Shown piece after piece: positions 1 through 52,553 of a stretch of DNA of 52,553 nt. Positions within the stretch are counted from its first letter, which is position 1; every line of letters starts with the position of its first letter. Below the pieces are notes generated by a model that saw only the letters and a list, made by a program, of their open reading frames with translations, did not search any database and was not told where the DNA came from. The position numbers were made by a program, and so were the translations under genes. Source of the DNA: Candidatus Heimdallarchaeota archaeon (GTDB lineage Archaea > Asgardarchaeota > Heimdallarchaeia > Heimdallarchaeales > Heimdallarchaeaceae); the NCBI GenBank assembly GCA_023136245.1, contig JAGLRO010000017.1:1-52553 (forward strand). The letters run 5' to 3'.

Positions 1-60
1 AAGGCAAATAACGAAAAATATTAAAAAGAATACTAAAATGAGCGAAGTAATTACTTCTAT

Positions 61-166
61 GCCTCGATGGTGTAGCTCGGCCAATCATTGCGGACTTTCA
101 CATGCAAAAGTCCGCGTGACATAGCAGAATATTCCGCAGACCCGGGTTCAAATCCCGGTCGAGGCA
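61..166 (+). tRNA. tRNA-Glu(TTC) with intron
   Basis: The acceptor arms gcctcga (61-67) and tcgaggc (159-165) pair fully. Discriminator A is at 166 and CCA is encoded at 167-169. The T-arm is ccggg-ttcaaat-cccgg. The anticodon stem gcgga (90-94) pairs with tccgc (133-137), and the loop starts CTTTCA with anticodon TTC at 97-99. About 31 nt of extra sequence lies in the anticodon loop. The D-arm resembles other archaeal tRNA-Glu genes. Confidence 0.93.
101..131 (+). other. tRNA-Glu anticodon-loop intron (about 31 nt)
   Basis: Inserted at or next to canonical position 37/38. The boundaries could be 101-131 or 102-132; the latter gives a CUUUCAC loop. The BHB is imperfect: TTC (97-99) can pair with GAA (127-129) around the bulges. 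Intron bases 107-115 (aaagtccgc) are also a perfect 9-bp complement of exon bases 90-98, which include the 5' strand of the anticodon stem and part of the anticodon. Confidence 0.75.
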
Positions 167-263
167 CCAATCTTTTCTAATTATCTGATTGAAAATGAAC
201 TCTAAAAATCATAGGCTTAGATTAATATTTATTAAAGTTTCAACATGAAGTTTCTCGGATATT

Positions 264-728
264 ATGATACAATTTCGAAAAGCAACATTAGAAGATATTG
301 ATATTTTGGTTAATTTGAGAGTAAATTTTCTAAAAGAAGTGGAGAAGCCAAGCAATGAAGCATTATCTATTGTTCTGAGAGAATCAATTCATCAATTCTT
401 TAGAAAAAAGATGCATAACAATGAATTCGTATCTTGGATAGCTACTAATGAAGGAAAAATAATAGCTACTAGTGGAGTTTCATTTTTAGATGTTCCAACT
501 AGCTATGCAAACGCATCAGGAAAGGAAGCTTACATTATGAATTTGTACACTCTACCTCAATTTAGAAAAAGAGGAATTGGAACCAAATTGCTAGATAAAA
601 TTATCTCAGAGGTAAGAAAGAGTATGGTAAAGAAAATTCGTTTGCATTCAACTGAAATAGGAAAACCAATTTATATTAAAAAAGGATTTGACGATAGTAA
701 TAATGAGATGGTGCTGTATTTAGAATAA
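264..728 (+). CDS. GNAT family N-acetyltransferase
   Basis: A 154-residue protein with the size and layout of a single GNAT domain, which transfers an acetyl group from acetyl-CoA to an amine. The opening IQFRKATLEDID is the usual first strand and helix. The acetyl-CoA pyrophosphate-binding loop is visible at about residues 98-110 (QFRKRGIGTKLL, the R/Q-x-x-G-x-G/A motif), preceded by the strand YIMNLYTLP. The C-terminal IYIKKGFDD matches the usual 'Y.K.GF' strand. The substrate cannot be read from the sequence. The gene sits alone between tRNA-Glu and tRNA-Leu. An AT-rich TATA-like stretch lies near 223-232, about 35 nt upstream of the ATG, consistent with a short or absent leader. Confidence 0.88.
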   Translation: MIQFRKATLEDIDILVNLRVNFLKEVEKPSNEALSIVLRESIHQFFRKKMHNNEFVSWIATNEGKIIATSGVSFLDVPTSYANASGKEAYIMNLYTLPQFRKRGIGTKLLDKIISEVRKSMVKKIRLHSTEIGKPIYIKKGFDDSNNEMVLYLE

Positions 729-809
729 CCCTCTGACACTCAAAGATAGATTTAAAAAAACCAATAGATTGAGTATTTAACTACAAAAAATGAATCATTA
801 ATCGCTATT

Positions 810-891
810 GCGGGGATTGCCGAGTGGTCAAAGGCGCTGGACTTAGGATCCAGTCCTTAGTGGTTCGGGAGTTCGAATCTCCCTCCCCGCA
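810..891 (+). tRNA. tRNA-Leu(TAG)
   Basis: A class II tRNA: acceptor gcgggga (810-816) pairs with tccccgc (884-890), discriminator is A, and CCA is encoded at 892-894. The anticodon loop CTTAGGA gives anticodon TAG at 844-846 (Leu, CUA codons). It has a long variable arm and a standard T-arm, gggag-ttcgaat-ctccc. No intron. Confidence 0.96.
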
Positions 892-1024
892 CCACTAATA
901 AATTCCATTTTTCTGCTTTTCTTATCGCCTGAATAGTTTATTATACACCTAACCATTTTTTTCACTTTCAATTCAGTCTGTCTGCTTTTCTTATAAACCA
1001 GAAATATAATGTTATTATAGAAAA

Positions 1025-1486
1025 ATGTCATCATGCACGCTCTTACAGAACAATCCTCTTGATTTGGGGGTTGTTCTAGTAAAATTCGACAAAAAACTTG
1101 GTCCACTAGTTTTATTTAACGAATCTTCTCTAGATGAAAATCTACTTATGAAACTTGCTATTAAAGGAACATCTACTCTTATGAATGGACTTCCTTATAG
1201 TACGGAAAATTCAAGACGATTTAGAGGGCTATTGCAATTATCTGATTATACTTTTGTATACGGTTTTGATCTTCTTTTAACAGAGGATCATAACAAAGAA
1301 GATTCATTTACTCCCGTGCTCTTGTTTCTTGTATTTCCCTCTCATTCAGTTTCTATAATTGGCTCTAATATAAGGAAAATTGAAACAGCATTGTTCAGAA
1401 GAACTCAAAATATTGTTAACTTCTCAAATTTAAAGCCTGAATTCGGAATGGAAATATTATCAGAATTTCAAAGTTTTTTCCTTTAA
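1025..1486 (+). CDS. Small longin/roadblock-like protein (putative)
   Basis: A 153-residue protein with no catalytic motif. The segment after residue 13 (LGVVLVKFDKKLGPLVLFN) has the form 'G.V.VK.D..LGP', which is common at the start of longin/profilin-like strands in archaeal and Asgard trafficking-type proteins. A later strand (TPVLLFLVFP) is followed by an amphipathic helix, giving a mixed alpha/beta single domain. Longin and roadblock domains in eukaryotes serve small GTPases and vesicle SNAREs; in Asgard archaea they are abundant and mostly uncharacterised. The assignment is by pattern only and a structure prediction would decide it. The gene stands alone, 131 bp after tRNA-Leu. Confidence 0.4.
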   Translation: MSSCTLLQNNPLDLGVVLVKFDKKLGPLVLFNESSLDENLLMKLAIKGTSTLMNGLPYSTENSRRFRGLLQLSDYTFVYGFDLLLTEDHNKEDSFTPVLLFLVFPSHSVSIIGSNIRKIETALFRRTQNIVNFSNLKPEFGMEILSEFQSFFL

Positions 1487-1524
1487 AGAAAATTTTTTAT
1501 TTACTTGAAAAATTATCTCCAACA

Positions 1525-1534
1525 TCTATAAATA
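1525..1534 (+). promoter_or_regulatory. TATA box for the first large membrane-protein gene
   Basis: The sequence tctataaata lies about 47 nt before the ATG at 1581, in the 95-bp gap after the preceding gene. The same TATAAATA core occurs upstream of the genes at 4229 and about 34266. This is by pattern only. Confidence 0.5.
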
Positions 1535-1580
1535 GTAACAAAAACTTATGTGTTAGTATTGCTGTAGAAACTGGTAAATT

Positions 1581-4067
1581 ATGAATGAAAATTCACCACC
1601 TCCATACTCAGAACCAACAGAAGAAGATGAAGAGAAACTGAAGAAAGAGAAAAAAGAAAAAGAACTATATCCCCCAAAACCTCCTCGTCCTGTGGAACCT
1701 ACTCAACCGCCAACTGCTTCTATTCCAACTCCTCCACCACTACCAAAAGAAATCTCTCAACAAATAACAGATGATACAAGAACAGTTCATCCTCGTCCTC
1801 AATCTGTTGTTTTACCTGAGGAACAAAGAAGAACACCTCTCCCTTCACCTGTGGTAGTTCCAGAAGAAGAAAAGGAGACTAAGAGAAGATCATTTTTCTG
1901 GTGGGGATGTTTATTCTTCCTGCTTTGGAATATTACTCTTATGTTTCTCCTTGAAGCAACACTCCAACCTCGAAATAGCTTGGCAGCAGGTATTATTGCT
2001 TATTCTCTAGGACTTCTGGGTTTAGTAATTTTCTCGTTACTTGTTAACAACATAAAGAAAATTGCGATTGCTTTTCCAGTACTTCTTTTAATCGTATTTG
2101 GGTTGAGTATTCTTTTTCATGTTACAAATCTACCAGCATACAATCCTCTGTCTCCTCTATCTGAAAGAGCTTTTTTTGTTGTAGAATCCATAAAGAATAG
2201 TACAAATCTGTTTGGAACTGAGGGGATTATTTTTGGTAGCATAACCGTAGAAAATCTCGAACTATGGAGTTTAGCTGCTTATGCTGTTGATTTTATCATA
2301 ATACTTCTCATATTTATGGTAGGTTCTCTTTCACTCGTGTGGTTTATTAAACTAGTTACTTCCAAAAAAGAAATTTCAACATCTTTCTTAATTGTCTTGG
2401 CACTTGTATTATTTACAATTGGTTTAGTATTGTCACCCGTCATCCATTTGAGCTTGGCTGGTTTTATAGACTTTGGAGGGAATACATTAGTTGGAGCAAA
2501 TCATATAGCTGGGAGTGTTGAGATTATGGGAAGCTTTGGAAATGCTACCCAAGAAGATATAAACAGAGCATTAGAAAACTTCCTTCTAGCTGAAGAAAAC
2601 ATTAGAAATGCACGTAATAGTATCAATATGTTCTCATTTATATTTGGATTTATCAAAATCACTGAAATTTTACTACATTTTATGGATGCTTCACTCATTC
2701 TTTTAAGTGGGGTTGAACCACTGATTAACGGTTCATATCAGATTTTTCAGGGTTTCCAAGATGTTTCTGAATCTTTGAATCAAAGCGATACAAGCGAAAC
2801 ATTAGCTACTCAAGGATTTACTATTAAGAAAAGTGTAGTAAATGAAAGCTTGTTTCAAATCGGTGTAAATAAAGTCGAAGCAGGTTTAAATGAGCTTGGT
2901 TCTAGCATGAATTTACTTTATGAAGCGTTTGATGAAATCAATTTAGCAAATATATCTGATATCTACAGCTTTCTTGATAGACTCCCTTTTCAAACTGATG
3001 AAATTCAGCTATACATTGTAGATATAGAAGAATATATTCAGTCATTCTCCAAAGTACCAGGAGTTATAGAAATTTTGGTTGAGCACCCAATTAAGAATGA
3101 ATTACCTTCTCGTTATGCAACACTAACTCATTTCCTATATGGTGCTTATAATTTGATAAATGCTGCTGATTATATTAGCGATAATAGCGCTTACAATGGT
3201 ACAGCAGCTTTTTTTGATGATGCTAGATCCAACTTCAGTTTAGTTTCTGACCAATTAGCAAGAGATGAAGCACAACAAATGATTGGATCAGAAACAATCT
3301 TCTTCAATGAAACATTAAGTTTCATTTATGATATGACCAAAATATCAGCTAACATCAGTTCATATGGTTCTGACATAGGGGTTGTTTTTAGCGGTTTAAA
3401 TGATACACTTTCAAATTTCGATCAAGGATATGAAAATATTACTAGCTATCCAGAAATTAGTAATGAGCTTGATGGTCTGGTTAATCTTTCCGAAAGTTTA
3501 AACACCACTGCACATGAAATTGATTATGATATATCTTTAATGAAGATAAAATCAGAGAACGAAACTTATGGAGTTTTTAGTGAACCAAGTCAACAAATAG
3601 TATCTTCATTAGAAAAATTCGACTTAATAACTAATGCTGAGAATTCTTTCAATATTGCAAAAGCTCTCTTTCACCTTTTTAATTCAATGGGGCATTTGAA
3701 AGATATGCATGATAATATTATAATTGGCGAACAGCAGTTCGTAAATGATTCGTTATATGTTGAAGCTAATAACTCATTTATAATGGCAAATGTATCTCTA
3801 TACAGTTCTATGTCAGAAATGGATTCAGCTATTTCATATATGAATAAAACAGCAGAAGGAGACATGGTTCAACTTGAAGAAACCAGAACTATGTTTTTAG
3901 AAATAAAAAACACGTTAGAGAGCGTCATTATCTATTTCAACAACCTTCTATCACTTGCAAGTTTAGGCCCTGTAGCAAATCTTTCATATGTTTCTGGTAA
4001 TTCAACTTTAATTATAGACACTCTGTCAAATGTTAATAATCAACTATCAGATGTTATGGCTCAGTAG
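1581..4067 (+). CDS. Multi-pass membrane protein with long helical outer domain (paralogue 1)
   Basis: An 828-residue protein of no family I recognise. Residues 1-103 form a Pro/Glu/Lys-rich cytoplasmic tail with a PPPY motif at 6-9 and several PPxP runs. Five hydrophobic segments follow at about 105-125, 134-155, 160-180, 228-257 and 264-292. Residues 300-828 are soluble, predicted mostly helical, and rich in N-x-S/T sequons (NST, NLS, NKT and others), as expected for a glycosylated external domain. It is clearly paralogous to the next gene: shared positions include YNPLxPxSER after the third helix, P-x-IHL-x-x-AG-x-x-D-x-G after the fifth, and QIFQGF in the outer domain. Only this copy has the proline-rich tail. 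Function is unknown; a surface sensor, adhesin or structural membrane protein is possible. Confidence 0.85.
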   Translation: MNENSPPPYSEPTEEDEEKLKKEKKEKELYPPKPPRPVEPTQPPTASIPTPPPLPKEISQQITDDTRTVHPRPQSVVLPEEQRRTPLPSPVVVPEEEKETKRRSFFWWGCLFFLLWNITLMFLLEATLQPRNSLAAGIIAYSLGLLGLVIFSLLVNNIKKIAIAFPVLLLIVFGLSILFHVTNLPAYNPLSPLSERAFFVVESIKNSTNLFGTEGIIFGSITVENLELWSLAAYAVDFIIILLIFMVGSLSLVWFIKLVTSKKEISTSFLIVLALVLFTIGLVLSPVIHLSLAGFIDFGGNTLVGANHIAGSVEIMGSFGNATQEDINRALENFLLAEENIRNARNSINMFSFIFGFIKITEILLHFMDASLILLSGVEPLINGSYQIFQGFQDVSESLNQSDTSETLATQGFTIKKSVVNESLFQIGVNKVEAGLNELGSSMNLLYEAFDEINLANISDIYSFLDRLPFQTDEIQLYIVDIEEYIQSFSKVPGVIEILVEHPIKNELPSRYATLTHFLYGAYNLINAADYISDNSAYNGTAAFFDDARSNFSLVSDQLARDEAQQMIGSETIFFNETLSFIYDMTKISANISSYGSDIGVVFSGLNDTLSNFDQGYENITSYPEISNELDGLVNLSESLNTTAHEIDYDISLMKIKSENETYGVFSEPSQQIVSSLEKFDLITNAENSFNIAKALFHLFNSMGHLKDMHDNIIIGEQQFVNDSLYVEANNSFIMANVSLYSSMSEMDSAISYMNKTAEGDMVQLEETRTMFLEIKNTLESVIIYFNNLLSLASLGPVANLSYVSGNSTLIIDTLSNVNNQLSDVMAQ

Positions 4068-4163
4068 TGATTTTGTGTAATCTCTACTGATGAAAATCAA
4101 TGATTTAAATCTTCTAGTTCAGAAATTGAATCCCGGATTACTTCTATTTTATTAATTTCAACA

Positions 4164-4173
4164 CATATAAATA
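4164..4173 (+). promoter_or_regulatory. TATA box for the second large membrane-protein gene
   Basis: The stretch catataaata lies about 56 nt before the ATG at 4229 within a 161-bp gap, so the second paralogue probably has its own promoter. Confidence 0.5.
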
Positions 4174-4228
4174 CCCTATACTGCTATTCACTATTTAGAA
4201 TCCATTAATGATTTCTGAGGTTTAAAAT

Positions 4229-6484
4229 ATGAGTACTGAAAAAATTGCATATGAAATGCCTTCAGATCAAGAAAAGAAAAAATGGAGTTTTCTTGGATGG
4301 GGACTTCTGTTTCTTGCCATTTGGACTATTGCTTTAATGTTCATATTACAAGCAGCATTGCAACCAGCTGATAGTTTTGTTGCTACAATAATTGCATATG
4401 CTTTAGGTCTTCTTGGTTTGGGGATTTTTGCAGGATTAACAAGGAGTAAAGCGAAAGTTTTACTAGCGATTCTACTCTTAATTGTCCTCTTCGGCGCTGG
4501 AGCCCTATTACATTATCTAAACGCTCCCATCTACAATCCTCTTGCTCCTGTTTCAGAACGTGTCATACTATTGTCAGATCACGTTGATGATTTTAGTGAA
4601 ACAGAACTTTGGGAAAACAATGTTCCAGCAGCGATTGTAGATAATATGGACCAAATCAAGAGATTCTCTATCTTAGCTTTTTTTATTGACTTAGTTATTA
4701 TGATTCCCATAATGACTTTTGGAATGATAGGACTTACGTGGATTATTCAAATATTCACGCAAAAACCCGATTGGATGTTATTACTTTCAGGATTCTTTGC
4801 ACTTGTGTTCTTCATTCTTGGAATGATTATAGCTCCGACAATTCATCTCCTAGTTGCTGGTGTATTGGATCTGGGAACAAATATTAGCATAGGAGCTTTC
4901 TATATGATAGATGGCTTTACAGTCTTGCTTGACATACAAAACGCTAATCAAAGTGAAATTAACAGAGCAGTAAACAGCTTTAATCTCGCTTCGGAATGGC
5001 TTGAAAAAGGTGGTGAAGACATAGCCTCATTTCTCTGGGGCTTAGGACTCCTCCCATATGGTATTGGAGACGCTGCAGACGATCTAAATCATTTATTCCA
5101 AGCAGTATTCATACTGTTTAGAGGAGTGGGTCCGTTTGCAAATGCATCTTTCCAGATCTTCCAAGGATTTAATTCTATTTCTCAAGCTCTAAATACAAGT
5201 AGTGGTTCAATATTGACAGCCCAGGGAGAAGAAATAAAGAAATCTATAGACGATGATCTCTTCAATCAAGGAATAGAATATGTCAATGACGGTATATTGC
5301 AATTCAGCAACAGCTCTGATATTTTGGATGAAGCACTAGCAGAAGTTCAAGAAGTTGATTGGACTGATATTGAAGAAGCCCTAGGGACAATTCCTGGAGG
5401 AGTTGGAGAGACAGTTACCCCTGTTTTTGACCAAATTGAAGGCTATATCGACATGTTTGAGGAAGCAACAGGTCTTATTGATGTATTAATCAGCGCCCCA
5501 ACATTTACAAATGGAACCCAAAGTGAGTATGCTGCCTTAATACACTTCTTCAAAGGAGCGTACAATGTGATGAAAGCAGCTGAAACAATAGGAGATGAAA
5601 CAAACTTCGTTGGTACAGATGTTTACTTTGACAGAGCAGGAGAACATTTTAATGTCACTTATAATGCTCTAAACACTCCTGAAGTAGATGCATTAATTTA
5701 TTCCGATACACCAATTCTGAACTACACCGTTGCTTTCTTAGTAGATATGACTGGGCTAGCAGCTGAGATTAGCTACTTCGGAGGAGATTTGGGTCCCGTA
5801 TTAATGGCAATGAATTCAACATTATCTAATTTTGATAGTGGTTATGAAAATGTCACAGACTATAGTCCCATCTTATATGATTTAGACGCTTTCAGGAATT
5901 CAACAAATGATTTGATGGAGAGTGCTGATTCCCTTGATACTCACATCGTTGATATCCAAGAAAAAGCAAACAACAATACATATGGTGAATTTAGTTCTAC
6001 TGCATATGAATTTGCAACAAACTTCAATCAATTCAATTTAACGTTGAACGCTAGAAATGCAAATGCGATAGCCCATTCGTTCTATTATCTATTTTCAGCA
6101 ATGGATGATTTAAAAACTGTGACTACGGAAGTGAATGATGGAAATGATGACTTTTATGTACCTGATTATCCAGCAGCTTCAATCCACTTTACAGCAGCAA
6201 ATAATTCACTCGCTTCAGCTATTGCTAATATGGAAAGTGCTGAAATATATATGAACCAAACAGAGACTGGAGGAATGATACAACTTTCTGGTAGCGTTAC
6301 AGCTATTCATAATATACGTATCTCTCTAATCAATGTTCAATCTGATATGATTTTCATCACAAACATAGCTGCAGGTGGAAGTCCCTCTCCAGCTGAAATT
6401 GCTGATGTAGGAGTCGGATTTAACAATATCATCGATTCTCTTGTGACTGTAAACACTGATTTAGGACAAATTGCTTCACAATAA
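4229..6484 (+). CDS. Multi-pass membrane protein with long helical outer domain (paralogue 2)
   Basis: A 751-residue paralogue of the upstream gene. It starts only about 20 residues before its first membrane helix and so lacks the proline-rich tail. Hydrophobic segments lie at about 21-41, 51-70, 76-95, 148-173 and 185-207. The rest is a long, mostly helical soluble region with many N-x-S/T sites and repeated blocks of hydrophobic residues spaced for coiled coils. Alignment by eye shows matching blocks: LMFxLxAxLQP in helix 1, IIAYxLGLLGL in helix 2, YNPLAPVSER, and QIFQGF at the start of the outer domain. The tandem arrangement points to gene duplication. No enzymatic motif is seen, and the function is unknown. 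Confidence 0.85.
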   Translation: MSTEKIAYEMPSDQEKKKWSFLGWGLLFLAIWTIALMFILQAALQPADSFVATIIAYALGLLGLGIFAGLTRSKAKVLLAILLLIVLFGAGALLHYLNAPIYNPLAPVSERVILLSDHVDDFSETELWENNVPAAIVDNMDQIKRFSILAFFIDLVIMIPIMTFGMIGLTWIIQIFTQKPDWMLLLSGFFALVFFILGMIIAPTIHLLVAGVLDLGTNISIGAFYMIDGFTVLLDIQNANQSEINRAVNSFNLASEWLEKGGEDIASFLWGLGLLPYGIGDAADDLNHLFQAVFILFRGVGPFANASFQIFQGFNSISQALNTSSGSILTAQGEEIKKSIDDDLFNQGIEYVNDGILQFSNSSDILDEALAEVQEVDWTDIEEALGTIPGGVGETVTPVFDQIEGYIDMFEEATGLIDVLISAPTFTNGTQSEYAALIHFFKGAYNVMKAAETIGDETNFVGTDVYFDRAGEHFNVTYNALNTPEVDALIYSDTPILNYTVAFLVDMTGLAAEISYFGGDLGPVLMAMNSTLSNFDSGYENVTDYSPILYDLDAFRNSTNDLMESADSLDTHIVDIQEKANNNTYGEFSSTAYEFATNFNQFNLTLNARNANAIAHSFYYLFSAMDDLKTVTTEVNDGNDDFYVPDYPAASIHFTAANNSLASAIANMESAEIYMNQTETGGMIQLSGSVTAIHNIRISLINVQSDMIFITNIAAGGSPSPAEIADVGVGFNNIIDSLVTVNTDLGQIASQ

Positions 6485-6513
6485 TCCTTTTTCTTTTTCT
6501 TTTTCTTTAATTT
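6485..6513 (+). terminator. T-rich transcription terminator
   Basis: Directly after the stop codon comes a run of several T5-like tracts broken by single C residues, without a strong hairpin. This fits archaeal oligo-T termination. Confidence 0.45.
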
Positions 6514-6617
6514 AAGCTAAAAGTACTTTTTAGCAGAAATCTGTACAATTGCCTAAAGAGAATAACTTTTTATTTTAAATCGAGCATTTTTCATTATAGA
6601 TTTAAAAAGGTACCATT

Positions 6618-7847
6618 ATGAATCCATCAAATGTATTTTTAGCATACAATCATAGTAAAGGAGATTTTAGCGAATTAAGGGACCAAACAAAGTTTCAACA
6701 ATTATTAGATTCAGATACAGCTGAAATAAGCAATCGATTATCTGGATTAGATATTGATGGGATTTTAGTCTTTAATCATGATAAGAATGAGTGGCACCTC
6801 ATATTTAGCACACAGCTTGGGCTTGTTGCTCAAAGAACAGGGAGAAGACAAGCTGATACTATTAGTAGATCAGGATTTTTACTTGCTAGTGGAGAAAGAG
6901 TAGGAATAAAATGTAGGCTTGAGCAGATAACTGATGATAATATTGGTGATTTGTTTAAAACTGTTCAAGAAAAGTATATTGAAACAGATCTTGGGGGTTT
7001 TCAAGGAGATTCACGACAAGATTCATATCCTAAATCAGTCCAGTCACGAGTAGAAAGACCACCTGAAGATAAACCACTTCTTCCACCTCAAGAACAGGCA
7101 GTTGAACCTACTTCTGAGCTTGAACCTGAACCACAAACAATTGTCTTTACTGAGCCTGAGCCTGAAGTTGAACCTGAGGTTGTAGCTGAGCCTGAACCCA
7201 TAATTGAAGCAGAACTTGATGCAGTACTTGATCCTCAACCAATTGTAGATCCAACTCATGAACCAGCAATTGAAGCGATACCCGAAACACCATTTGAATC
7301 TAAACCTGAAATTGAGAAAGTCGTTGAAGAAGTCGTTGAAGAAGTTGTTGAAGAAGTTGTAGATAAGGTGGCAGTTGGTGTTGCAAAAGAATTAGGTGAT
7401 GTTACATTCGAAGGTGTTGTTAAAGAAGCTCTCGAAGAAAAAGCAGAGGAACTAATTGAGAAAGTCGTTGAAGACGTAATTGAAGAAGTCCTTGAAGAAG
7501 TCGAAGAAGAGTTAGAAGAAGCCATAGAAAAAGGAATGGATAAAGCTGAAGCCGTAGAGGAAATTGTAGAAGAAGTGATTGAAGAAATAATCGAAGAAGT
7601 TGCAGAAGCTGTTGAAGAAGTCGCAGAAGATGCAATAGAAGAAGCTGTAGAAGAAATAATCGAAGTAGTTTCTGAGGAAATAAGTAAGGATACCGCAGAA
7701 GAAATGGCTGAAGAAATTGTTGAAGATGTAGTTGGAGAATCTCTCGAAGATGTCATCAAAAAAGTGGTTGAAGAAAAAGTTGAAGAAATAACTGAAATTG
7801 TTGAAGACACTGTAGAAGAGGAACTTGAGAAAGATTCTGAAGATTAA
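6618..7847 (+). CDS. Acidic Glu/Val-rich repeat-helix protein with N-terminal globular domain
   Basis: A 409-residue protein in three parts. Residues 1-122 look like a folded alpha/beta domain (LDIDGILVFNHDKNEWHLIF is a clear pair of strands) that I cannot name. Residues 123-235 are a disordered linker rich in Pro and Glu with repeated EPEPE/EVEPE units. Residues 236-409 are an extremely acidic helix built from units such as VEEVVEEV and IEEIIEEV, with valine or isoleucine recurring every 3-4 positions, so one face is aliphatic and the other carries glutamates. This suggests a long amphipathic helix for self-assembly or membrane contact. The reading frame is intact through the low-complexity stretch. 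It follows the two membrane paralogues on the same strand but is separated by 133 bp with a terminator-like tract. Confidence 0.8.
   Translation: MNPSNVFLAYNHSKGDFSELRDQTKFQQLLDSDTAEISNRLSGLDIDGILVFNHDKNEWHLIFSTQLGLVAQRTGRRQADTISRSGFLLASGERVGIKCRLEQITDDNIGDLFKTVQEKYIETDLGGFQGDSRQDSYPKSVQSRVERPPEDKPLLPPQEQAVEPTSELEPEPQTIVFTEPEPEVEPEVVAEPEPIIEAELDAVLDPQPIVDPTHEPAIEAIPETPFESKPEIEKVVEEVVEEVVEEVVDKVAVGVAKELGDVTFEGVVKEALEEKAEELIEKVVEDVIEEVLEEVEEELEEAIEKGMDKAEAVEEIVEEVIEEIIEEVAEAVEEVAEDAIEEAVEEIIEVVSEEISKDTAEEMAEEIVEDVVGESLEDVIKKVVEEKVEEITEIVEDTVEEELEKDSED
7315..7830 (+). repeat. Low-complexity GAA/GTT-rich coding repeat
   Basis: Short imperfect repeats of the kind gttgaagaa run through this coding segment and encode the V/I-E-E units. 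Unit length is irregular, so this is not a simple microsatellite. Long spurious reading frames appear on the opposite strand because of it. Confidence 0.7.
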
Positions 7848-7884
7848 ATTCTCCTTATTTTTATTTTATTTTATTTTGTTTATC
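7848..7884 (+). terminator. T-rich terminator
   Basis: Repeated ttatttta units follow the stop codon of the acidic repeat protein, in the short gap before the next gene. Confidence 0.4.
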
Positions 7885-7922
7885 ACAAAAGTAATTTATG
7901 GAGACATTTCTATAATAAAATA

Positions 7923-8945
7923 ATGAAAGATACTGTCTTAAGCATTTTAGCTGGTGGTTTTTCTCGTCGCTTCCAAAATAGGAAAAAAAAATGGAAAGAT
8001 AAAGCTCTGCTATCTTTTAACAAAGTTCCACTTTTAGTTCATCTTATAACACAAGGAATTGAATATTATGAGAAAATCTCAATATCTGTGAATTCTCAAG
8101 AAAGGAAAAGACAGTATACAAAATTAATAGAGAAACATAAATTATCTCTAATTCCTGACTTTATAGTCGATAATAAGAGTTTTAGATTTGATGGTGCTCT
8201 TCTTGGAATAACATCTTCTTTAAGGAAACATAATGATTGTAATATTCAATTCATTCCTTCTGATCGACCATTCTTAAATTTCCAAATTTTCGATAAATTA
8301 AGTGTTAATGAATTTGGAACAAGCTTTTTGTGTTTCGAAAATGGTATGATTGAACCTTTACTTTGCTTCTATGGTTCAAAGATATACATCCCCCCTCAAT
8401 TTCTGCAACTTCACCTATCTAGAGCGGACGTGATAATTCGGTTATCACCACATTTACAAATATATAATGCAACAGAAATACTTGAGACAAACAATCTGTC
8501 ACCATTGATTTTTAAGAACATTAATCAACCAAGAGATATTCAGCTTTTAGAAAGTAAAATAGCTACAGCAACAGATGTTACTATACTACCTCCTAGGATG
8601 ATTCAACGTAAAAAACTTCTGAGTATTGAAACCGCTGGAGAAAAAGTAAGTAAGAGTAAATTCCTACAAAAATTAATAAAAACCAAGAATTTTTACGCAG
8701 CATTTCTTTGGGGGATGTATTTTGAGATGAACTCTAAAATCAGTAGAGAGGAATATCTAGATTTAGCTTCTATTGTTTTAAAGCATGAATACCAATATTG
8801 GTTAGATAACAAATTGCCTTTTCTTGCACTTCATGCTTTACAAGATTTATTACAAGCAGTTCCTGAAGAACGAGATGAAAGAAACATTAGAACGATAAGT
8901 GAGTTAAAAGAAAAAATGGAAATAAAACCTCGAAAAACATTATGA
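7923..8945 (+). CDS. MobA-like molybdenum cofactor nucleotidyltransferase
   Basis: A 340-residue protein whose first 190 residues form an NTP-transferase domain of the MobA type. The signature LAGGFSRR at residues 9-16 is followed by the conserved lysine region WKDKALLSF (24-32), and FIPSDRPFL provides the Asp of the metal site. MobA attaches GMP or CMP to molybdopterin to make the dinucleotide cofactor of formate dehydrogenases. The family is usually about 200 residues; here 140 extra residues form a mostly helical C-terminal region I do not recognise. The gene converges on the formate dehydrogenase gene with only 11 nt between them. That supports the cofactor role, although a different nucleotide-sugar transferase cannot be excluded. 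Confidence 0.72.
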   Translation: MKDTVLSILAGGFSRRFQNRKKKWKDKALLSFNKVPLLVHLITQGIEYYEKISISVNSQERKRQYTKLIEKHKLSLIPDFIVDNKSFRFDGALLGITSSLRKHNDCNIQFIPSDRPFLNFQIFDKLSVNEFGTSFLCFENGMIEPLLCFYGSKIYIPPQFLQLHLSRADVIIRLSPHLQIYNATEILETNNLSPLIFKNINQPRDIQLLESKIATATDVTILPPRMIQRKKLLSIETAGEKVSKSKFLQKLIKTKNFYAAFLWGMYFEMNSKISREEYLDLASIVLKHEYQYWLDNKLPFLALHALQDLLQAVPEERDERNIRTISELKEKMEIKPRKTL

Positions 8946-8956
8946 TTTTACGAAGC

Positions 8957-11686
8957 TTATAATTTTGTAACCTTAACTGCACAGACTTTAAATTCAGGAA
9001 TTTTCGCGTATGGATCTAAAGCATCATTTGTTAGAAGATTGGCAGCTGACTCTTTATAATGGAAACTCATGAAAACTACTCCTTCTTGGATTCTTTCTGT
9101 GACTCTTGCTACCGTTTCAACTCTTCCTCTTCTTGATTCTATAACCATTTTGTCACCATCATCAATTTTTAACCGTTTAGCATCATTGACATTTATTTCG
9201 CTTCTTTCTATTGGTCTTCTTTTATTCAATCCTTCGACTCTACGTGACATCTCTCCTGTATGGAAATGATATAGAATCCTTCCTGTTGTTAGTATCATTG
9301 GGTATTCTTTATCAGGCAATTCGGCAGGATCAATGTAGGAAATTTTATGGAACTTACCTGTTCCTCTGCTGAATTCATCTTGATGTAGAATCTTTGTCCC
9401 TTGGTGGTTCTTATCTTTGCATGGCCATTGCAAACCAATTTTCTCTATTCTTTTGTAGTCAATACCTGCATAAATTGGAGAAATCTCAGCGATTTCGTCC
9501 ATTATATCACTTGGACTTTGATACTCTGTTTTAATTCCAAACCTGTTTAACATTGTCTGTAGTATTTCCCAGTCATCCTTTCTATCTTCTAAGTGTTCAA
9601 CAGCTTTGCGTACTCTTTGTACTCTTCTTTCTGTGTTAGTAAAAGTTCCATCTTTTTCAGCAAATGCTTTTCCAGGTAGAATTATATCAGCATATTTAGC
9701 GGTTTCAGTAATGAAAATATCTTGAACTACTAAAAATTCTACTTTTTCAAGAGCTTCACGAACATGGTTGAGATTTGGATCGCTTAATGCAGGATTCTCT
9801 CCCATTATATACATACCACGAACTTTACCTTCAGCAGATGCGTGCATCATCTCAACTACTGTTAAACCAGCCTTGTCATCTAGTTTTAAAACATTCCATG
9901 ATTTTTCAAATTTAGTTTTCACTTCAGGGTCAGTAACTCTTTGGTAACCAGGATAAACATTAGGAAGTCCACCAACGTCACAAGCTCCTTGAACATTATT
10001 CTGACCTCTTAATGGGTTAACTCCTGCACCAGGACGTCCAATATTTCCTGTAATCATTGCAAGGTTAGCTAGTGAAAGAACATTGTCTGTGCCAGTAGTG
10101 TGCTGAGTGATTCCCATCGAATACACAATAGATGCGGTTTTAGCTCCAGCATACAATCGAGCAGCATCTCTAACTTCTTCAATCCTAACATTTGCAATTT
10201 TACACAAAACTTCCAAAGAAGTTTCTTCTAAACCTTTCTTGAGTTCTTCGAATCCCTCGGTTCTACTTTTAATAAATTCTTCATCATGAAGGTTTTCTTC
10301 AAGAATGATTTTCATAAGAGCGTTAATTAGGGCAACATCGGATCCTGGTTTCTGTTGAAGATATATCTCTGAATAATTGGCTAGTTCAATCTTTCTTGGG
10401 TCAGCAACGATTAACTTAGTTTTACCCTTTATTACTGCTTGTTTAATTTTCATTCCAATAATTGGGTGAGCTTCAGTAGTATTACTGCCAATGATGAAAA
10501 TTACTTCAGCATCATTTGACAAATCTCCTATACTATTAGTCATAGCTCCTGAACCAAATGCTCGAGCAAGACCTGTTACGGTTGAAGCGTGGCACAAACG
10601 AGCACAATGATCTACATTATTGGTACCAATAGCTGCTCTTGCAAATTTCTGCATAAGATAGTTTTCCTCATTAGTACACTTTGCAGAAGCAAGAAAAGCT
10701 AGAGAATCTGGACCACTTTCTTCTTGGATGGTCTTCAATTTATTCTCAATCAAATCGAATGCTTCTTCCCAAGACACCTCTACGAATTCACCATCTCTCT
10801 TGATTAAAGGAGTATTTATTCTATCAGGATGGTCAACAAAATCCCACCCAAAACGCCCTTTTACACACAAAGCTAATCCATTAACCTCATTGTCTGAATT
10901 TGAATCCACATATGCAATAGTATTTGTTTTTGAATCTACAATGAGATTGAAATTACAACCGACTCCACAGTAAGAACAGATTGTTGTTGTTCGGAATAGA
11001 TTATCCGCATTTTCAATCTCTAAAACTTTGTTGGAAACAAGTGCTCCAGCAGGGCAAACTGCGACACAATTACCACAAGCTACACAACCGTGTTTTTCAA
11101 AACTTTCTCCATCGGGGGTGCTTGGATATCCATCAAATTTCCCTTTTTCTATCGATAAAACGTTACAAACCTGTAATTCATTTGTAACTCTAACACAAAG
11201 ACCACACTTTATGCAATTCTCATATAGAAGTGAAAAGAACTCGTTTTTTTCAGATAATTCGATTTCAATTTCTTCTCTCTCAGGTCTCCCAACTAGTTCC
11301 TCTGGAACATACTGTTCAGCAAGTTTAAAGAGTCTGCAGCCACCAGTTACTTTACAAACTTCACAATCTGAAGAATGTGATTTTAATCTTTTGCTAATTA
11401 GAGCTTTTCTTGTATTCTGTATTCTGTCTGTAATAGTTCTTATTTTTGCATTTGGCTTCACAAACTCTTTGCAAGATGCTACAGTTCTTGTTTTTTCTGC
11501 TGTTTCTTCCTCAACAACACAGATTCTACATTTTCCAACTGGTTCTAGCTCAGGATGGTGACACAAAGTTGGTATTTCGATTCCATTTTCTTGAGCGACT
11601 TCAAAATATGTTCTTCCAGTTTGGCATTCAATTTTCCTATCATCAATCACAATGGTGATTTTCTCTTCATTTGTCATTTTTTTCAC
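8957..11686 (-). CDS. fdhA: Molybdopterin formate dehydrogenase alpha subunit (Cys form, with NuoG-like N-terminus)
   Basis: A 909-residue protein that would oxidise formate to CO2 or run in reverse. Residues 1-75 carry a 2Fe-2S ferredoxin domain (C42, C53, C56, C72). A His-Cys cluster follows (H104, C108, C111, C117), then two 4Fe-4S motifs (CIKCGLC at 158-164 and CVACGNC at 201-207). The catalytic domain begins at CSYCGVGC (237-244). At the active site the sequence reads ARLCHAS: the metal ligand is Cys365, where many homologues have selenocysteine, and no in-frame TGA is present. The C-terminal molydop-binding domain ends with HYKESAANLLTNDALDP, as in FdhF. No beta or gamma subunit, hydrogenase or NuoEF-like partner is adjacent. 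Starts at codon 1 or 4 are both possible. Cellular location appears cytoplasmic; there is no Tat signal. Confidence 0.92.
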   Translation of the reverse strand: MKKMTNEEKITIVIDDRKIECQTGRTYFEVAQENGIEIPTLCHHPELEPVGKCRICVVEEETAEKTRTVASCKEFVKPNAKIRTITDRIQNTRKALISKRLKSHSSDCEVCKVTGGCRLFKLAEQYVPEELVGRPEREEIEIELSEKNEFFSLLYENCIKCGLCVRVTNELQVCNVLSIEKGKFDGYPSTPDGESFEKHGCVACGNCVAVCPAGALVSNKVLEIENADNLFRTTTICSYCGVGCNFNLIVDSKTNTIAYVDSNSDNEVNGLALCVKGRFGWDFVDHPDRINTPLIKRDGEFVEVSWEEAFDLIENKLKTIQEESGPDSLAFLASAKCTNEENYLMQKFARAAIGTNNVDHCARLCHASTVTGLARAFGSGAMTNSIGDLSNDAEVIFIIGSNTTEAHPIIGMKIKQAVIKGKTKLIVADPRKIELANYSEIYLQQKPGSDVALINALMKIILEENLHDEEFIKSRTEGFEELKKGLEETSLEVLCKIANVRIEEVRDAARLYAGAKTASIVYSMGITQHTTGTDNVLSLANLAMITGNIGRPGAGVNPLRGQNNVQGACDVGGLPNVYPGYQRVTDPEVKTKFEKSWNVLKLDDKAGLTVVEMMHASAEGKVRGMYIMGENPALSDPNLNHVREALEKVEFLVVQDIFITETAKYADIILPGKAFAEKDGTFTNTERRVQRVRKAVEHLEDRKDDWEILQTMLNRFGIKTEYQSPSDIMDEIAEISPIYAGIDYKRIEKIGLQWPCKDKNHQGTKILHQDEFSRGTGKFHKISYIDPAELPDKEYPMILTTGRILYHFHTGEMSRRVEGLNKRRPIERSEINVNDAKRLKIDDGDKMVIESRRGRVETVARVTERIQEGVVFMSFHYKESAANLLTNDALDPYAKIPEFKVCAVKVTKL

Positions 11687-11871
11687 TTAGACAATTTGTA
11701 ATAAGATATTGTTGTGATACTAGACGTGGAATAAAAAAATCTTTCGCATTCATTCAAGATTTTAAGAGCTTTTGAACAAAACTTTAATCTAGGCAATGTT
11801 CTAAATATCTATCATACATTTGTAGAGCTATCTAACAAAGTAATGGGAAGCTAAGTAATAAGAGGTTAAAA

Positions 11872-12912
11872 ATGTCGCAATCATTTCACACACTCTATTT
11901 CATTAATTCGCAAGACATCAAAGAAATTGAAGATGAAACTGTAAATTTGAGTGTTACAAGTTGTCCTTATCCAATGATTGAAATGTGGGATGAAGTCTTT
12001 TCAAAACAAAATCCTGATATTAAAATCTCGTTGGAGAATAATAATGGGGAATTAGCTTTTGAATTGATGCACAGAGAGTTAGACAAAGTCTGGAATGAGA
12101 TGTATAGAGTTTTAAAAACCAATGGTATAGCATGCATTAACATTGGTGATGCTACTAGACGTATAGGTAACGATTTTAGTTTATATCCTTCGCATTCGAG
12201 AATTATATCTCACTGTTTGAAACTAGGATTCAAATGCTTACCATTTATTATTTGGACCAAGCTAACTAATGTTCCAAATAAATTTCTAGGATCAGGAATG
12301 CTTCCTCCGGGGGCATATGTTACTTTAGAACACGAATATATTCTGATTTTAAGAAAAGGTGGAAAACGGGAATTCAAGACGGAAAACGAGAGGAAACTTC
12401 GAAGTGATAGTTCGTATTTCTGGGAAGAAAGAAATAAGTGGTTCTCGGATATGTGGGACCTTAAAGGAGTTCACCAGTCGCTTAAAGAAAATAATACTAG
12501 AAAAAGAAGTGCTGCATTTCCTTTCGAATTAGCTTATCGCTTAATTAGCATGTATTCATTGAAAGGAGACCTAGTATTAGATCCTTTCATAGGTACAGGA
12601 ACAACAATGCTTGCTGCAATAGCATTAGAAAGAAATAGTATTGGAATAGAAATTGAAGAAAGTTTCAGAACAATCATCGAGAAAAGAATTGGAGGGATAA
12701 TTGAATTGGCTAATGATTTTAACTGTAAAAGGATTCAAGAACACATTGATTTTATAAAAGAATACACAAAAAAACATGGAGACCCAAAACACAAGAACAC
12801 AAAATATGGATTTCCTGTGAAAACAAAACAAGAAATTACATTTAGTCTCAAAGAACTCAAAGAAGTTAAGAAGATAGGTCTTAATAGTTATCAAGTCCAG
12901 TATGAGGACTAA
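11872..12912 (+). CDS. DNA methyltransferase, N4-cytosine/N6-adenine, beta class
   Basis: A 346-residue enzyme that would transfer a methyl group from S-adenosylmethionine to an exocyclic amine of a base. The catalytic motif IV comes first (TSCPYP, residues 29-34) and the AdoMet-binding motif I late (LDPFIGTGTTMLAA, about 230), which is the beta-class order. The usual TSPPY has Cys31 in place of the first proline. GTGTT and the following IGIEIEESF are typical of the N6_N4_Mtase family. The C-terminal 80 residues are Lys-rich and may hold the target-recognition part. No restriction endonuclease gene lies next to it, so it is an orphan methylase here. A purine-rich aagaggt lies about 10 nt before the ATG. 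Confidence 0.85.
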   Translation: MSQSFHTLYFINSQDIKEIEDETVNLSVTSCPYPMIEMWDEVFSKQNPDIKISLENNNGELAFELMHRELDKVWNEMYRVLKTNGIACINIGDATRRIGNDFSLYPSHSRIISHCLKLGFKCLPFIIWTKLTNVPNKFLGSGMLPPGAYVTLEHEYILILRKGGKREFKTENERKLRSDSSYFWEERNKWFSDMWDLKGVHQSLKENNTRKRSAAFPFELAYRLISMYSLKGDLVLDPFIGTGTTMLAAIALERNSIGIEIEESFRTIIEKRIGGIIELANDFNCKRIQEHIDFIKEYTKKHGDPKHKNTKYGFPVKTKQEITFSLKELKEVKKIGLNSYQVQYED

Positions 12913-12940
12913 AAGGTTCACTTATTTAGATTTATGAAAT

Positions 12941-13837
12941 ATGAAAAATACTTTCCCTTTAGCATCTTTAGGTGGGTTTCACTTGAAAATTAAAACAAAA
13001 GTTGCGATTGTAATACCAAAACCAGATTTAGCAGCTCAAACAATTTGGAAAATACTATCAAGTCAATCATATTTTAAAGAATCCGATGAAAAATTCGATA
13101 ACAATCCAATTTTCTCCTTTGAAAAGTTTCCTAATGACATTAAAGTAGTTCACTCAAATAAAGATGGGGTGGAATCTAATCATCTTGATTTAGATATACA
13201 AGCTGAATTATACATATTTGCAAGTAGACACAGAGCTGCATCAGGAACTCCAGCATTTTTGATACATCCAACAGGAAATTGGTCAATAATTACTCTGGGT
13301 GGAAGAGAGAAAGAATTGTCACACACATCTGCAATTGTGTTGAAAGAAGGTTTTCGAAACCTTCAAACTAAACAAGAGATCTATAATTTGTCAGATTTTA
13401 AGGTTGATTTAGAAGTCACACATCACGGTCCAACTAAACTAAGAACCCCTTTAGTTTTCATGGAATTAGGAAGTAGTGAAAGTTCATGGGTGAATGAAAA
13501 AGCATCATTAGCTGTTGGTGAGGCAATAATTGAAACTGCTCAATCATTCATTAAAGGAGTATCTTTCAAAGGGGAAAGCTATGTAGGGTTTGGTGGAAAT
13601 CATTATGCATACCGTTTCCGTAAACACATTATAGAGAACAACACTGCATTTGTTAGTCACATAGCAGCAAAACACACACTTGATTATTTGTCTGAAGAAA
13701 TCATAATGGAAGCATTTGAAAAAACACTAGAGGAAACAGATGTGGCATTAATTGATAAAAAAGGAGCTAAATCTCCTCAGAGAACAAGAATAATTGAAAT
13801 CTTAGAAAATATAGAAAAAGACTTTATTCTTGTTTGA
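12941..13837 (+). CDS. dtdA: D-aminoacyl-tRNA deacylase
   Basis: A 298-residue homologue of archaeal DtdA, the enzyme that removes D-amino acids mischarged on tRNA. Family blocks seen are: ELYIFASRHRAASGTPAF near residue 88, LSHTSA, DLEVTHHGPT near 160, MELGSSESSW, and VGFGGNHYAYRF near 208. The paired histidines in THHGP and GGNHYA are expected zinc ligands. Length matches the archaeal family (about 270-300). It follows the methyltransferase by 28 bp on the same strand, and the next gene is convergent with a gap of only 3 nt. The role in proofreading is known for the family; nothing here departs from it. Confidence 0.93.
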   Translation: MKNTFPLASLGGFHLKIKTKVAIVIPKPDLAAQTIWKILSSQSYFKESDEKFDNNPIFSFEKFPNDIKVVHSNKDGVESNHLDLDIQAELYIFASRHRAASGTPAFLIHPTGNWSIITLGGREKELSHTSAIVLKEGFRNLQTKQEIYNLSDFKVDLEVTHHGPTKLRTPLVFMELGSSESSWVNEKASLAVGEAIIETAQSFIKGVSFKGESYVGFGGNHYAYRFRKHIIENNTAFVSHIAAKHTLDYLSEEIIMEAFEKTLEETDVALIDKKGAKSPQRTRIIEILENIEKDFILV

Positions 13838-13840
13838 TTT

Positions 13841-14920
13841 CTAAAGTTCCTTAAAATATTCTTCGAATTCTTTTATTTCTTCTTTTATTTCTTTAAATTC
13901 ATCAATATTGGGTTCTAAGTATTCAAGATTATTCATTTCTTTTAGCTTGAGATTACTTCTTACATCCTGCTCTAGTTTATTGATTCTAGTTTTAGTTGCA
14001 AAGAATTTTAGAAATCTAAAAATAATCTTAGAGGTTTTCTTTTTCCATTCTTCTGCGAATTTTCCACTTTCAATATTTTCTAAGATCTCTTTCATTGTTT
14101 TCTTCAGAGGAAGATTTCTAAACTTAATCCCTCTACTCATAGCTCCATATTGACTTGTTTGAGAATGAAACTCTACTTGTTTAACTAACCCGACCTGAGC
14201 CATTTTTTTATAGGTATAACTCATTTCTTCTGACATAAACATCTCAGTTAATACTGCTTCAGCTGGATATCCTGCATCTATTAGTGTGTAAATGCTTGTT
14301 AATAATACATGACCGAAAGCAGGACCAAATGCTTGTTCATTGAACAAATCAAGAACTGCTTCTTGTTTGAATGAAACATCAATTGCTCCTTTTTTAAGAG
14401 TACCAATTGCTTTACAGAGAGCTAGAAGTATTTCATTAGCATTACCTGAAGAGTCGTTTTCTACATGAATAAAACTGTAAAATCCCTCTTCTGATAGAAA
14501 ACGTTCTCGAACCCCCATCCCAATCATTCTTGGTGCGATTAAAAGAATATCGTGCCTATCTAGCGGTTTTATAATTCCAAAAGCAACATTATATCCACTT
14601 GCAAAAACTAACGCTCCCTTGTCTTTGAGATTTTCTTTTATGTCTCTATCATAGATTTCTTCCATTATTTCATCTGATATTAAAAAGAAAAGAATATCTC
14701 CTTGTTTCGCTGCTTCATTAATTGAATAAACTTCAAATCCATCATTTTTAGCTCTGTTTTTGTATTCATCTTCTTTATTTCCAATTATAACTTTTAAACC
14801 AGAATCTCTCATGTTAAGCGCCTGAGCTCTTCCTTGATTTCCATAACCTATTACTGCAATAGTTAAATCTACTAAAAGATCAATATTACCCTCTTTCGCA
14901 GTAAAAATACGTTTTGTCAT
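13841..14920 (-). CDS. Ketol-acid reductoisomerase-like protein with altered active site
   Basis: A 359-residue protein with the IlvC fold. The dinucleotide-binding start AVIGYGNQGRAQALNMRDSG is almost the textbook KARI sequence, and SGKFAEEW near the C-terminus also matches. The metal-binding Asp and Glu are kept in DLFNEQ, and the serine is kept in SQTSQYG. However, the catalytic His of FAHG is Ser here (FASGYN), and the APKGPGH segment reads APRMIGMG, so the conserved Lys is Arg and the GPGH is lost. Branched-chain amino acid synthesis is therefore not certain. It may be a paralogue acting on another substrate. No ilvB, ilvD or leu genes are nearby. The last 35 residues are Glu/Lys-rich and unlike IlvC. 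Confidence 0.75.
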   Translation of the reverse strand: MTKRIFTAKEGNIDLLVDLTIAVIGYGNQGRAQALNMRDSGLKVIIGNKEDEYKNRAKNDGFEVYSINEAAKQGDILFFLISDEIMEEIYDRDIKENLKDKGALVFASGYNVAFGIIKPLDRHDILLIAPRMIGMGVRERFLSEEGFYSFIHVENDSSGNANEILLALCKAIGTLKKGAIDVSFKQEAVLDLFNEQAFGPAFGHVLLTSIYTLIDAGYPAEAVLTEMFMSEEMSYTYKKMAQVGLVKQVEFHSQTSQYGAMSRGIKFRNLPLKKTMKEILENIESGKFAEEWKKKTSKIIFRFLKFFATKTRINKLEQDVRSNLKLKEMNNLEYLEPNIDEFKEIKEEIKEFEEYFKEL

Positions 14921-14994
14921 GTGTTGAAACTAATTTATAACCTAATAATAATTGTGGTTTTTTTATATCATAATTAATGTAAAACTATGATTCT

Positions 14995-15879
14995 ATGAGC
15001 GAAGCTATTATAGGTAAGAAAAAGGGGAAGCTAGAAGGATCAACAATTATTATCACAGGAGCATCTTCTGGAATAGGGAAGCATTTAGCTCTTGCGTTAG
15101 TACCTTTGAAACCAAAAATGGTAATTGTAGCACGAAGAGAGAGAAAATTAATGCAAACTGCTCGATTACTAAAGAAACAAAAAATCAAAGTTCTTCCTAT
15201 TGTAGGAGATGTAAGAAGTGCTGATGATAGGAAAAGGATAATTGAATTTACGCTAAAAGCTTTCGGCAGAATAGATGTTTTAGTAAATAATGCTGGTTTA
15301 GGAAAAGTGAATTTGTTTGTTGAACAACCAGAAGAAGAAATTAACGAATTAATTGAAACGAATGTTCTAGCGTTAATGAAATTAACACAGATGATCATAC
15401 CAATAATGAAAGAGCAAAAAAATGGTCATATTATTAATCTATCATCAACTCTTGCTCTATTTCCACCTTATTCACTTGCTGTATACTGTGCAACAAAATC
15501 AGCTGTAAAAGTGTTTAGTGATTGTATTAGGGAAGAAGTAAGGGAATATGGAATAACTATTTCCACAGTTTTTCCAGGCCCGTATAATACAGAATTTAAC
15601 CAAGTTGCAGGAATAGGTAGATCCTCTTTCAAAGGATTTGACGCAAGAAAACTTACACGAAAAATTGCTAAACTAATTGAAAAACCTAAAGATGAGCTTA
15701 TTCAACCATGGATCTTTATTCCATTAATTTGGCTAGCTAAACGTTTTCCTTTTATTCATAGAAGAACAACTGATTGGATTGCATCATCTATTTGGAAAGG
15801 AAAAGAACAAACAGAAAAAGAACTAACCTCAGAGAAAAAATTAGAGGAAAAAGAGAAAATTCAGATAATTGCAAATTAA
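14995..15879 (+). CDS. Short-chain dehydrogenase/reductase
   Basis: A 294-residue classical SDR. The cofactor motif TGASSGIG lies at residues 21-28, NNAG near 98, a catalytic serine in NLSSTLAL, and the YCATK (YxxxK) catalytic pair near 164-168. An Arg-rich VARRERK after the second strand points to NADPH preference. The C-terminal tail adds a hydrophobic segment (FIPLIWLAKRF) and a charged end, so it may sit at the membrane, as with DltE/DHRS7-type members. Substrate unknown. It is transcribed divergently from the IlvC-like gene, with 74 bp between start codons. Confidence 0.87.
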   Translation: MSEAIIGKKKGKLEGSTIIITGASSGIGKHLALALVPLKPKMVIVARRERKLMQTARLLKKQKIKVLPIVGDVRSADDRKRIIEFTLKAFGRIDVLVNNAGLGKVNLFVEQPEEEINELIETNVLALMKLTQMIIPIMKEQKNGHIINLSSTLALFPPYSLAVYCATKSAVKVFSDCIREEVREYGITISTVFPGPYNTEFNQVAGIGRSSFKGFDARKLTRKIAKLIEKPKDELIQPWIFIPLIWLAKRFPFIHRRTTDWIASSIWKGKEQTEKELTSEKKLEEKEKIQIIAN

Positions 15880-15890
15880 GAAGAATGAAA

Positions 15891-16811
15891 TTAAGGTTTA
15901 TTAAAAAGATCAAATCTTGAATAATGACCGCTAATATCGAAATTTTGTCTTTCTTGGATAGCTAAAAGTGGGTCAACATCAGCATAAATTATACCTTCTT
16001 CATCAATTAAGGGACCTGCAACAACATCACCCTTTGGGTCGACTATTACTGATCCTCCATTTTGCCAGCTTCTTGAACGGGATTCCATCATATTTTTCAT
16101 CGGAAATTCTGATTCATCTAGATGTGCGAAATCTATAGGTCTTAACAGACCTGATGTAGATACGACCCAGGAACGCCCCTCTAGTGCAATAAACCGTGTA
16201 ATGTCTTCAGTTAGTCCTGAACTTCCGGGCCATACAGCAATATGAAGGATTTCTTCTTGAAGGTGTAAAGCTACACGCGCTAATGGAAGCCAATTTTCCC
16301 AGCAGTTTAATCCTCCAACTTTGATGTTTTTCAAGTCATGAGTTTTTAATCCTAATCTATCACCATCAGCCCAAACTAACCTTTCTTCATATGTTGGTTT
16401 AAGTTTACGATGACGACCCTTTATCTCCCCGTCTTGACCAATGGTAAGTAGACAACAATAAATTGATCCACCATCTTTTTCAGCAATTCCTCCCATGAAC
16501 ATAATGTCTAATTTTTTCGCTAATGCTTTCATTTTTTGAATAATAGAACTGTTAGTCAATTTGATGGCTTCTTGCCAATATTTCGCATACACTTTTTTCT
16601 GTTGGGGGTCATTAAACTTAGCACCTCCAGAAGGAGATACCCACTGAGGATACCCCGGGATTAAAGTTTCCCCCCATGTTACTAAATCAGCACCATTTGA
16701 TTTTGCTTCAATAATTTTTTCAGATAGTTTTTCCCAGGTTTTTTGTGCATTAAGAAAGACCGGTGAAATTTGAATACTCGCAACTCGAATCATATCTAGA
16801 AGGAGATACAA
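15891..16811 (-). CDS. Nitrilase (carbon-nitrogen hydrolase superfamily)
   Basis: A 306-residue protein with the full Glu-Lys-Cys triad: E48 in WGETLIPGYP, K136 in HRKLKPT, and C170 in GGLNCWENWLPL. The C-W-E-N context and the GYPQW and RLVWADGD segments place it with true nitrilases (branch 1), which hydrolyse R-CN to acid and ammonia, rather than with amidases. The start at codon 1 adds six residues before MIRVASIQ; the second ATG (16793) gives the usual N-terminus and may be the real one. It is convergent with the SDR gene, with 11 nt between them. The natural substrate is unknown. Confidence 0.88.
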   Translation of the reverse strand: MYLLLDMIRVASIQISPVFLNAQKTWEKLSEKIIEAKSNGADLVTWGETLIPGYPQWVSPSGGAKFNDPQQKKVYAKYWQEAIKLTNSSIIQKMKALAKKLDIMFMGGIAEKDGGSIYCCLLTIGQDGEIKGRHRKLKPTYEERLVWADGDRLGLKTHDLKNIKVGGLNCWENWLPLARVALHLQEEILHIAVWPGSSGLTEDITRFIALEGRSWVVSTSGLLRPIDFAHLDESEFPMKNMMESRSRSWQNGGSVIVDPKGDVVAGPLIDEEGIIYADVDPLLAIQERQNFDISGHYSRFDLFNKP

Positions 16812-16837
16812 GAACTGTAAAAAGTTTTCGTGAAAAT

Positions 16838-16888
16838 ATAAAGAGTTAAGAAAAATAAAGAAAGAAAATAAAGAAAAAGGAAAAGGAG
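16838..16888 (-). terminator. T-rich terminator after argF
   Basis: Read on the minus strand, repeated T-tracts with scattered C follow the ornithine carbamoyltransferase stop codon, before the next minus-strand gene. Confidence 0.4.
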
Positions 16889-17824
16889 CTATCCCATAAA
16901 AGCATTCAAAACTGCCATAACAGTATGTAATCTATTCTCTGCTTCATCAAAGACAATACTATGTTCACTTTCAAATACTTCTTCTGTTGCTTCTTTGTGT
17001 TTATATGGTAAACAATGCATGAAGGAATAATCTGATTTAGCGTTTGAGCAAAGTTCTTCGGTCACTATATAATCTTTAAACGCAGCTAATTTTTCTTTTT
17101 CTTGATCCTCTTCACCCATAGAGATGAAAGTATCTGTAACTATAATATCCGCATCAGTGACAGCAGCGACAGAGTCATTTGATATCACTATTTTAACACC
17201 TGTTTCTTCTGCAAAATCCTTAGCCATTGAAACAACATCATTAGGGGGTTCATATCCTTTAGGAGTTGCAACAGACATGTGTAATCCCATCTTTGCACAA
17301 CCAATTAATAATGAATTACATACATTGTTTCCATCTCCAACCCAAGCTAGTTTTAATCCTACTAATCTTCCTTTGTGTTCTTCAATAGTTAACAAATCTG
17401 CAAGTATTTGAAGAGGGTGATATTTATCAGATAAAGCGTTAATTACAGGTACAGTGGAGTATTTAGCTAATTCTTTGACATCTTCATGAGCATATACTCT
17501 GGCAAGTATACCATCAACCATCCTAGCAAGTACACGTGAAGTGTCTTTAATTGTTTCACCACCACCTAGCTGAATGTCAGCAGAGCTCAAGAAAATAGCA
17601 TGACCACCTAGAAAATACATAGCAACTTCAGTGGAAACACGAGTTCTTGTAGAACGCTTTTGGAAAATCATACCCAATGTCATTCCTGACAGGGATTTAT
17701 CACGTTTATAAGCTTTGAAATCAGCTTTCAACCTTTTGGATTCATCAAGAAGAAAACGTATTTCTTCTGCTGTAAAATCTTTCAAAGAAAGAAGAGATTT
17801 ACCTTTCAATTTCATTATTCTCAC
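16889..17824 (-). CDS. argF: Ornithine carbamoyltransferase
   Basis: A 311-residue enzyme that joins carbamoyl phosphate and ornithine to give citrulline in arginine synthesis. The carbamoyl-phosphate site is present as KRSTRTR (about 56-62), HPLQ near 136-139 and HCLPYKH near 269. The ornithine loop has SMGEE, the OTCase 'D-x-x-x-SMG' form. Length is typical. The start is the ATG at 17824, or ATG codon 4 (MKLKGKS). No other arginine genes are close, so it stands alone. The 202 bp upstream up to the DUF362 gene holds no other gene. Confidence 0.95.
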   Translation of the reverse strand: MRIMKLKGKSLLSLKDFTAEEIRFLLDESKRLKADFKAYKRDKSLSGMTLGMIFQKRSTRTRVSTEVAMYFLGGHAIFLSSADIQLGGGETIKDTSRVLARMVDGILARVYAHEDVKELAKYSTVPVINALSDKYHPLQILADLLTIEEHKGRLVGLKLAWVGDGNNVCNSLLIGCAKMGLHMSVATPKGYEPPNDVVSMAKDFAEETGVKIVISNDSVAAVTDADIIVTDTFISMGEEDQEKEKLAAFKDYIVTEELCSNAKSDYSFMHCLPYKHKEATEEVFESEHSIVFDEAENRLHTVMAVLNAFMG

Positions 17825-18003
17825 TTAAGAATAAAAATTCAGAAATTTAAAAAATGTTCGATATGAAGATTAGTTTCATCCGTGGCATCTATGTTACTTC
17901 TCTGCTCATACAAGTAAAGCTTCTGTCGAAGAATCTCCTTTGATAGCTTTTTAGGTCTAGTTACAGAATATGGGGTTATTATTGATTTTGTAGCAACATT
18001 CTT

Positions 18004-18026
18004 TGATAAAAAAAAGAGATAAAGAA
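18004..18026 (-). terminator. T-rich terminator after the DUF362 gene
   Basis: On the minus strand a T8 run lies within 25 nt of the stop codon. Confidence 0.4.
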
Positions 18027-19232
18027 TTAAAAGAAGGTTGGTTGTCCTTCATATTGTATTTTGGGAGATTCCATTTTCATGGTCTCTTCAGCAGATAGTA
18101 TTTCAACTAGTTCATAATCAGAAGAACCTAAACCCATCTTTTCAGCGAATCTTACAGTTTCGTAAGGATCTTTGTAAGGACCATGGACACGAGTGAAGGG
18201 ATGGAGATCTTCATCAGGATTAAGGTTGACATGTTTGAAGTAGGGAGGAATGTTCTTCTCAATCAAACCCTCTTCTTTAATCAAATCGAGAGTAGCTGTT
18301 TCGACAGCAACAATGTCTTTACTTCCAACAACACCAATATCATTGACAATAGGAGCCATGCCACAACCCATACAATCACAATAGATTGTGATTTGTGTTA
18401 AGAAGTTTAGATAAATAATTTTTGCTGGATTAAATGTTTCCAGAACCTTTTGTGTTGCAATACTCATCATCTCAGAAAAAGCAGAATAGCTTTCTCTAGG
18501 AAGTTTTATCACCCCTGCACCTTGATCCATTTCCAAACAAGTAAGACATTGTCTGCAATCATGATAGTTTCTTCTAAACTTGTCTTCTTCTTCATTATAG
18601 CTTAATGCTCCATAAGGACACGCTTCAACTAATTTTTTCGCAAGTTCAGGTGAACCCTTTTCTTTATCCCAATATTCATCTGTATGAGATGCACCATGAA
18701 TTTTTCTCCATCTAGATGGTCCTGAATATGCCCCTAATGCTAGATTTTTAATAGCTCCTCCATAGCCGCAAGACCCATGTCCTTTAGCATGAGATAAGTC
18801 AATCAAAACATCAGCGTCCTTAAGAACACCTCCTAGATCAATCGTTTCAATTCCTCTATAATTCACTTCAACCGGTGTAACATAACCATCTTTCACACCT
18901 GCAATAGGTATTATAGGGCATCCACATGTTTCTTGAGTATATCCTCTACTTACTGCATTATATACTGCTGTAGGATTATCTGTAACAAATGGATAACCTC
19001 CCTTTTTCTTAATAGCTTCTACTAATCTTCTAACGAAAAAAACAGGTATGGTCTGATACCCATCATTAAATCCAAGATGCATTTTAATTGCTACTTTGTC
19101 TTTTTCTTCTATAGGGGTCTGCTCTAGTAGTAAATCTACAATTTTATCAAATTTTGCACCAAAAGAAGCAAATCTTGCTGGTTTTCCGTGCTGGACTGAA
19201 CCAAAATAAACTTTAGGTTTTTCCTTGCTCAT
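18027..19232 (-). CDS. DUF362 protein with ferredoxin-type cysteines
   Basis: A 401-residue DUF362 member. The conserved N-terminal half has KMHLGFNDGYQTI, a GGYPFVTDN segment and IDLSHAKGHGSCGYGGAIKNLALG, which are hallmarks of the family. A cysteine cluster near residues 205-230 (ACPYGAL and CRQCLTC) could hold an iron-sulfur centre. A second set occurs at CDCMGCG. DUF362 proteins are widespread in anaerobes and thought to act in electron transfer or iron-sulfur handling; the exact reaction is not known. It is divergent from the DRG-like GTPase gene (64 bp between starts). Confidence 0.85.
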   Translation of the reverse strand: MSKEKPKVYFGSVQHGKPARFASFGAKFDKIVDLLLEQTPIEEKDKVAIKMHLGFNDGYQTIPVFFVRRLVEAIKKKGGYPFVTDNPTAVYNAVSRGYTQETCGCPIIPIAGVKDGYVTPVEVNYRGIETIDLGGVLKDADVLIDLSHAKGHGSCGYGGAIKNLALGAYSGPSRWRKIHGASHTDEYWDKEKGSPELAKKLVEACPYGALSYNEEEDKFRRNYHDCRQCLTCLEMDQGAGVIKLPRESYSAFSEMMSIATQKVLETFNPAKIIYLNFLTQITIYCDCMGCGMAPIVNDIGVVGSKDIVAVETATLDLIKEEGLIEKNIPPYFKHVNLNPDEDLHPFTRVHGPYKDPYETVRFAEKMGLGSSDYELVEILSAEETMKMESPKIQYEGQPTFF

Positions 19233-19296
19233 AAGACTAAAAAATATGAAATGTTAATAAAGAATTCTATCATTATTAATCTGAAAGCATAGGGGG

Positions 19297-20238
19297 ATGA
19301 AGAAAATTCCCAAACCTTACAGTGTGATGATGGAAGAAATAAAGGACCGATTGAAAGGAAAAAACGGGATTAAGCGAGCTAGAGAGATACAACAACTACT
19401 GAAAGAGATTCCCTGGAGTGTTGGAGATTATAGAAGGATAAAGGATGGTCTGAGAAAGGAACTAAAAGAATTAGAGGTTATAGAACAAGCCAAGAAAGCT
19501 TCTCGAAGCAGAACTAAAACAAAGAAATCAACACCTCAGTTTGCCATTATTGGAGTAACAAATAGTGGAAAAAGTACACTGATCAACAATCTAACTGGGA
19601 CAGATATTCCCATTGGTTCCTATCCTTACACTACAATCGAACCTCAATACGGAGCACTAGAACATGACAAAATCAGCTTTCAGCTTGTAGAAATTCCTGC
19701 AATATACGAAGGATGTTGGGATGGTGATAAGTCAACTTTGGGTATGATTCACTCTGCAGATTGTCTTCTCATTGTAGGACGTTCTTTTGACGATTTCAAA
19801 ATAATACTGAAAGAATTGGAGACACAGAATATAGAATTAATTGGAAATCGTATGGATGATGGTTTTATTCAAACTATCCCCAGAAAAATTCCTGCATTCT
19901 TAATATATGATAAAAACACTGAAACTATGCCTTCTTCTCATTTGAAGAAGATTTCCTCAGAGGATTATGTTGAAATAAAACGAAACATGGTGGAAATGAT
20001 TAAACCTGTTCGAATATTTACAATGAATTCTTTTAATGAAATTCAAGAACAGCCGATAGTATTTTACAATGATCCAATAACAGTGAAAGATGTTATGCAA
20101 AGAGTTACAAAAAGTAAAATAGAGATTTTCAAAGATGCTATTTTGCTTGAAGGTGGTCCTAACGGAAGAAGAAAGAGAGTTGGCATAACATACGAACTTT
20201 CAGACAACGATGTGATACATTTAACATTTCAGAAATAG
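19297..20238 (+). CDS. DRG/Obg-family GTPase with degenerate G3, with TGS domain
   Basis: A 313-residue protein in DRG order: an N-terminal helical segment (1-80), a GTPase domain (about 85-220) and a C-terminal TGS domain (about 245-311, ending VGITYELSDNDVIHLTF). The P-loop GVTNSGKST and the switch I YTTIEPQYG are intact. The G3 motif, usually DLPG, is EIPA, so both the Asp and the Gly are replaced. G4 (normally NKxD) appears as YDKN. The protein may bind but poorly hydrolyse nucleotide, or use a different chemistry. DRG proteins associate with ribosomes; this is probably an additional paralogue rather than the main archaeal DRG, whose motifs are normally strict. Confidence 0.78.
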   Translation: MKKIPKPYSVMMEEIKDRLKGKNGIKRAREIQQLLKEIPWSVGDYRRIKDGLRKELKELEVIEQAKKASRSRTKTKKSTPQFAIIGVTNSGKSTLINNLTGTDIPIGSYPYTTIEPQYGALEHDKISFQLVEIPAIYEGCWDGDKSTLGMIHSADCLLIVGRSFDDFKIILKELETQNIELIGNRMDDGFIQTIPRKIPAFLIYDKNTETMPSSHLKKISSEDYVEIKRNMVEMIKPVRIFTMNSFNEIQEQPIVFYNDPITVKDVMQRVTKSKIEIFKDAILLEGGPNGRRKRVGITYELSDNDVIHLTFQK

Positions 20239-20256
20239 AGAAAAAAGAAGAAGAAA

Positions 20257-20814
20257 TTATTGCAAATTGGAACCACAGTTCTCACAGAAACTAGAATTAG
20301 GAACAGATTTATGACCACAATATGGACAAAAACTAACTTCTCCTGAGGGGAAAATAACATCCATCTGTTTTTTGGGCATGGGAGAAACAAATTCAGGTGA
20401 TTTTTCATATCGCACCGTATCGCCAAGAATAATATCTCCAGTCTCTACATCGTAACGATATTGTATTGAATGTGTTGCTCGGATGTCAACGAGTATGCGA
20501 AGAATGTTTTGTGACTTAATCCCTGTTTCCACTGATAGGTTATCTAAACTAACATTTCCACTTCTGTTTTGAACAGCAGAAAGAAGGTTGTTTCTCATTC
20601 TTCTGTCAGTATAAAGATGACCAAAGGCACTTGTTGCAGTGAAAAAAGCAGGTATAAAAAGCCAATATCCCCAGCTAGATAAACCAATAAAATCTATTTC
20701 TAGAATTCTGAAAACTATTGACAAAACTCCTACAAGCGTTAAAACAGCAGCAGTACCGAATAAAGATAAATCTCCCTTATAATCTTTTTTTGAGTAGTAT
20801 CTATTCTTAGACAT
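20257..20814 (-). CDS. Membrane protein with C-terminal zinc ribbon
   Basis: A 185-residue protein. Two hydrophobic segments (about residues 19-37 and 46-66) are followed by a region that reads like a small winged-helix or PCI-like fold (SLDNLSVETGIKSQNILRI). The end is a zinc ribbon with CPYCG and CENCG, 14 residues apart. Such membrane-anchored zinc-ribbon proteins are common in Asgard genomes, but the role is unknown. The stop codon lies 18 bp from the stop of the convergent DRG-like gene. Confidence 0.75.
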   Translation of the reverse strand: MSKNRYYSKKDYKGDLSLFGTAAVLTLVGVLSIVFRILEIDFIGLSSWGYWLFIPAFFTATSAFGHLYTDRRMRNNLLSAVQNRSGNVSLDNLSVETGIKSQNILRILVDIRATHSIQYRYDVETGDIILGDTVRYEKSPEFVSPMPKKQMDVIFPSGEVSFCPYCGHKSVPNSSFCENCGSNLQ

Positions 20815-20929
20815 AAATCATCAGACCTAAAGATACAATGGTTTATATTAAATATTAGCATTTACCGAGTTATAGCAATAGACAAAAAACTTTTAATGGA
20901 AAGGAAAAGAAAAAACTTAGTGATTTTGT

Positions 20930-21001
20930 GCCCAGATAGCTTAGCTGGGAGAGCGCTGGACTGAAGATCCAGTTGTCGCGTGTTCAAGTCACGCTCTGGG
21001 C
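20930..21001 (+). tRNA. tRNA-Phe(GAA)
   Basis: Acceptor gcccaga pairs with tctgggc. The anticodon arm ctgga-ctgaaga-tccag gives anticodon GAA. The T-arm is gcgtg-ttcaagt-cacgc. There is no intron. The base after the acceptor stem is T (21002), followed by CCA at 21003-21005, so the discriminator is U73 instead of the usual A73 of tRNA-Phe. The discriminator position is 21002. Confidence 0.93.
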
Positions 21002-21041
21002 TCCACCTTCCTTCTTCATTTCTAATTAGTTTAATAAGTGT

Positions 21042-21314
21042 ATGAACTTTCTTGTAATCATGCAAATTTTAGGGAATTGTGGTCATTGTGGTAAACCTAT
21101 TGGCGAATCAAAAAAAACATGTGGTGCTAGTTATGCCGTTTGTAGAAGGTGTAAAGTTCTTCTCCATCCTCATTGTTTAGGAGAGCACAGATTAATGCAT
21201 AATAATCAAGATTATTATTTGAAACATACAACTAAACAAGATAATCTCTCACTCATATCAAAAATAATTTCTTTAATACGCAATAAATTTTCATCCTCCA
21301 ATATATCAAAGTAA
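21042..21314 (+). CDS. Small zinc-finger protein
   Basis: A 90-residue protein; the second ATG at 21060 (MQILGNCGHC) is an equally good start and would give 84 residues. Eight potential ligands lie in a compact order: CGHC, C, CRRC, then H-P-H-C and a further H in GEHRLMH. The spacing is close to RING, B-box or C1-like cross-brace fingers. The C-terminal 40 residues are basic and hydrophobic. I cannot name the family. Asgard genomes encode many small RING-like and treble-clef proteins, some in ubiquitin systems, but no ubiquitin gene is nearby. Confidence 0.7.
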   Translation: MNFLVIMQILGNCGHCGKPIGESKKTCGASYAVCRRCKVLLHPHCLGEHRLMHNNQDYYLKHTTKQDNLSLISKIISLIRNKFSSSNISK

Positions 21315-21372
21315 TAAAAATTTTTTTTCACACATGAAAAATCTTTATAGAAGAAGAATTTTACCAATTTGT

Positions 21373-22356
21373 ATGGAATACAAACGTCTTGGTACAACAG
21401 GAATAAAAATTTCTAAATTGGTTTTAGGCACCATGCAAATGGGTTGGAGGGTGGAAGAAGAAGAATCTTTCAAAATAATGGATAAAGCAATAGAATTAGG
21501 AATTAATTGCTTTGATTCTGCAGACATCTATTCTTATTGGTCAGACAATAGTTATCCTGGCAAAACAGAAACAATTATTGGTAAATGGTTGAAAGATCGT
21601 GGAACCCGAGATAATCTAATTCTTGCAACTAAATTACGTGGAGCAATGAGTGATGACATAAATGATCGGGGATTATCTAGACGACACATCCATCAAGCTA
21701 TAACCGGGAGTCTTAAGAGGCTTCAAACTGATTGGATAGATCTCTACCAAATACATAGTTTTGATAATGATGTACCAGTTGAAGAAACACTTCAAACATT
21801 AAATCTACTTGTTGAGAGTGGTACTGTAAATTACATAGGTGCTTCAAATATTCATCCATGGATGCTGGTAGAATCCTTTTGGGTAAGTGAACAAAAAGGC
21901 TATGCTAGATTTGAAACAGTCCAGCCACCTTATAGTATAGTGAGAAGAATGCTAGTAGAACACCAAATGTTTCACGTGATTAAGAAATACGGTCTAGGAG
22001 TTATTCCTTACAGTCCTCTAGCAGGAGGATTCTTAACTGAAAGATACTCTAGAGATGGTCCAAAACCGGATACACCTCGAAGTGAGGGTGCTGAAAAGAG
22101 ATACTTTACAGACAAAAGATGGAAAATACATGAAACAGTGAGGGAAATTGCAGAAGCTAAGGAAGTCAAGATGACACAAGTAGCAATAGCGTGGATTTTG
22201 ACAAAAGATTTCATCACTGCACCAATAATAGGAGCAAATAGTGTTGAACAATTGGAGGAAAACTTTGGTGCACTAGAAGTTAAACTAGATGAAGATGAAA
22301 TAAAAAGATTAGATGAAGTGTCAGACTGGGTGGCTGACTACGAAAAGATCAGATAA
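21373..22356 (+). CDS. Aldo/keto reductase
   Basis: An NADPH-dependent oxidoreductase of the AKR superfamily, about 327 residues from the ATG at 21373 (MEYKRLGTTGIK). An in-frame ATG at 21334 would add 13 residues without family support. A TATA-like ctttatagaa lies 20-30 nt upstream of 21373, which supports the shorter form. The catalytic set is visible: Asp and Tyr in FDSADIYSYW, Lys in ATKLRG, and His in QIHSFD. The cofactor end APIIGANSVEQL is typical of the family, and Trp/Tyr-rich YSIVRRMLV matches the AKR11/12-like groups. Natural substrate unknown. Confidence 0.9.
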   Translation: MEYKRLGTTGIKISKLVLGTMQMGWRVEEEESFKIMDKAIELGINCFDSADIYSYWSDNSYPGKTETIIGKWLKDRGTRDNLILATKLRGAMSDDINDRGLSRRHIHQAITGSLKRLQTDWIDLYQIHSFDNDVPVEETLQTLNLLVESGTVNYIGASNIHPWMLVESFWVSEQKGYARFETVQPPYSIVRRMLVEHQMFHVIKKYGLGVIPYSPLAGGFLTERYSRDGPKPDTPRSEGAEKRYFTDKRWKIHETVREIAEAKEVKMTQVAIAWILTKDFITAPIIGANSVEQLEENFGALEVKLDEDEIKRLDEVSDWVADYEKIR

Positions 22357-23037
22357 CTATTTCCAGAACTGCCATCTTTTCTTTTCTTGTTTTTTCTCTT
22401 TCTTACTAACAGTGCTTCTGAGTTCAATTACTCTATCTTTTATACCTAGCTTGAAAACCATACTACGAAAGCCTTCAGGTTCATTTTCTTCTTCGATAAT
22501 ATAAACCAATGGAGCGTATTTTCTCTCAACCTCGAGCATTCGTGATATTCTACCTGCTTCATACTTTTCTTTAACTTGACACTCTTTACCAATCCAAATG
22601 TAAAGGCTCTTTTGAGCATCAAGCACGAAGGCATCATCAGATTTGAAGTATTGATATTCAAGAGGTAAATCTATGATCTCTACTTCTCCTTTATCGTCTT
22701 CTCTTAGTTGAAGTAATCGCATATCTTTCTGGATTTTCTTATCAAAATGTTTTAGAAAGCCAGGAGTGTCACCCTCTACAACTTCAAAATCAATAATCTC
22801 TGTGAATTTAGCGGATTCTTCACCTTCCAAAACTGTTTTTATTTTCAAGTCTTGATTCTTCTTTTCTAAAGTCCTAGCCATCCAAGCACCAACGGCCTTG
22901 TCATCACAATAAGACTTAGATCCTAACCAAATCCACATTTCTGTGTCTGTTTCAATAACATACACATCACCATTAAGAAATTTGTAAGGCTCTTTTAGAG
23001 GTATTAGGTCCTTTCTTGAAACATGATATACCTTCAT
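22357..23037 (-). CDS. Two-domain gelsolin-like protein with basic aromatic tail
   Basis: A 226-residue protein with two gelsolin-type repeats. Domain 1 (about 12-98) has NGDVYVIETDTEMWIWLGSK, the usual strand pair with the G-D calcium site, and the long helix DDKAVGAWMARTLEKK. Domain 2 (about 120-196) repeats the pattern with SDDAFVLDAQKSLYIWIGK and helix EAGRISRMLEVER, ending EPEGFRSM, matching the P-x-x-F ends of gelsolin repeats. Residues 211-226 are Lys-rich and finish with the aromatic RWQFWK, possibly a membrane or actin contact. Two-domain gelsolins that sever or cap actin filaments have been described in Asgard archaea; by homology this protein would regulate actin in the cytoplasm. 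It is convergent with the aldo/keto reductase, stop to stop. Confidence 0.88.
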   Translation of the reverse strand: MKVYHVSRKDLIPLKEPYKFLNGDVYVIETDTEMWIWLGSKSYCDDKAVGAWMARTLEKKNQDLKIKTVLEGEESAKFTEIIDFEVVEGDTPGFLKHFDKKIQKDMRLLQLREDDKGEVEIIDLPLEYQYFKSDDAFVLDAQKSLYIWIGKECQVKEKYEAGRISRMLEVERKYAPLVYIIEEENEPEGFRSMVFKLGIKDRVIELRSTVSKKEKKQEKKRWQFWK

Positions 23038-23330
23038 GCAATAGTTTAAACTTTTAAATGAATATAATGATTTCTATAAAAGTAGTTGAAATTTGGAAGA
23101 ATTCACTTCATTTCTTTAATCTCATCTACCTTTCCACCAATCTTGATAAACAGCAGGTTTCCAAATTTGTTTAATTTTACTAAACAGTTTTTTCACCCGT
23201 AATAAAATTAATTGTGGTGTTTTTATTGTTTTTTTACTTACAAAAAAAGCGTGTTGGTCATTAGATGGTCACTTTTCCTCGTCCTCTTAAAATTTGATGA
23301 GCAGTGTAAAGTATATGTTGGTGAAGAAAA

Positions 23331-23456
23331 GTGTTAGGAAAAAAAATAAAAAATAGAAAAGAACAAGCTGAAAAAGATTGGAAAGCATTTAATAATGCTA
23401 AACGAGGGCACAAAAAGATTTTCGATTATTGTTATAGTCAAATGGTTATCTACTAA
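23331..23456 (+). CDS. Possible 41-codon basic ORF
   Basis: A GTG-started frame in the 458-bp gap before hyuA encodes a basic peptide (core RKEQAEKDWKAFNNAKRGHK) and ends in TAA. No homologue is recognised and no ribosome site stands out. The rest of the gap (23038-23330) is AT-rich and holds nothing else I can support. Confidence 0.22.
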   Translation: MLGKKIKNRKEQAEKDWKAFNNAKRGHKKIFDYCYSQMVIY

Positions 23457-23495
23457 ACTTTAAATTGATTTAATTTCTTTTCATCATGAACACTG

Positions 23496-25571
23496 TTGAG
23501 TTTGAACAACCATAAAACTCCAATAAGGATAGGAATTGATACAGGAGGAACATTTACTGATTTTGTAATGGTTTCAGAAGATTCAATCAGTGCATGGAAG
23601 ACTCCTACAACCCCTTCTGATCCTAGTTTAGGGATTATCCGGGGTTTAAAAGATGTGATGGATATATTTAATCTCCAACCACAAGATATAGATCTTCTTG
23701 TACATGGTACTACAATAGGAACTAATGCCTTTCTAGAAGATAAATGCCCACCTATTGCGTTTATGACAACGAAAGGTTTCAGCGACATAATTGAAATAGG
23801 TAGGCAACAGAGGTCTGAGTTGTACAATCTTAAGTTCAAGCAGGAATACCCGATTTCTTTTACAAAAGATTTGCTTCTTGAAGTGGATGAAAGATTAAAT
23901 AGTGAAGGTCAGGTAATAAAAACATTGGATATTACTACTCTGAAAGATTATATTTCTACTCTCAGGAACAAATCCATTGAATCAATTGCTATATCTCTAC
24001 TGTTCTCTTTTTTGAATCCTTCTCATGAATATGAGATTGCTGACTATTTCAAGAATGAAGGTTTCAGTGTTTATCTATCAAGTGAAACTAGTCCTCAAAT
24101 ACGAGAGTATGAGCGTTCTGTCACAACTATTGTTAATGCAAAAGTTAGTCCTGTTGTTAATAGCTATTTATCTAAACTGAAAATACAACTTCAACAAGAA
24201 GGAGTCAATGCACCATTATTGATAATGCAATCAAACACAGGAATGGCTGATGTTTCAACTATTGATAAGTCTGGAATTCAAACACTATACTCTGGATTAG
24301 CTGGGGGCGTTCTAGCCGCAGCAGATAGTCTCAAACATCTAGAGAGAACACATCTAGTTTCTCTAGATATAGGTGGAACATCTACAGATGTATCAGCTCT
24401 AATTGATGGTCCAATTATTCTTCGATCAAGAGATTTCGGAGGTTTTCCTCTAGTTGCAAACATGGTCGATGTTGAAACAATAGGAAGTGGAGGGGGATCA
24501 ATAGCTAAATTCACAGATGGTCTTCTTTCAGTGGGACCCGAATCACAAGGTGCTAACCCAGGACCTGCTTGTTATTCATTAGGTGGTGAAAAAGTAACAT
24601 TGACAGATGCAAATCTGTATTTGGGATATGTTCATAAAGATAATTTCGCTGGAAATATGGAAATTGATGCAGAGAAATCAAAATATTATTTGACAAAACT
24701 ACTGGATGAAATTCAGTCTTCTCCATTCCCATTAGAAATAGATTCATTAGATGAATTAGCCCTATCAATCAGAAGAATACTCAATAATAATATCTCTAAT
24801 GCAATAAGAGTAGTAACTATTCAAAGAGGATTAGATCCGAGAGACTTTGCTTTACTGGGTTTTGGTGGAGCGGGTCCTTTGCAAGCATGGGATATAGCTC
24901 AAGAGCTAGAAATGGGTGGTGTCATTATTCCTCCTTTTCCAGGTGTTTGGTCAGCATATGGTCTTGTAAGTTCAGATATTAAACACGAAATAACACAGTC
25001 CTATCTCCAGACAACTGACCTAATCATTTTTGATAACATAAATGGAAAATTTAGTGAAATAGAGAAAAAACTCGTCTCAATTCTTACAAGCGAAAATGTT
25101 TCTGAAGAAAATCAATCGTTGAAATATTCCATTGATATTAGGTATATTGGTCAATCAGATTATCTAACACTAAATTTTTCTTTCCCACTAGATAAGTATC
25201 AGCTAAAGCAGGTAATAGAAAGATTCCATTCAGTTCACAATCAAACTTACTCTTGGTTTGATATAGGTTTAGATGTTGAAATAGTTAATCTATCAATAAC
25301 TGGTGTTGGTAAAGTTCCTAGAATTAAACTAACAAAACTTTCTGAAGGGGATAAAAAACCTCCTGAAGCAGCTTATAAGAATACAAGAAAAGTGAATTTT
25401 GATGGAGAATGGATTGATACACCAATTTTAGATAAGTCCAAACTTCTCTCTGCAAATGTGGTAGAAGGTCCTTGTATTATTGATCAATTGGATACAACAA
25501 TCGTTATTCCTCCTAAGGTAAAAGGAAAGATTAATTCGTTCGGGTATATCATTATGGAGGAAAGAAAATGA
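23496..25571 (+). CDS. hyuA: Hydantoinase/oxoprolinase A subunit
   Basis: A 691-residue HyuA family protein, the ATP-binding half of hydantoinase, 5-oxoprolinase and acetone carboxylase-type enzymes. The N-terminal phosphate loop IGIDTGGTFTDFVMV, the middle block LDIGGTSTDVSAL and GSGGGSIAKF near residue 330 are family signatures, as is LLGFGGAGPL. No ATG fits: an in-frame stop lies at 23487-23489, and the first plausible starts are CTG 23493, TTG 23496 or TTG 23502. The nearby ATG at 23486 is out of frame. The stop overlaps the ATG of hyuB by 4 nt, so the pair is translationally coupled. The substrate (hydantoin, 5-oxoproline or other) cannot be told. Confidence 0.92.
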   Translation: MSLNNHKTPIRIGIDTGGTFTDFVMVSEDSISAWKTPTTPSDPSLGIIRGLKDVMDIFNLQPQDIDLLVHGTTIGTNAFLEDKCPPIAFMTTKGFSDIIEIGRQQRSELYNLKFKQEYPISFTKDLLLEVDERLNSEGQVIKTLDITTLKDYISTLRNKSIESIAISLLFSFLNPSHEYEIADYFKNEGFSVYLSSETSPQIREYERSVTTIVNAKVSPVVNSYLSKLKIQLQQEGVNAPLLIMQSNTGMADVSTIDKSGIQTLYSGLAGGVLAAADSLKHLERTHLVSLDIGGTSTDVSALIDGPIILRSRDFGGFPLVANMVDVETIGSGGGSIAKFTDGLLSVGPESQGANPGPACYSLGGEKVTLTDANLYLGYVHKDNFAGNMEIDAEKSKYYLTKLLDEIQSSPFPLEIDSLDELALSIRRILNNNISNAIRVVTIQRGLDPRDFALLGFGGAGPLQAWDIAQELEMGGVIIPPFPGVWSAYGLVSSDIKHEITQSYLQTTDLIIFDNINGKFSEIEKKLVSILTSENVSEENQSLKYSIDIRYIGQSDYLTLNFSFPLDKYQLKQVIERFHSVHNQTYSWFDIGLDVEIVNLSITGVGKVPRIKLTKLSEGDKKPPEAAYKNTRKVNFDGEWIDTPILDKSKLLSANVVEGPCIIDQLDTTIVIPPKVKGKINSFGYIIMEERK

Positions 25572-27148
25572 GTTCGAAATTCAGTTTAATTGAAGCACAA
25601 GTTATTAATCAGTCACTGAAAAATGTTGCACTAGAAACTGGAATTGTTCTTCAACGTTCAGCTTTTTCCCCAAATATCAGAGATAGATTAGATTTTTCCA
25701 GTGCAATTATGGATCAATCTGGTCGTTTAATTGCTCAAGCAGAGCACATTCCAGTTCATCTTGGTGCAATGCCCGAGGGCGTAGAAGCACTCATTAAGTT
25801 TTTTGGGGAAGATAATATTCAAGATGGTGATATCTATATCGCAAATAATCCTTACTTAGGTGGAACACATTTACCTGATATTTCTGTAGTAAAACCAGTT
25901 TTCTATGAAAATCAATTAGTTGGGTATATTGCAAACAGATGTCATCATGCTGATGTGGGAGGTGTAATTCCCGGTTCTATGCCTAGTGGGAAGTATACTT
26001 TGGAAGAAGAAGGATTTGTTATAGATCCAACCATTCTGGAAAGAGATGGTGTTTTAAATCAAGAGTGGTTTGATCGCTTTCTTGATAATATTCGTGTTCC
26101 AAATGAACGAAAAGGAGACATACAAGCTCAATTAGCTTCAACAAAAATTGGTGAGAAAAAATTCCATGCTCTTTTGAAGAAATATTCTCTTGAAAGGGTT
26201 CAGAAAATTATAGATTTCTTAAACGAAAGATCAAGAAGTGCTTCTTTAGAACTTGTGAAAACCATTCCTGAGAACAAAATAGTTACATATACTGATTATA
26301 TGGATAATGATGGAGTGAGAGAAGAACCTATTGCGATAACAGCTGAAGTGCAAAGGAAGGGTGAAAAACTTATTGTGGATTATAGTAAAACTGACCCTCA
26401 AGTAGAAGGTAATATTAATGCTCCCTATGCAGTAACACTCTCAGCAACATATTACATTCTTCGTTGTTTAGTTTCTAGAGACTATGCTACAAACTATGGA
26501 CTCTATGAAACTTTAGAGGTAATAACTAAAAAAGGAACCTTAGTAGACCCTCTACCTCCAGCTGGAGTAGCTGCAGGAAATGTAGAAACAAGCCAAAGAA
26601 TAACAGATGTTATGCTAGGATCTTTTGCACAACTGTTCCCAGAAGCAATACCTGCTGCGAGTAGTGGAACAATGAACAACATAATTATAGGTGGGGTTAA
26701 TCCTAAAGGAGTGCAATTTACTTACTACGAGACAATTGCTGGAGGTATAGGAGCTGGAAAGGATTACACTCCTCCTAATGCGAAACATAGTCACATGACT
26801 AATACTAGAAATACTTCTGTGGAAGTTTTGGAAAGATATTATCCTTTACGAATACATGAATACTCAATAATACCTAATACTGGTGGCTCAGGTAAATGGT
26901 ATGGGAGTAACGGTGTTCGTCGTTCAGTTGAATTGATGACAGAAAAAGCTATACTATCAATACAAAGTGAAAGAAGAGAGCACGCGCCTTTTGGTTTATT
27001 GGGTGGAGGAACTGGTTCCAAAGGTTGCAACATTTTAAAACAGAATGATGAATCAATTCGTCTTCCAGCTAAAGTTACAAAGGAAATTAAGAAGGGAGAT
27101 ATAGTTATTATTGAGACTCCAGGTGGAGGAGGTTATGAAGCAGAATAA
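25568..27148 (+). CDS. hyuB: Hydantoinase/oxoprolinase B subunit
   Basis: A 526-residue HyuB family protein, the partner of the upstream gene. Typical blocks include RSAFSPNIRDRLDFSSAI near residue 31, HIPVHLGAMPEG, IANNPYLGGTHLPDI, NRCHHADVGG and the glycine-rich C-terminal end IETPGGGGYE. Conserved Asp and His residues in THLPD and CHHADVGG are likely metal ligands. The ATGA overlap with hyuA implies one mRNA and a 1:1 complex. No hydantoin racemase, carbamoylase or transporter is adjacent. Confidence 0.93.
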   Translation: MSSKFSLIEAQVINQSLKNVALETGIVLQRSAFSPNIRDRLDFSSAIMDQSGRLIAQAEHIPVHLGAMPEGVEALIKFFGEDNIQDGDIYIANNPYLGGTHLPDISVVKPVFYENQLVGYIANRCHHADVGGVIPGSMPSGKYTLEEEGFVIDPTILERDGVLNQEWFDRFLDNIRVPNERKGDIQAQLASTKIGEKKFHALLKKYSLERVQKIIDFLNERSRSASLELVKTIPENKIVTYTDYMDNDGVREEPIAITAEVQRKGEKLIVDYSKTDPQVEGNINAPYAVTLSATYYILRCLVSRDYATNYGLYETLEVITKKGTLVDPLPPAGVAAGNVETSQRITDVMLGSFAQLFPEAIPAASSGTMNNIIIGGVNPKGVQFTYYETIAGGIGAGKDYTPPNAKHSHMTNTRNTSVEVLERYYPLRIHEYSIIPNTGGSGKWYGSNGVRRSVELMTEKAILSIQSERREHAPFGLLGGGTGSKGCNILKQNDESIRLPAKVTKEIKKGDIVIIETPGGGGYEAE

Positions 27149-27375
27149 TTATTCAGTGAAGCAACTTTTTTACAAGATACTTATTTCAGGCATCAGCTGA
27201 AGTATCCCTTTTTTGAGGAAAAAACATATGCTTATTGTATTATTTTAGTATTATTCACTTTTGAATAGTGTAGTATAAAGCTCCTAAGTTTAATTCACCG
27301 TACTATTTCTCTTTTTACTAATTTTCTAAAAATACACTGCACAAAATTTAGATATGACTTTAAGATTGTTAGTTT

Positions 27376-28167
27376 ATGATTGAGAAAAATTCTTTACTCC
27401 AACTAGATTATGTGGGTGAAAACAATAACATTGTACTGATCACACTTAATCGACAAAAAGTCTTGAATGCTTTAAATGGCAAGATGCTAAACGAATTATC
27501 AAATCTGTTCAAATCATTAAAGGAAAAGAAAGATGTCAGAGTAGTAATTATCTATGCAGAAGGTAAAAGCTGGTCAGCAGGAGCAGATTTGAAATGGACA
27601 GCATCACTTGGATGGAGGGTAATGAGAGCAATTAAGAAAGGACAAAAAGTGTTTTCACAAATTGAAAATCATCCAACACCTGTTATCGCAGCTATTAATG
27701 GATATGCTCTAGGGGGAGGAATAGAGTTAGCTCTCTCATGTGATATACGAATTGCAGCAGAAACTGCTTTGTTTGGATTCACTGAGACTACCATAGGTTT
27801 ACTTCCTAGTTGGGGTGGTACTTACCGTTTCCCTAATGTTGTTGGGTTAAGTGTTGCAGAAGATCTTATTTTAACTGGAAGAAGATTTTCAGCTGATGAA
27901 GCTCTTAAGATCGGGTTGATTAGTGAAAAAGTTCCTCTAGAAGAATTAAAAACAAAAGCAATAGAAAAAGCAGAGACAATTGCTCAAAATGCACCCATTG
28001 CGTTAAGAGAAGCTAAGAAAGCAATCAAGAAAGGACTCAGTTCTTCAATCGATGGAGGATATAGAGCAGAAGCTAAAGGAATAAAGAAATGCTTTAGGAC
28101 TAAAGATATAAGAGAAGGAATAAAATCTGTATTTGAGAAAAGAAAGCCTGAATTCAAAGGTGAATAG
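27376..28167 (+). CDS. Enoyl-CoA hydratase/isomerase family protein
   Basis: A 263-residue crotonase-fold protein. The oxyanion-hole segments are SWSAGADLKW (about 55-65) and INGYALGGGIELALSCD (about 100-116). The usual catalytic Glu of the first position is found in FGFTETTIGLLPSWGG; the second acidic position is occupied by Ser-Trp, so hydratase activity is not certain and an isomerase or hydrolase is possible. The C-terminal helices (APIALREAKKAIKKG) are standard. It lies 227 bp after hyuB with an AT-rich promoter-like gap, so it is probably a separate unit, possibly with the downstream regulator (28-bp gap). Confidence 0.88.
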   Translation: MIEKNSLLQLDYVGENNNIVLITLNRQKVLNALNGKMLNELSNLFKSLKEKKDVRVVIIYAEGKSWSAGADLKWTASLGWRVMRAIKKGQKVFSQIENHPTPVIAAINGYALGGGIELALSCDIRIAAETALFGFTETTIGLLPSWGGTYRFPNVVGLSVAEDLILTGRRFSADEALKIGLISEKVPLEELKTKAIEKAETIAQNAPIALREAKKAIKKGLSSSIDGGYRAEAKGIKKCFRTKDIREGIKSVFEKRKPEFKGE

Positions 28168-28195
28168 TTTCTTTAATTAATTCAAGGTTTTTCCA

Positions 28196-28939
28196 ATGAC
28201 TCAAAAAGAGGTAACAGCTGCAGAAGAAGAATATCTGGAAACTTTCTTCTGGTTTTTCGAATATGGGAGAAAGGACGTTAAAACCAATCAAATAGCTGAA
28301 ATGATGAATGTAGATCCAGGTACAGTTACTTCAATGTTTAAAAAATTATCAAGAAAAGGGTTCATCGACTATAAACCATATTATGGAGCAAAGTTAACTT
28401 CAGAAGGAGAAGATATTGCTAGAAAAATTGTTAGAAACCATAGATTATCTGAAAGTTTTCTTGAATGGTTAGGTGTTCCGTGGTCAAAGATTCATGAAGA
28501 AGCATGTAAATGGGAACATGTTCTAACTGAAGAAATAGCAGAAATGATTGAACAAAAATTGAATCCAGAAAAGACACCTTATGGAGCAACAATACCTCAA
28601 AAAGAAGGAAGTGTATCTACAGATGTAGCTATAAAACCCTTAGCTCTTTTTAGTTCAGGAAAAAATATAGAAATTGTAGAAATACTTGAGCGAGCTATTG
28701 CTAGACATTTTCCTCATGAAGCAACCCTACAAGAAGTTTACATTGAATTAGAGGAGAAAGGATTGAAACCTGAAACAAAATTAAAGATTTTATCTGTTTT
28801 CAAGAGAGACGATATATCTATTGAAAAATGGTCTCTTTCGTACGATATAGATATGCAATTAGAAAATGAAAAAGGAGTGATTATTGAGATTCCTTATTTT
28901 CTTGTGAATATGGTATTAGCAAAAGAAGTAGAGAAATAA
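28196..28939 (+). CDS. DtxR/MntR-family metal-dependent regulator
   Basis: A 247-residue protein. Residues 1-65 form the winged helix (EEEYLETFFWF, then VDPGTVTSMFKKLSRKGFIDY), which is the DtxR-family DNA-binding signature. Residues 66-135 form the metal-binding and dimerisation part, with HRLSESFLE, E-E-A-C and W-E-H-V. The Cys in EEACKWEH is the usual third ligand of DtxR/IdeR types. Residues 150-247 are an extra domain that does not look like the usual SH3-like FeoA fold and may bind another signal. Target genes cannot be identified from the sequence. Confidence 0.82.
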   Translation: MTQKEVTAAEEEYLETFFWFFEYGRKDVKTNQIAEMMNVDPGTVTSMFKKLSRKGFIDYKPYYGAKLTSEGEDIARKIVRNHRLSESFLEWLGVPWSKIHEEACKWEHVLTEEIAEMIEQKLNPEKTPYGATIPQKEGSVSTDVAIKPLALFSSGKNIEIVEILERAIARHFPHEATLQEVYIELEEKGLKPETKLKILSVFKRDDISIEKWSLSYDIDMQLENEKGVIIEIPYFLVNMVLAKEVEK

Positions 28940-28949
28940 AGATATCCAT

Positions 28950-30389
28950 CTATTCCTTAGATTCAGTTAGCTTCCATAGAATACGTTTTGGAGTGTCTTC
29001 AAGTGTAATGCCTGTTTTTTTAAGATCATCTCTGATTTTGTCACTCATTTTCCAATTTTTTTCCTTTCGAAATTCACTTCGAATTTCTATGAGGAGCTTA
29101 ATTAATTTCTCAACAGTTTCAATAGAATGATAACTATCCATATTTTCATACAATCCAAAAACTGATCTAAATTCATCGAATAATTCATCAATTTCCTTCA
29201 TCACAATTGCATTAATTTCATCTATTTTTCTAATGTAATCATTAACATCTCTCGCGAATGTAAAAACAACTGCAAAACCATTAGATGTATTGAAATCCTC
29301 ATTCATGGATTCGATGAAATCCTCTCTAGCTTTCTTGATTTTTTCCATTAATTCTTTATCTATGTCACTTATCTCTATATTGTCAGATTCCTCTGTTTCC
29401 ATTACATATGATTTTACTAGCAAAATGACATCGAATAGTCTATCAGATGTGATTTGAGCTTGATTTATAGCGTCTTCATTAAAACTAATAGGACTTCGGT
29501 AATGTGTTTGAAGAACAAATAATCTAACCGCATCTGGAGAATAATACTTGAGAAGCTCAACAATATTAACATAATTACCTAAAGATTTACTCATTTTCTC
29601 CTGATCAATATTGACATAACCATTATGAAGCCAATAATTAACAAAGGGTTTTCCAGTAAGAGACTCTGCTTGTGCGATTTCATTTTCATGGTGAGGAAAG
29701 ATCAGATCTTGTCCCCCACTGTGAATATCAATGAATTCACCAAGGTATAAACTCGACATCAATACACATTCACTATGCCACCCCGGTCTTCCTTCTCCCC
29801 AAGGTGAAGGCCAATATGGTTCTCCAGGTTTTTTATTTTTCCATAAAGCGAAGTCAGCTGGATAACGTTTATTGGGATTTTCTGCATCCTCAGTATTTTC
29901 AAGAATATTTTCTAGTTTTTGATTTGACAATTTTCCATAATCTTTGAATTTCTTTATGTCGAAATATACATCCCCTTTGCTTTCATATGCGAAGCCTTTT
30001 TCTTCAAGTTTTCTGATAAAATCTACCACTTGGTTGATGTGAAGCATTGCTCGAGGATTAATTGTTGCGTCTTTAAGATTCAAACTCTTCATGTCCCTTC
30101 TGAAACCTCTTAGATATTCTTCTGCAACCTCTAAAACTGCTCTTTTTTCTCGTTTTGATACTTCAATCATTCTATCCTCAATATCTGTGAAATTCATCAC
30201 GTAGTTAACCTCATATTCTCTATATTCTAGATATCTTCGAATTGTATCAAATGCTAGCGCAGATCTAGCATGACCTAAGTGCATAAGTCCATTGACTGTT
30301 GGACCACAGTTGTACCATCTGACTTTTCCGGGATCTATTGTTTTGAATTCTTCCAATTGACGTGAAAGCGTATTGTAGATTTTTATCAT
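28950..30389 (-). CDS. cysS: Cysteinyl-tRNA synthetase
   Basis: A 479-residue class I aminoacyl-tRNA synthetase. The HIGH motif appears as HLGHARS (about 37-43), preceded by the zinc-ligand NCGPTV. The KMSKS motif is EKMSKSLGNYV near 270. GWHSEC and HHENEIAQAES carry further zinc ligands and the cysteine-specificity region. The C-terminal DALR-type helical domain is present. Length is normal. It is convergent with the DtxR-like gene (10 nt apart). Presence of CysS means Cys-tRNA can be made directly rather than by the SepRS route. Confidence 0.97.
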   Translation of the reverse strand: MIKIYNTLSRQLEEFKTIDPGKVRWYNCGPTVNGLMHLGHARSALAFDTIRRYLEYREYEVNYVMNFTDIEDRMIEVSKREKRAVLEVAEEYLRGFRRDMKSLNLKDATINPRAMLHINQVVDFIRKLEEKGFAYESKGDVYFDIKKFKDYGKLSNQKLENILENTEDAENPNKRYPADFALWKNKKPGEPYWPSPWGEGRPGWHSECVLMSSLYLGEFIDIHSGGQDLIFPHHENEIAQAESLTGKPFVNYWLHNGYVNIDQEKMSKSLGNYVNIVELLKYYSPDAVRLFVLQTHYRSPISFNEDAINQAQITSDRLFDVILLVKSYVMETEESDNIEISDIDKELMEKIKKAREDFIESMNEDFNTSNGFAVVFTFARDVNDYIRKIDEINAIVMKEIDELFDEFRSVFGLYENMDSYHSIETVEKLIKLLIEIRSEFRKEKNWKMSDKIRDDLKKTGITLEDTPKRILWKLTESKE

Positions 30390-30623
30390 AAGACAACTAC
30401 AAAAAATGCTTAAAAAAGCGTTTCGCTTCGTTAGAAGTTAATTTTCTTTAGCTTCAGAAATCTCTACTTGAGATTCTTTAAACAATTGTGCTTTTTGACT
30501 TAAATCAGAGCTGTGTTATTGATTAAATAAACAATGAATAGCAGAAATAAATTTGGAGAATTATTTTTCAAAATTTCACTGAAAAGAATTATATATTTCT
30601 TTATTTCTTCTAAAGTGATATTT

Positions 30624-31613
30624 ATGTCTATACTTATTACTGGAATTACTAGTGGTGTTGGTTATTTTGTAGCGAAACAACTTAGAGAAAAAAACAGCAA
30701 ATTGGAAATTAAAGCTACATTTCGATCCAAGAACCCGCCTGACAATCTAGAGGATCTAGATTTAAATTTTGTTAAGGGTGATTTAACAAAAAAAGATACT
30801 CTAGTCGAAGCTCTAAAAGATGTTAAAACAGTTTTCCATGTTGCTGGTGAAGCTAGAGAAGATGTATCGGATGAATTATATTTTCAGATTAACTATGAAG
30901 GAACAAGAAATTTACTTGAAGCTTTTGTCGAAAATAATTGTGAACGATTTTTGCATGTAAGTACGGTTGGTATTTATGGATATAAACTACCTTCTTATCC
31001 GATAAAAGAAGATCATCCTAAGAAAAGTTATAATGCTTATCATGAAAGCAAGTGGATTGGAGAAAAGGAAGTATTCAAACAAGCTAGGGAACATGGTTTC
31101 TTTGCATCAGCTGTTCGTCCCCCTTATATTGTGGGTCCTAGAGATAGACAAATGGGACCAAAACTATTTGAATTTCTTCTAAAAGATAAAAAGATACCTC
31201 TAATTAATAATGGTAAAGCAAACCTGTCCTTTGTTCATTACGTAGATCTTGCAGAAGCGATGATTAAATGTAGTGAAAAGGAAGAAGCAAATGGTGAAGC
31301 TTTTCATGTTATAGGGGATTCAATTTCCGCAAAAGAACTGTTTGAAACTATAGGTAAAATCTGCAATAAGAAACCAAATTTCTTTAAGATAAATTATCAA
31401 GTTGCTTATGGAATTGGGCTAATAAGTGAGATTATAGCAAAAATAAAAAGAAGTTCTCCAAAATTAACTACCCGAAGAGTAAATCAGTTTTCCAGATCAA
31501 GAATGTATGATATATCAAAAATTGATGAACTTGTTGGATTTAAACCAACATATAGTGTGAGAGCAGCTTTAGAGGATGCCTACAATTGGATGAAAGAGGT
31601 TAATTTTGTGTGA
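30624..31613 (+). CDS. NAD-dependent epimerase/dehydratase (extended SDR)
   Basis: About 329 residues from the ATG at 30624 (MSILITGITSGVG). The longer frame from 30534 would add 30 residues without family support, and a TATA-like ttatatattt at 30589-30598 sits about 30 nt upstream of 30624. The cofactor loop GITSGVG, the pair YHESK (YxxxK) near residue 150 and the strand VRPPYIVGPRDR are typical of nucleotide-sugar epimerases and 3-beta-HSD-type enzymes. The TGA stop overlaps the GTG start of the flippase-like gene, so the two are coupled. A role in sugar or lipid processing for envelope glycan synthesis is inferred. Confidence 0.87.
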   Translation: MSILITGITSGVGYFVAKQLREKNSKLEIKATFRSKNPPDNLEDLDLNFVKGDLTKKDTLVEALKDVKTVFHVAGEAREDVSDELYFQINYEGTRNLLEAFVENNCERFLHVSTVGIYGYKLPSYPIKEDHPKKSYNAYHESKWIGEKEVFKQAREHGFFASAVRPPYIVGPRDRQMGPKLFEFLLKDKKIPLINNGKANLSFVHYVDLAEAMIKCSEKEEANGEAFHVIGDSISAKELFETIGKICNKKPNFFKINYQVAYGIGLISEIIAKIKRSSPKLTTRRVNQFSRSRMYDISKIDELVGFKPTYSVRAALEDAYNWMKEVNFV

Positions 31614-32680
31614 AAAAAATTATCTTTTCCTCTAGAATCTGGAAATTTATTCGTAATATAGCGCCCGTTGTAATTACTTTAGGATTATTGTCGTATTTGA
31701 TTTATAGATTAAAACCTAACAGAATTGCAGAAGCGATAATTAACATCAGATTATGGGTGATTTTTCTAGCTATTGCAATTTCAATTACAATGTATGTTTT
31801 GAAAACAACAAGATGGTATTATATCTTAAGAAAACTTGATATCAAGTTAAATTTCTTAGAAGTACTAAAATTAGTTTTAATTGGTTCCTTTGGGGCATCT
31901 GTTACTCCTGCTAAAATGGGGGATGTAATAAGAGCTTTATATTTAGCCAAATGGTCCAATATAAAAGAAACAACAAGTTTCTTCAGTGCCATTTTAGATA
32001 GAACTATGGATTTAATGGGTGTGGGTGTGTTTTCTTTGATAGCACTTCCATTCTTTGCTAAACAACTTGAACCAATAACAAAATGGGCAATTGCAGGAGG
32101 AATGGCAATAGTTTTACTAGTTGTCTTGATAATGTTTAATGCAAAAATCGTCAAAATATTTGGTACATTCTTACTAAAAATAAGAAAGAAAAAGGTTGCG
32201 AATACTTTTGATAATAATGGTCATCATCAAAAAAGAAAAGAGAGTTCTAATGTCATGAAAATCGTCGATGATTTTTATTCTCATCTCTCTATTCTAGATA
32301 AGAAAAACTATGTTGTAATTCTTGCTATTACTTTTGCGTTTTGGTTATTATTGGGGCTTCAAGTGAGTTTGTTCCTCTGTTTTATGGCAGATGTAAAATT
32401 ATCATTCCAGTTTTTTCTAACAATATCTGGTATAATGTCTATTGCAGCAACAGTGTCTTTGATACCTATAAGCATAAGTGGTATTGGAATAAGAGATGCA
32501 ACAATTACTGTTCTAGTTTTCTATAGTGTTATGATTAAAGGAGAAATTGCATTTAGTGCATCTCTACTACAAACTGCTTTGAATATGGTCATACCTGGAA
32601 TAATTGGAGGTTTTATTCTTCTACATTCCAGAAGAAAAGAAAAAGCTGTGAGAAACAAAAAAAAGAATCTTATTCATTAG
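31610..32680 (+). CDS. Flippase-like membrane protein (UPF0104/LPG synthase TM family)
   Basis: A 356-residue protein with about eight membrane helices. It matches the lysylphosphatidylglycerol synthase/AglD transmembrane family: the TRWYYILRKL segment, SVTPAKMGDVIRALYL near residue 100, and SISGIGIRDATITVL near residue 290, where the charged residues in membrane context are conserved. Family members include archaeal AglD-type and other proteins moving or using polyprenol lipids. The start is GTG at 31610, overlapping the epimerase stop. It overlaps the convergent GT2 gene by 11 nt at its 3' end. Confidence 0.85.
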   Translation: MKKIIFSSRIWKFIRNIAPVVITLGLLSYLIYRLKPNRIAEAIINIRLWVIFLAIAISITMYVLKTTRWYYILRKLDIKLNFLEVLKLVLIGSFGASVTPAKMGDVIRALYLAKWSNIKETTSFFSAILDRTMDLMGVGVFSLIALPFFAKQLEPITKWAIAGGMAIVLLVVLIMFNAKIVKIFGTFLLKIRKKKVANTFDNNGHHQKRKESSNVMKIVDDFYSHLSILDKKNYVVILAITFAFWLLLGLQVSLFLCFMADVKLSFQFFLTISGIMSIAATVSLIPISISGIGIRDATITVLVFYSVMIKGEIAFSASLLQTALNMVIPGIIGGFILLHSRRKEKAVRNKKKNLIH

Positions 32681-33650
32681 TTTCTTCTTCTAAACCATAT
32701 ATTTTCTTAATACTATAAAGAGATGAAACTGTGATATTCTGACGAACAGTTAATTCTGCAAGAAAACCTGTAAAAAGAAACTGGAAACCTGCAATACCTA
32801 ACAAGATCGTAAGCAGTAATAATGGACGAGTGCCAATATCTTGTCCATATGCGAATTTTATGACAAGCAAATAAATACCTAGTCCCAAAGACGTTAAAAG
32901 AGACAAAATCCCAATTTTAGAAAATAGTCTCATGGGTCGTTGACCATAATTAAATAGAAAACGAAAGGTGAAAAGATCTGATAAACCATCAAAGATTCTT
33001 TTAAAACCATATTTTGATTTTCCTTGCGAACGAGGTCTATGGTTAACTTTAACTTCACTAAATCGAAAACCCCTATTAGAGAGAATAGCGGGAAGATGGC
33101 GATGATCTCCTCCTAGCAGTAATATATCTGATACAGCTTCTTTGCGATAAACTCGAAAAGTACATCCACTATCATGAATGTTTAGTTTATTAAATATACG
33201 ATTTAGATAGTTAAAAAATCTTGAAGGTAGTTTCTTGAAAAGGTAAGAATCTTGACGATTATAACGCCATCCACAAACTACATCAACATCTTCCGTAAGG
33301 GCTGCCAAAAGAGAAGGTATGTCTTGAGGATCATCTTGCCCATCTCCATCTAACGTGATAATAAGATTACTTTTAGCTGAATGAAAACCTGCCAAAAGAG
33401 CAGCACTTTGACCAAAACATCGTCGAAATTGAACAATCCACAAGTTCTTTTCATTGTTAGAAATAAGAGAAAGAAGTTGTGAAAGTGTTTGATCTGTTGA
33501 ACCATCATCCACAAAGATGATTTCATATTCTTTATTCATTGATGTAAGGATTCCTTTGAGCTCGTTATAGAGAGGAATAACATTTTCTTCTTCATTTAGA
33601 ACAGGTATTATAACAGAAATCATCGTATCCAATAACATTTCAGACGTCAA
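32670..33650 (-). CDS. GT2 glycosyltransferase, dolichol-phosphate sugar synthase-like
   Basis: A 326-residue protein. The GT-A domain (residues 10-230) shows SVIIPVLNEEENV, VDDGSTDQT and the DxD-type LDGDGQDDP, with RPRSQGKSKYG at the acceptor loop. These are the marks of DPM1/GtrB/ArnC-like enzymes, which move a sugar from UDP- or GDP-sugar to polyprenyl phosphate. Two C-terminal membrane helices (about 240-265 and 275-300) anchor it, as in the GtrB form. The ATG at residue 10 (33623) is another possible start. With the flippase-like and epimerase genes it suggests lipid-linked glycan assembly. Confidence 0.9.
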   Translation of the reverse strand: MTSEMLLDTMISVIIPVLNEEENVIPLYNELKGILTSMNKEYEIIFVDDGSTDQTLSQLLSLISNNEKNLWIVQFRRCFGQSAALLAGFHSAKSNLIITLDGDGQDDPQDIPSLLAALTEDVDVVCGWRYNRQDSYLFKKLPSRFFNYLNRIFNKLNIHDSGCTFRVYRKEAVSDILLLGGDHRHLPAILSNRGFRFSEVKVNHRPRSQGKSKYGFKRIFDGLSDLFTFRFLFNYGQRPMRLFSKIGILSLLTSLGLGIYLLVIKFAYGQDIGTRPLLLLTILLGIAGFQFLFTGFLAELTVRQNITVSSLYSIKKIYGLEEETNE

Positions 33651-33705
33651 AACAAAAGTTTTTCCGATACGTACTTATAAAGTTCAAATCTAAGCATTAG
33701 AGTGG

Positions 33706-33778
33706 TGGACCAGTCGGGACTTGAACCCGAGGCCTCTTCGGTGCAAGCGAAGCGATCTTCCAACTGATCTACTGGCCC
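33706..33778 (-). tRNA. tRNA-Ala(TGC)
   Basis: On the minus strand: acceptor gggccag pairs with ctggtcc, with one G-U pair. Discriminator is A, and CCA is encoded at 33703-33705. The anticodon arm cttcg-cttgcac-cgaag gives TGC. The T-arm is tcggg-ttcaagt-cccga. No intron. Confidence 0.95.
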
Positions 33779-34094
33779 AAAAGAAACTATTAAACAGTCT
33801 TCTTTACTGTTGTTTTTTAAAGTTTCGATAAGAAATTTTTACTTCAGATTAGAATTTTGAAAAAGATGAGTTTTATAATATCAATATTGATAAAGTTCAA
33901 AAATTTGTACTAATTATGAATTTTTCTGTGAAAATATGCAAAAAACTCTGTTTTCATACTCTTTTTCGGTATTTCTGGGGTATTACAACATCCGACAAAA
34001 ATCATTTTGTAAACAACCGACAAAAAGCCAGAGTTGTAAAATTCTCGATTTAAAGGCGTAAAACTCCCCCTCCCCCTTGTTTCCAATGGAAAAT

Positions 34095-34136
34095 GACGTT
34101 TTCGTGAAAATGGGGCTCTCTAACCCCAAAATCGTC
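34095..34136 (+). other. Nested hairpin upstream of the small orphan gene
   Basis: The outer stem gacgtttt (34095-34102) pairs with aaaa-cgtc (34128-34136, one bulged T). The inner stem gggg (34112-34115) pairs with cccc (34124-34127) around the 8-nt loop ctctctaa. A similar hairpin with an 8-nt loop lies downstream of the orphan gene at 34599-34616. Confidence 0.45.
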
Positions 34137-34233
34137 TATTACTGAAATGAACGTTATTTATATTAAATTTCCAGTGGAACAATGAAACAATAAGCGAATA
34201 TAATAGATGATTTTATAAGTAAATATTTTGTCT

Positions 34234-34242
34234 GTATAAATA
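34234..34242 (+). promoter_or_regulatory. TATA box for the small orphan gene
   Basis: The stretch gtataaata, followed by gtaaaaac, resembles the promoter at 1525 (tataaatagtaacaaaaac). Its distance of about 30 nt to the first ATG suggests a nearly leaderless mRNA. Confidence 0.5.
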
Positions 34243-34262
34243 GTAAAAACTCTGAATAGTAA

Positions 34263-34583
34263 GTGATGAAAATGGTATCAATCAACGAAGCCCAAAAAAA
34301 ATTACTCGAACTCATTAACAGCAGAAATAGTGTAAAACAATTAGATGTAATGAACATCCCAAAGACACCAAGTAGGATAATGGGAGAAAAAATGCTAAAT
34401 GCTTTTGCAACACAAATACTAGAAGATTGTGAAGGATTAGAGTGTGATCCAACAATAGAAGATGAGTTAGTTGAAAGCTTGCTGAGTACACTAGCATTAG
34501 CTGGAGTAGTAGGAATAGATTTAGAAAGAAAATTACTTGAAATTTTGGGCTTAATGGAAATAGTAACATCAGATAGTGCATAA
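34263..34583 (+). CDS. Small acidic helical protein, unknown
   Basis: A 106-residue frame starting GTG at 34263, with in-frame ATGs at 34266 and 34272. The TATA box at 34234 favours one of the ATGs. The protein is largely helical and Leu/Glu-rich (QKKLLELINSR; VESLLSTLALAGVVGID), and carries two cysteines. I recognise no family. It is flanked by two look-alike hairpins (34095-34136 and 34599-34616) and lies between tRNA-Ala and the intron-bearing tRNA-Thr. A short regulatory protein is possible. Confidence 0.65.
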   Translation: MMKMVSINEAQKKLLELINSRNSVKQLDVMNIPKTPSRIMGEKMLNAFATQILEDCEGLECDPTIEDELVESLLSTLALAGVVGIDLERKLLEILGLMEIVTSDSA

Positions 34584-34598
34584 AATAATGTTTATGGG

Positions 34599-34616
34599 AG
34601 GGTAGCTCTCCACCCT
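34599..34616 (+). other. Hairpin downstream of the small orphan gene
   Basis: agggt (34599-34603) pairs with accct (34612-34616) around the 8-nt loop agctctcc. It resembles the inner hairpin at 34112-34127 in loop length, the ctctc core and the following A/T-rich stretch ending in gtc. Confidence 0.45.
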
Positions 34617-34752
34617 AAATTTTGTCAACTAATATAGTTTTTCAGCCAAAGGAACGTCCTTATCGGATTTAATAAGAACACATTCGCTTAATTCATCAGG
34701 AAATGAGAGGAATAAAAGTTTACATAGATTAAAAATGGAGCCTCAGAGGAGA

Positions 34753-34783
34753 TTTTCAGTTTTTCAGTACGCATCCGAAAAAT
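34753..34783 (-). other. tRNA-Thr intron 2, T-loop position 59/60 (31 nt)
   Basis: The outer helix is the T-stem. Central helix is ttca (34789-34786) with tgaa (34758-34755). Bulges are AA|A and AA|T. Inner helix is ttttt with aaaaa, with a 13-nt loop cggatgcgtactg and one unpaired C. Cleavage at the canonical bulge positions leaves a normal 7-nt T-loop. Confidence 0.88.
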
Positions 34784-34805
34784 TTTGAACTCCTGACTAT
34801 TTGAT

Positions 34806-34820
34806 GTCTTGTCTCTTGAT
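34806..34820 (-). other. tRNA-Thr intron 1, position 37/38 (15 nt)
   Basis: The BHB is complete: central helix cttg (34826-34823) with caag (34811-34808); bulges TA|A and AC|A; outer helix is the anticodon stem. The inner helix is only two pairs closing a tetraloop. Cutting after the second bulge base on each side gives exactly this intron. Confidence 0.85.
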
Positions 34821-34981
34821 TACAAGTCAAACACTCTACCAGCTGAGTTACTGAGGCAACACTTTGTAAGGAGTGTTGAAAGTACTTCAATAAAAAATAT
34901 TTTGTTTGTTACTATAATTTATGTGTTTGAAGAAAAATATATCGAAAAAGAATATAAAGTTGAAAAATTATTTTAATTTTA

Positions 34982-36247
34982 ATGAGAATAAATCAAGTAA
35001 AATCAGAAGCTTTTTCAAAACTAACTGATAAGTTTCAAAATTTCATAGATAATAATGAAACAGGCAGCATTTTATGCGCTGTTTATCATGAGGGAAGATT
35101 GGTTTACTGCAATAAATTTGGTTGGAGAGATAAAACAAATAAGATTCCAATTGAATTTGATGATATATTCCGAATTTATTCTATGACTAAACCAATTATA
35201 TGTTTAGCTGCTTTGATACTTCATGAAGAAGGTAAATACAATTTAGATGATCCTATTGAGAAATTCCTTCCTGAATTTAAAGATGTGAAAATATTAAAAT
35301 CCCATAATCATGAAACTGGTGATACTGAACTAGAAGAAACTAAAAATAAGATAACTTTCAAGCATCTTTTTACACATACCTCAGGAATAAGTTATGGTTT
35401 CTATCCAGGAATTCCTGTAGACAAGCTTTATGGAGAAAAATTTGGCTTCGTTGGAGAAAATAGGACAAAATCAGTATTAGAGTCATTACCCAAATTGGAT
35501 ATTTTAGATGAATTCAGCGAGAAATTAACATCTCTTCCTTTAGTTTTTGAACCTGGAACTAATTTGTGGTACGGTTTTAACTGTGATATACTAGGATTGC
35601 TTGTAGAGAAATTATCCGGTAAGAAATTAGATGTTTTTCTTAAAGAGCGAATTTTTGACAAACTCGGTATGACTGATACTGATTTCTATGTTTCTGAAGA
35701 GAAGAGAAATCGTTTAGTAAAAGCATATATGAGAAAACATGACGGGGAGCTAATCGAAGTTAAAGGAGATATGTCCAATGGATTTGATTCTAAACCCGAT
35801 TTCCTATCTGGAGGAGCTGGATTAGTTTCAACCCTAGAAGATTATCTCAAGTTGACCTTGATGTTGCTGAATGGTGGAGAATATAATGGTAATCGTATTG
35901 TTTCTAGCAAAACAATCGAGTTGATGAGATCTAATCACCTCCAAGATGGAAAAACATACTTGGACATGCAGTATATTAAAGTGGAAGATCCAGAATTAAT
36001 AGAAATGACTAAAGGATATGGTTATGGATTGGGAGTAATTGTAAAGATAGCTGAAAACAGAGCTAAAAGTGGGATTGGTGAATACGGTTGGGCAGGAGCA
36101 GCAAATACCCTTTTTAGAATAGATCCAGCAAAACAAGTGATTACTATCGTATTTTCTCAACATATTCCCCCAGATAACAACTGGATACAACCAATTCTAA
36201 CAGATGATGTACGTAATCTAGTTTATGAAGCATTGAATATTGACTAA
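34982..36247 (+). CDS. Beta-lactamase-family serine hydrolase (class C type)
   Basis: A 421-residue protein with the penicillin-binding/class C beta-lactamase/EstB fold. The active-site SxxK is SMTK (S67, K70), in the context RIYSMTKPI. FKHLFTHTSGISYG and the tyrosine motif near WYGFNCDILG (Y-x-N form) follow, and a YGYGLGVIV and GWAGAANT (the HxG-like site, as W-A-G) come later. No signal peptide is present, so it is probably cytoplasmic, as with archaeal esterases and D-aminopeptidases of this family. True beta-lactamase activity is unlikely. It is transcribed divergently from tRNA-Thr. Confidence 0.88.
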   Translation: MRINQVKSEAFSKLTDKFQNFIDNNETGSILCAVYHEGRLVYCNKFGWRDKTNKIPIEFDDIFRIYSMTKPIICLAALILHEEGKYNLDDPIEKFLPEFKDVKILKSHNHETGDTELEETKNKITFKHLFTHTSGISYGFYPGIPVDKLYGEKFGFVGENRTKSVLESLPKLDILDEFSEKLTSLPLVFEPGTNLWYGFNCDILGLLVEKLSGKKLDVFLKERIFDKLGMTDTDFYVSEEKRNRLVKAYMRKHDGELIEVKGDMSNGFDSKPDFLSGGAGLVSTLEDYLKLTLMLLNGGEYNGNRIVSSKTIELMRSNHLQDGKTYLDMQYIKVEDPELIEMTKGYGYGLGVIVKIAENRAKSGIGEYGWAGAANTLFRIDPAKQVITIVFSQHIPPDNNWIQPILTDDVRNLVYEALNID

Positions 36248-36289
36248 TCAAGAATAAGAATGAAAAAAAATGTGGCGCCGCTGGTAGGA

Positions 36290-36320
36290 TTTTCAGAACT
36301 TCAGAACGCGTCCAAAGTTT
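36290..36320 (-). other. tRNA-Asn intron 2, T-loop position 59/60 (31 nt)
   Basis: Central helix is ttca (36326-36323) with tgaa (36295-36292). Bulges are AA|A and AA|T. The inner helix aactt/aagtt encloses a 13-nt loop tggacgcgttctg, with one unpaired C after the stem. The architecture is identical to the tRNA-Thr T-loop intron. Confidence 0.88.
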
Positions 36321-36342
36321 TTTGAACCTACGACCGGTCGGT

Positions 36343-36369
36343 TTCTGCTCACTATTAGTCTAATAGTAT
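36343..36369 (-). other. tRNA-Asn intron 1, position 37/38 (27 nt)
   Basis: Central helix is ctgt (36375-36372) with gcag (36348-36345, one U-G pair). Bulges are TA|A and AA|A. The inner helix actatta/taatagt has 7 bp with the triloop gac. This is a complete BHB. Confidence 0.87.
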
Positions 36370-36547
36370 TAACAGCCGACTGCTCCACCAGACTGAGCTA
36401 CAACGGCTTTTTTTTTCATTTGTCTTTGTTTCAATTCCTTTGTTTTTAAGTTTTCTTTCTTTGTATCTTTTTTTTATTTCTTTTAAAAGATACTTATTTT
36501 TAGCTTCTAACTTCTTCGAATGTCAAGTTTGAGAAGCTGAAAATGAT

Positions 36548-37855
36548 TCATTTTTTTGTTTTGCATATTTCGTTTAATGTCTTTAAGAAAATTTTAATTT
36601 CTTCCAATGTGTTGTAATGAACCAAACTTATTCGGATAATTTTTGGTTTATTGTAAATTTCTTGAGCATAGGAATAATAGTGTCCAGAACGTGCTGCTAT
36701 CCCACCATCCCTCCACAGACGATTAACTACTTCTTCTTCAGGAATGTTTTTCACTTCAAATGAAAACGTTGGATCCCTCTCATTTAATCTATTTAAATCT
36801 GTTAAACCGTATATAGTCACTTCTGGTATATCAAGTAAACCTTCGATATCATCAAATCCAGTAAGAATAGCTTTAGATAAACCCATTTCATACTGTTCGA
36901 TGGCATCCATTGCGATTTTTAATGAACGTTTTTGATTCCTATATTCCATGAATTCTTCTTCGTAATGGAAATTAACTTCATTGGAAAGCCAAAGAAAATG
37001 ATCAATAACCCCAGATATAGCTGCAAATGTTGCTTGATTTCTGGTTCCCCATTCGAATTTCCAAGGAGGACTATTTGAAGCAGGTTTCACTTTATAGGGT
37101 TTAAGAGTGTCAAGATATTTCTCTTTTCCATATAGGAAACTCCCATGAGAACTAAAGAGTTTGTAACCTGAAAAAACTAGAAAGTCACAATCCAAAGCTT
37201 GGACATCTGTTGGACCATGTGCTATATGGTGAACTGCATCCACTAAGAAGTATGCTCCAACTTCTCTTGCCATTTTTCCAATTTCTTCTAATGGAGTTTT
37301 TGTACCAAGCATATTTGATGCAGATGTAACAGTCACAATCTTGGTGTTGGAATCAATCAACTCCTGTAGATGATCCAGATCAAGAGAGCCTTCTTCCATG
37401 TTCAGACGAGAATATCGAAGTTGTTGGATTTTTCCGCGCCTCTCCAGTTCCACCCAAGGGCTTATGTTGGTGTAATGTTCATAATCAGTTGTTACAATAT
37501 TTTCACTCCCCGAGAGTTCCTTACCAAGAGCATAGCTTAAATTAAAGAACAAAGATGTTGCAGATTCTCCCGAAACGATAGTCATAGGAGATGTTGCATT
37601 TAGAAAATCAGCTACTGCTTGCCTTCCTGCGTGTATAACTTCATTTGCCTGTTTGGATTCATCAAAAATACCTCCTACATTTGCACTCCAATTGATACGT
37701 GCTTCTGCTTCTGCTTGAGCTGCTCGTCCCAAAACGAGTGTAGCTGTACCATTATCAAAAAATGCACGTTTTCTCCCATTGAAATCAGTAACCGCCCTTG
37801 GAAATGCGGCTCTGATTTGATCGATAGAGTTTTTTTCAAACATAATTTGTAACAA
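36548..37855 (-). CDS. Class V aminotransferase (cysteine desulfurase-like)
   Basis: A 435-residue PLP enzyme of the class V/NifS-like group. FFDNGTATLVLG marks the N-terminal region. The cofactor-binding block is SGESATSLFFNLSYAL. VDAVHHIAHGPTDVQALDCDF contains the Asp and His that hold PLP, and SGYKLFSSHGSF supplies the Schiff-base Lys. The C-terminal arm IAARSGHYYS is like CsdA/SufS relatives, but the loop cysteine of true desulfurases is not seen, so an aminotransferase or lyase is more likely. The start at 37855 adds four residues before a second ATG (MFEKNS), which may be the real start. No iron-sulfur scaffold gene is adjacent. Confidence 0.83.
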   Translation of the reverse strand: MLQIMFEKNSIDQIRAAFPRAVTDFNGRKRAFFDNGTATLVLGRAAQAEAEARINWSANVGGIFDESKQANEVIHAGRQAVADFLNATSPMTIVSGESATSLFFNLSYALGKELSGSENIVTTDYEHYTNISPWVELERRGKIQQLRYSRLNMEEGSLDLDHLQELIDSNTKIVTVTSASNMLGTKTPLEEIGKMAREVGAYFLVDAVHHIAHGPTDVQALDCDFLVFSGYKLFSSHGSFLYGKEKYLDTLKPYKVKPASNSPPWKFEWGTRNQATFAAISGVIDHFLWLSNEVNFHYEEEFMEYRNQKRSLKIAMDAIEQYEMGLSKAILTGFDDIEGLLDIPEVTIYGLTDLNRLNERDPTFSFEVKNIPEEEVVNRLWRDGGIAARSGHYYSYAQEIYNKPKIIRISLVHYNTLEEIKIFLKTLNEICKTKK

Positions 37856-38083
37856 CCTTTAAGTAGAAATTTATTTTACTGCTGCCTTTTTGAAACCTGA
37901 GCTTTTAGTTCTGAATAAATTTTTTTAGCCTTCAACAAAGATGATAAATTAAATGTTATGAAGTTTTTGGCATGATTTCAGATTTTTGCAGATATTTTCA
38001 ACTTAAAGTCATGATGAATTAAAATAACTTTAGCCATTTTACATTGTGAAAGCTTTTTATCTCTTAACGCATGGAACTCGATT

Positions 38084-39112
38084 ATGTCTGAAAGGGAAGA
38101 GATTAATGTTTTATGCATTTGGAAACCAAATGAAAAGTTACAGAATTATCTGAAGAAAGGATTGGGTGGTTTTCCAGAAGTTAAACTGATATTTCCACCA
38201 AACACTGATCATGAAACTTTTCTTGAATTAGCTACTTCTGCAGATATAATAATGGGATGGAGACCTACAAAAGATATATTATATGCAGCAAAAAAATTAC
38301 GCCTTTTCATCAATCCTGGAGCAGGTATCCAACATTTAGTTTCTCTTTTCAGAGAGATAAATGAAGAACGTGATGTAGCTTTGATTAATGGTCATGGTAA
38401 TTCTTATTTTACAGCTCAACATACAGTGGCGTTATTACTTGCATTGATGAATAAGATAATCCTACACCATAATTGGATGAAAGATGGGAAATGGAGACAA
38501 GGTGATGTACAAGCTGCTTCCTTTCCTTTGCGAGATAGAAAAATAGGTTTTCTTGGCTATGGGGCTGTTAATCAAAAAGTTCATCGTTTCCTTTCTGGTT
38601 TTGATATTGATTTCATGGTCTTTCGAAGAGATTGGAATAAACAGAAAATTCCCTTACCATCCAATGTAGTAAAGTACACTTATGAAGAATTTCATCAATT
38701 TTTAGAAGAGATAGACACTCTAATAATAGCAGTTCCTTTAACTTCAAAGACAGAAGGAATGATTAAAGAAAAAGAACTTGAGTTACTAGGAGATGATGGT
38801 TTGTTGGTAAATATGGCTAGAGGTACGGTTGTGGTGGAGAAGAGTTTGTATCAAGCTTTGAAGGAAAAAACTATACTCGGAGCAGCTTTGGATGTTTGGT
38901 ATAATTATCAACCTGAAACAGATAAGAAAGGAAGAAAATTTCCTTCTAAATATCCTTTTAATAAATTAGATAATGTTGTTCTATCTCCTCATAGAGGAGC
39001 TTCACCTTTCAGTGATTTAAAACGATGGGATGAACAAATTGAAAATATCAGTCGTTTTGCTAGAGGAGAAAAGCACTTTTTAAACGTAGTTAATCTAAAA
39101 GAAGAATATTAA
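38084..39112 (+). CDS. D-isomer-specific 2-hydroxyacid dehydrogenase
   Basis: A 342-residue NAD(P)-dependent dehydrogenase. The nucleotide loop is GFLGYGAVNQKVHRF (G-x-G-x-x-N form) near residue 158. The Arg site is NMARGTVV, the Glu site lies in the region of LDVWYNYQPETD, and the catalytic His is in LSPHRGAS. The N-terminal substrate domain has LFINPGAGIQHL, as in PGDH-like and glyoxylate reductase-like members. The substrate is not clear; a phosphoglycerate dehydrogenase role would normally come with serine-pathway genes, which are absent. It is divergent from the aminotransferase (228-bp shared upstream gap, AT-rich, no other feature seen). Confidence 0.88.
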   Translation: MSEREEINVLCIWKPNEKLQNYLKKGLGGFPEVKLIFPPNTDHETFLELATSADIIMGWRPTKDILYAAKKLRLFINPGAGIQHLVSLFREINEERDVALINGHGNSYFTAQHTVALLLALMNKIILHHNWMKDGKWRQGDVQAASFPLRDRKIGFLGYGAVNQKVHRFLSGFDIDFMVFRRDWNKQKIPLPSNVVKYTYEEFHQFLEEIDTLIIAVPLTSKTEGMIKEKELELLGDDGLLVNMARGTVVVEKSLYQALKEKTILGAALDVWYNYQPETDKKGRKFPSKYPFNKLDNVVLSPHRGASPFSDLKRWDEQIENISRFARGEKHFLNVVNLKEEY

Positions 39113-39156
39113 GATAATCTGAATTACTGGACAAATCTAAGTTAACAAAAGATTTC

Positions 39157-39195
39157 TGAAAAATGGAAATAAAAAGAAGAAAAGAAATTGAAAAA
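39157..39195 (-). terminator. T-rich terminator at the end of the opp operon
   Basis: On the minus strand, several T-tracts follow the OppF stop codon. Confidence 0.4.
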
Positions 39196-40236
39196 TTAAA
39201 TTTCAGGAAAATGACAAGCAGCAAAATGATTAGATTCAAGTTCTTCAAGAGAGGGATCTACTTGTGAGCAGATTTCTTGTGCTTTATAACATCTTGGATG
39301 AAAAGGACATCCTGGTGGAGGATTTATAGGACTTGGTACGTCTCCCTCAAGAATTATACGATCCATTTTAATTCGAGGATCAGGACGTGGAATTGCTGAA
39401 AGAAGTGAAACAGAATAGGGATGTGCTGTTTTGCGGAAAAGCTCACCTGTTGGTGACATCTCCATAATTTTCCCTAGATACATCACAGCTACTCTATCTG
39501 AGACGTGCTTTATAACACTAAGATCATGAGCAATGAACATGAAGGTTAAGTCGAATTCAAGTTGAAGGTCATGAAGCAGATTGAGAATTTGTGCTTGAAC
39601 TGATACATCTAAAGCTGAAACTGGTTCATCTAGTAAGATAACTTCTGGATGAATAGCTAAGGCTCTAGCAATTCCAATTCTTTGTCTTTGTCCTCCACTA
39701 AATTCGTGAGGGTATCTTAGTGCGTGATAATCTTCTAATCCTACTTTTGCAAGAATTTCAAGTACTCTAGACTCTTTCTCTTCATAAGTCATATCTGGGA
39801 AATGAATATCGAAAGGCTCCTTGATTAAGTCAAGAACCATTCTTCTGGGATTCAGACTTGAATAAGGATCTTGAAAGACCATCTGTAATTGTCGTTTTAT
39901 TGATAGCTCTTCTTCTCTAGTCATCGGTTGAAAAATATCTATACCCTTGAAATAAACTGATCCTTCTGTTGGTTCTTCTAGTTTTACTGTTACTCTTGCT
40001 GTTGTGCTTTTACCACAACCAGATTCACCCACAAGACCTAGGGTTTCACCTTTATTGAGGAATAAGTTTACACCATCAACTGCTTTTATTTGTGCCACAA
40101 CTTTAGAAAAGAGAATGCTCTGCTGGCTAACAGGGAACCATTTTTTTACATTAATCAGGTTAATAATAGGTTTAGTTTTGGAATCCCAATCAGCAAACAA
40201 ATCAATAGTTTCGTATTCTTCGAAAGCCGACGCCAT
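39196..40236 (-). CDS. oppF: Oligopeptide ABC transporter ATP-binding protein
   Basis: A 346-residue ABC ATPase. Walker [10 protein letters not shown], the signature [15 protein letters not shown], Walker [12 protein letters not shown] and the switch His (MFIAHDLS) are complete. The C-terminal oligopeptide-type extension has the HPY-like cysteines in [15 protein letters not shown], which in some relatives hold an iron-sulfur cluster. About 40 residues precede the ABC domain. The start follows the OppD stop by 2 nt, with a strong ggaggagg ribosome site inside the end of oppD. It is the last gene of the oppBCDF operon. Confidence 0.94.
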
Positions 40237-40238
40237 TT

Positions 40239-41264
40239 TTATGCCTCCTCCTGTACTTTAACACGTTTTCTCATGATAGTTTCATCAACATGTAAATCTA
40301 ATTCTTCAAAGTGGTGACACACAACTCTTTTCTGAGGTCCTAGCCAAACATCTGGTGGACGAACACGAGAGCAAACTTCTGTAGCGAATTTACAACGTGG
40401 ATGGAAGCGGCAAGCTTTTGGTGGGTTAATAAGCCTAGGTACGTTTCCTGGTATTGTTTCAAGACGAGTTTTATCTTTTTCTAATGAAGGAATTGAATCA
40501 AATAGTGCTCGAGTATATGGATGCTTTGGATCTGTGAATATTTCCACAGTTGGTCCTGATTCAACTACCCTTCCGCCATAAAAGATATGCACTCGTTTTG
40601 TAATTTCAGCTACAACACCTAAATTGTGAGTTATAAGCATCATAGCTAATCCAAATTTCTGTTGCATTTCTTTGATAATCTCCAGTACTTGGGCTTGGAT
40701 TGTTACATCTAAAGCTGTAGTTGGTTCATCAGCAATCAATAAACTTGGTTGTAAAGCCAATGCTCTTGCAATCAAAATTCTTTGTCTCATACCCCCACTA
40801 AATTGATGAGGATAATCCACTATTCTTTTATCTGCATCTGAAATACCAACTTGTTCTAGCGTTTCAATTGCTACTTCTAGTGCTTCTTTTTTGTTACACT
40901 TTCTATGAAGTGCAATAACCTCTGTCATCTGGTCTGCTATTTTGAAGATTGGATTGAGACTAGTCATAGGATCTTGGAAAATCATTGCGATTTCCTTTCC
41001 ACGAATCCTTCTCATTTGTAAATCAGGTAGATCGAGTAGATTTGTTCCTCTATACATAATTTTTCCAGCAATTGTTTTACCATTCTTAGGAAGTATCCTC
41101 AAGGTAGAGTGAGCAGTTACAGTTTTACCACAACCTGACTCTCCTACAATTCCTACAGGTTCTCCTGGCATAACGTCAAAAGAAACACCATCTAATGCTT
41201 CTACAACACCACTTTCGGTATAGAAGTAGGTATATATGTCTTGTATATCTAATATTGGTTTCAT
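40239..41264 (-). CDS. oppD: Oligopeptide ABC transporter ATP-binding protein
   Basis: A 341-residue ABC ATPase with [36 protein letters not shown] and LITHNLGVV. The C-terminus carries the oligopeptide-type [14 protein letters not shown] cluster. With OppF it forms the heterodimeric motor of a dipeptide/oligopeptide importer. It lies 7 nt after OppC in the operon. Confidence 0.95.
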
Positions 41265-41271
41265 CTTTATA

Positions 41272-42372
41272 TCACTCTCTTAACCTTGGATCCAGCGCGT
41301 CTCTCAACGCATCTCCTAGCAGGTTAAATGCTAATACAACAAAGAATATAGCAAACCCTGGTAACAGAGCTAATTCTGGATTTGTTTTCAGTACCGTTTG
41401 GGATTCATTTACCATTTGACCCCATGAAATCGTCGTCGGACTTCCTAAACCAAGAAATGTAAGACCAGCTTCTGAAAGAATTCCTCCTGCTATTGCTAAA
41501 GTTCCTATTACTATGATTGGTGCTAAGATATTTGGCAATATGTGGATCATAATAATTCTTCTATTACTAGCTCCAAGTACTCTCGCTGCATTTACATAAT
41601 CTAAATTATAGATTTGTTTCGTATTTGCGCTTACAAGTCTGGCTAATCCTGCCCAACCAAATACTCCTAGAACAATGATAATTACTATTGATTGAGGTAT
41701 CTGTCGTAAGAATACAAGTCTTCCTCTCCTGATGAAAGAAACAGCAAGAATTGCTATAACAAGAAAAGGTAAAGCTAAGAACATATCTGTTATTCTCATA
41801 ATGACTTCTTCAGTCCATCCTCTATAGTATCCAGCTAGCGCTCCTAAAACTACTCCAAATAATACTGATAGTATACTTGAGAAGATACCTACTGTCAGTG
41901 AAACTTCACTTCCTGCTAAGAGTCTTGATAATTCATCTCTTCCTAGAATGTCTGTTCCGCCTGGATATTTGAGGTTAGGATTTGAAATCGAACCTCCACC
42001 ATTCCATGCATCGAAAAGTGGGGTTGTTCCAATTGGACTAAATGGCATAATGATTGGATAAATAACAGCAATCACTGTAATAATTAAAACAAGAATAGCA
42101 GATAGCATAGCTATTTTGTTTTTCTTATAACGTCTCCATACCAGAGACCATTGTGATGGACTCCTTTCTCTCAAAGTACCATCTTTTGCAATGATTATGG
42201 TATCTTTTCCACCAAAGATTCTTCTGATTGAACGTAATCCATTCAAGAATAATATCCAAATAACTGCTATTATTCCTGCCCAAATCATAGATTTAGGAAG
42301 TCTATGTTTTATCATATAATTATCTAGTTTACTGGAGAAACCTATTCCTCCTCTTTTTGCTGTTTTCGTCAT
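41272..42372 (-). CDS. oppC: Oligopeptide ABC transporter permease
   Basis: A 366-residue permease. An N-terminal cytoplasmic and single-helix segment (about 30-50, then a Lys/Arg-rich loop) precedes six further helices. The segment RLLAGSEVSLTVG and the coupling motif ARVLGASNRRIIMIHILPN (the EAA-like loop) are clear, as is the ending LLGDALRDALDPR of this family. It is the second gene of the operon (19 nt after oppB). Confidence 0.93.
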   Translation of the reverse strand: MTKTAKRGGIGFSSKLDNYMIKHRLPKSMIWAGIIAVIWILFLNGLRSIRRIFGGKDTIIIAKDGTLRERSPSQWSLVWRRYKKNKIAMLSAILVLIITVIAVIYPIIMPFSPIGTTPLFDAWNGGGSISNPNLKYPGGTDILGRDELSRLLAGSEVSLTVGIFSSILSVLFGVVLGALAGYYRGWTEEVIMRITDMFLALPFLVIAILAVSFIRRGRLVFLRQIPQSIVIIIVLGVFGWAGLARLVSANTKQIYNLDYVNAARVLGASNRRIIMIHILPNILAPIIVIGTLAIAGGILSEAGLTFLGLGSPTTISWGQMVNESQTVLKTNPELALLPGFAIFFVVLAFNLLGDALRDALDPRLRE

Positions 42373-42391
42373 TATTGATCACCGTTTATCG

Positions 42392-44149
42392 TCAGAGTTC
42401 TATTCGTGGATCCAATCCCACGTAGATTATATCGGTAATAAGATTCCCAAATAATATGAGTATCGTCAGAATTGCCGTAGTTCCTAATATCATTGGAAAG
42501 TCTAGGAATCCTATTGCTTGTACATACTTAAATCCTAAACCTGGCCAAGTAAAGAGGGTTTCCGTAATTGGTGCTCCAGCTAAAGCTGTTGCTAGGAATA
42601 GACCTACAAAAGTAACAACAGGGATTAGAGTATTTCGAAATGCATGTTTCCATGTAATTACTCTTTCTGATAAACCATTAGCTCTAGCGGATAGAATATA
42701 GTCTTGTTGAAGCACTTCTAACATTGTTGATCTTACTAATCTTGTATAAAGTGCCAAGAAAGCAAATAGTAAGGTAATTGTTGGTAATGCCATGTGGAGG
42801 AGAGAGTCTGATATTCGTAGTGATATATTAGCCCACCACGATGAGAAATCTCCACTCCGGAAAAGGGTCCAGTTCGTATCGCTAAATATCCCAGCTGGAG
42901 CTGGAATTCTGTGAGCTTTAGCTGCTGGAAACCATCCTAATCCGTATCCACTGAAGATATATATTAATACCAAACCAAAAACGAAAATAGGCATGGATTG
43001 ACCTAAGAGAGCTAATGCACTTGCAGTTGAATCTATCCATGTGTTTTGGTTTTTAGCTGCTATAACTCCTAGAGGAATAGATACACACAATGCTAAAGCA
43101 AATGCTGCTAACTGAAGTTTCAAGGTTTCCCAAACTAGACCACCAATCATACCGTTTATTGATGCTCCTGAAGTAAAGCTATTCCCCATATTACCTCTTA
43201 TCAAGTTATAAAACCACATGATGAATTGAACATAAATGGGTTGATCTAACCCAAGTTTTCTCGTAAGATTAATACGATCTTGCTCCGTTGCTCTTTGTTT
43301 TCCAAGTAGAAGTAATGCTACTGGATCTCCCATTCCACTGACCATCACAAATGTCATAACACAAATGGCAATGAACAATGGAATTAGTGTTAACAAACGT
43401 CGAATTACATATGTAGTTAATCTCAAAGAAGCAACTGTTTTAATCCATGTAATAACTTTAGTATCACCCATTTGTCGAGCCATCTTTGAACCCATGGGTT
43501 GTTGCCAATTAACTGGTAAAAATATACCAGTGACCATTAGGAGAATTCCTATAATAAATATGTAGAAACCAGGTGTAATATTTCCAGTCAATTCAACATT
43601 AAAGTACGAAGGCGTTTGATCGTTTGGATTAAACGTTATCGCAGTTATAGTATTCGCTGTTTGACCAAAAACATCTGCACTATATCTTTCCGCAGCAATG
43701 TACATAGACCTATTCATTGCTAGAATAGCAGCAATTAAACCACACAAAAGCAGAATGGCTGCTGCGATGTCAGCTACAGTTCCTCTGGATTTTAATCCTC
43801 CACTTTGAAAAACTTGACCTAAGATTGTAGCTAGGACTGCAAATATTAATATAAACCAAAGTGCTGCAGAAAGAATAATAACACTGCTTGGAACTTCTGT
43901 TGAAAGAAATTGGGCATCTGTTCTATTGAATGCAGTATTATAGGATAATAACTTATAATCAATTTTAAAACCTAAAACACGAACTAATGTCCCATTATTT
44001 TCAGCTAAAAGATTTGGATCTGCAAAACTTCCTTCAGGGGCTATTGCTGGAATAGATTCAAAACTAATTGTATAAAGGGGTACAAATGCAGATGTAAAAA
44101 TGAGAATGAATCCGATAATTTTAAGCGACATTGCTATACTTTTATCCAT
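42392..44149 (-). CDS. oppB: Oligopeptide ABC transporter permease with extra N-terminal four-helix domain
   Basis: A 585-residue protein. Residues 244-585 are a normal OppB permease (TYVIRRLLTLIPLF; EAA loop ARANGLSERVITWKHAFRNTL; ending IIYVGLDPRIEL). Residues 1-243 are extra: four hydrophobic segments at about 8-28, 88-112, 126-146 and 192-213, with two loops of 45-60 residues carrying N-x-S/T sites. That is a tetraspan-like layout not usual for OppB (normally about 310-340 residues). The reading frame is continuous with no frameshift, so it is a real fusion unless the assembly is wrong. No substrate-binding protein gene lies in the operon, so the extra domain might take part in substrate capture. 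First gene of the operon. Confidence 0.9.
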   Translation of the reverse strand: MDKSIAMSLKIIGFILIFTSAFVPLYTISFESIPAIAPEGSFADPNLLAENNGTLVRVLGFKIDYKLLSYNTAFNRTDAQFLSTEVPSSVIILSAALWFILIFAVLATILGQVFQSGGLKSRGTVADIAAAILLLCGLIAAILAMNRSMYIAAERYSADVFGQTANTITAITFNPNDQTPSYFNVELTGNITPGFYIFIIGILLMVTGIFLPVNWQQPMGSKMARQMGDTKVITWIKTVASLRLTTYVIRRLLTLIPLFIAICVMTFVMVSGMGDPVALLLLGKQRATEQDRINLTRKLGLDQPIYVQFIMWFYNLIRGNMGNSFTSGASINGMIGGLVWETLKLQLAAFALALCVSIPLGVIAAKNQNTWIDSTASALALLGQSMPIFVFGLVLIYIFSGYGLGWFPAAKAHRIPAPAGIFSDTNWTLFRSGDFSSWWANISLRISDSLLHMALPTITLLFAFLALYTRLVRSTMLEVLQQDYILSARANGLSERVITWKHAFRNTLIPVVTFVGLFLATALAGAPITETLFTWPGLGFKYVQAIGFLDFPMILGTTAILTILILFGNLITDIIYVGLDPRIEL

Positions 44150-44485
44150 AATTAATCACTCGAGTAATGCTTGAATATATTTTATAATATCAGCTTAACA
44201 AATCATTGAAGTTTTTATAAATGTTGTCTAAACAAAGAAGAAATCAAAACAAGGATTGGAATGATTGTAGGAAAAAAGAATAAAACTGCAGTTTATTGAC
44301 CTACGTTTAGAGACGGGTAAGAGTGTATTGTTTTGCAGTTAAAAGAAATAAAAAAAGAATTAAACTATATGGAATTTCATTTCAAAAGAAAAAAATCACT
44401 AGAATGAAAAGACTAGCAAAAATGAAGATGTATAACAAAAGATATTTAAAGAAAATGGGGAAAAAAAGAACGAAAGACTAGATAA
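44150..44485. other. 336-bp noncoding gap, promoter region of oppBCDF
   Basis: No gene is seen. On the minus strand a TATA-like tttataaaaa (complement of 44212-44221) lies about 65 nt before the oppB ATG and may be its promoter. The rest, toward tRNA-Val, is A-rich without recognised structure. Confidence 0.4.
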
Positions 44486-44513
44486 GGGGCAGTGATCTAG
44501 CTCGGTTTATGAT

Positions 44514-44545
44514 ATCTTTGAGCTCGTGTGGCTTAAGGACACAAA
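44514..44545 (+). other. tRNA-Val intron 1, position 25/26 (32 nt)
   Basis: The inner helix tctttgagc (44515-44523) pairs with gcttaagga (44531-44539), 9 pairs including two G-U. Central helix tatg (44508-44511) with caca (44540-44543) has 3 of 4 pairs. Bulges are AT|A and AA|A. The outer helix is weak, so this is a relaxed BHB at a non-canonical site. Confidence 0.7.
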
Positions 44546-44557
44546 ACCCGCTTGACA

Positions 44558-44588
44558 TCTGCTAGGTCGTTAACCTTCAGACAAAAAG
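44558..44588 (+). other. tRNA-Val intron 2, anticodon loop (about 31 nt)
   Basis: Inner stems tctg/caga (44558-44561 with 44578-44581) and aggt/acct (44564-44567 with 44573-44576) are clear. ttg (44552-44554) can pair with caa (44582-44584). The 3' bulge is longer than three bases, so the exact ends may shift by one or two. Confidence 0.65.
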
Positions 44589-44637
44589 TGCGGGAGGTCG
44601 GTGGTTCAAATCCGCCCTGCCCCACCACATTTTATTT

Positions 44638-45549
44638 TTAAAATAATCCTTCAACACTCAAATATCGTTGTCCTGTATCTGCTAGAATTCCAACAATCAC
44701 CGTATCATCATTTTCAATTCTTTGAGAAATTTCTTTTGCTGCTTTACAAACAGCTCCTGAACTAATACCTACTAGTATCCCTTCCTTTTTTGCAATTTCC
44801 CTACACATTGAAAAGGCATCATCTTGTTTTACTAGAAAGATTTCATCAATTATTTCCTTATTTAGAATTTCTGGTACAAAACCTGGTGCTGTACCCATCA
44901 TCTTATGAGGACGAAAAATGCCTTGTGAAATGTAAGGAGATTCATGAGGTTCTACTGCTATTAGCTTGATATTAGGATTTTTCTCTTTCAGAAAACTGCC
45001 TGCTCCACAAATTGTACCTCCTGTTCCTAAACCTGCTATGAGGATATCGATTTCACCTTCAGTATCTTCCCACAATTCTGGACCTGTTGTTGAATAATGA
45101 GCTTTTGGATTTGCGGGATTAACATGCTGTCCAACATAGAAAAAGTCAGGATTTTCTTCTAAGATTTCTTTTAATTTTTGTCTTGATCCTTCAGTTCCTA
45201 GTTCTGCAGGTGTAAGAATTAGTTCCGCCCCCAAAGCTTTGAGAATTTGTCTTCTTTCAACACTTTGAATTTCTGACATTATTAAGATAGGATGATATCC
45301 ATTAATAGCTGAAATATAGGCAACAGCCATTCCAGTGTTTCCACTAGTGCATTCTATTACTGTGTCTCCTGGTCGAAGCTTTTCCTCAATTTCAGCATCT
45401 TTGAATATTTGAAAAATGGGTCTATCTTTTATGCTTATAGGATTCATGAATTCGCATTTTCCAAAGACTTTTCTTTCTGGTATCAGTCTTTGAAGTCGCA
45501 ATAAAGGTGTTTTACCGATAAGCTCTGTAATATCTTTTGAATATTTCAT
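44638..45549 (-). CDS. Cysteine synthase (PLP-dependent O-acyl- or O-phosphoserine sulfhydrylase)
   Basis: A 303-residue fold-type II PLP enzyme. The Schiff-base Lys is in NPISIKDR near residue 41. The SGNTG phosphate and substrate loop follows (ECTSGNTGMAVAY), and GLGTGGTICG is the PLP phosphate loop near 174. The end GILADTGQRYLS is typical of CysK/CysM. Which acceptor it uses (O-acetylserine or O-phosphoserine) cannot be decided by eye. It is the likely sulfur-assimilation step for cysteine, complementary to cysS in this window. It starts 13 bp after the tRNA-Val gene on the other strand. Confidence 0.92.
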   Translation of the reverse strand: MKYSKDITELIGKTPLLRLQRLIPERKVFGKCEFMNPISIKDRPIFQIFKDAEIEEKLRPGDTVIECTSGNTGMAVAYISAINGYHPILIMSEIQSVERRQILKALGAELILTPAELGTEGSRQKLKEILEENPDFFYVGQHVNPANPKAHYSTTGPELWEDTEGEIDILIAGLGTGGTICGAGSFLKEKNPNIKLIAVEPHESPYISQGIFRPHKMMGTAPGFVPEILNKEIIDEIFLVKQDDAFSMCREIAKKEGILVGISSGAVCKAAKEISQRIENDDTVIVGILADTGQRYLSVEGLF

Positions 45550-45593
45550 ATAATTTCATTTCCTTTTTGTTTGATTATATTACCTCAATTTCA

Positions 45594-46664
45594 TTAAATT
45601 ACAATGTAGATCTTTTTTCTGTCCATAAAGAAAGACAATAACCACAATAATACAACACTAAGAATCCCAAAAAACATGACTAATGCAAAATGGGCATTAT
45701 CTGATAGTATTAATATCGTAAGTCCTATTAAAATCGGGTGTGTTATATAAATGAAAAACGCATTTCTTCCTATTGGTTGCAAAAGGCTTCTATCTTTTGT
45801 TAAATGCTTAACATCATAGATATACCATAGTAACCAAAAGAGAACAGCACCCAGTCCAACTGTCAAAAGTATATATGCTGCTGTAACTCTTTCTTTTGAA
45901 ATACCCCCATATAGTGGCCAATCTGTAACTTTCCATATGAAATGTAAAGTTGTTCCTAGAACTGTAAATACTCCTCCAATTCCCAAAATTTGCCACTTGT
46001 TGGTCTTTCTAAAATCATCAATTATGGTTGTACTCAATAGCATCATAATACAAAATCCTATTCCTCCTATTACTCCACCATGCTCATCATACCAACTTAA
46101 ATCTCCTAAAATCACAATTGTTCCTTCAATTTCTATAGGTATTGTTAATATATACTGATAAACTGCTAGCAAACTGAATCCTAGAATAAAACGTATAATT
46201 CGCGGAAATTTCATAAAGAAAAGTGTAAAAATCCCTGCTATTCCAATAGCTTGTAGTACTCCCCAAGAAAATTTGACACCTTCAAGTGTAAAGATATATC
46301 TACTTCCAATTATACCCATCCCAAAGAAAGCAGCATAACGTCTAACAAATCTAATATATGTTTGAAGTTTTCCTTGCTTTTTATAATATCTTTCAAATGA
46401 CATTTTGTATGTAAGACCAATTGCAAACATGAAAAAAGGAGCAACAAGGTCAACATATGTTAAACCAAAGTCTACTGCATGTTTCGACCAGGATGGGACC
46501 CTATTAAAAGGTGCTATTACATTGACAAATATCATTGAAACAATCGCTATTCCTCTGAAAACATCAATACACAGATAGCGAATTTTTCCAGAGGTTCCTT
46601 TAGAGTCTTCATTTCTTAAAACAAACTTTGTCTCATCTTCTATTGTAGAGGAATCTAGTACCAT
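45594..46664 (-). CDS. HGSNAT/YeiB-like membrane acyltransferase (DUF1624/DUF5009 type)
   Basis: A 356-residue protein with about ten membrane helices. After a 27-residue cytoplasmic start comes RYLCIDVFRGIAIVSMIFVNV, the 'R..D..RG' signature of heparan-alpha-glucosaminide acetyltransferase relatives. DLVAPFFMFAIGLTYKMSFERY follows, also characteristic, and the late YITHPILIGL matches. These enzymes carry acetyl groups across or along the membrane to sugars. The acceptor here is unknown; glycan or lipid decoration is likely. The gene lies 44 bp from the cysteine synthase start on the same strand. Confidence 0.83.
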   Translation of the reverse strand: MVLDSSTIEDETKFVLRNEDSKGTSGKIRYLCIDVFRGIAIVSMIFVNVIAPFNRVPSWSKHAVDFGLTYVDLVAPFFMFAIGLTYKMSFERYYKKQGKLQTYIRFVRRYAAFFGMGIIGSRYIFTLEGVKFSWGVLQAIGIAGIFTLFFMKFPRIIRFILGFSLLAVYQYILTIPIEIEGTIVILGDLSWYDEHGGVIGGIGFCIMMLLSTTIIDDFRKTNKWQILGIGGVFTVLGTTLHFIWKVTDWPLYGGISKERVTAAYILLTVGLGAVLFWLLWYIYDVKHLTKDRSLLQPIGRNAFFIYITHPILIGLTILILSDNAHFALVMFFGILSVVLLWLLSFFMDRKKIYIVI

Positions 46665-46818
46665 ATGGTTTATTGTATCTATTAAAGTAAAAACTCTTTC
46701 TGGGCATACATTAGTTTCAAGAATTTTGATTATACCACTCTAAATTACACAATGCTTAACAAAGTTGAAGGATTTTAAAGTTTAAATATAGAATTGACAA
46801 TATTTTCGATGTGAACCT

Positions 46819-47763
46819 ATGAATATAAGAAAGGAAGCTTTGGAAGCTGAACAAAGAATTAAGAAATATATCAGAAAGACACCTCTAGAATATTCACCCT
46901 TCTTAAGTAAACTCGGAGATTGTAATGTATTTCTTAAGCTTGAAAACTTACAGCAAACTGGTTCTTTTAAAATCAGAGGTGCAATGAATAAGATTTTATC
47001 TTCACCTAATCAAAAGAGATTCATTACAGCATCATCAGGGAACCATGGAGTCGCGGTAGCGTACACTCTAGATAAATTTGAATTAGAAGGGTCTATATAT
47101 TTACCTGAAAACACCTCAAAGACAAAAATTGATGCACTGCAGAATTATGATATTGAAACCAGCTTATTTGGGAATGATTGCGTACAAACTGAACTTTTCG
47201 CACAACAAATTGCCAGAGAAAGAGATATTGTGTTTATATCTCCATATAATGATCTGAAGATTATCGGAGGTCAAGCAACAATTGGTATTGAATTAGAGCA
47301 ACAGTTAGATGTAATTGATACCGTATTTGTCCCTATTGGAGGAGGAGGTTTAATTTCAGGTATAGCTGGTTATTTGAAATCTAGTAGAGATCAAGTGAAG
47401 ATTGTAGGATGTCAACCGGAGAATTCTCCAGTGATGTTTGAGTCTGTCAAAGCAGGGAAAATTGTTGAGATGGAATCAAAACCAACTATTTCAGACGGTA
47501 CAGCTGGAGGTATTGAACATAAGTCAATCACTTTTGAAATTTGTAGGAAGTATGTAAACGATTATGTTTTAGTAAATGAAAATCAAATTAAACAATCTAT
47601 AATACTTGCCTTAGATAAGCATTCACTATTAATAGAAGGAGCTGCAGCTTTATCAATTGCATCTTTTGTTAAGGTTAAAGAGAAATTCAAAGGACAAAAC
47701 ATTGTACTTTTATTAACTGGTAACAAAATTAGCAATGAAAAGTTAAAAGAAGTATTGTGTTGA
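46819..47763 (+). CDS. Threonine dehydratase/serine racemase-like PLP enzyme
   Basis: A 314-residue fold-type II PLP protein. The Lys is in QQTGSFKIRGAMN (about residue 52), the loop ASSGNHGVAVAY near 76, and the phosphate loop GGGGLISGIAGY near 175. There is no C-terminal ACT regulatory domain, so it resembles catabolic threonine ammonia-lyase or serine racemase, not the biosynthetic IlvA form. It would give 2-oxobutyrate from threonine, or pyruvate from serine. It is divergent from the HGSNAT-like gene. Confidence 0.9.
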   Translation: MNIRKEALEAEQRIKKYIRKTPLEYSPFLSKLGDCNVFLKLENLQQTGSFKIRGAMNKILSSPNQKRFITASSGNHGVAVAYTLDKFELEGSIYLPENTSKTKIDALQNYDIETSLFGNDCVQTELFAQQIARERDIVFISPYNDLKIIGGQATIGIELEQQLDVIDTVFVPIGGGGLISGIAGYLKSSRDQVKIVGCQPENSPVMFESVKAGKIVEMESKPTISDGTAGGIEHKSITFEICRKYVNDYVLVNENQIKQSIILALDKHSLLIEGAAALSIASFVKVKEKFKGQNIVLLLTGNKISNEKLKEVLC

Positions 47764-47784
47764 TTTTTTTTAGTATTCGTTGTT

Positions 47785-48297
47785 TCAATAAAAACTATCA
47801 TTATATTCTTCAATGAAACCTAAACTCAGTTCATTATTTTCTTTGATTAATTTTACTTCAAAGATTGATTGAGCATTTTCTCTTTTCATTAACTCTCTTA
47901 ACATATAATAATCAGAAGGAATAATTCTTTCCTTATTTTCTTCAATTTCGAATTCAGAAAACCATTTTAGTTCTCCTTCTTCAGTTGGTTTTATTTCGCC
48001 TTCCTTAAACGCTGTTTGACAAAGGAAAATAATGAATTGTTTAACAGTTTCTCCATTTCTCTTATCCATCAACCTTTCATTAAGAATGGCTTTTATTCCT
48101 TCCCATTTAACGTTTAATCCTGTCTCCTCTGCTATCTCTCTAGTAATGGCATCTTGGATAGTCTCATTAAACTGGATTTTTCCCCCAACTAAAGCCCATT
48201 TTTGTTGATAATCTCCACGCTCTCTTTTAATAAGTAACCAATTATTGTTATTTTTAATTCCTGCAACGACGACTGCAAGTATTTTCTTTTGTTCCAT
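47785..48297 (-). CDS. Nudix hydrolase
   Basis: A 170-residue protein. The Nudix box is complete at about residues 38-60: GGKIQFNETIQDAITREIAEETGL fits G-x5-E-x7-R-E-x2-E-E-x-G, with the metal-binding glutamates in REIAEE. The N-terminal strand AVVVAGIKNNNNWLLIKRERG is typical. Substrates are nucleoside diphosphate derivatives; the exact one is not known. It converges with the threonine dehydratase-like gene, with 21 bp between stops. Confidence 0.92.
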   Translation of the reverse strand: MEQKKILAVVVAGIKNNNNWLLIKRERGDYQQKWALVGGKIQFNETIQDAITREIAEETGLNVKWEGIKAILNERLMDKRNGETVKQFIIFLCQTAFKEGEIKPTEEGELKWFSEFEIEENKERIIPSDYYMLRELMKRENAQSIFEVKLIKENNELSLGFIEEYNDSFY

Positions 48298-48400
48298 ATT
48301 CTAGGTAAGTTTTATGTGTTCTATAACTTTTTCTTTGAAATTAGTATTCAAGGTCATAAAATTCTTAAATATTCAAAAAGATGCTCATTAGCGAACCCCA

Positions 48401-48991
48401 ATGACTAACTTTATTCAGAATTCTATCCGCTCAATTCGTAGAAAACTAGGTTACCCAGAGGTTTCTATATTGATTATGGGAAATAACAACCCTGCAACTA
48501 GAAATCGTGTTCTCCTTCTAAGATCGAATACTTCTTTGCAAGAATTCATTATGGATGATTTACTCATTGATTTACCTTTCTCTGCCAAATTCAAGTTTAA
48601 ACCAAAGCAGTTTGTTCCATTCGAGGGTATCCTCTATCTTATTGATGCAACTGAAGAAGAAATGATTAAACATGAACGTAATTATTTCTGGGAAAAGATA
48701 GTTTGGGATACTGAAACAAAAAACCTTCCAATTGCAGTATGTGCTTACAATTCTAATCTTCAAGGAGCATTAACTAGAGGTGAATTAATAGAATATCTAT
48801 CATTGATTCGCCTTACTGATAGACTTTGGAAATTATTTGAGACTCCGGATGTTAATAATCTGATAGATGCTATGCGATGGATAAAACGAATAGTTCATAT
48901 GGGATATGTCAAGTCTTGGGAAGAAAAAGAAAAACTATTGGAAAAAGTAATAACAAAACAAGTTCAAATTGTTTCAGAAACTACAACATAA
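48401..48991 (+). CDS. Degenerate Arf-family GTPase (pseudo-GTPase)
   Basis: A 196-residue protein whose middle and end match the Arf/Arl fold: GILYLIDATEEE (76-87, strand 4), FWEKIV, NLPIAVCAYNSNLQGAL (108-124) and RGELIEYLSL (126-135), then LWKLFETPDVNNLIDAMRWI (142-161). That is the Arf pattern around G4, the helix after it, and G5 plus the final helix. The nucleotide-binding parts are lost. The P-loop GxxxxGK[ST] is MGNNNPATRN (26-35), no WDxGG (G3) is present, and the NKxD Lys and Asp are replaced (AYNSNL). GTP binding is therefore unlikely. It begins a same-strand run with AAA+, VWA and a further gene; the spacer to the AAA+ gene is 23 nt with a ribosome site aaagaggt. Confidence 0.7.
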   Translation: MTNFIQNSIRSIRRKLGYPEVSILIMGNNNPATRNRVLLLRSNTSLQEFIMDDLLIDLPFSAKFKFKPKQFVPFEGILYLIDATEEEMIKHERNYFWEKIVWDTETKNLPIAVCAYNSNLQGALTRGELIEYLSLIRLTDRLWKLFETPDVNNLIDAMRWIKRIVHMGYVKSWEEKEKLLEKVITKQVQIVSETTT

Positions 48992-49014
48992 ATAAAAAAT
49001 AAAGAGGTCAAACC

Positions 49015-50565
49015 ATGACACTCACAATTCAAAAATTAATGAAAGATGGATACTCAGGATTTTCTGTGCGTTCCATACTAATGAATCAAGATTTTCGTGC
49101 AAGAGTTTTAAACGATGTAAGTGTAAGAGGAAATCAAACAGGCAAAAATCTAGTGATGGACAAATTAGCTGTTGGAGGAAAAGTACTTCTGACAGGTCCA
49201 ACTGGAGAAGCTAAAACTCTGTTTGCTAGAATGCTTTTAGATCATATTGTAAGAGAGATTAACAATTCCAAGTATCATATTGAAGGATGCCCTTTTCTTG
49301 AAGACGCAGGTTACATGGTCGATGTTGTCAATCAATTTTCAGCAAATCCTTTTGCTGGGATTAGAGTTATGCAATCTCTTTGCCCCTACTGTAGACAAAA
49401 CATTGAGAATATACTATCCGAAGAAGGTAATCAAGTTCAACTTGACAACACAAACAGTGTCTTAGCTATTCCTCCAAAAGAGATTGTTAATCGCTTAGGA
49501 AAGCTTGGTGCTCAAAAAACCATTGTTAGAAGATCTCAATTAGATCCAAGAACAGATCCTGAAAGCCTTTCAATGTTACTAGCTGGAGTTGAAAATTTAG
49601 AAGAATTATTTGGTAAAGATACTTCTACAACATATGCAGCAACCTCACATAAAGTTGGGGTTCTTTCTCAAGGTTTTATCGTAGTTAACGAAATTCAAAG
49701 ACTACCATTAACACTACTTGAGTCCTTGATGGGTTTTCTTGAGGAACCAATGGTTATCAAATACAATATTCAAGGAGAACCAGTCTACATTGATGGAGCA
49801 GTTCTTTTCACTTCAAATGCTCCACTAACTGTGTTTGGGGAAGAAAGTCAACCAATCATCAATCGTATTCCAGAAGTTCTTTGGCCAGCTCGTTCAGTTG
49901 AGAGCAGGGAACAAATTATTAGAGATATGTTTCAAGAACAAATAGTTCTTTCCAGAAAGAAAATAACCGCAAATCCTTCAATGATCCAATTACATGAACT
50001 AGAAAAAGAGACAACTGATTTTGTAAGTCGTCTAGCTGTTGATTTTCTTGCTTTCCTAGGTAATAACTCACTTCCAGAATCCATGAAAACAAGAGGATTA
50101 AGGTCTGAAAGTCGCGTAGAAAGAAGTGACTTCTATGCAGGTCTTGATGAGATTCATGATCCACAAAGGAATCCCCACATAGATCTTCGAACCATGAATA
50201 ACATAATTGGAGAAACAGTTCTTCTTCAAACTAGAGAATCAGAAGTAGAAAGTATAAATGTAGTAACATTAGAAAAAATTAGAAAAACTATTGGTGCTTT
50301 TGATGTTCCTGTTTCAATGCTTAATGATGCTCTTCAACAAATTAAGATTCTCCTACGAACCTCAATAAAAGATTCAGAAGTTTCCATAAGCGTTCAAGAC
50401 ATTTCTGAAGATATTTCAAAAATGAAAGCATTAAGTGATGAAGAACTTATTCAATTAATAACTAGATTTGAAGGATTAGACAAATTCAAAGAGAATCTTC
50501 GAGCAAAAATTATTGATAAACTCAAATTATCTTATGAGCAATTATTAAAGATAGATTATATCTAG
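49015..50565 (+). CDS. MoxR/chelatase-like AAA+ ATPase with altered Walker B
   Basis: A 516-residue AAA+ protein. Walker A is GPTGEAKT (61-68), the MoxR-type GxxGxAKT. The Walker B region is GFIVVNEIQ (220-228): the usual Asp is Asn225, while Glu226 remains. Sensor 1 is LFTSNAP (N268), and Arg284 in INRIPEVLW is a candidate arginine finger. Cysteines C92, C123 and C126 (CPYC) suggest a zinc site, seen in some magnesium-chelatase relatives. The C-terminal part is long and helical. It pairs with the VWA gene 33 nt downstream, as MoxR/RavA, NorQ and BchI pair with VWA partners that recruit metals or fold targets. The Asn change could mean slow or no ATP hydrolysis. Confidence 0.85.
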   Translation: MTLTIQKLMKDGYSGFSVRSILMNQDFRARVLNDVSVRGNQTGKNLVMDKLAVGGKVLLTGPTGEAKTLFARMLLDHIVREINNSKYHIEGCPFLEDAGYMVDVVNQFSANPFAGIRVMQSLCPYCRQNIENILSEEGNQVQLDNTNSVLAIPPKEIVNRLGKLGAQKTIVRRSQLDPRTDPESLSMLLAGVENLEELFGKDTSTTYAATSHKVGVLSQGFIVVNEIQRLPLTLLESLMGFLEEPMVIKYNIQGEPVYIDGAVLFTSNAPLTVFGEESQPIINRIPEVLWPARSVESREQIIRDMFQEQIVLSRKKITANPSMIQLHELEKETTDFVSRLAVDFLAFLGNNSLPESMKTRGLRSESRVERSDFYAGLDEIHDPQRNPHIDLRTMNNIIGETVLLQTRESEVESINVVTLEKIRKTIGAFDVPVSMLNDALQQIKILLRTSIKDSEVSISVQDISEDISKMKALSDEELIQLITRFEGLDKFKENLRAKIIDKLKLSYEQLLKIDYI

Positions 50566-50598
50566 AAAGACACCTAAAAGCCCTAAGGAGTTGAAACA

Positions 50599-51984
50599 AT
50601 GCCCCATAGAATATTCTTCATAACGGAAACAGAATTCACTGATCCATTACAACATTATGGTGATGTTGAATTTATACTAGACTTTGAGGATGCAGCACAA
50701 GTATTGAGGTTGTGGAGAAATCCCCATCTAGGACGAAGTTCCCGTGAAGGGGCAGTCATTTCTCTTGCATCAAAAAATGCTGTTGCAATTGATAACATAC
50801 TCCAAAAGATAATGAATACTTTTCTTACAGCTGAGGAAGAAGAACGTCTATTAAATGAGCTAAAACTCCTCCGTTTTATTGGCGATCATATTTTACCAGA
50901 TGTATTAGAAAGAGTTAATCGTAATGAACTCCAAACAGTTGAAGATATTCTGCAATATATTCAAGAGCTTTTACGTGAGTTGAAATATGAAGGAACAATT
51001 GATATACAACAATTAGCTGAAAAACTAAATCAACTGAAAGATATCGTGGATATTGAAATTACGGATGCTTTTGGGAGAAAGAAAAGAATCTCTCGTGAAA
51101 ATGTAATGGATTTACTTGGTAGGATACTTGGTAGATACTTAATGAAACAGATTTCAGTAGCTCCAATAGATGAGGTTCAAAAAAGATTTAGTGGATCAAT
51201 TCGTCTTAAGGAAACTTACAAAAGTGCTGTTCTTAGGTCACAAATGATTCCACCTACCTCTGTAAAACAAGAAGATATTGTTAGAGTAAAGAAAGATCGT
51301 CGATCTTTGGTTTACCAAATAGTCGATATGAGTCAATCTATGAGTAAAACTGTTTTTGAAGGAAAAATGTCCAGACTAGACGGGGCATTGTTAACAAGCT
51401 TAAGTCTATACTATTATTTCAAAATGCTAAACAGAAGAAAAAGAAAACGGTATGATATGTTTAAACTCGCAGTTGTTCCTATTAGAAAAGGACCAACCGT
51501 AATCGATGATGATAAGAAGATGGAACATCTACTTCTTACAGCTGATGCTAAAGGTAAGACTTACATGGTTCAAAGTGTTCTTAAAGCAATAGAACATGCA
51601 AGAAAGCAACATCTAGATAAGAACATAGATGTGCAGTTAACAATAGTTACAGATGGTATGCCAAATGTACCTATTCGTCCGTTTGGTTTTAAAACAAGTA
51701 AGGGATTAAAAAGATACTTTGATGAGATAGAAACAAAGACTAAACCAGATACTATTGAATGTTTAATTCAATTAAATGGAATTTTTAGTAGCTTAAAGAA
51801 TGATCGATCAAGAAACTGGAACATATCTTATTTCTTGATGGGTACAGAAGCTTTACGAAAGAAGGAATTGTATAGTCATACTCAGAGAATGTTGAAAGGC
51901 ATCACAAAACCTATTCTCATTGATCCTGCTCAAATAAACAAATTGGGAGAACAGATACTCCGAGAGAGCATTCTATACGGGTGA
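50599..51984 (+). CDS. VWA-domain protein, partner of the AAA+ ATPase
   Basis: A 461-residue protein. Residues 1-230 are mostly helical and unrecognised. Residues 232-461 form a VWA domain. The MIDAS is complete: DMSQS (D243-S247), Thr321 in AKGKT and Asp352 in VTDGMPN. MIDAS domains hold a divalent metal that contacts a target's acidic residue. In BchD, NorD, ViaA and CoxE the VWA protein delivers targets to the partner AAA+ ring, so the same is inferred here. A strong ribosome site aaggag precedes the ATG by 9 nt, and the following gene starts 6 nt after the stop. Confidence 0.88.
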   Translation: MPHRIFFITETEFTDPLQHYGDVEFILDFEDAAQVLRLWRNPHLGRSSREGAVISLASKNAVAIDNILQKIMNTFLTAEEEERLLNELKLLRFIGDHILPDVLERVNRNELQTVEDILQYIQELLRELKYEGTIDIQQLAEKLNQLKDIVDIEITDAFGRKKRISRENVMDLLGRILGRYLMKQISVAPIDEVQKRFSGSIRLKETYKSAVLRSQMIPPTSVKQEDIVRVKKDRRSLVYQIVDMSQSMSKTVFEGKMSRLDGALLTSLSLYYYFKMLNRRKRKRYDMFKLAVVPIRKGPTVIDDDKKMEHLLLTADAKGKTYMVQSVLKAIEHARKQHLDKNIDVQLTIVTDGMPNVPIRPFGFKTSKGLKRYFDEIETKTKPDTIECLIQLNGIFSSLKNDRSRNWNISYFLMGTEALRKKELYSHTQRMLKGITKPILIDPAQINKLGEQILRESILYG

Positions 51985-51990
51985 TAAAAA

Positions 51991-52553
51991 ATGTTAAAAG
52001 CTGAACTAACAGAAGTGATAGGGGTTTATCACAAAGCTCGTGATGATATCAAGACTCTTGTAGGTTCAACCCCGGAAAATTACAGAATACTGATTTTTGT
52101 TAATCCTGAAATGCATGTTTCTGTTAATCGTGTTGTTGAAATGACTGGTACTCCTCAAGCCATTCTTACTTCTGAGCAAATTACAAATCTGAAATCGGCT
52201 CGAATCAGTGATTTCCTCCCTACAGGAAAAGAAACTGTTTATAATTCACTTCCAACTTTAATCTATCTTTCTGTACCTTCCTATGAGCTTTCTAAAGAAC
52301 AAGAATTTACATTAAGAGTCATGCTCGTTCATGCATTAGCTCATGCACTAATGAATGAAAAAACTGAATCTAATTCAGCAAGAACACTATCCCAATTGTA
52401 TCAATTGGATGTTATATTAAAGGAATTGATGACTAACAATGTTTTCAAATTAAACAGAACATCAAATAATCAGCATGTTTGGGCATGGCAGTATTTTCAA
52501 GATTTAATTGGTATTATACGGTTATTCTCTGAATCAGGTGTAGAAGATTTTTA
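51991..52553 (+). CDS. Fourth gene of the AAA+/VWA cluster, partial, unknown
   Basis: An ATG 6 nt after the VWA stop opens a frame that runs through the window end (187 codons visible). The visible part begins MLKAELTEVIGVYHKARDD and includes a strand IFVNPEMHVSVNRVVEM. A helix with VMLVHALAHALMNE carries an H-x3-H pair, which could hold a metal but is not a classical HExxH. I do not recognise a family. Tight spacing implies co-transcription and a role with the AAA+ and VWA proteins. Confidence 0.72.
   Translation, partial: MLKAELTEVIGVYHKARDDIKTLVGSTPENYRILIFVNPEMHVSVNRVVEMTGTPQAILTSEQITNLKSARISDFLPTGKETVYNSLPTLIYLSVPSYELSKEQEFTLRVMLVHALAHALMNEKTESNSARTLSQLYQLDVILKELMTNNVFKLNRTSNNQHVWAWQYFQDLIGIIRLFSESGVEDF

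Follow-up and report, generated by a model that had tools for sequence, protein, structure and literature searches.

Background

The PrkA-VWA-SpoVR system is widespread in bacteria; its mechanism is unknown, and the kinase function of PrkA is disputed. Members include YeaG/YeaH/YcgB of E. coli, PrkA of Bacillus, and the corresponding proteins of R. etli and of Thermus phages. In R. etli, RT-PCR placed prkA and the VWA and SpoVR genes in a three-gene operon, of which the genes 3' of prkA are uncharacterised (PMC3188799). In E. coli, yeaG and yeaH mutants have a common nitrogen-starvation phenotype, and YeaG variants altered in the AAA+ or the kinase part gave no complementation (PMC4664914). 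The protease and kinase activities of B. anthracis PrkA were negligible in vitro (PMC13001217). The bacterial records that we consulted contain operons in the order PrkA, DUF444, SpoVR, while Thermus phages carry the three genes together in a different order; grouped PrkA, DUF444 and SpoVR genes were seen in Thermus phages and in huge uncultured phages (L157, L158, L159, L183 and L184). A second family of systems, the MoxR-type pairs RavA/ViaA, NorQ/NorD and BchI/BchD, likewise combines an AAA+ ATPase with a MIDAS-bearing VWA protein.

Here, we analyzed a stretch of 52,553 nucleotides (the window) from an archaeon of the class Heimdallarchaeia, and compared the genes at its end with these systems. 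The gene set appears to be a divergent relative of PrkA-VWA-SpoVR to which a HEAT-repeat protein and an Arf-family protein devoid of a P-loop, psArf, have been added.

Results and discussion

Gene content and order of the operon

The window ends with four open reading frames on the + strand, separated by gaps of 23, 33 and 6 nt, and the coordinates given in a preliminary description of the locus proved correct. The first gene (48401..48991) encodes psArf (196 aa, matched by Pfam Arf), the second (49015..50565) an AAA+ ATPase of 516 aa whose core aligns with PrkA in hhalign, and the third (50599..51984) a VWA-domain protein of 461 aa recognized by its MIDAS residues and by Pfam VWA_2. The fourth (51991..52553), for a putatively SpoVR-like protein that we call P4, is cut by the contig end, so that the first 187 of ~524 aa are present. 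Another contig of the same genome, C7, has a C-terminal portion of P4 at its start (profile positions 403-510), followed by the gene for P5, a HEAT-repeat protein of 257 aa (L156:333-1103; HEAT_2, 4.2e-18); from this gene content, we infer that the contig directly continues the window. Since 30 loci have a member of this HEAT protein family after P4, the predicted operon is counted as five genes: psArf, AAA+, VWA, P4 and P5. The four-gene cluster initially proposed is thus a conserved set, but its extent has to be enlarged.

A promoter-like, TATA-like element, CATAAAATTCTTAAATATTC (48355..48374, + strand), lies 5' of the psArf gene and is conserved in family f1; by eye and without statistics, the motif CATAA[AC]ATT[CT]TTAAA is recognizable ~30-45 nt before the psArf ATG in most of 12 loci of this family. 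Further upstream, positions 45594-48297 of the window carry genes for an HGSNAT-like acyltransferase (- strand), a PALP-family PLP enzyme (+ strand) and a NUDIX hydrolase (- strand); of these three, the genes for the NUDIX and PLP enzymes are conserved neighbours of the operon within the genus.

Conservation of gene order, proposed for checking in the preliminary description, is extensive: AAA+, VWA and P4 follow one another wherever contigs reach, in five families, the complete order psArf-AAA-VWA-P4-P5 is found across families f1, f3 and f6, and AAA-VWA-P4-P5 is also found in f2 and f4. In 29 of 36 loci, the psArf gene is the immediate 5' neighbour of the AAA gene, and it is under purifying selection (dN/dS 0.04-0.21), which marks it as a working gene. 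This arrangement is not the product of chance.

Distribution in Asgard genomes

Full or partial copies of the AAA gene were retrieved by its profile from 42 of 228 Asgard genomes, a number that falls to 41 once a weak match (4e-4) to another protein, in G009, is removed. All 41 genomes belong to Heimdallarchaeia, the class of the window. A scan of named genomes by short peptide patterns, which remote relatives elsewhere may escape, gave 40 loci; each of these has one of the labels Heimdallarchaeota, Heimdallarchaeum, Kariarchaeota, Asgard group archaeon and archaeon.

AAA+/VWA systems occur in defence islands, and two proteins of the operon have weak PADLOC matches (P5 HEAT, 8.7e-7; AAA+ to TRIP13, 1.4e-4), as might be expected of a conflict or defence module. 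What is matched, however, is generic repeats or the P-loop region; the operon is near-universal in its genus and keeps the same neighbours there, which is not island-like, and no viral contig contained the operon family. A defence role is therefore very improbable, and we rejected a defence-system identity on the ground that the PADLOC matches are generic only.

Orthologues of psArf were found in 37 of the 41 genomes that have the AAA at E < 1e-28, and weakly in one more. According to the preliminary description, the pseudo-GTPase gene should stand beside the AAA+/VWA pair in relatives. This holds for the 29 adjacent loci; in 7 of the 36 the two genes are non-adjacent, and in most of these psArf is encoded elsewhere. 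It is on the opposite strand ~2 kb off in G026, strongly diverged and ~9 kb away in G027, and on contigs other than that of AAA in G023, G024 and G030; two f4 genomes, G025 and G029, yielded no psArf gene (in G006 the contig starts within the AAA gene, and adjacency is not judgeable). Detachment from the operon concerns families f2 and f4 and genus g5. From the non-adjacent loci and the two f4 genomes, psArf may be dispensable in some lineages. In families f5 and f7 of Heimdallarchaeia neither AAA nor psArf orthologues were found; in f5, those of the best psArf matches that were read proved to be intact Arfs carrying GLD[HQ]AGKT.

Detached or missing psArf genes are what one would expect if psArf were a passenger that is co-transcribed for regulation but has its function elsewhere, such as that of a decoy for Arf regulators. 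We consider this unlikely, because psArf and AAA co-occur at the level of the class, detached psArf genes are still kept in most genomes, and psArf is absent from families f5 and f7, which are without AAA; in addition, the conserved side of psArf (see below) differs, judging from the alignment, from the switch side bound by Arf regulators.

The ATPase is closest to PrkA by profile comparison

MoxR proteins have DE in their Walker B motif. The second protein of the operon had been described as a MoxR-type P-loop ATPase, and its Walker A motif is indeed present (GPTGEAKT, 49195..49218, + strand; near-invariant in 18 orthologues, with K67 invariant), but its Walker B variant reads VVNE, with no Asp (49681..49692, + strand; N225-E226 invariant in the same 18), and the MoxR model PF07726 does not match it. 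Invariance also extends to N268, a sensor-1 candidate, and to the Arg candidates R284 and R293. A Walker B without Asp is common to PrkA (EFVE/EFIE/EFQE) and the Asgard ATPase. Some PrkA proteins also have the same Cys insert: in the Asgard protein, this is CPFLED...LCPYC (C92, C123 and C126; 49288..49392, + strand), which follows the Walker A helix, at the same place in the alignment as CPxHE..CPxC of PrkA. E. coli YeaG-type PrkA is without these cysteines, and the insert is thus not universal in PrkA; in the Asgard family it is present in all genera but one, g5. In that genus (L046, L054 and L055) the three cysteines are lost together (C to S/A), and psArf is also outside the operon.

PrkA was by far the best profile match of the ATPase in hhalign (96.1%, E 2.8e-9), over 228 columns that span the whole AAA core; its score was 79.5, against 34.1 at most for 150 column shuffles, and subsets of eight PrkA sequences gave scores of 71-83. 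Lower scores were obtained with AAA_5 (49.0), sigma-54 activators (46.7, from three sequences only) and MoxR (46.1), whose alignments are shorter (41-110 columns). Such comparisons needed multi-sequence alignments, hhalign against single E. coli YeaG, YeaH and YcgB sequences being uninformative. In a tblastn search of all plasmids with the AAA+ protein, PrkA genes were among the best matches, at non-significant values (Priestia, E 0.02; Paenibacillus, 0.08). We therefore place the ATPase nearest to PrkA and not among MoxR-type proteins, as a best profile match. Pfam PrkA (PF08298) matches no member of the family, nor the window locus. The C-terminal kinase-like domain of PrkA is likewise not recognizable in the Asgard ATPase at Pfam cut-offs, and the alignment ends at about residue 309 of 516. 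The best Pfam matches are Sigma54_activat and AAA_5; a sigma-54 activator identity was rejected, as the Walker B half alone matches (110 columns, E 3.7e-5).

Could the operon nevertheless be a MoxR/chelatase-type AAA+-VWA pair resembling RavA/ViaA, NorQ/NorD or BchI/BchD, devoted to metal insertion or enzyme remodelling, with psArf as an extra adaptor? A VWA protein with a full MIDAS stands beside the AAA+ protein, the P-loop region aligns with MoxR (41 columns, E 2.8e-5), and the Walker B region is like that of sigma-54/AAA_5 proteins. Yet PF07726 finds three other proteins in the same genome (G000) and not this one, PrkA scores far higher and across the whole core, Walker B has NE instead of DE, and P4, the third partner, resembles SpoVR; the operon further departs from the MoxR systems in its HEAT and Arf-fold proteins. 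The MoxR class was accordingly rejected for the ATPase itself, and we regard the wider proposal as quite unlikely, somewhat more so than psArf being a passenger.

True PrkA genes were seen in a single Asgard genome, G197, which has two (L097 and L098, on contigs C578 and C713), 62-69% identical to E. coli YeaG; they are on short contigs together with DUF444, one of them also with SpoVR, and are likely to represent contamination or recent transfer.

Partners of the ATPase

The complete MIDAS announced for the third protein was confirmed, with D243-S245-S247, T321 and D352 invariant in 16 orthologues. Pfam VWA_2 is found in 12 of 16 members, and Pfam DUF444 in no member of the family. The protein occupies the position of DUF444 (YeaH/YhbH) in the bacterial operon, but showed no particular closeness to that family: its profile scores are 41.2 with DUF444, 41.1 with CoxE and 47.6 with other VWA proteins.

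P4, formerly listed as an unknown partner, may be SpoVR-like, a likeness that is weak in sequence and draws in part on one structure match named by its length. Compared by hhalign with a divergent SpoVR set, P4 gave E 3.5e-4 over 82 columns and a score of 40.4, which none of 150 shuffles reached (maximum 24.2); a first, less diverse SpoVR set gave a weaker match (E 0.03). Three motifs are collinear in SpoVR and P4, namely NSxPxxxYL and NSLPTLIYL, HAxxGH and HAFAHA, and EGxA and EGFA. Full-length P4 orthologues exist (for example, L123:12964-14535), and the AF2 model of P4 (pLDDT 79.7, pTM 0.81) has one significant match in BFVD, A0A3Q8HYQ4 (617 aa, E 2.9e-4), which carries no name in the output. 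The putative stage V sporulation protein R of Thermus phage phiLo has 617 aa as well, and by this equal length A0A3Q8HYQ4 is presumably that protein. P4 matched neither Pfam SpoVR (PF04293) nor any other Pfam family, had no PDB match by sequence or fold, and had no relatives in phages by sequence.

A different AAA+/VWA pair occurs in genus g32 of the Asgard family f8 (L180:4848-8345 and L181). Its AAA+ protein (581 aa, DEVNR Walker B) adjoins a protein that combines HEIGH with a VWA domain, and the C-terminal region of the AAA+ protein matches positions 281-358 of the P4 profile (YWxDxW; genome-level E about 4e-4). As for P5, it has weak Adaptin_N similarity.

Judged by sequence, then, the nearest known system is PrkA-VWA-SpoVR, and not BchI/BchD, RavA/ViaA or NorQ/NorD: the order of AAA+, VWA and P4 is that of the bacterial PrkA, DUF444 and SpoVR genes. 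On the Asgard side, however, similarity stays below Pfam cut-offs, no kinase-like domain is recognizable in the ATPase, the VWA protein is not specifically DUF444-like, and two proteins are added. The curated family matches and the kinase-like domain were both looked for and not found, and we therefore do not assign the operon to the PrkA, DUF444 or SpoVR families. The preliminary description knew of no account of the combination, and we found no paper on the Asgard gene set in the open-licence literature; as far as could be found, the placing of an Arf fold next to an ATP-driven machine is an undescribed use of that fold.

An Arf-family protein without a P-loop

Pfam Arf (PF00025) matches residues 73-162 of psArf above its cut-off (8.5e-6), and 14 of 19 family members at E up to 10. 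When a profile of 19 orthologues was compared with PDB, the best match was ARF1 (3lrp, 8.7e-10), and the listed matches were all Arf/Arl. Usable parts of the AF2 model are confined to residues ~77-163, with block pLDDT of about 65-84; the alternation of strands and helices there is that of a G domain's second half. Residues 6-76 have pLDDT < 50. With this model, Foldseek returned HodArfR1 first (8oul, E 2.6e-6), and its top 50 were all Arf/Arl chains or Arf fusions. The expected Arf-like structure was thus recovered for the C-terminal half, whose Arf ancestry is firm on these sequence and model comparisons, but not for the N-terminal half, which has no confident model.

The nearest solved structures are those of the Asgard ArfR1 GTPases (HodArfR1, 8ouk/8oul; GerdArfR1, 8oum/8oun), with which psArf has the C-terminal half of the G domain in common. 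Unlike them, psArf has no P-loop: the absence of nucleotide-binding motifs from an Arf-like body, as first reported, extends to all 29 orthologues examined, none of which has GxxxxGK[ST] (G1). NKxD was not found at the aligned G4 site, which reads YNSN, YNAE, IPDT and similar; the looser pattern [NST]KxD has eight matches in psArf sequences when counted regardless of position. The loss of the P-loop, in a gene under purifying selection, suggests that psArf is unable to bind GTP in the usual manner. Its Arf ancestry, and a short GK[TS] retained in two sequences, might point to a nucleotide-binding switch with unusual motifs, but the lack of both motifs, together with a switch region that is not conserved among orthologues, makes this highly unlikely.

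The most conserved stretch of psArf lies elsewhere. It is LSLIRLTDR (aa 133-141; 48797..48823, + strand), in which L135, R137, D140 and R141 do not vary in alignments of 19 and of 24 orthologues, and which would be on the helix-4/strand-6 side of the Arf fold, away from the switches. For the window sequence, a hydrophobic moment of 0.63, which 3% of shuffles reach, suggests an amphipathic helix at the N terminus; the same is suggested in f3, but not in f6.

A proposed machine and its significance

The reading that we favor, and hold to be probable, is that the operon encodes a divergent, kinase-less PrkA/VWA/SpoVR-like protein-remodelling machine in which the dead Arf is a fixed adaptor, the type of machine being deduced from homology. 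The AAA+ protein would form a ring and hydrolyse ATP, while the VWA protein, by means of its MIDAS metal, and P4 would select or hand over the client. psArf would serve as a nucleotide-independent adaptor that docks by its helix-4/strand-6 side (LSLIRLTDR), possibly on P5, and in some families its amphipathic helix could bring the machine to a membrane. By analogy with PrkA/YeaG, the physiological setting may be starvation or stress.

Arf1 grips the HEAT subunits of coat adaptors. A bolder proposal, which we think doubtful, is that the AAA+ machine includes the dead Arf as a permanent subunit, which would grip the HEAT protein in much that way and carry the machine to a membrane without a GTP cycle; a link of the machine to membranes or trafficking, already evoked in the preliminary description, is a guess.

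With five small genes, the operon can be tested by co-expression. A kinase-less Asgard relative would separate the function of the AAA+ core from the disputed kinase function of PrkA. Heimdallarchaeia are the archaeal class nearest to eukaryotes, and what Arf proteins were first used for in archaea akin to the eukaryote ancestor is an open question. In these archaea, psArf would clearly exemplify an Arf fold at work without nucleotide.

Follow-up and report, generated by a model that had tools for sequence, protein, structure and literature searches.

A conserved Arf-like pseudo-GTPase encoded with a MoxR-like AAA+ ATPase and a VWA-domain protein in Heimdallarchaeal genomes

Asgard archaea have a family of Arf-related proteins, the ArfRs, from which, according to passages of PMC12554972, the eukaryotic Arfs derive. 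The locus studied here raises the question of what becomes of such a protein when it keeps the look of an Arf and none of its nucleotide-binding motifs: a gene in decay, or a component with a function of its own. We analyzed computationally a contig of 52,553 nucleotides from a Candidatus Heimdallarchaeota archaeon (JAGLRO010000017.1, here called the window), in which a first-pass annotation had quoted several strings as Arf-like. All of these strings are present in a single open reading frame, whose product we call the pseudo-Arf (Table 1). The interval originally assigned to it (48476 to 48760) does fall on the middle of the gene but spans residues 26 to 120 only, so that the first 25 residues and the very "final helix" that had been named (about residues 153 to 167) lie outside it. 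Elsewhere on the contig, Gelsolin repeats are encoded at 22357 to 23037 on the minus strand (Pfam, 1.3e-12) and a long Glu/Val-rich low-complexity protein at 6618 to 7847 on the plus strand; the Ser/Thr-rich frame opposite the latter (7256 to 7810, minus strand) is probably a compositional artefact.

Table 1. Features of the pseudo-Arf gene and its downstream neighbors, in window coordinates
Feature	Position	Strand	Details
Pseudo-Arf gene	48401..48991	+	196 aa, stop included; Pfam Arf match at residues 73-162; orthologues in 41 genomes
P-loop remnant	48479..48502	+	Residues 27-34, GNNNPATR; only the first G retained
G4-equivalent	48743..48769	+	Residues 115-123, AYNSNLQGA, from alignment to Arf chains; without Lys and Asp; Arf has ANKQDLPGA (as quoted in the first-pass annotation)
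Most conserved block	48770..48829	+	Residues 124-143, LTRGELIEYLSLIRLTDRLW; equals Arf α4 to β6; E131, L135, and R137 in 29/29 rows
MoxR-like AAA+ ATPase	49015..50565	+	516 aa; Walker A GPTGEAKT, Walker B VVNEIQ, sensor 1 TSN
VWA-domain protein	50599..51984	+	461 aa; MIDAS DMSQS - T321 - D352
P506, start	51991..52553	+	~510-aa protein of no known family; cut by contig end

Profile searches place the proposed resemblance to Arf beyond chance. The Pfam Arf model (PF00025) matches the window protein at 8.5e-6 with 25.8 bits, exceeding its curated cut-off of 22.3, and is matched at E ≤0.1 by 20 of the 25 members of the pseudo-Arf family; the best PDB match of the window protein is an Asgard Arf (8ouk, 1e-5). 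When a profile of the 25 members was run against PDB chains, Chlamydomonas Arl3 (5di3) came first at 4.8e-10, followed by Arf1, Arl1, Arf6, and Asgard Arf chains, and among the matches listed all were Arf-family or Asgard Arf proteins, fusions included. The match in sequence concerns the C-terminal half only, where LPIAVCAYNSNLQGALTRGELIEYLSLIRLTDRLWKLFE maps onto the Arf segment β5-α4-β6, the N-terminal half being too diverged for the Arf profile. A search of NCBIfam gave no match for the pseudo-Arf and none for the neighboring ATPase. Judged from its sequence, the identity of the gene as one that encodes an Arf-family pseudo-GTPase is well supported. A conserved N-terminal amphipathic helix was also considered as a family trait and found no support across the family, with a helical moment above that of shuffled sequences (at 0.05) in 2 of 15 members, the window protein among them (0.019); since the same holds for 0 of 6 active ArfRs, this test does not discriminate.

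The pseudo-Arf was found in 41 of the 227 genomes of the phylum that we searched. They come from five families, four in the window's order and one elsewhere in its class (f1, 21; f2, 1; f3, 8; f4, 3; f6, 8); the f3 members L031 and L036 to L038, with 166 to 173 aa, rank among the shortest. This set comprises 38 strong orthologues, at 1e-40 or better, and three diverged ones from family f4, in which nine genomes were searched and three gave a match. The same class also includes families f5 and f7, for which the search of the 227 genomes gave no strong orthologue, and the four f5 matches examined are active Arfs. Twelve weaker profile matches (6.5e-14 or worse) were set apart, and six of them were examined: five were rejected as active GTPases with P-loop, D-x-x-GQ, and NKxD, and one is a diverged f4 pseudo-Arf. 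Across the species genome collection, a more restricted set of patterns, derived from f1 and f6, returned 27 loci, all of them from Candidatus Heimdallarchaeota or Asgard group archaeon entries.

The loss of the nucleotide motifs, first noticed in this one protein, holds family-wide. None of the 41 orthologues has a G1 motif (GxxxxGK[ST]), even in the relaxed form G....[GA]K[ST]; the segment from residue 41 to residue 90 contains a DxxG in three, never as the Arf-type DxGGQ; [NT]Kx[DE] likewise occurs in three, always as TKxE, with NKxD in 0 of 41; and SA[KL] is left in one. The region from β1 to β4 also appears to be shorter than in Arf. Because G1, G3, G4, and G5 are all lost, the pseudo-Arf is most likely unable to bind GTP and would not switch, as far as sequence can tell. 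Two other GTPase genes may be recorded here. The window carries at 19297 to 20238 (plus strand) an MMR_HSR1-type GTPase (Pfam, 4.2e-16) with an intact P-loop, GVTNSGKST, with EIPA at G3, and with no visible NKxD, which makes it the second, partly degenerate GTPase of the contig. On sequence L096, an Arf-related gene (2401 to 3399, plus strand) with P-loop and NKxD and no evident DxxG lies directly 3′ of an Arf-type gene with intact motifs.

The pseudo-Arf gene is not decaying: its G motifs are absent and selection on it is maintained, the combination that marks a pseudo-GTPase. The median dN/dS, computed with our own Nei-Gojobori code for pairs within family f1, is 0.118 (70 of 190 pairs with dS between 0.02 and 1.5), which indicates purifying selection. 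What is conserved has a clear position in the protein. In the N-terminal half, the part that bears G1 to G3 in active Arfs, only 1 of 45 columns is conserved at ≥0.8 in 19 pseudo-Arf rows, compared to 15 of 66 columns among 16 rows of active Arf-type proteins, whereas the C-terminal half is as conserved as in the active proteins (12 of 91 compared to 13 of 93 columns). The invariant residues W97, E131, L135, and R137 lie in α3 and α4-β6, away from the lost nucleotide site. D140 and R141 are present in 26 of 29 rows and, since family f4 has lost both, are not essential everywhere.

The gene belongs to a five-gene block in the order pseudo-Arf, MoxR-like AAA+ ATPase, VWA protein, P506, and HEAT protein. 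In the window, 23 bases separate the pseudo-Arf from the ATPase gene, and it lies directly upstream of that gene in 32 of the 41 genomes; in two the contig ends, and in seven it lies elsewhere, with the ATPase accompanying it in each (f2, one; f3, three; f4, three). Two of the nonadjacent f3 genes are on other contigs and one is 1.8 kb away and divergent, and the three f4 genes sit about 6 kb beyond P506. The ATPase is present in 40 of the 227 genomes and P506 in the same 40. The first reading of the gene as part of a conserved cluster is borne out by the 39 genomes in which pseudo-Arf and ATPase occur together, the three mismatches all falling at contig ends (in G006 the start of the contig truncates the ATPase, and in G047 and G049 the pseudo-Arf is at a contig end); neither gene was found in G009 and G046, which are 86% and 64% complete. 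As these genomes share descent, the 39 co-occurrences represent few independent events; the joint presence even where the genes are not adjacent—in f2, part of f3, and f4—points to a shared function.

In the ATPase, Asn replaces the Walker B Asp in 14 of 14 aligned homologues, with the Walker B glutamate, Walker A, and sensor 1 kept. Its Pfam matches are Sigma54_activat (7 of 10) and AAA_5 (6 of 10), with no MoxR-specific model among them; the MoxR-like assignment is putative and follows from its VWA partner. The VWA protein, with a VWA_2 match in 6 of 10 homologues, has the MIDAS pattern DxSxS-T-D invariant in 10 of 10, and its profile finds only weak TRAP VWA matches in the PDB (0.0044). P506 gave one weak match there, to M protein, and in relatives it is followed by the HEAT-repeat gene (HEAT_2, 1.7e-6 in L044).

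Continued selection on such a protein next to an AAA+ ATPase machine suggests that a switch protein has been reused as a fixed docking part. The role that we favor for the pseudo-Arf, with a modest degree of confidence, is that of a docking subunit that does not switch, within a MoxR/VWA remodeling machine. The Arf scaffold would be retained, above all in the half distant from the nucleotide site (β4-α3-β5-α4-β6-α5), with no GTP switching; the AAA+ ring would be the motor, with the VWA protein acting as adaptor to it; and the pseudo-Arf would offer its α3/α4-β6 face (W97, E131, R137, and in most members D140-R141) to the VWA protein or to the P506 and HEAT proteins. Both the physical complex and the partner that the pseudo-Arf would touch are inferred, and it is a guess that E131 or D140 might supply an acidic ligand to the metal site of the VWA protein. 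Ranked next, although unlikely, is that the pseudo-Arf is a client rather than a subunit, and that it is folded, loaded, or remodeled by the machine in the way that NorQD acts on nitric oxide reductase. MoxR/VWA pairs work on dedicated targets (according to passages of PMC9976466), the MIDAS is intact here, and the acidic E131 of the pseudo-Arf is invariant; against this, the pseudo-Arf shows no visible cofactor site or activity that would need to be matured.

It is improbable that nucleotide is still bound in a new way, by a loop remodeled downstream of G27 together with further contacts, and that the protein remains a switch. G27, the first glycine of the P-loop, is invariant in 29 of 29 aligned rows, the loop NPATRNR is conserved within f1, and some pseudo-GTPases do bind GTP (as passages of PMC10211241 describe). 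The rest of the P-loop is not kept, however, and the loop varies among families (A, T, or L at position 32; D, R, or N at position 34), with G3, G4, and G5 all absent and the N-terminal half poorly conserved.

Predicted structures bear on whether that N-terminal half is Arf at all. The AlphaFold model of the window protein has a mean pLDDT of 50.1, and Foldseek returned mini-G proteins as its best rows (6e-3), Arf6 (3n5c) with a probability of 0.97, and no row below 0.001. Given the poor quality of this model, the case for the fold leans on the f6 homologue L077, whose model (mean pLDDT 55.8, ~70 across residues 57 to 160) is itself of low confidence and shows β1 and β4-α3-β5-α4-β6-α5. For L077, the best Foldseek row is the Asgard HodArfR1 (8ouk, 5.3e-5), the best 50 rows are Arf-family or Sar1 chains only, fusions included, and VIA aligns the model with an Arl13B chain at Z 11.4 and rmsd 3.1 over 138 residues. 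Foldseek and VIA both use this one weak model and thus provide support, not proof; as a check on the predicted fold, the retrieval of Arf-family structures leaves the originally proposed G domain unrefuted. It is rather improbable that the protein is instead a chimera, with an Arf-like C-terminal half joined to an unrelated N-terminal domain, and not a degenerate Arf: nearly all sequence matches do begin at about residue 61 to 76, and residues 1 to 53 of the L077 model have a pLDDT of <50, but a strand ending in G27 and then a helix sit at the position of Arf β1/P-loop/α1, and VIA aligns residues 6 to 160 of the L077 model to Arf chains.

The same cells also have other Arf-type proteins. PF00025 proteins above the cut-off are present in 22 of 22 distinct genomes searched, the window's own included, and occur also in genomes without the pseudo-Arf; a loss of active Arfs in family f3 was considered and dropped, as the best PF00025 matches examined there have intact motifs. 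That such company makes the pseudo-Arf a decoy, imitating or blocking the real Arf of its cell while the ATPase neighbors serve a separate function, is very improbable, because the loss took just those switch surfaces through which Arfs contact their effectors and because its presence tracks the ATPase module and not the Arfs.

As to origin, descent from active Asgard Arfs, which the first-pass annotation proposed to check, is favored by profile specificity and not decided by phylogeny. With hhalign, the pseudo-Arf profile scored 98.8% against 16 Arf-type sequences and 63.6% against four RasL-type sequences. In a tree of 39 rows and 100 columns, the pseudo-Arfs form one side of a branch (99/98), with all active Arf and RasL sequences opposite, and the test of a grouping of pseudo-Arf with Arf-type rows to the exclusion of RasL decided neither for nor against it (p-AU 0.21); the tree places no sister group beside them and so does not show an origin inside Arf. 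We speculate, with slightly more doubt than confidence, that an ancestor of these Heimdallarchaeal lineages took an Arf into an AAA+/VWA machine, where it became an obligate GTP-free subunit that lost its effector side and gained a new docking face at α3/α4-β6. If true, this would be an archaeal, noneukaryotic case of a small GTPase turned structural part. A pseudo-Arf conserved among Asgard archaea would demonstrate nonswitching uses of the Arf fold outside eukaryotes. Our searches of the open-licence PMC literature turned up no account of either an archaeal pseudo-Arf or this gene block. Since the set of partners is fixed, five recombinant proteins allow a direct test of the role of a GTPase scaffold in the absence of GTP.

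Compared to the Asgard ArfRs (8ouk, 8oul, 8oum, 8oun) and the eukaryotic Arf/Arl proteins, the pseudo-Arf is alike in the sequence and predicted fold of its C-terminal half and differs in that P-loop, DxGGQ, NKxD, and SAK are missing, the β1-β4 part is shorter, and the conserved residues have moved to α3 and α4-β6. CENP-M and the pseudo-GTPase domains of p190RhoGAP, all eukaryotic, belong to a different branch of the GTPase superfamily, and the pseudo-Arf is set apart from them by its archaeal host and its coupling to an AAA+/VWA block. What they share is being G-domain relatives without catalytic motifs: passages of PMC10211241 review CENP-M, Rnd1, Rnd3, and the p190RhoGAP domains as pseudo-GTPases, list CENP-M as a scaffold, and describe the N-terminal domain of p190RhoGAP as one that still binds nucleotide. 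On the side of the machine, the closest parallels are NorQ-NorD, RavA-ViaA, and CbbQ-CbbO, where likewise the gene after that of the AAA+ protein encodes a VWA protein whose MIDAS is intact (passages of PMC9976466). For NorQ/NorD, the same source describes a VWA MIDAS that is required for the target and that is proposed to engage an acidic patch of this target; the pair remodels the target (PMC13036017), and a VWA finger enters the AAA+ pore (PMC9976466 and PMC13036017). The ATPase described here differs from these pairs in that its profile matches no PDB chain at 0.001 and Asn stands for the Walker B Asp, and its block differs in the extra genes that it includes, those of the pseudo-Arf, P506, and the HEAT protein.
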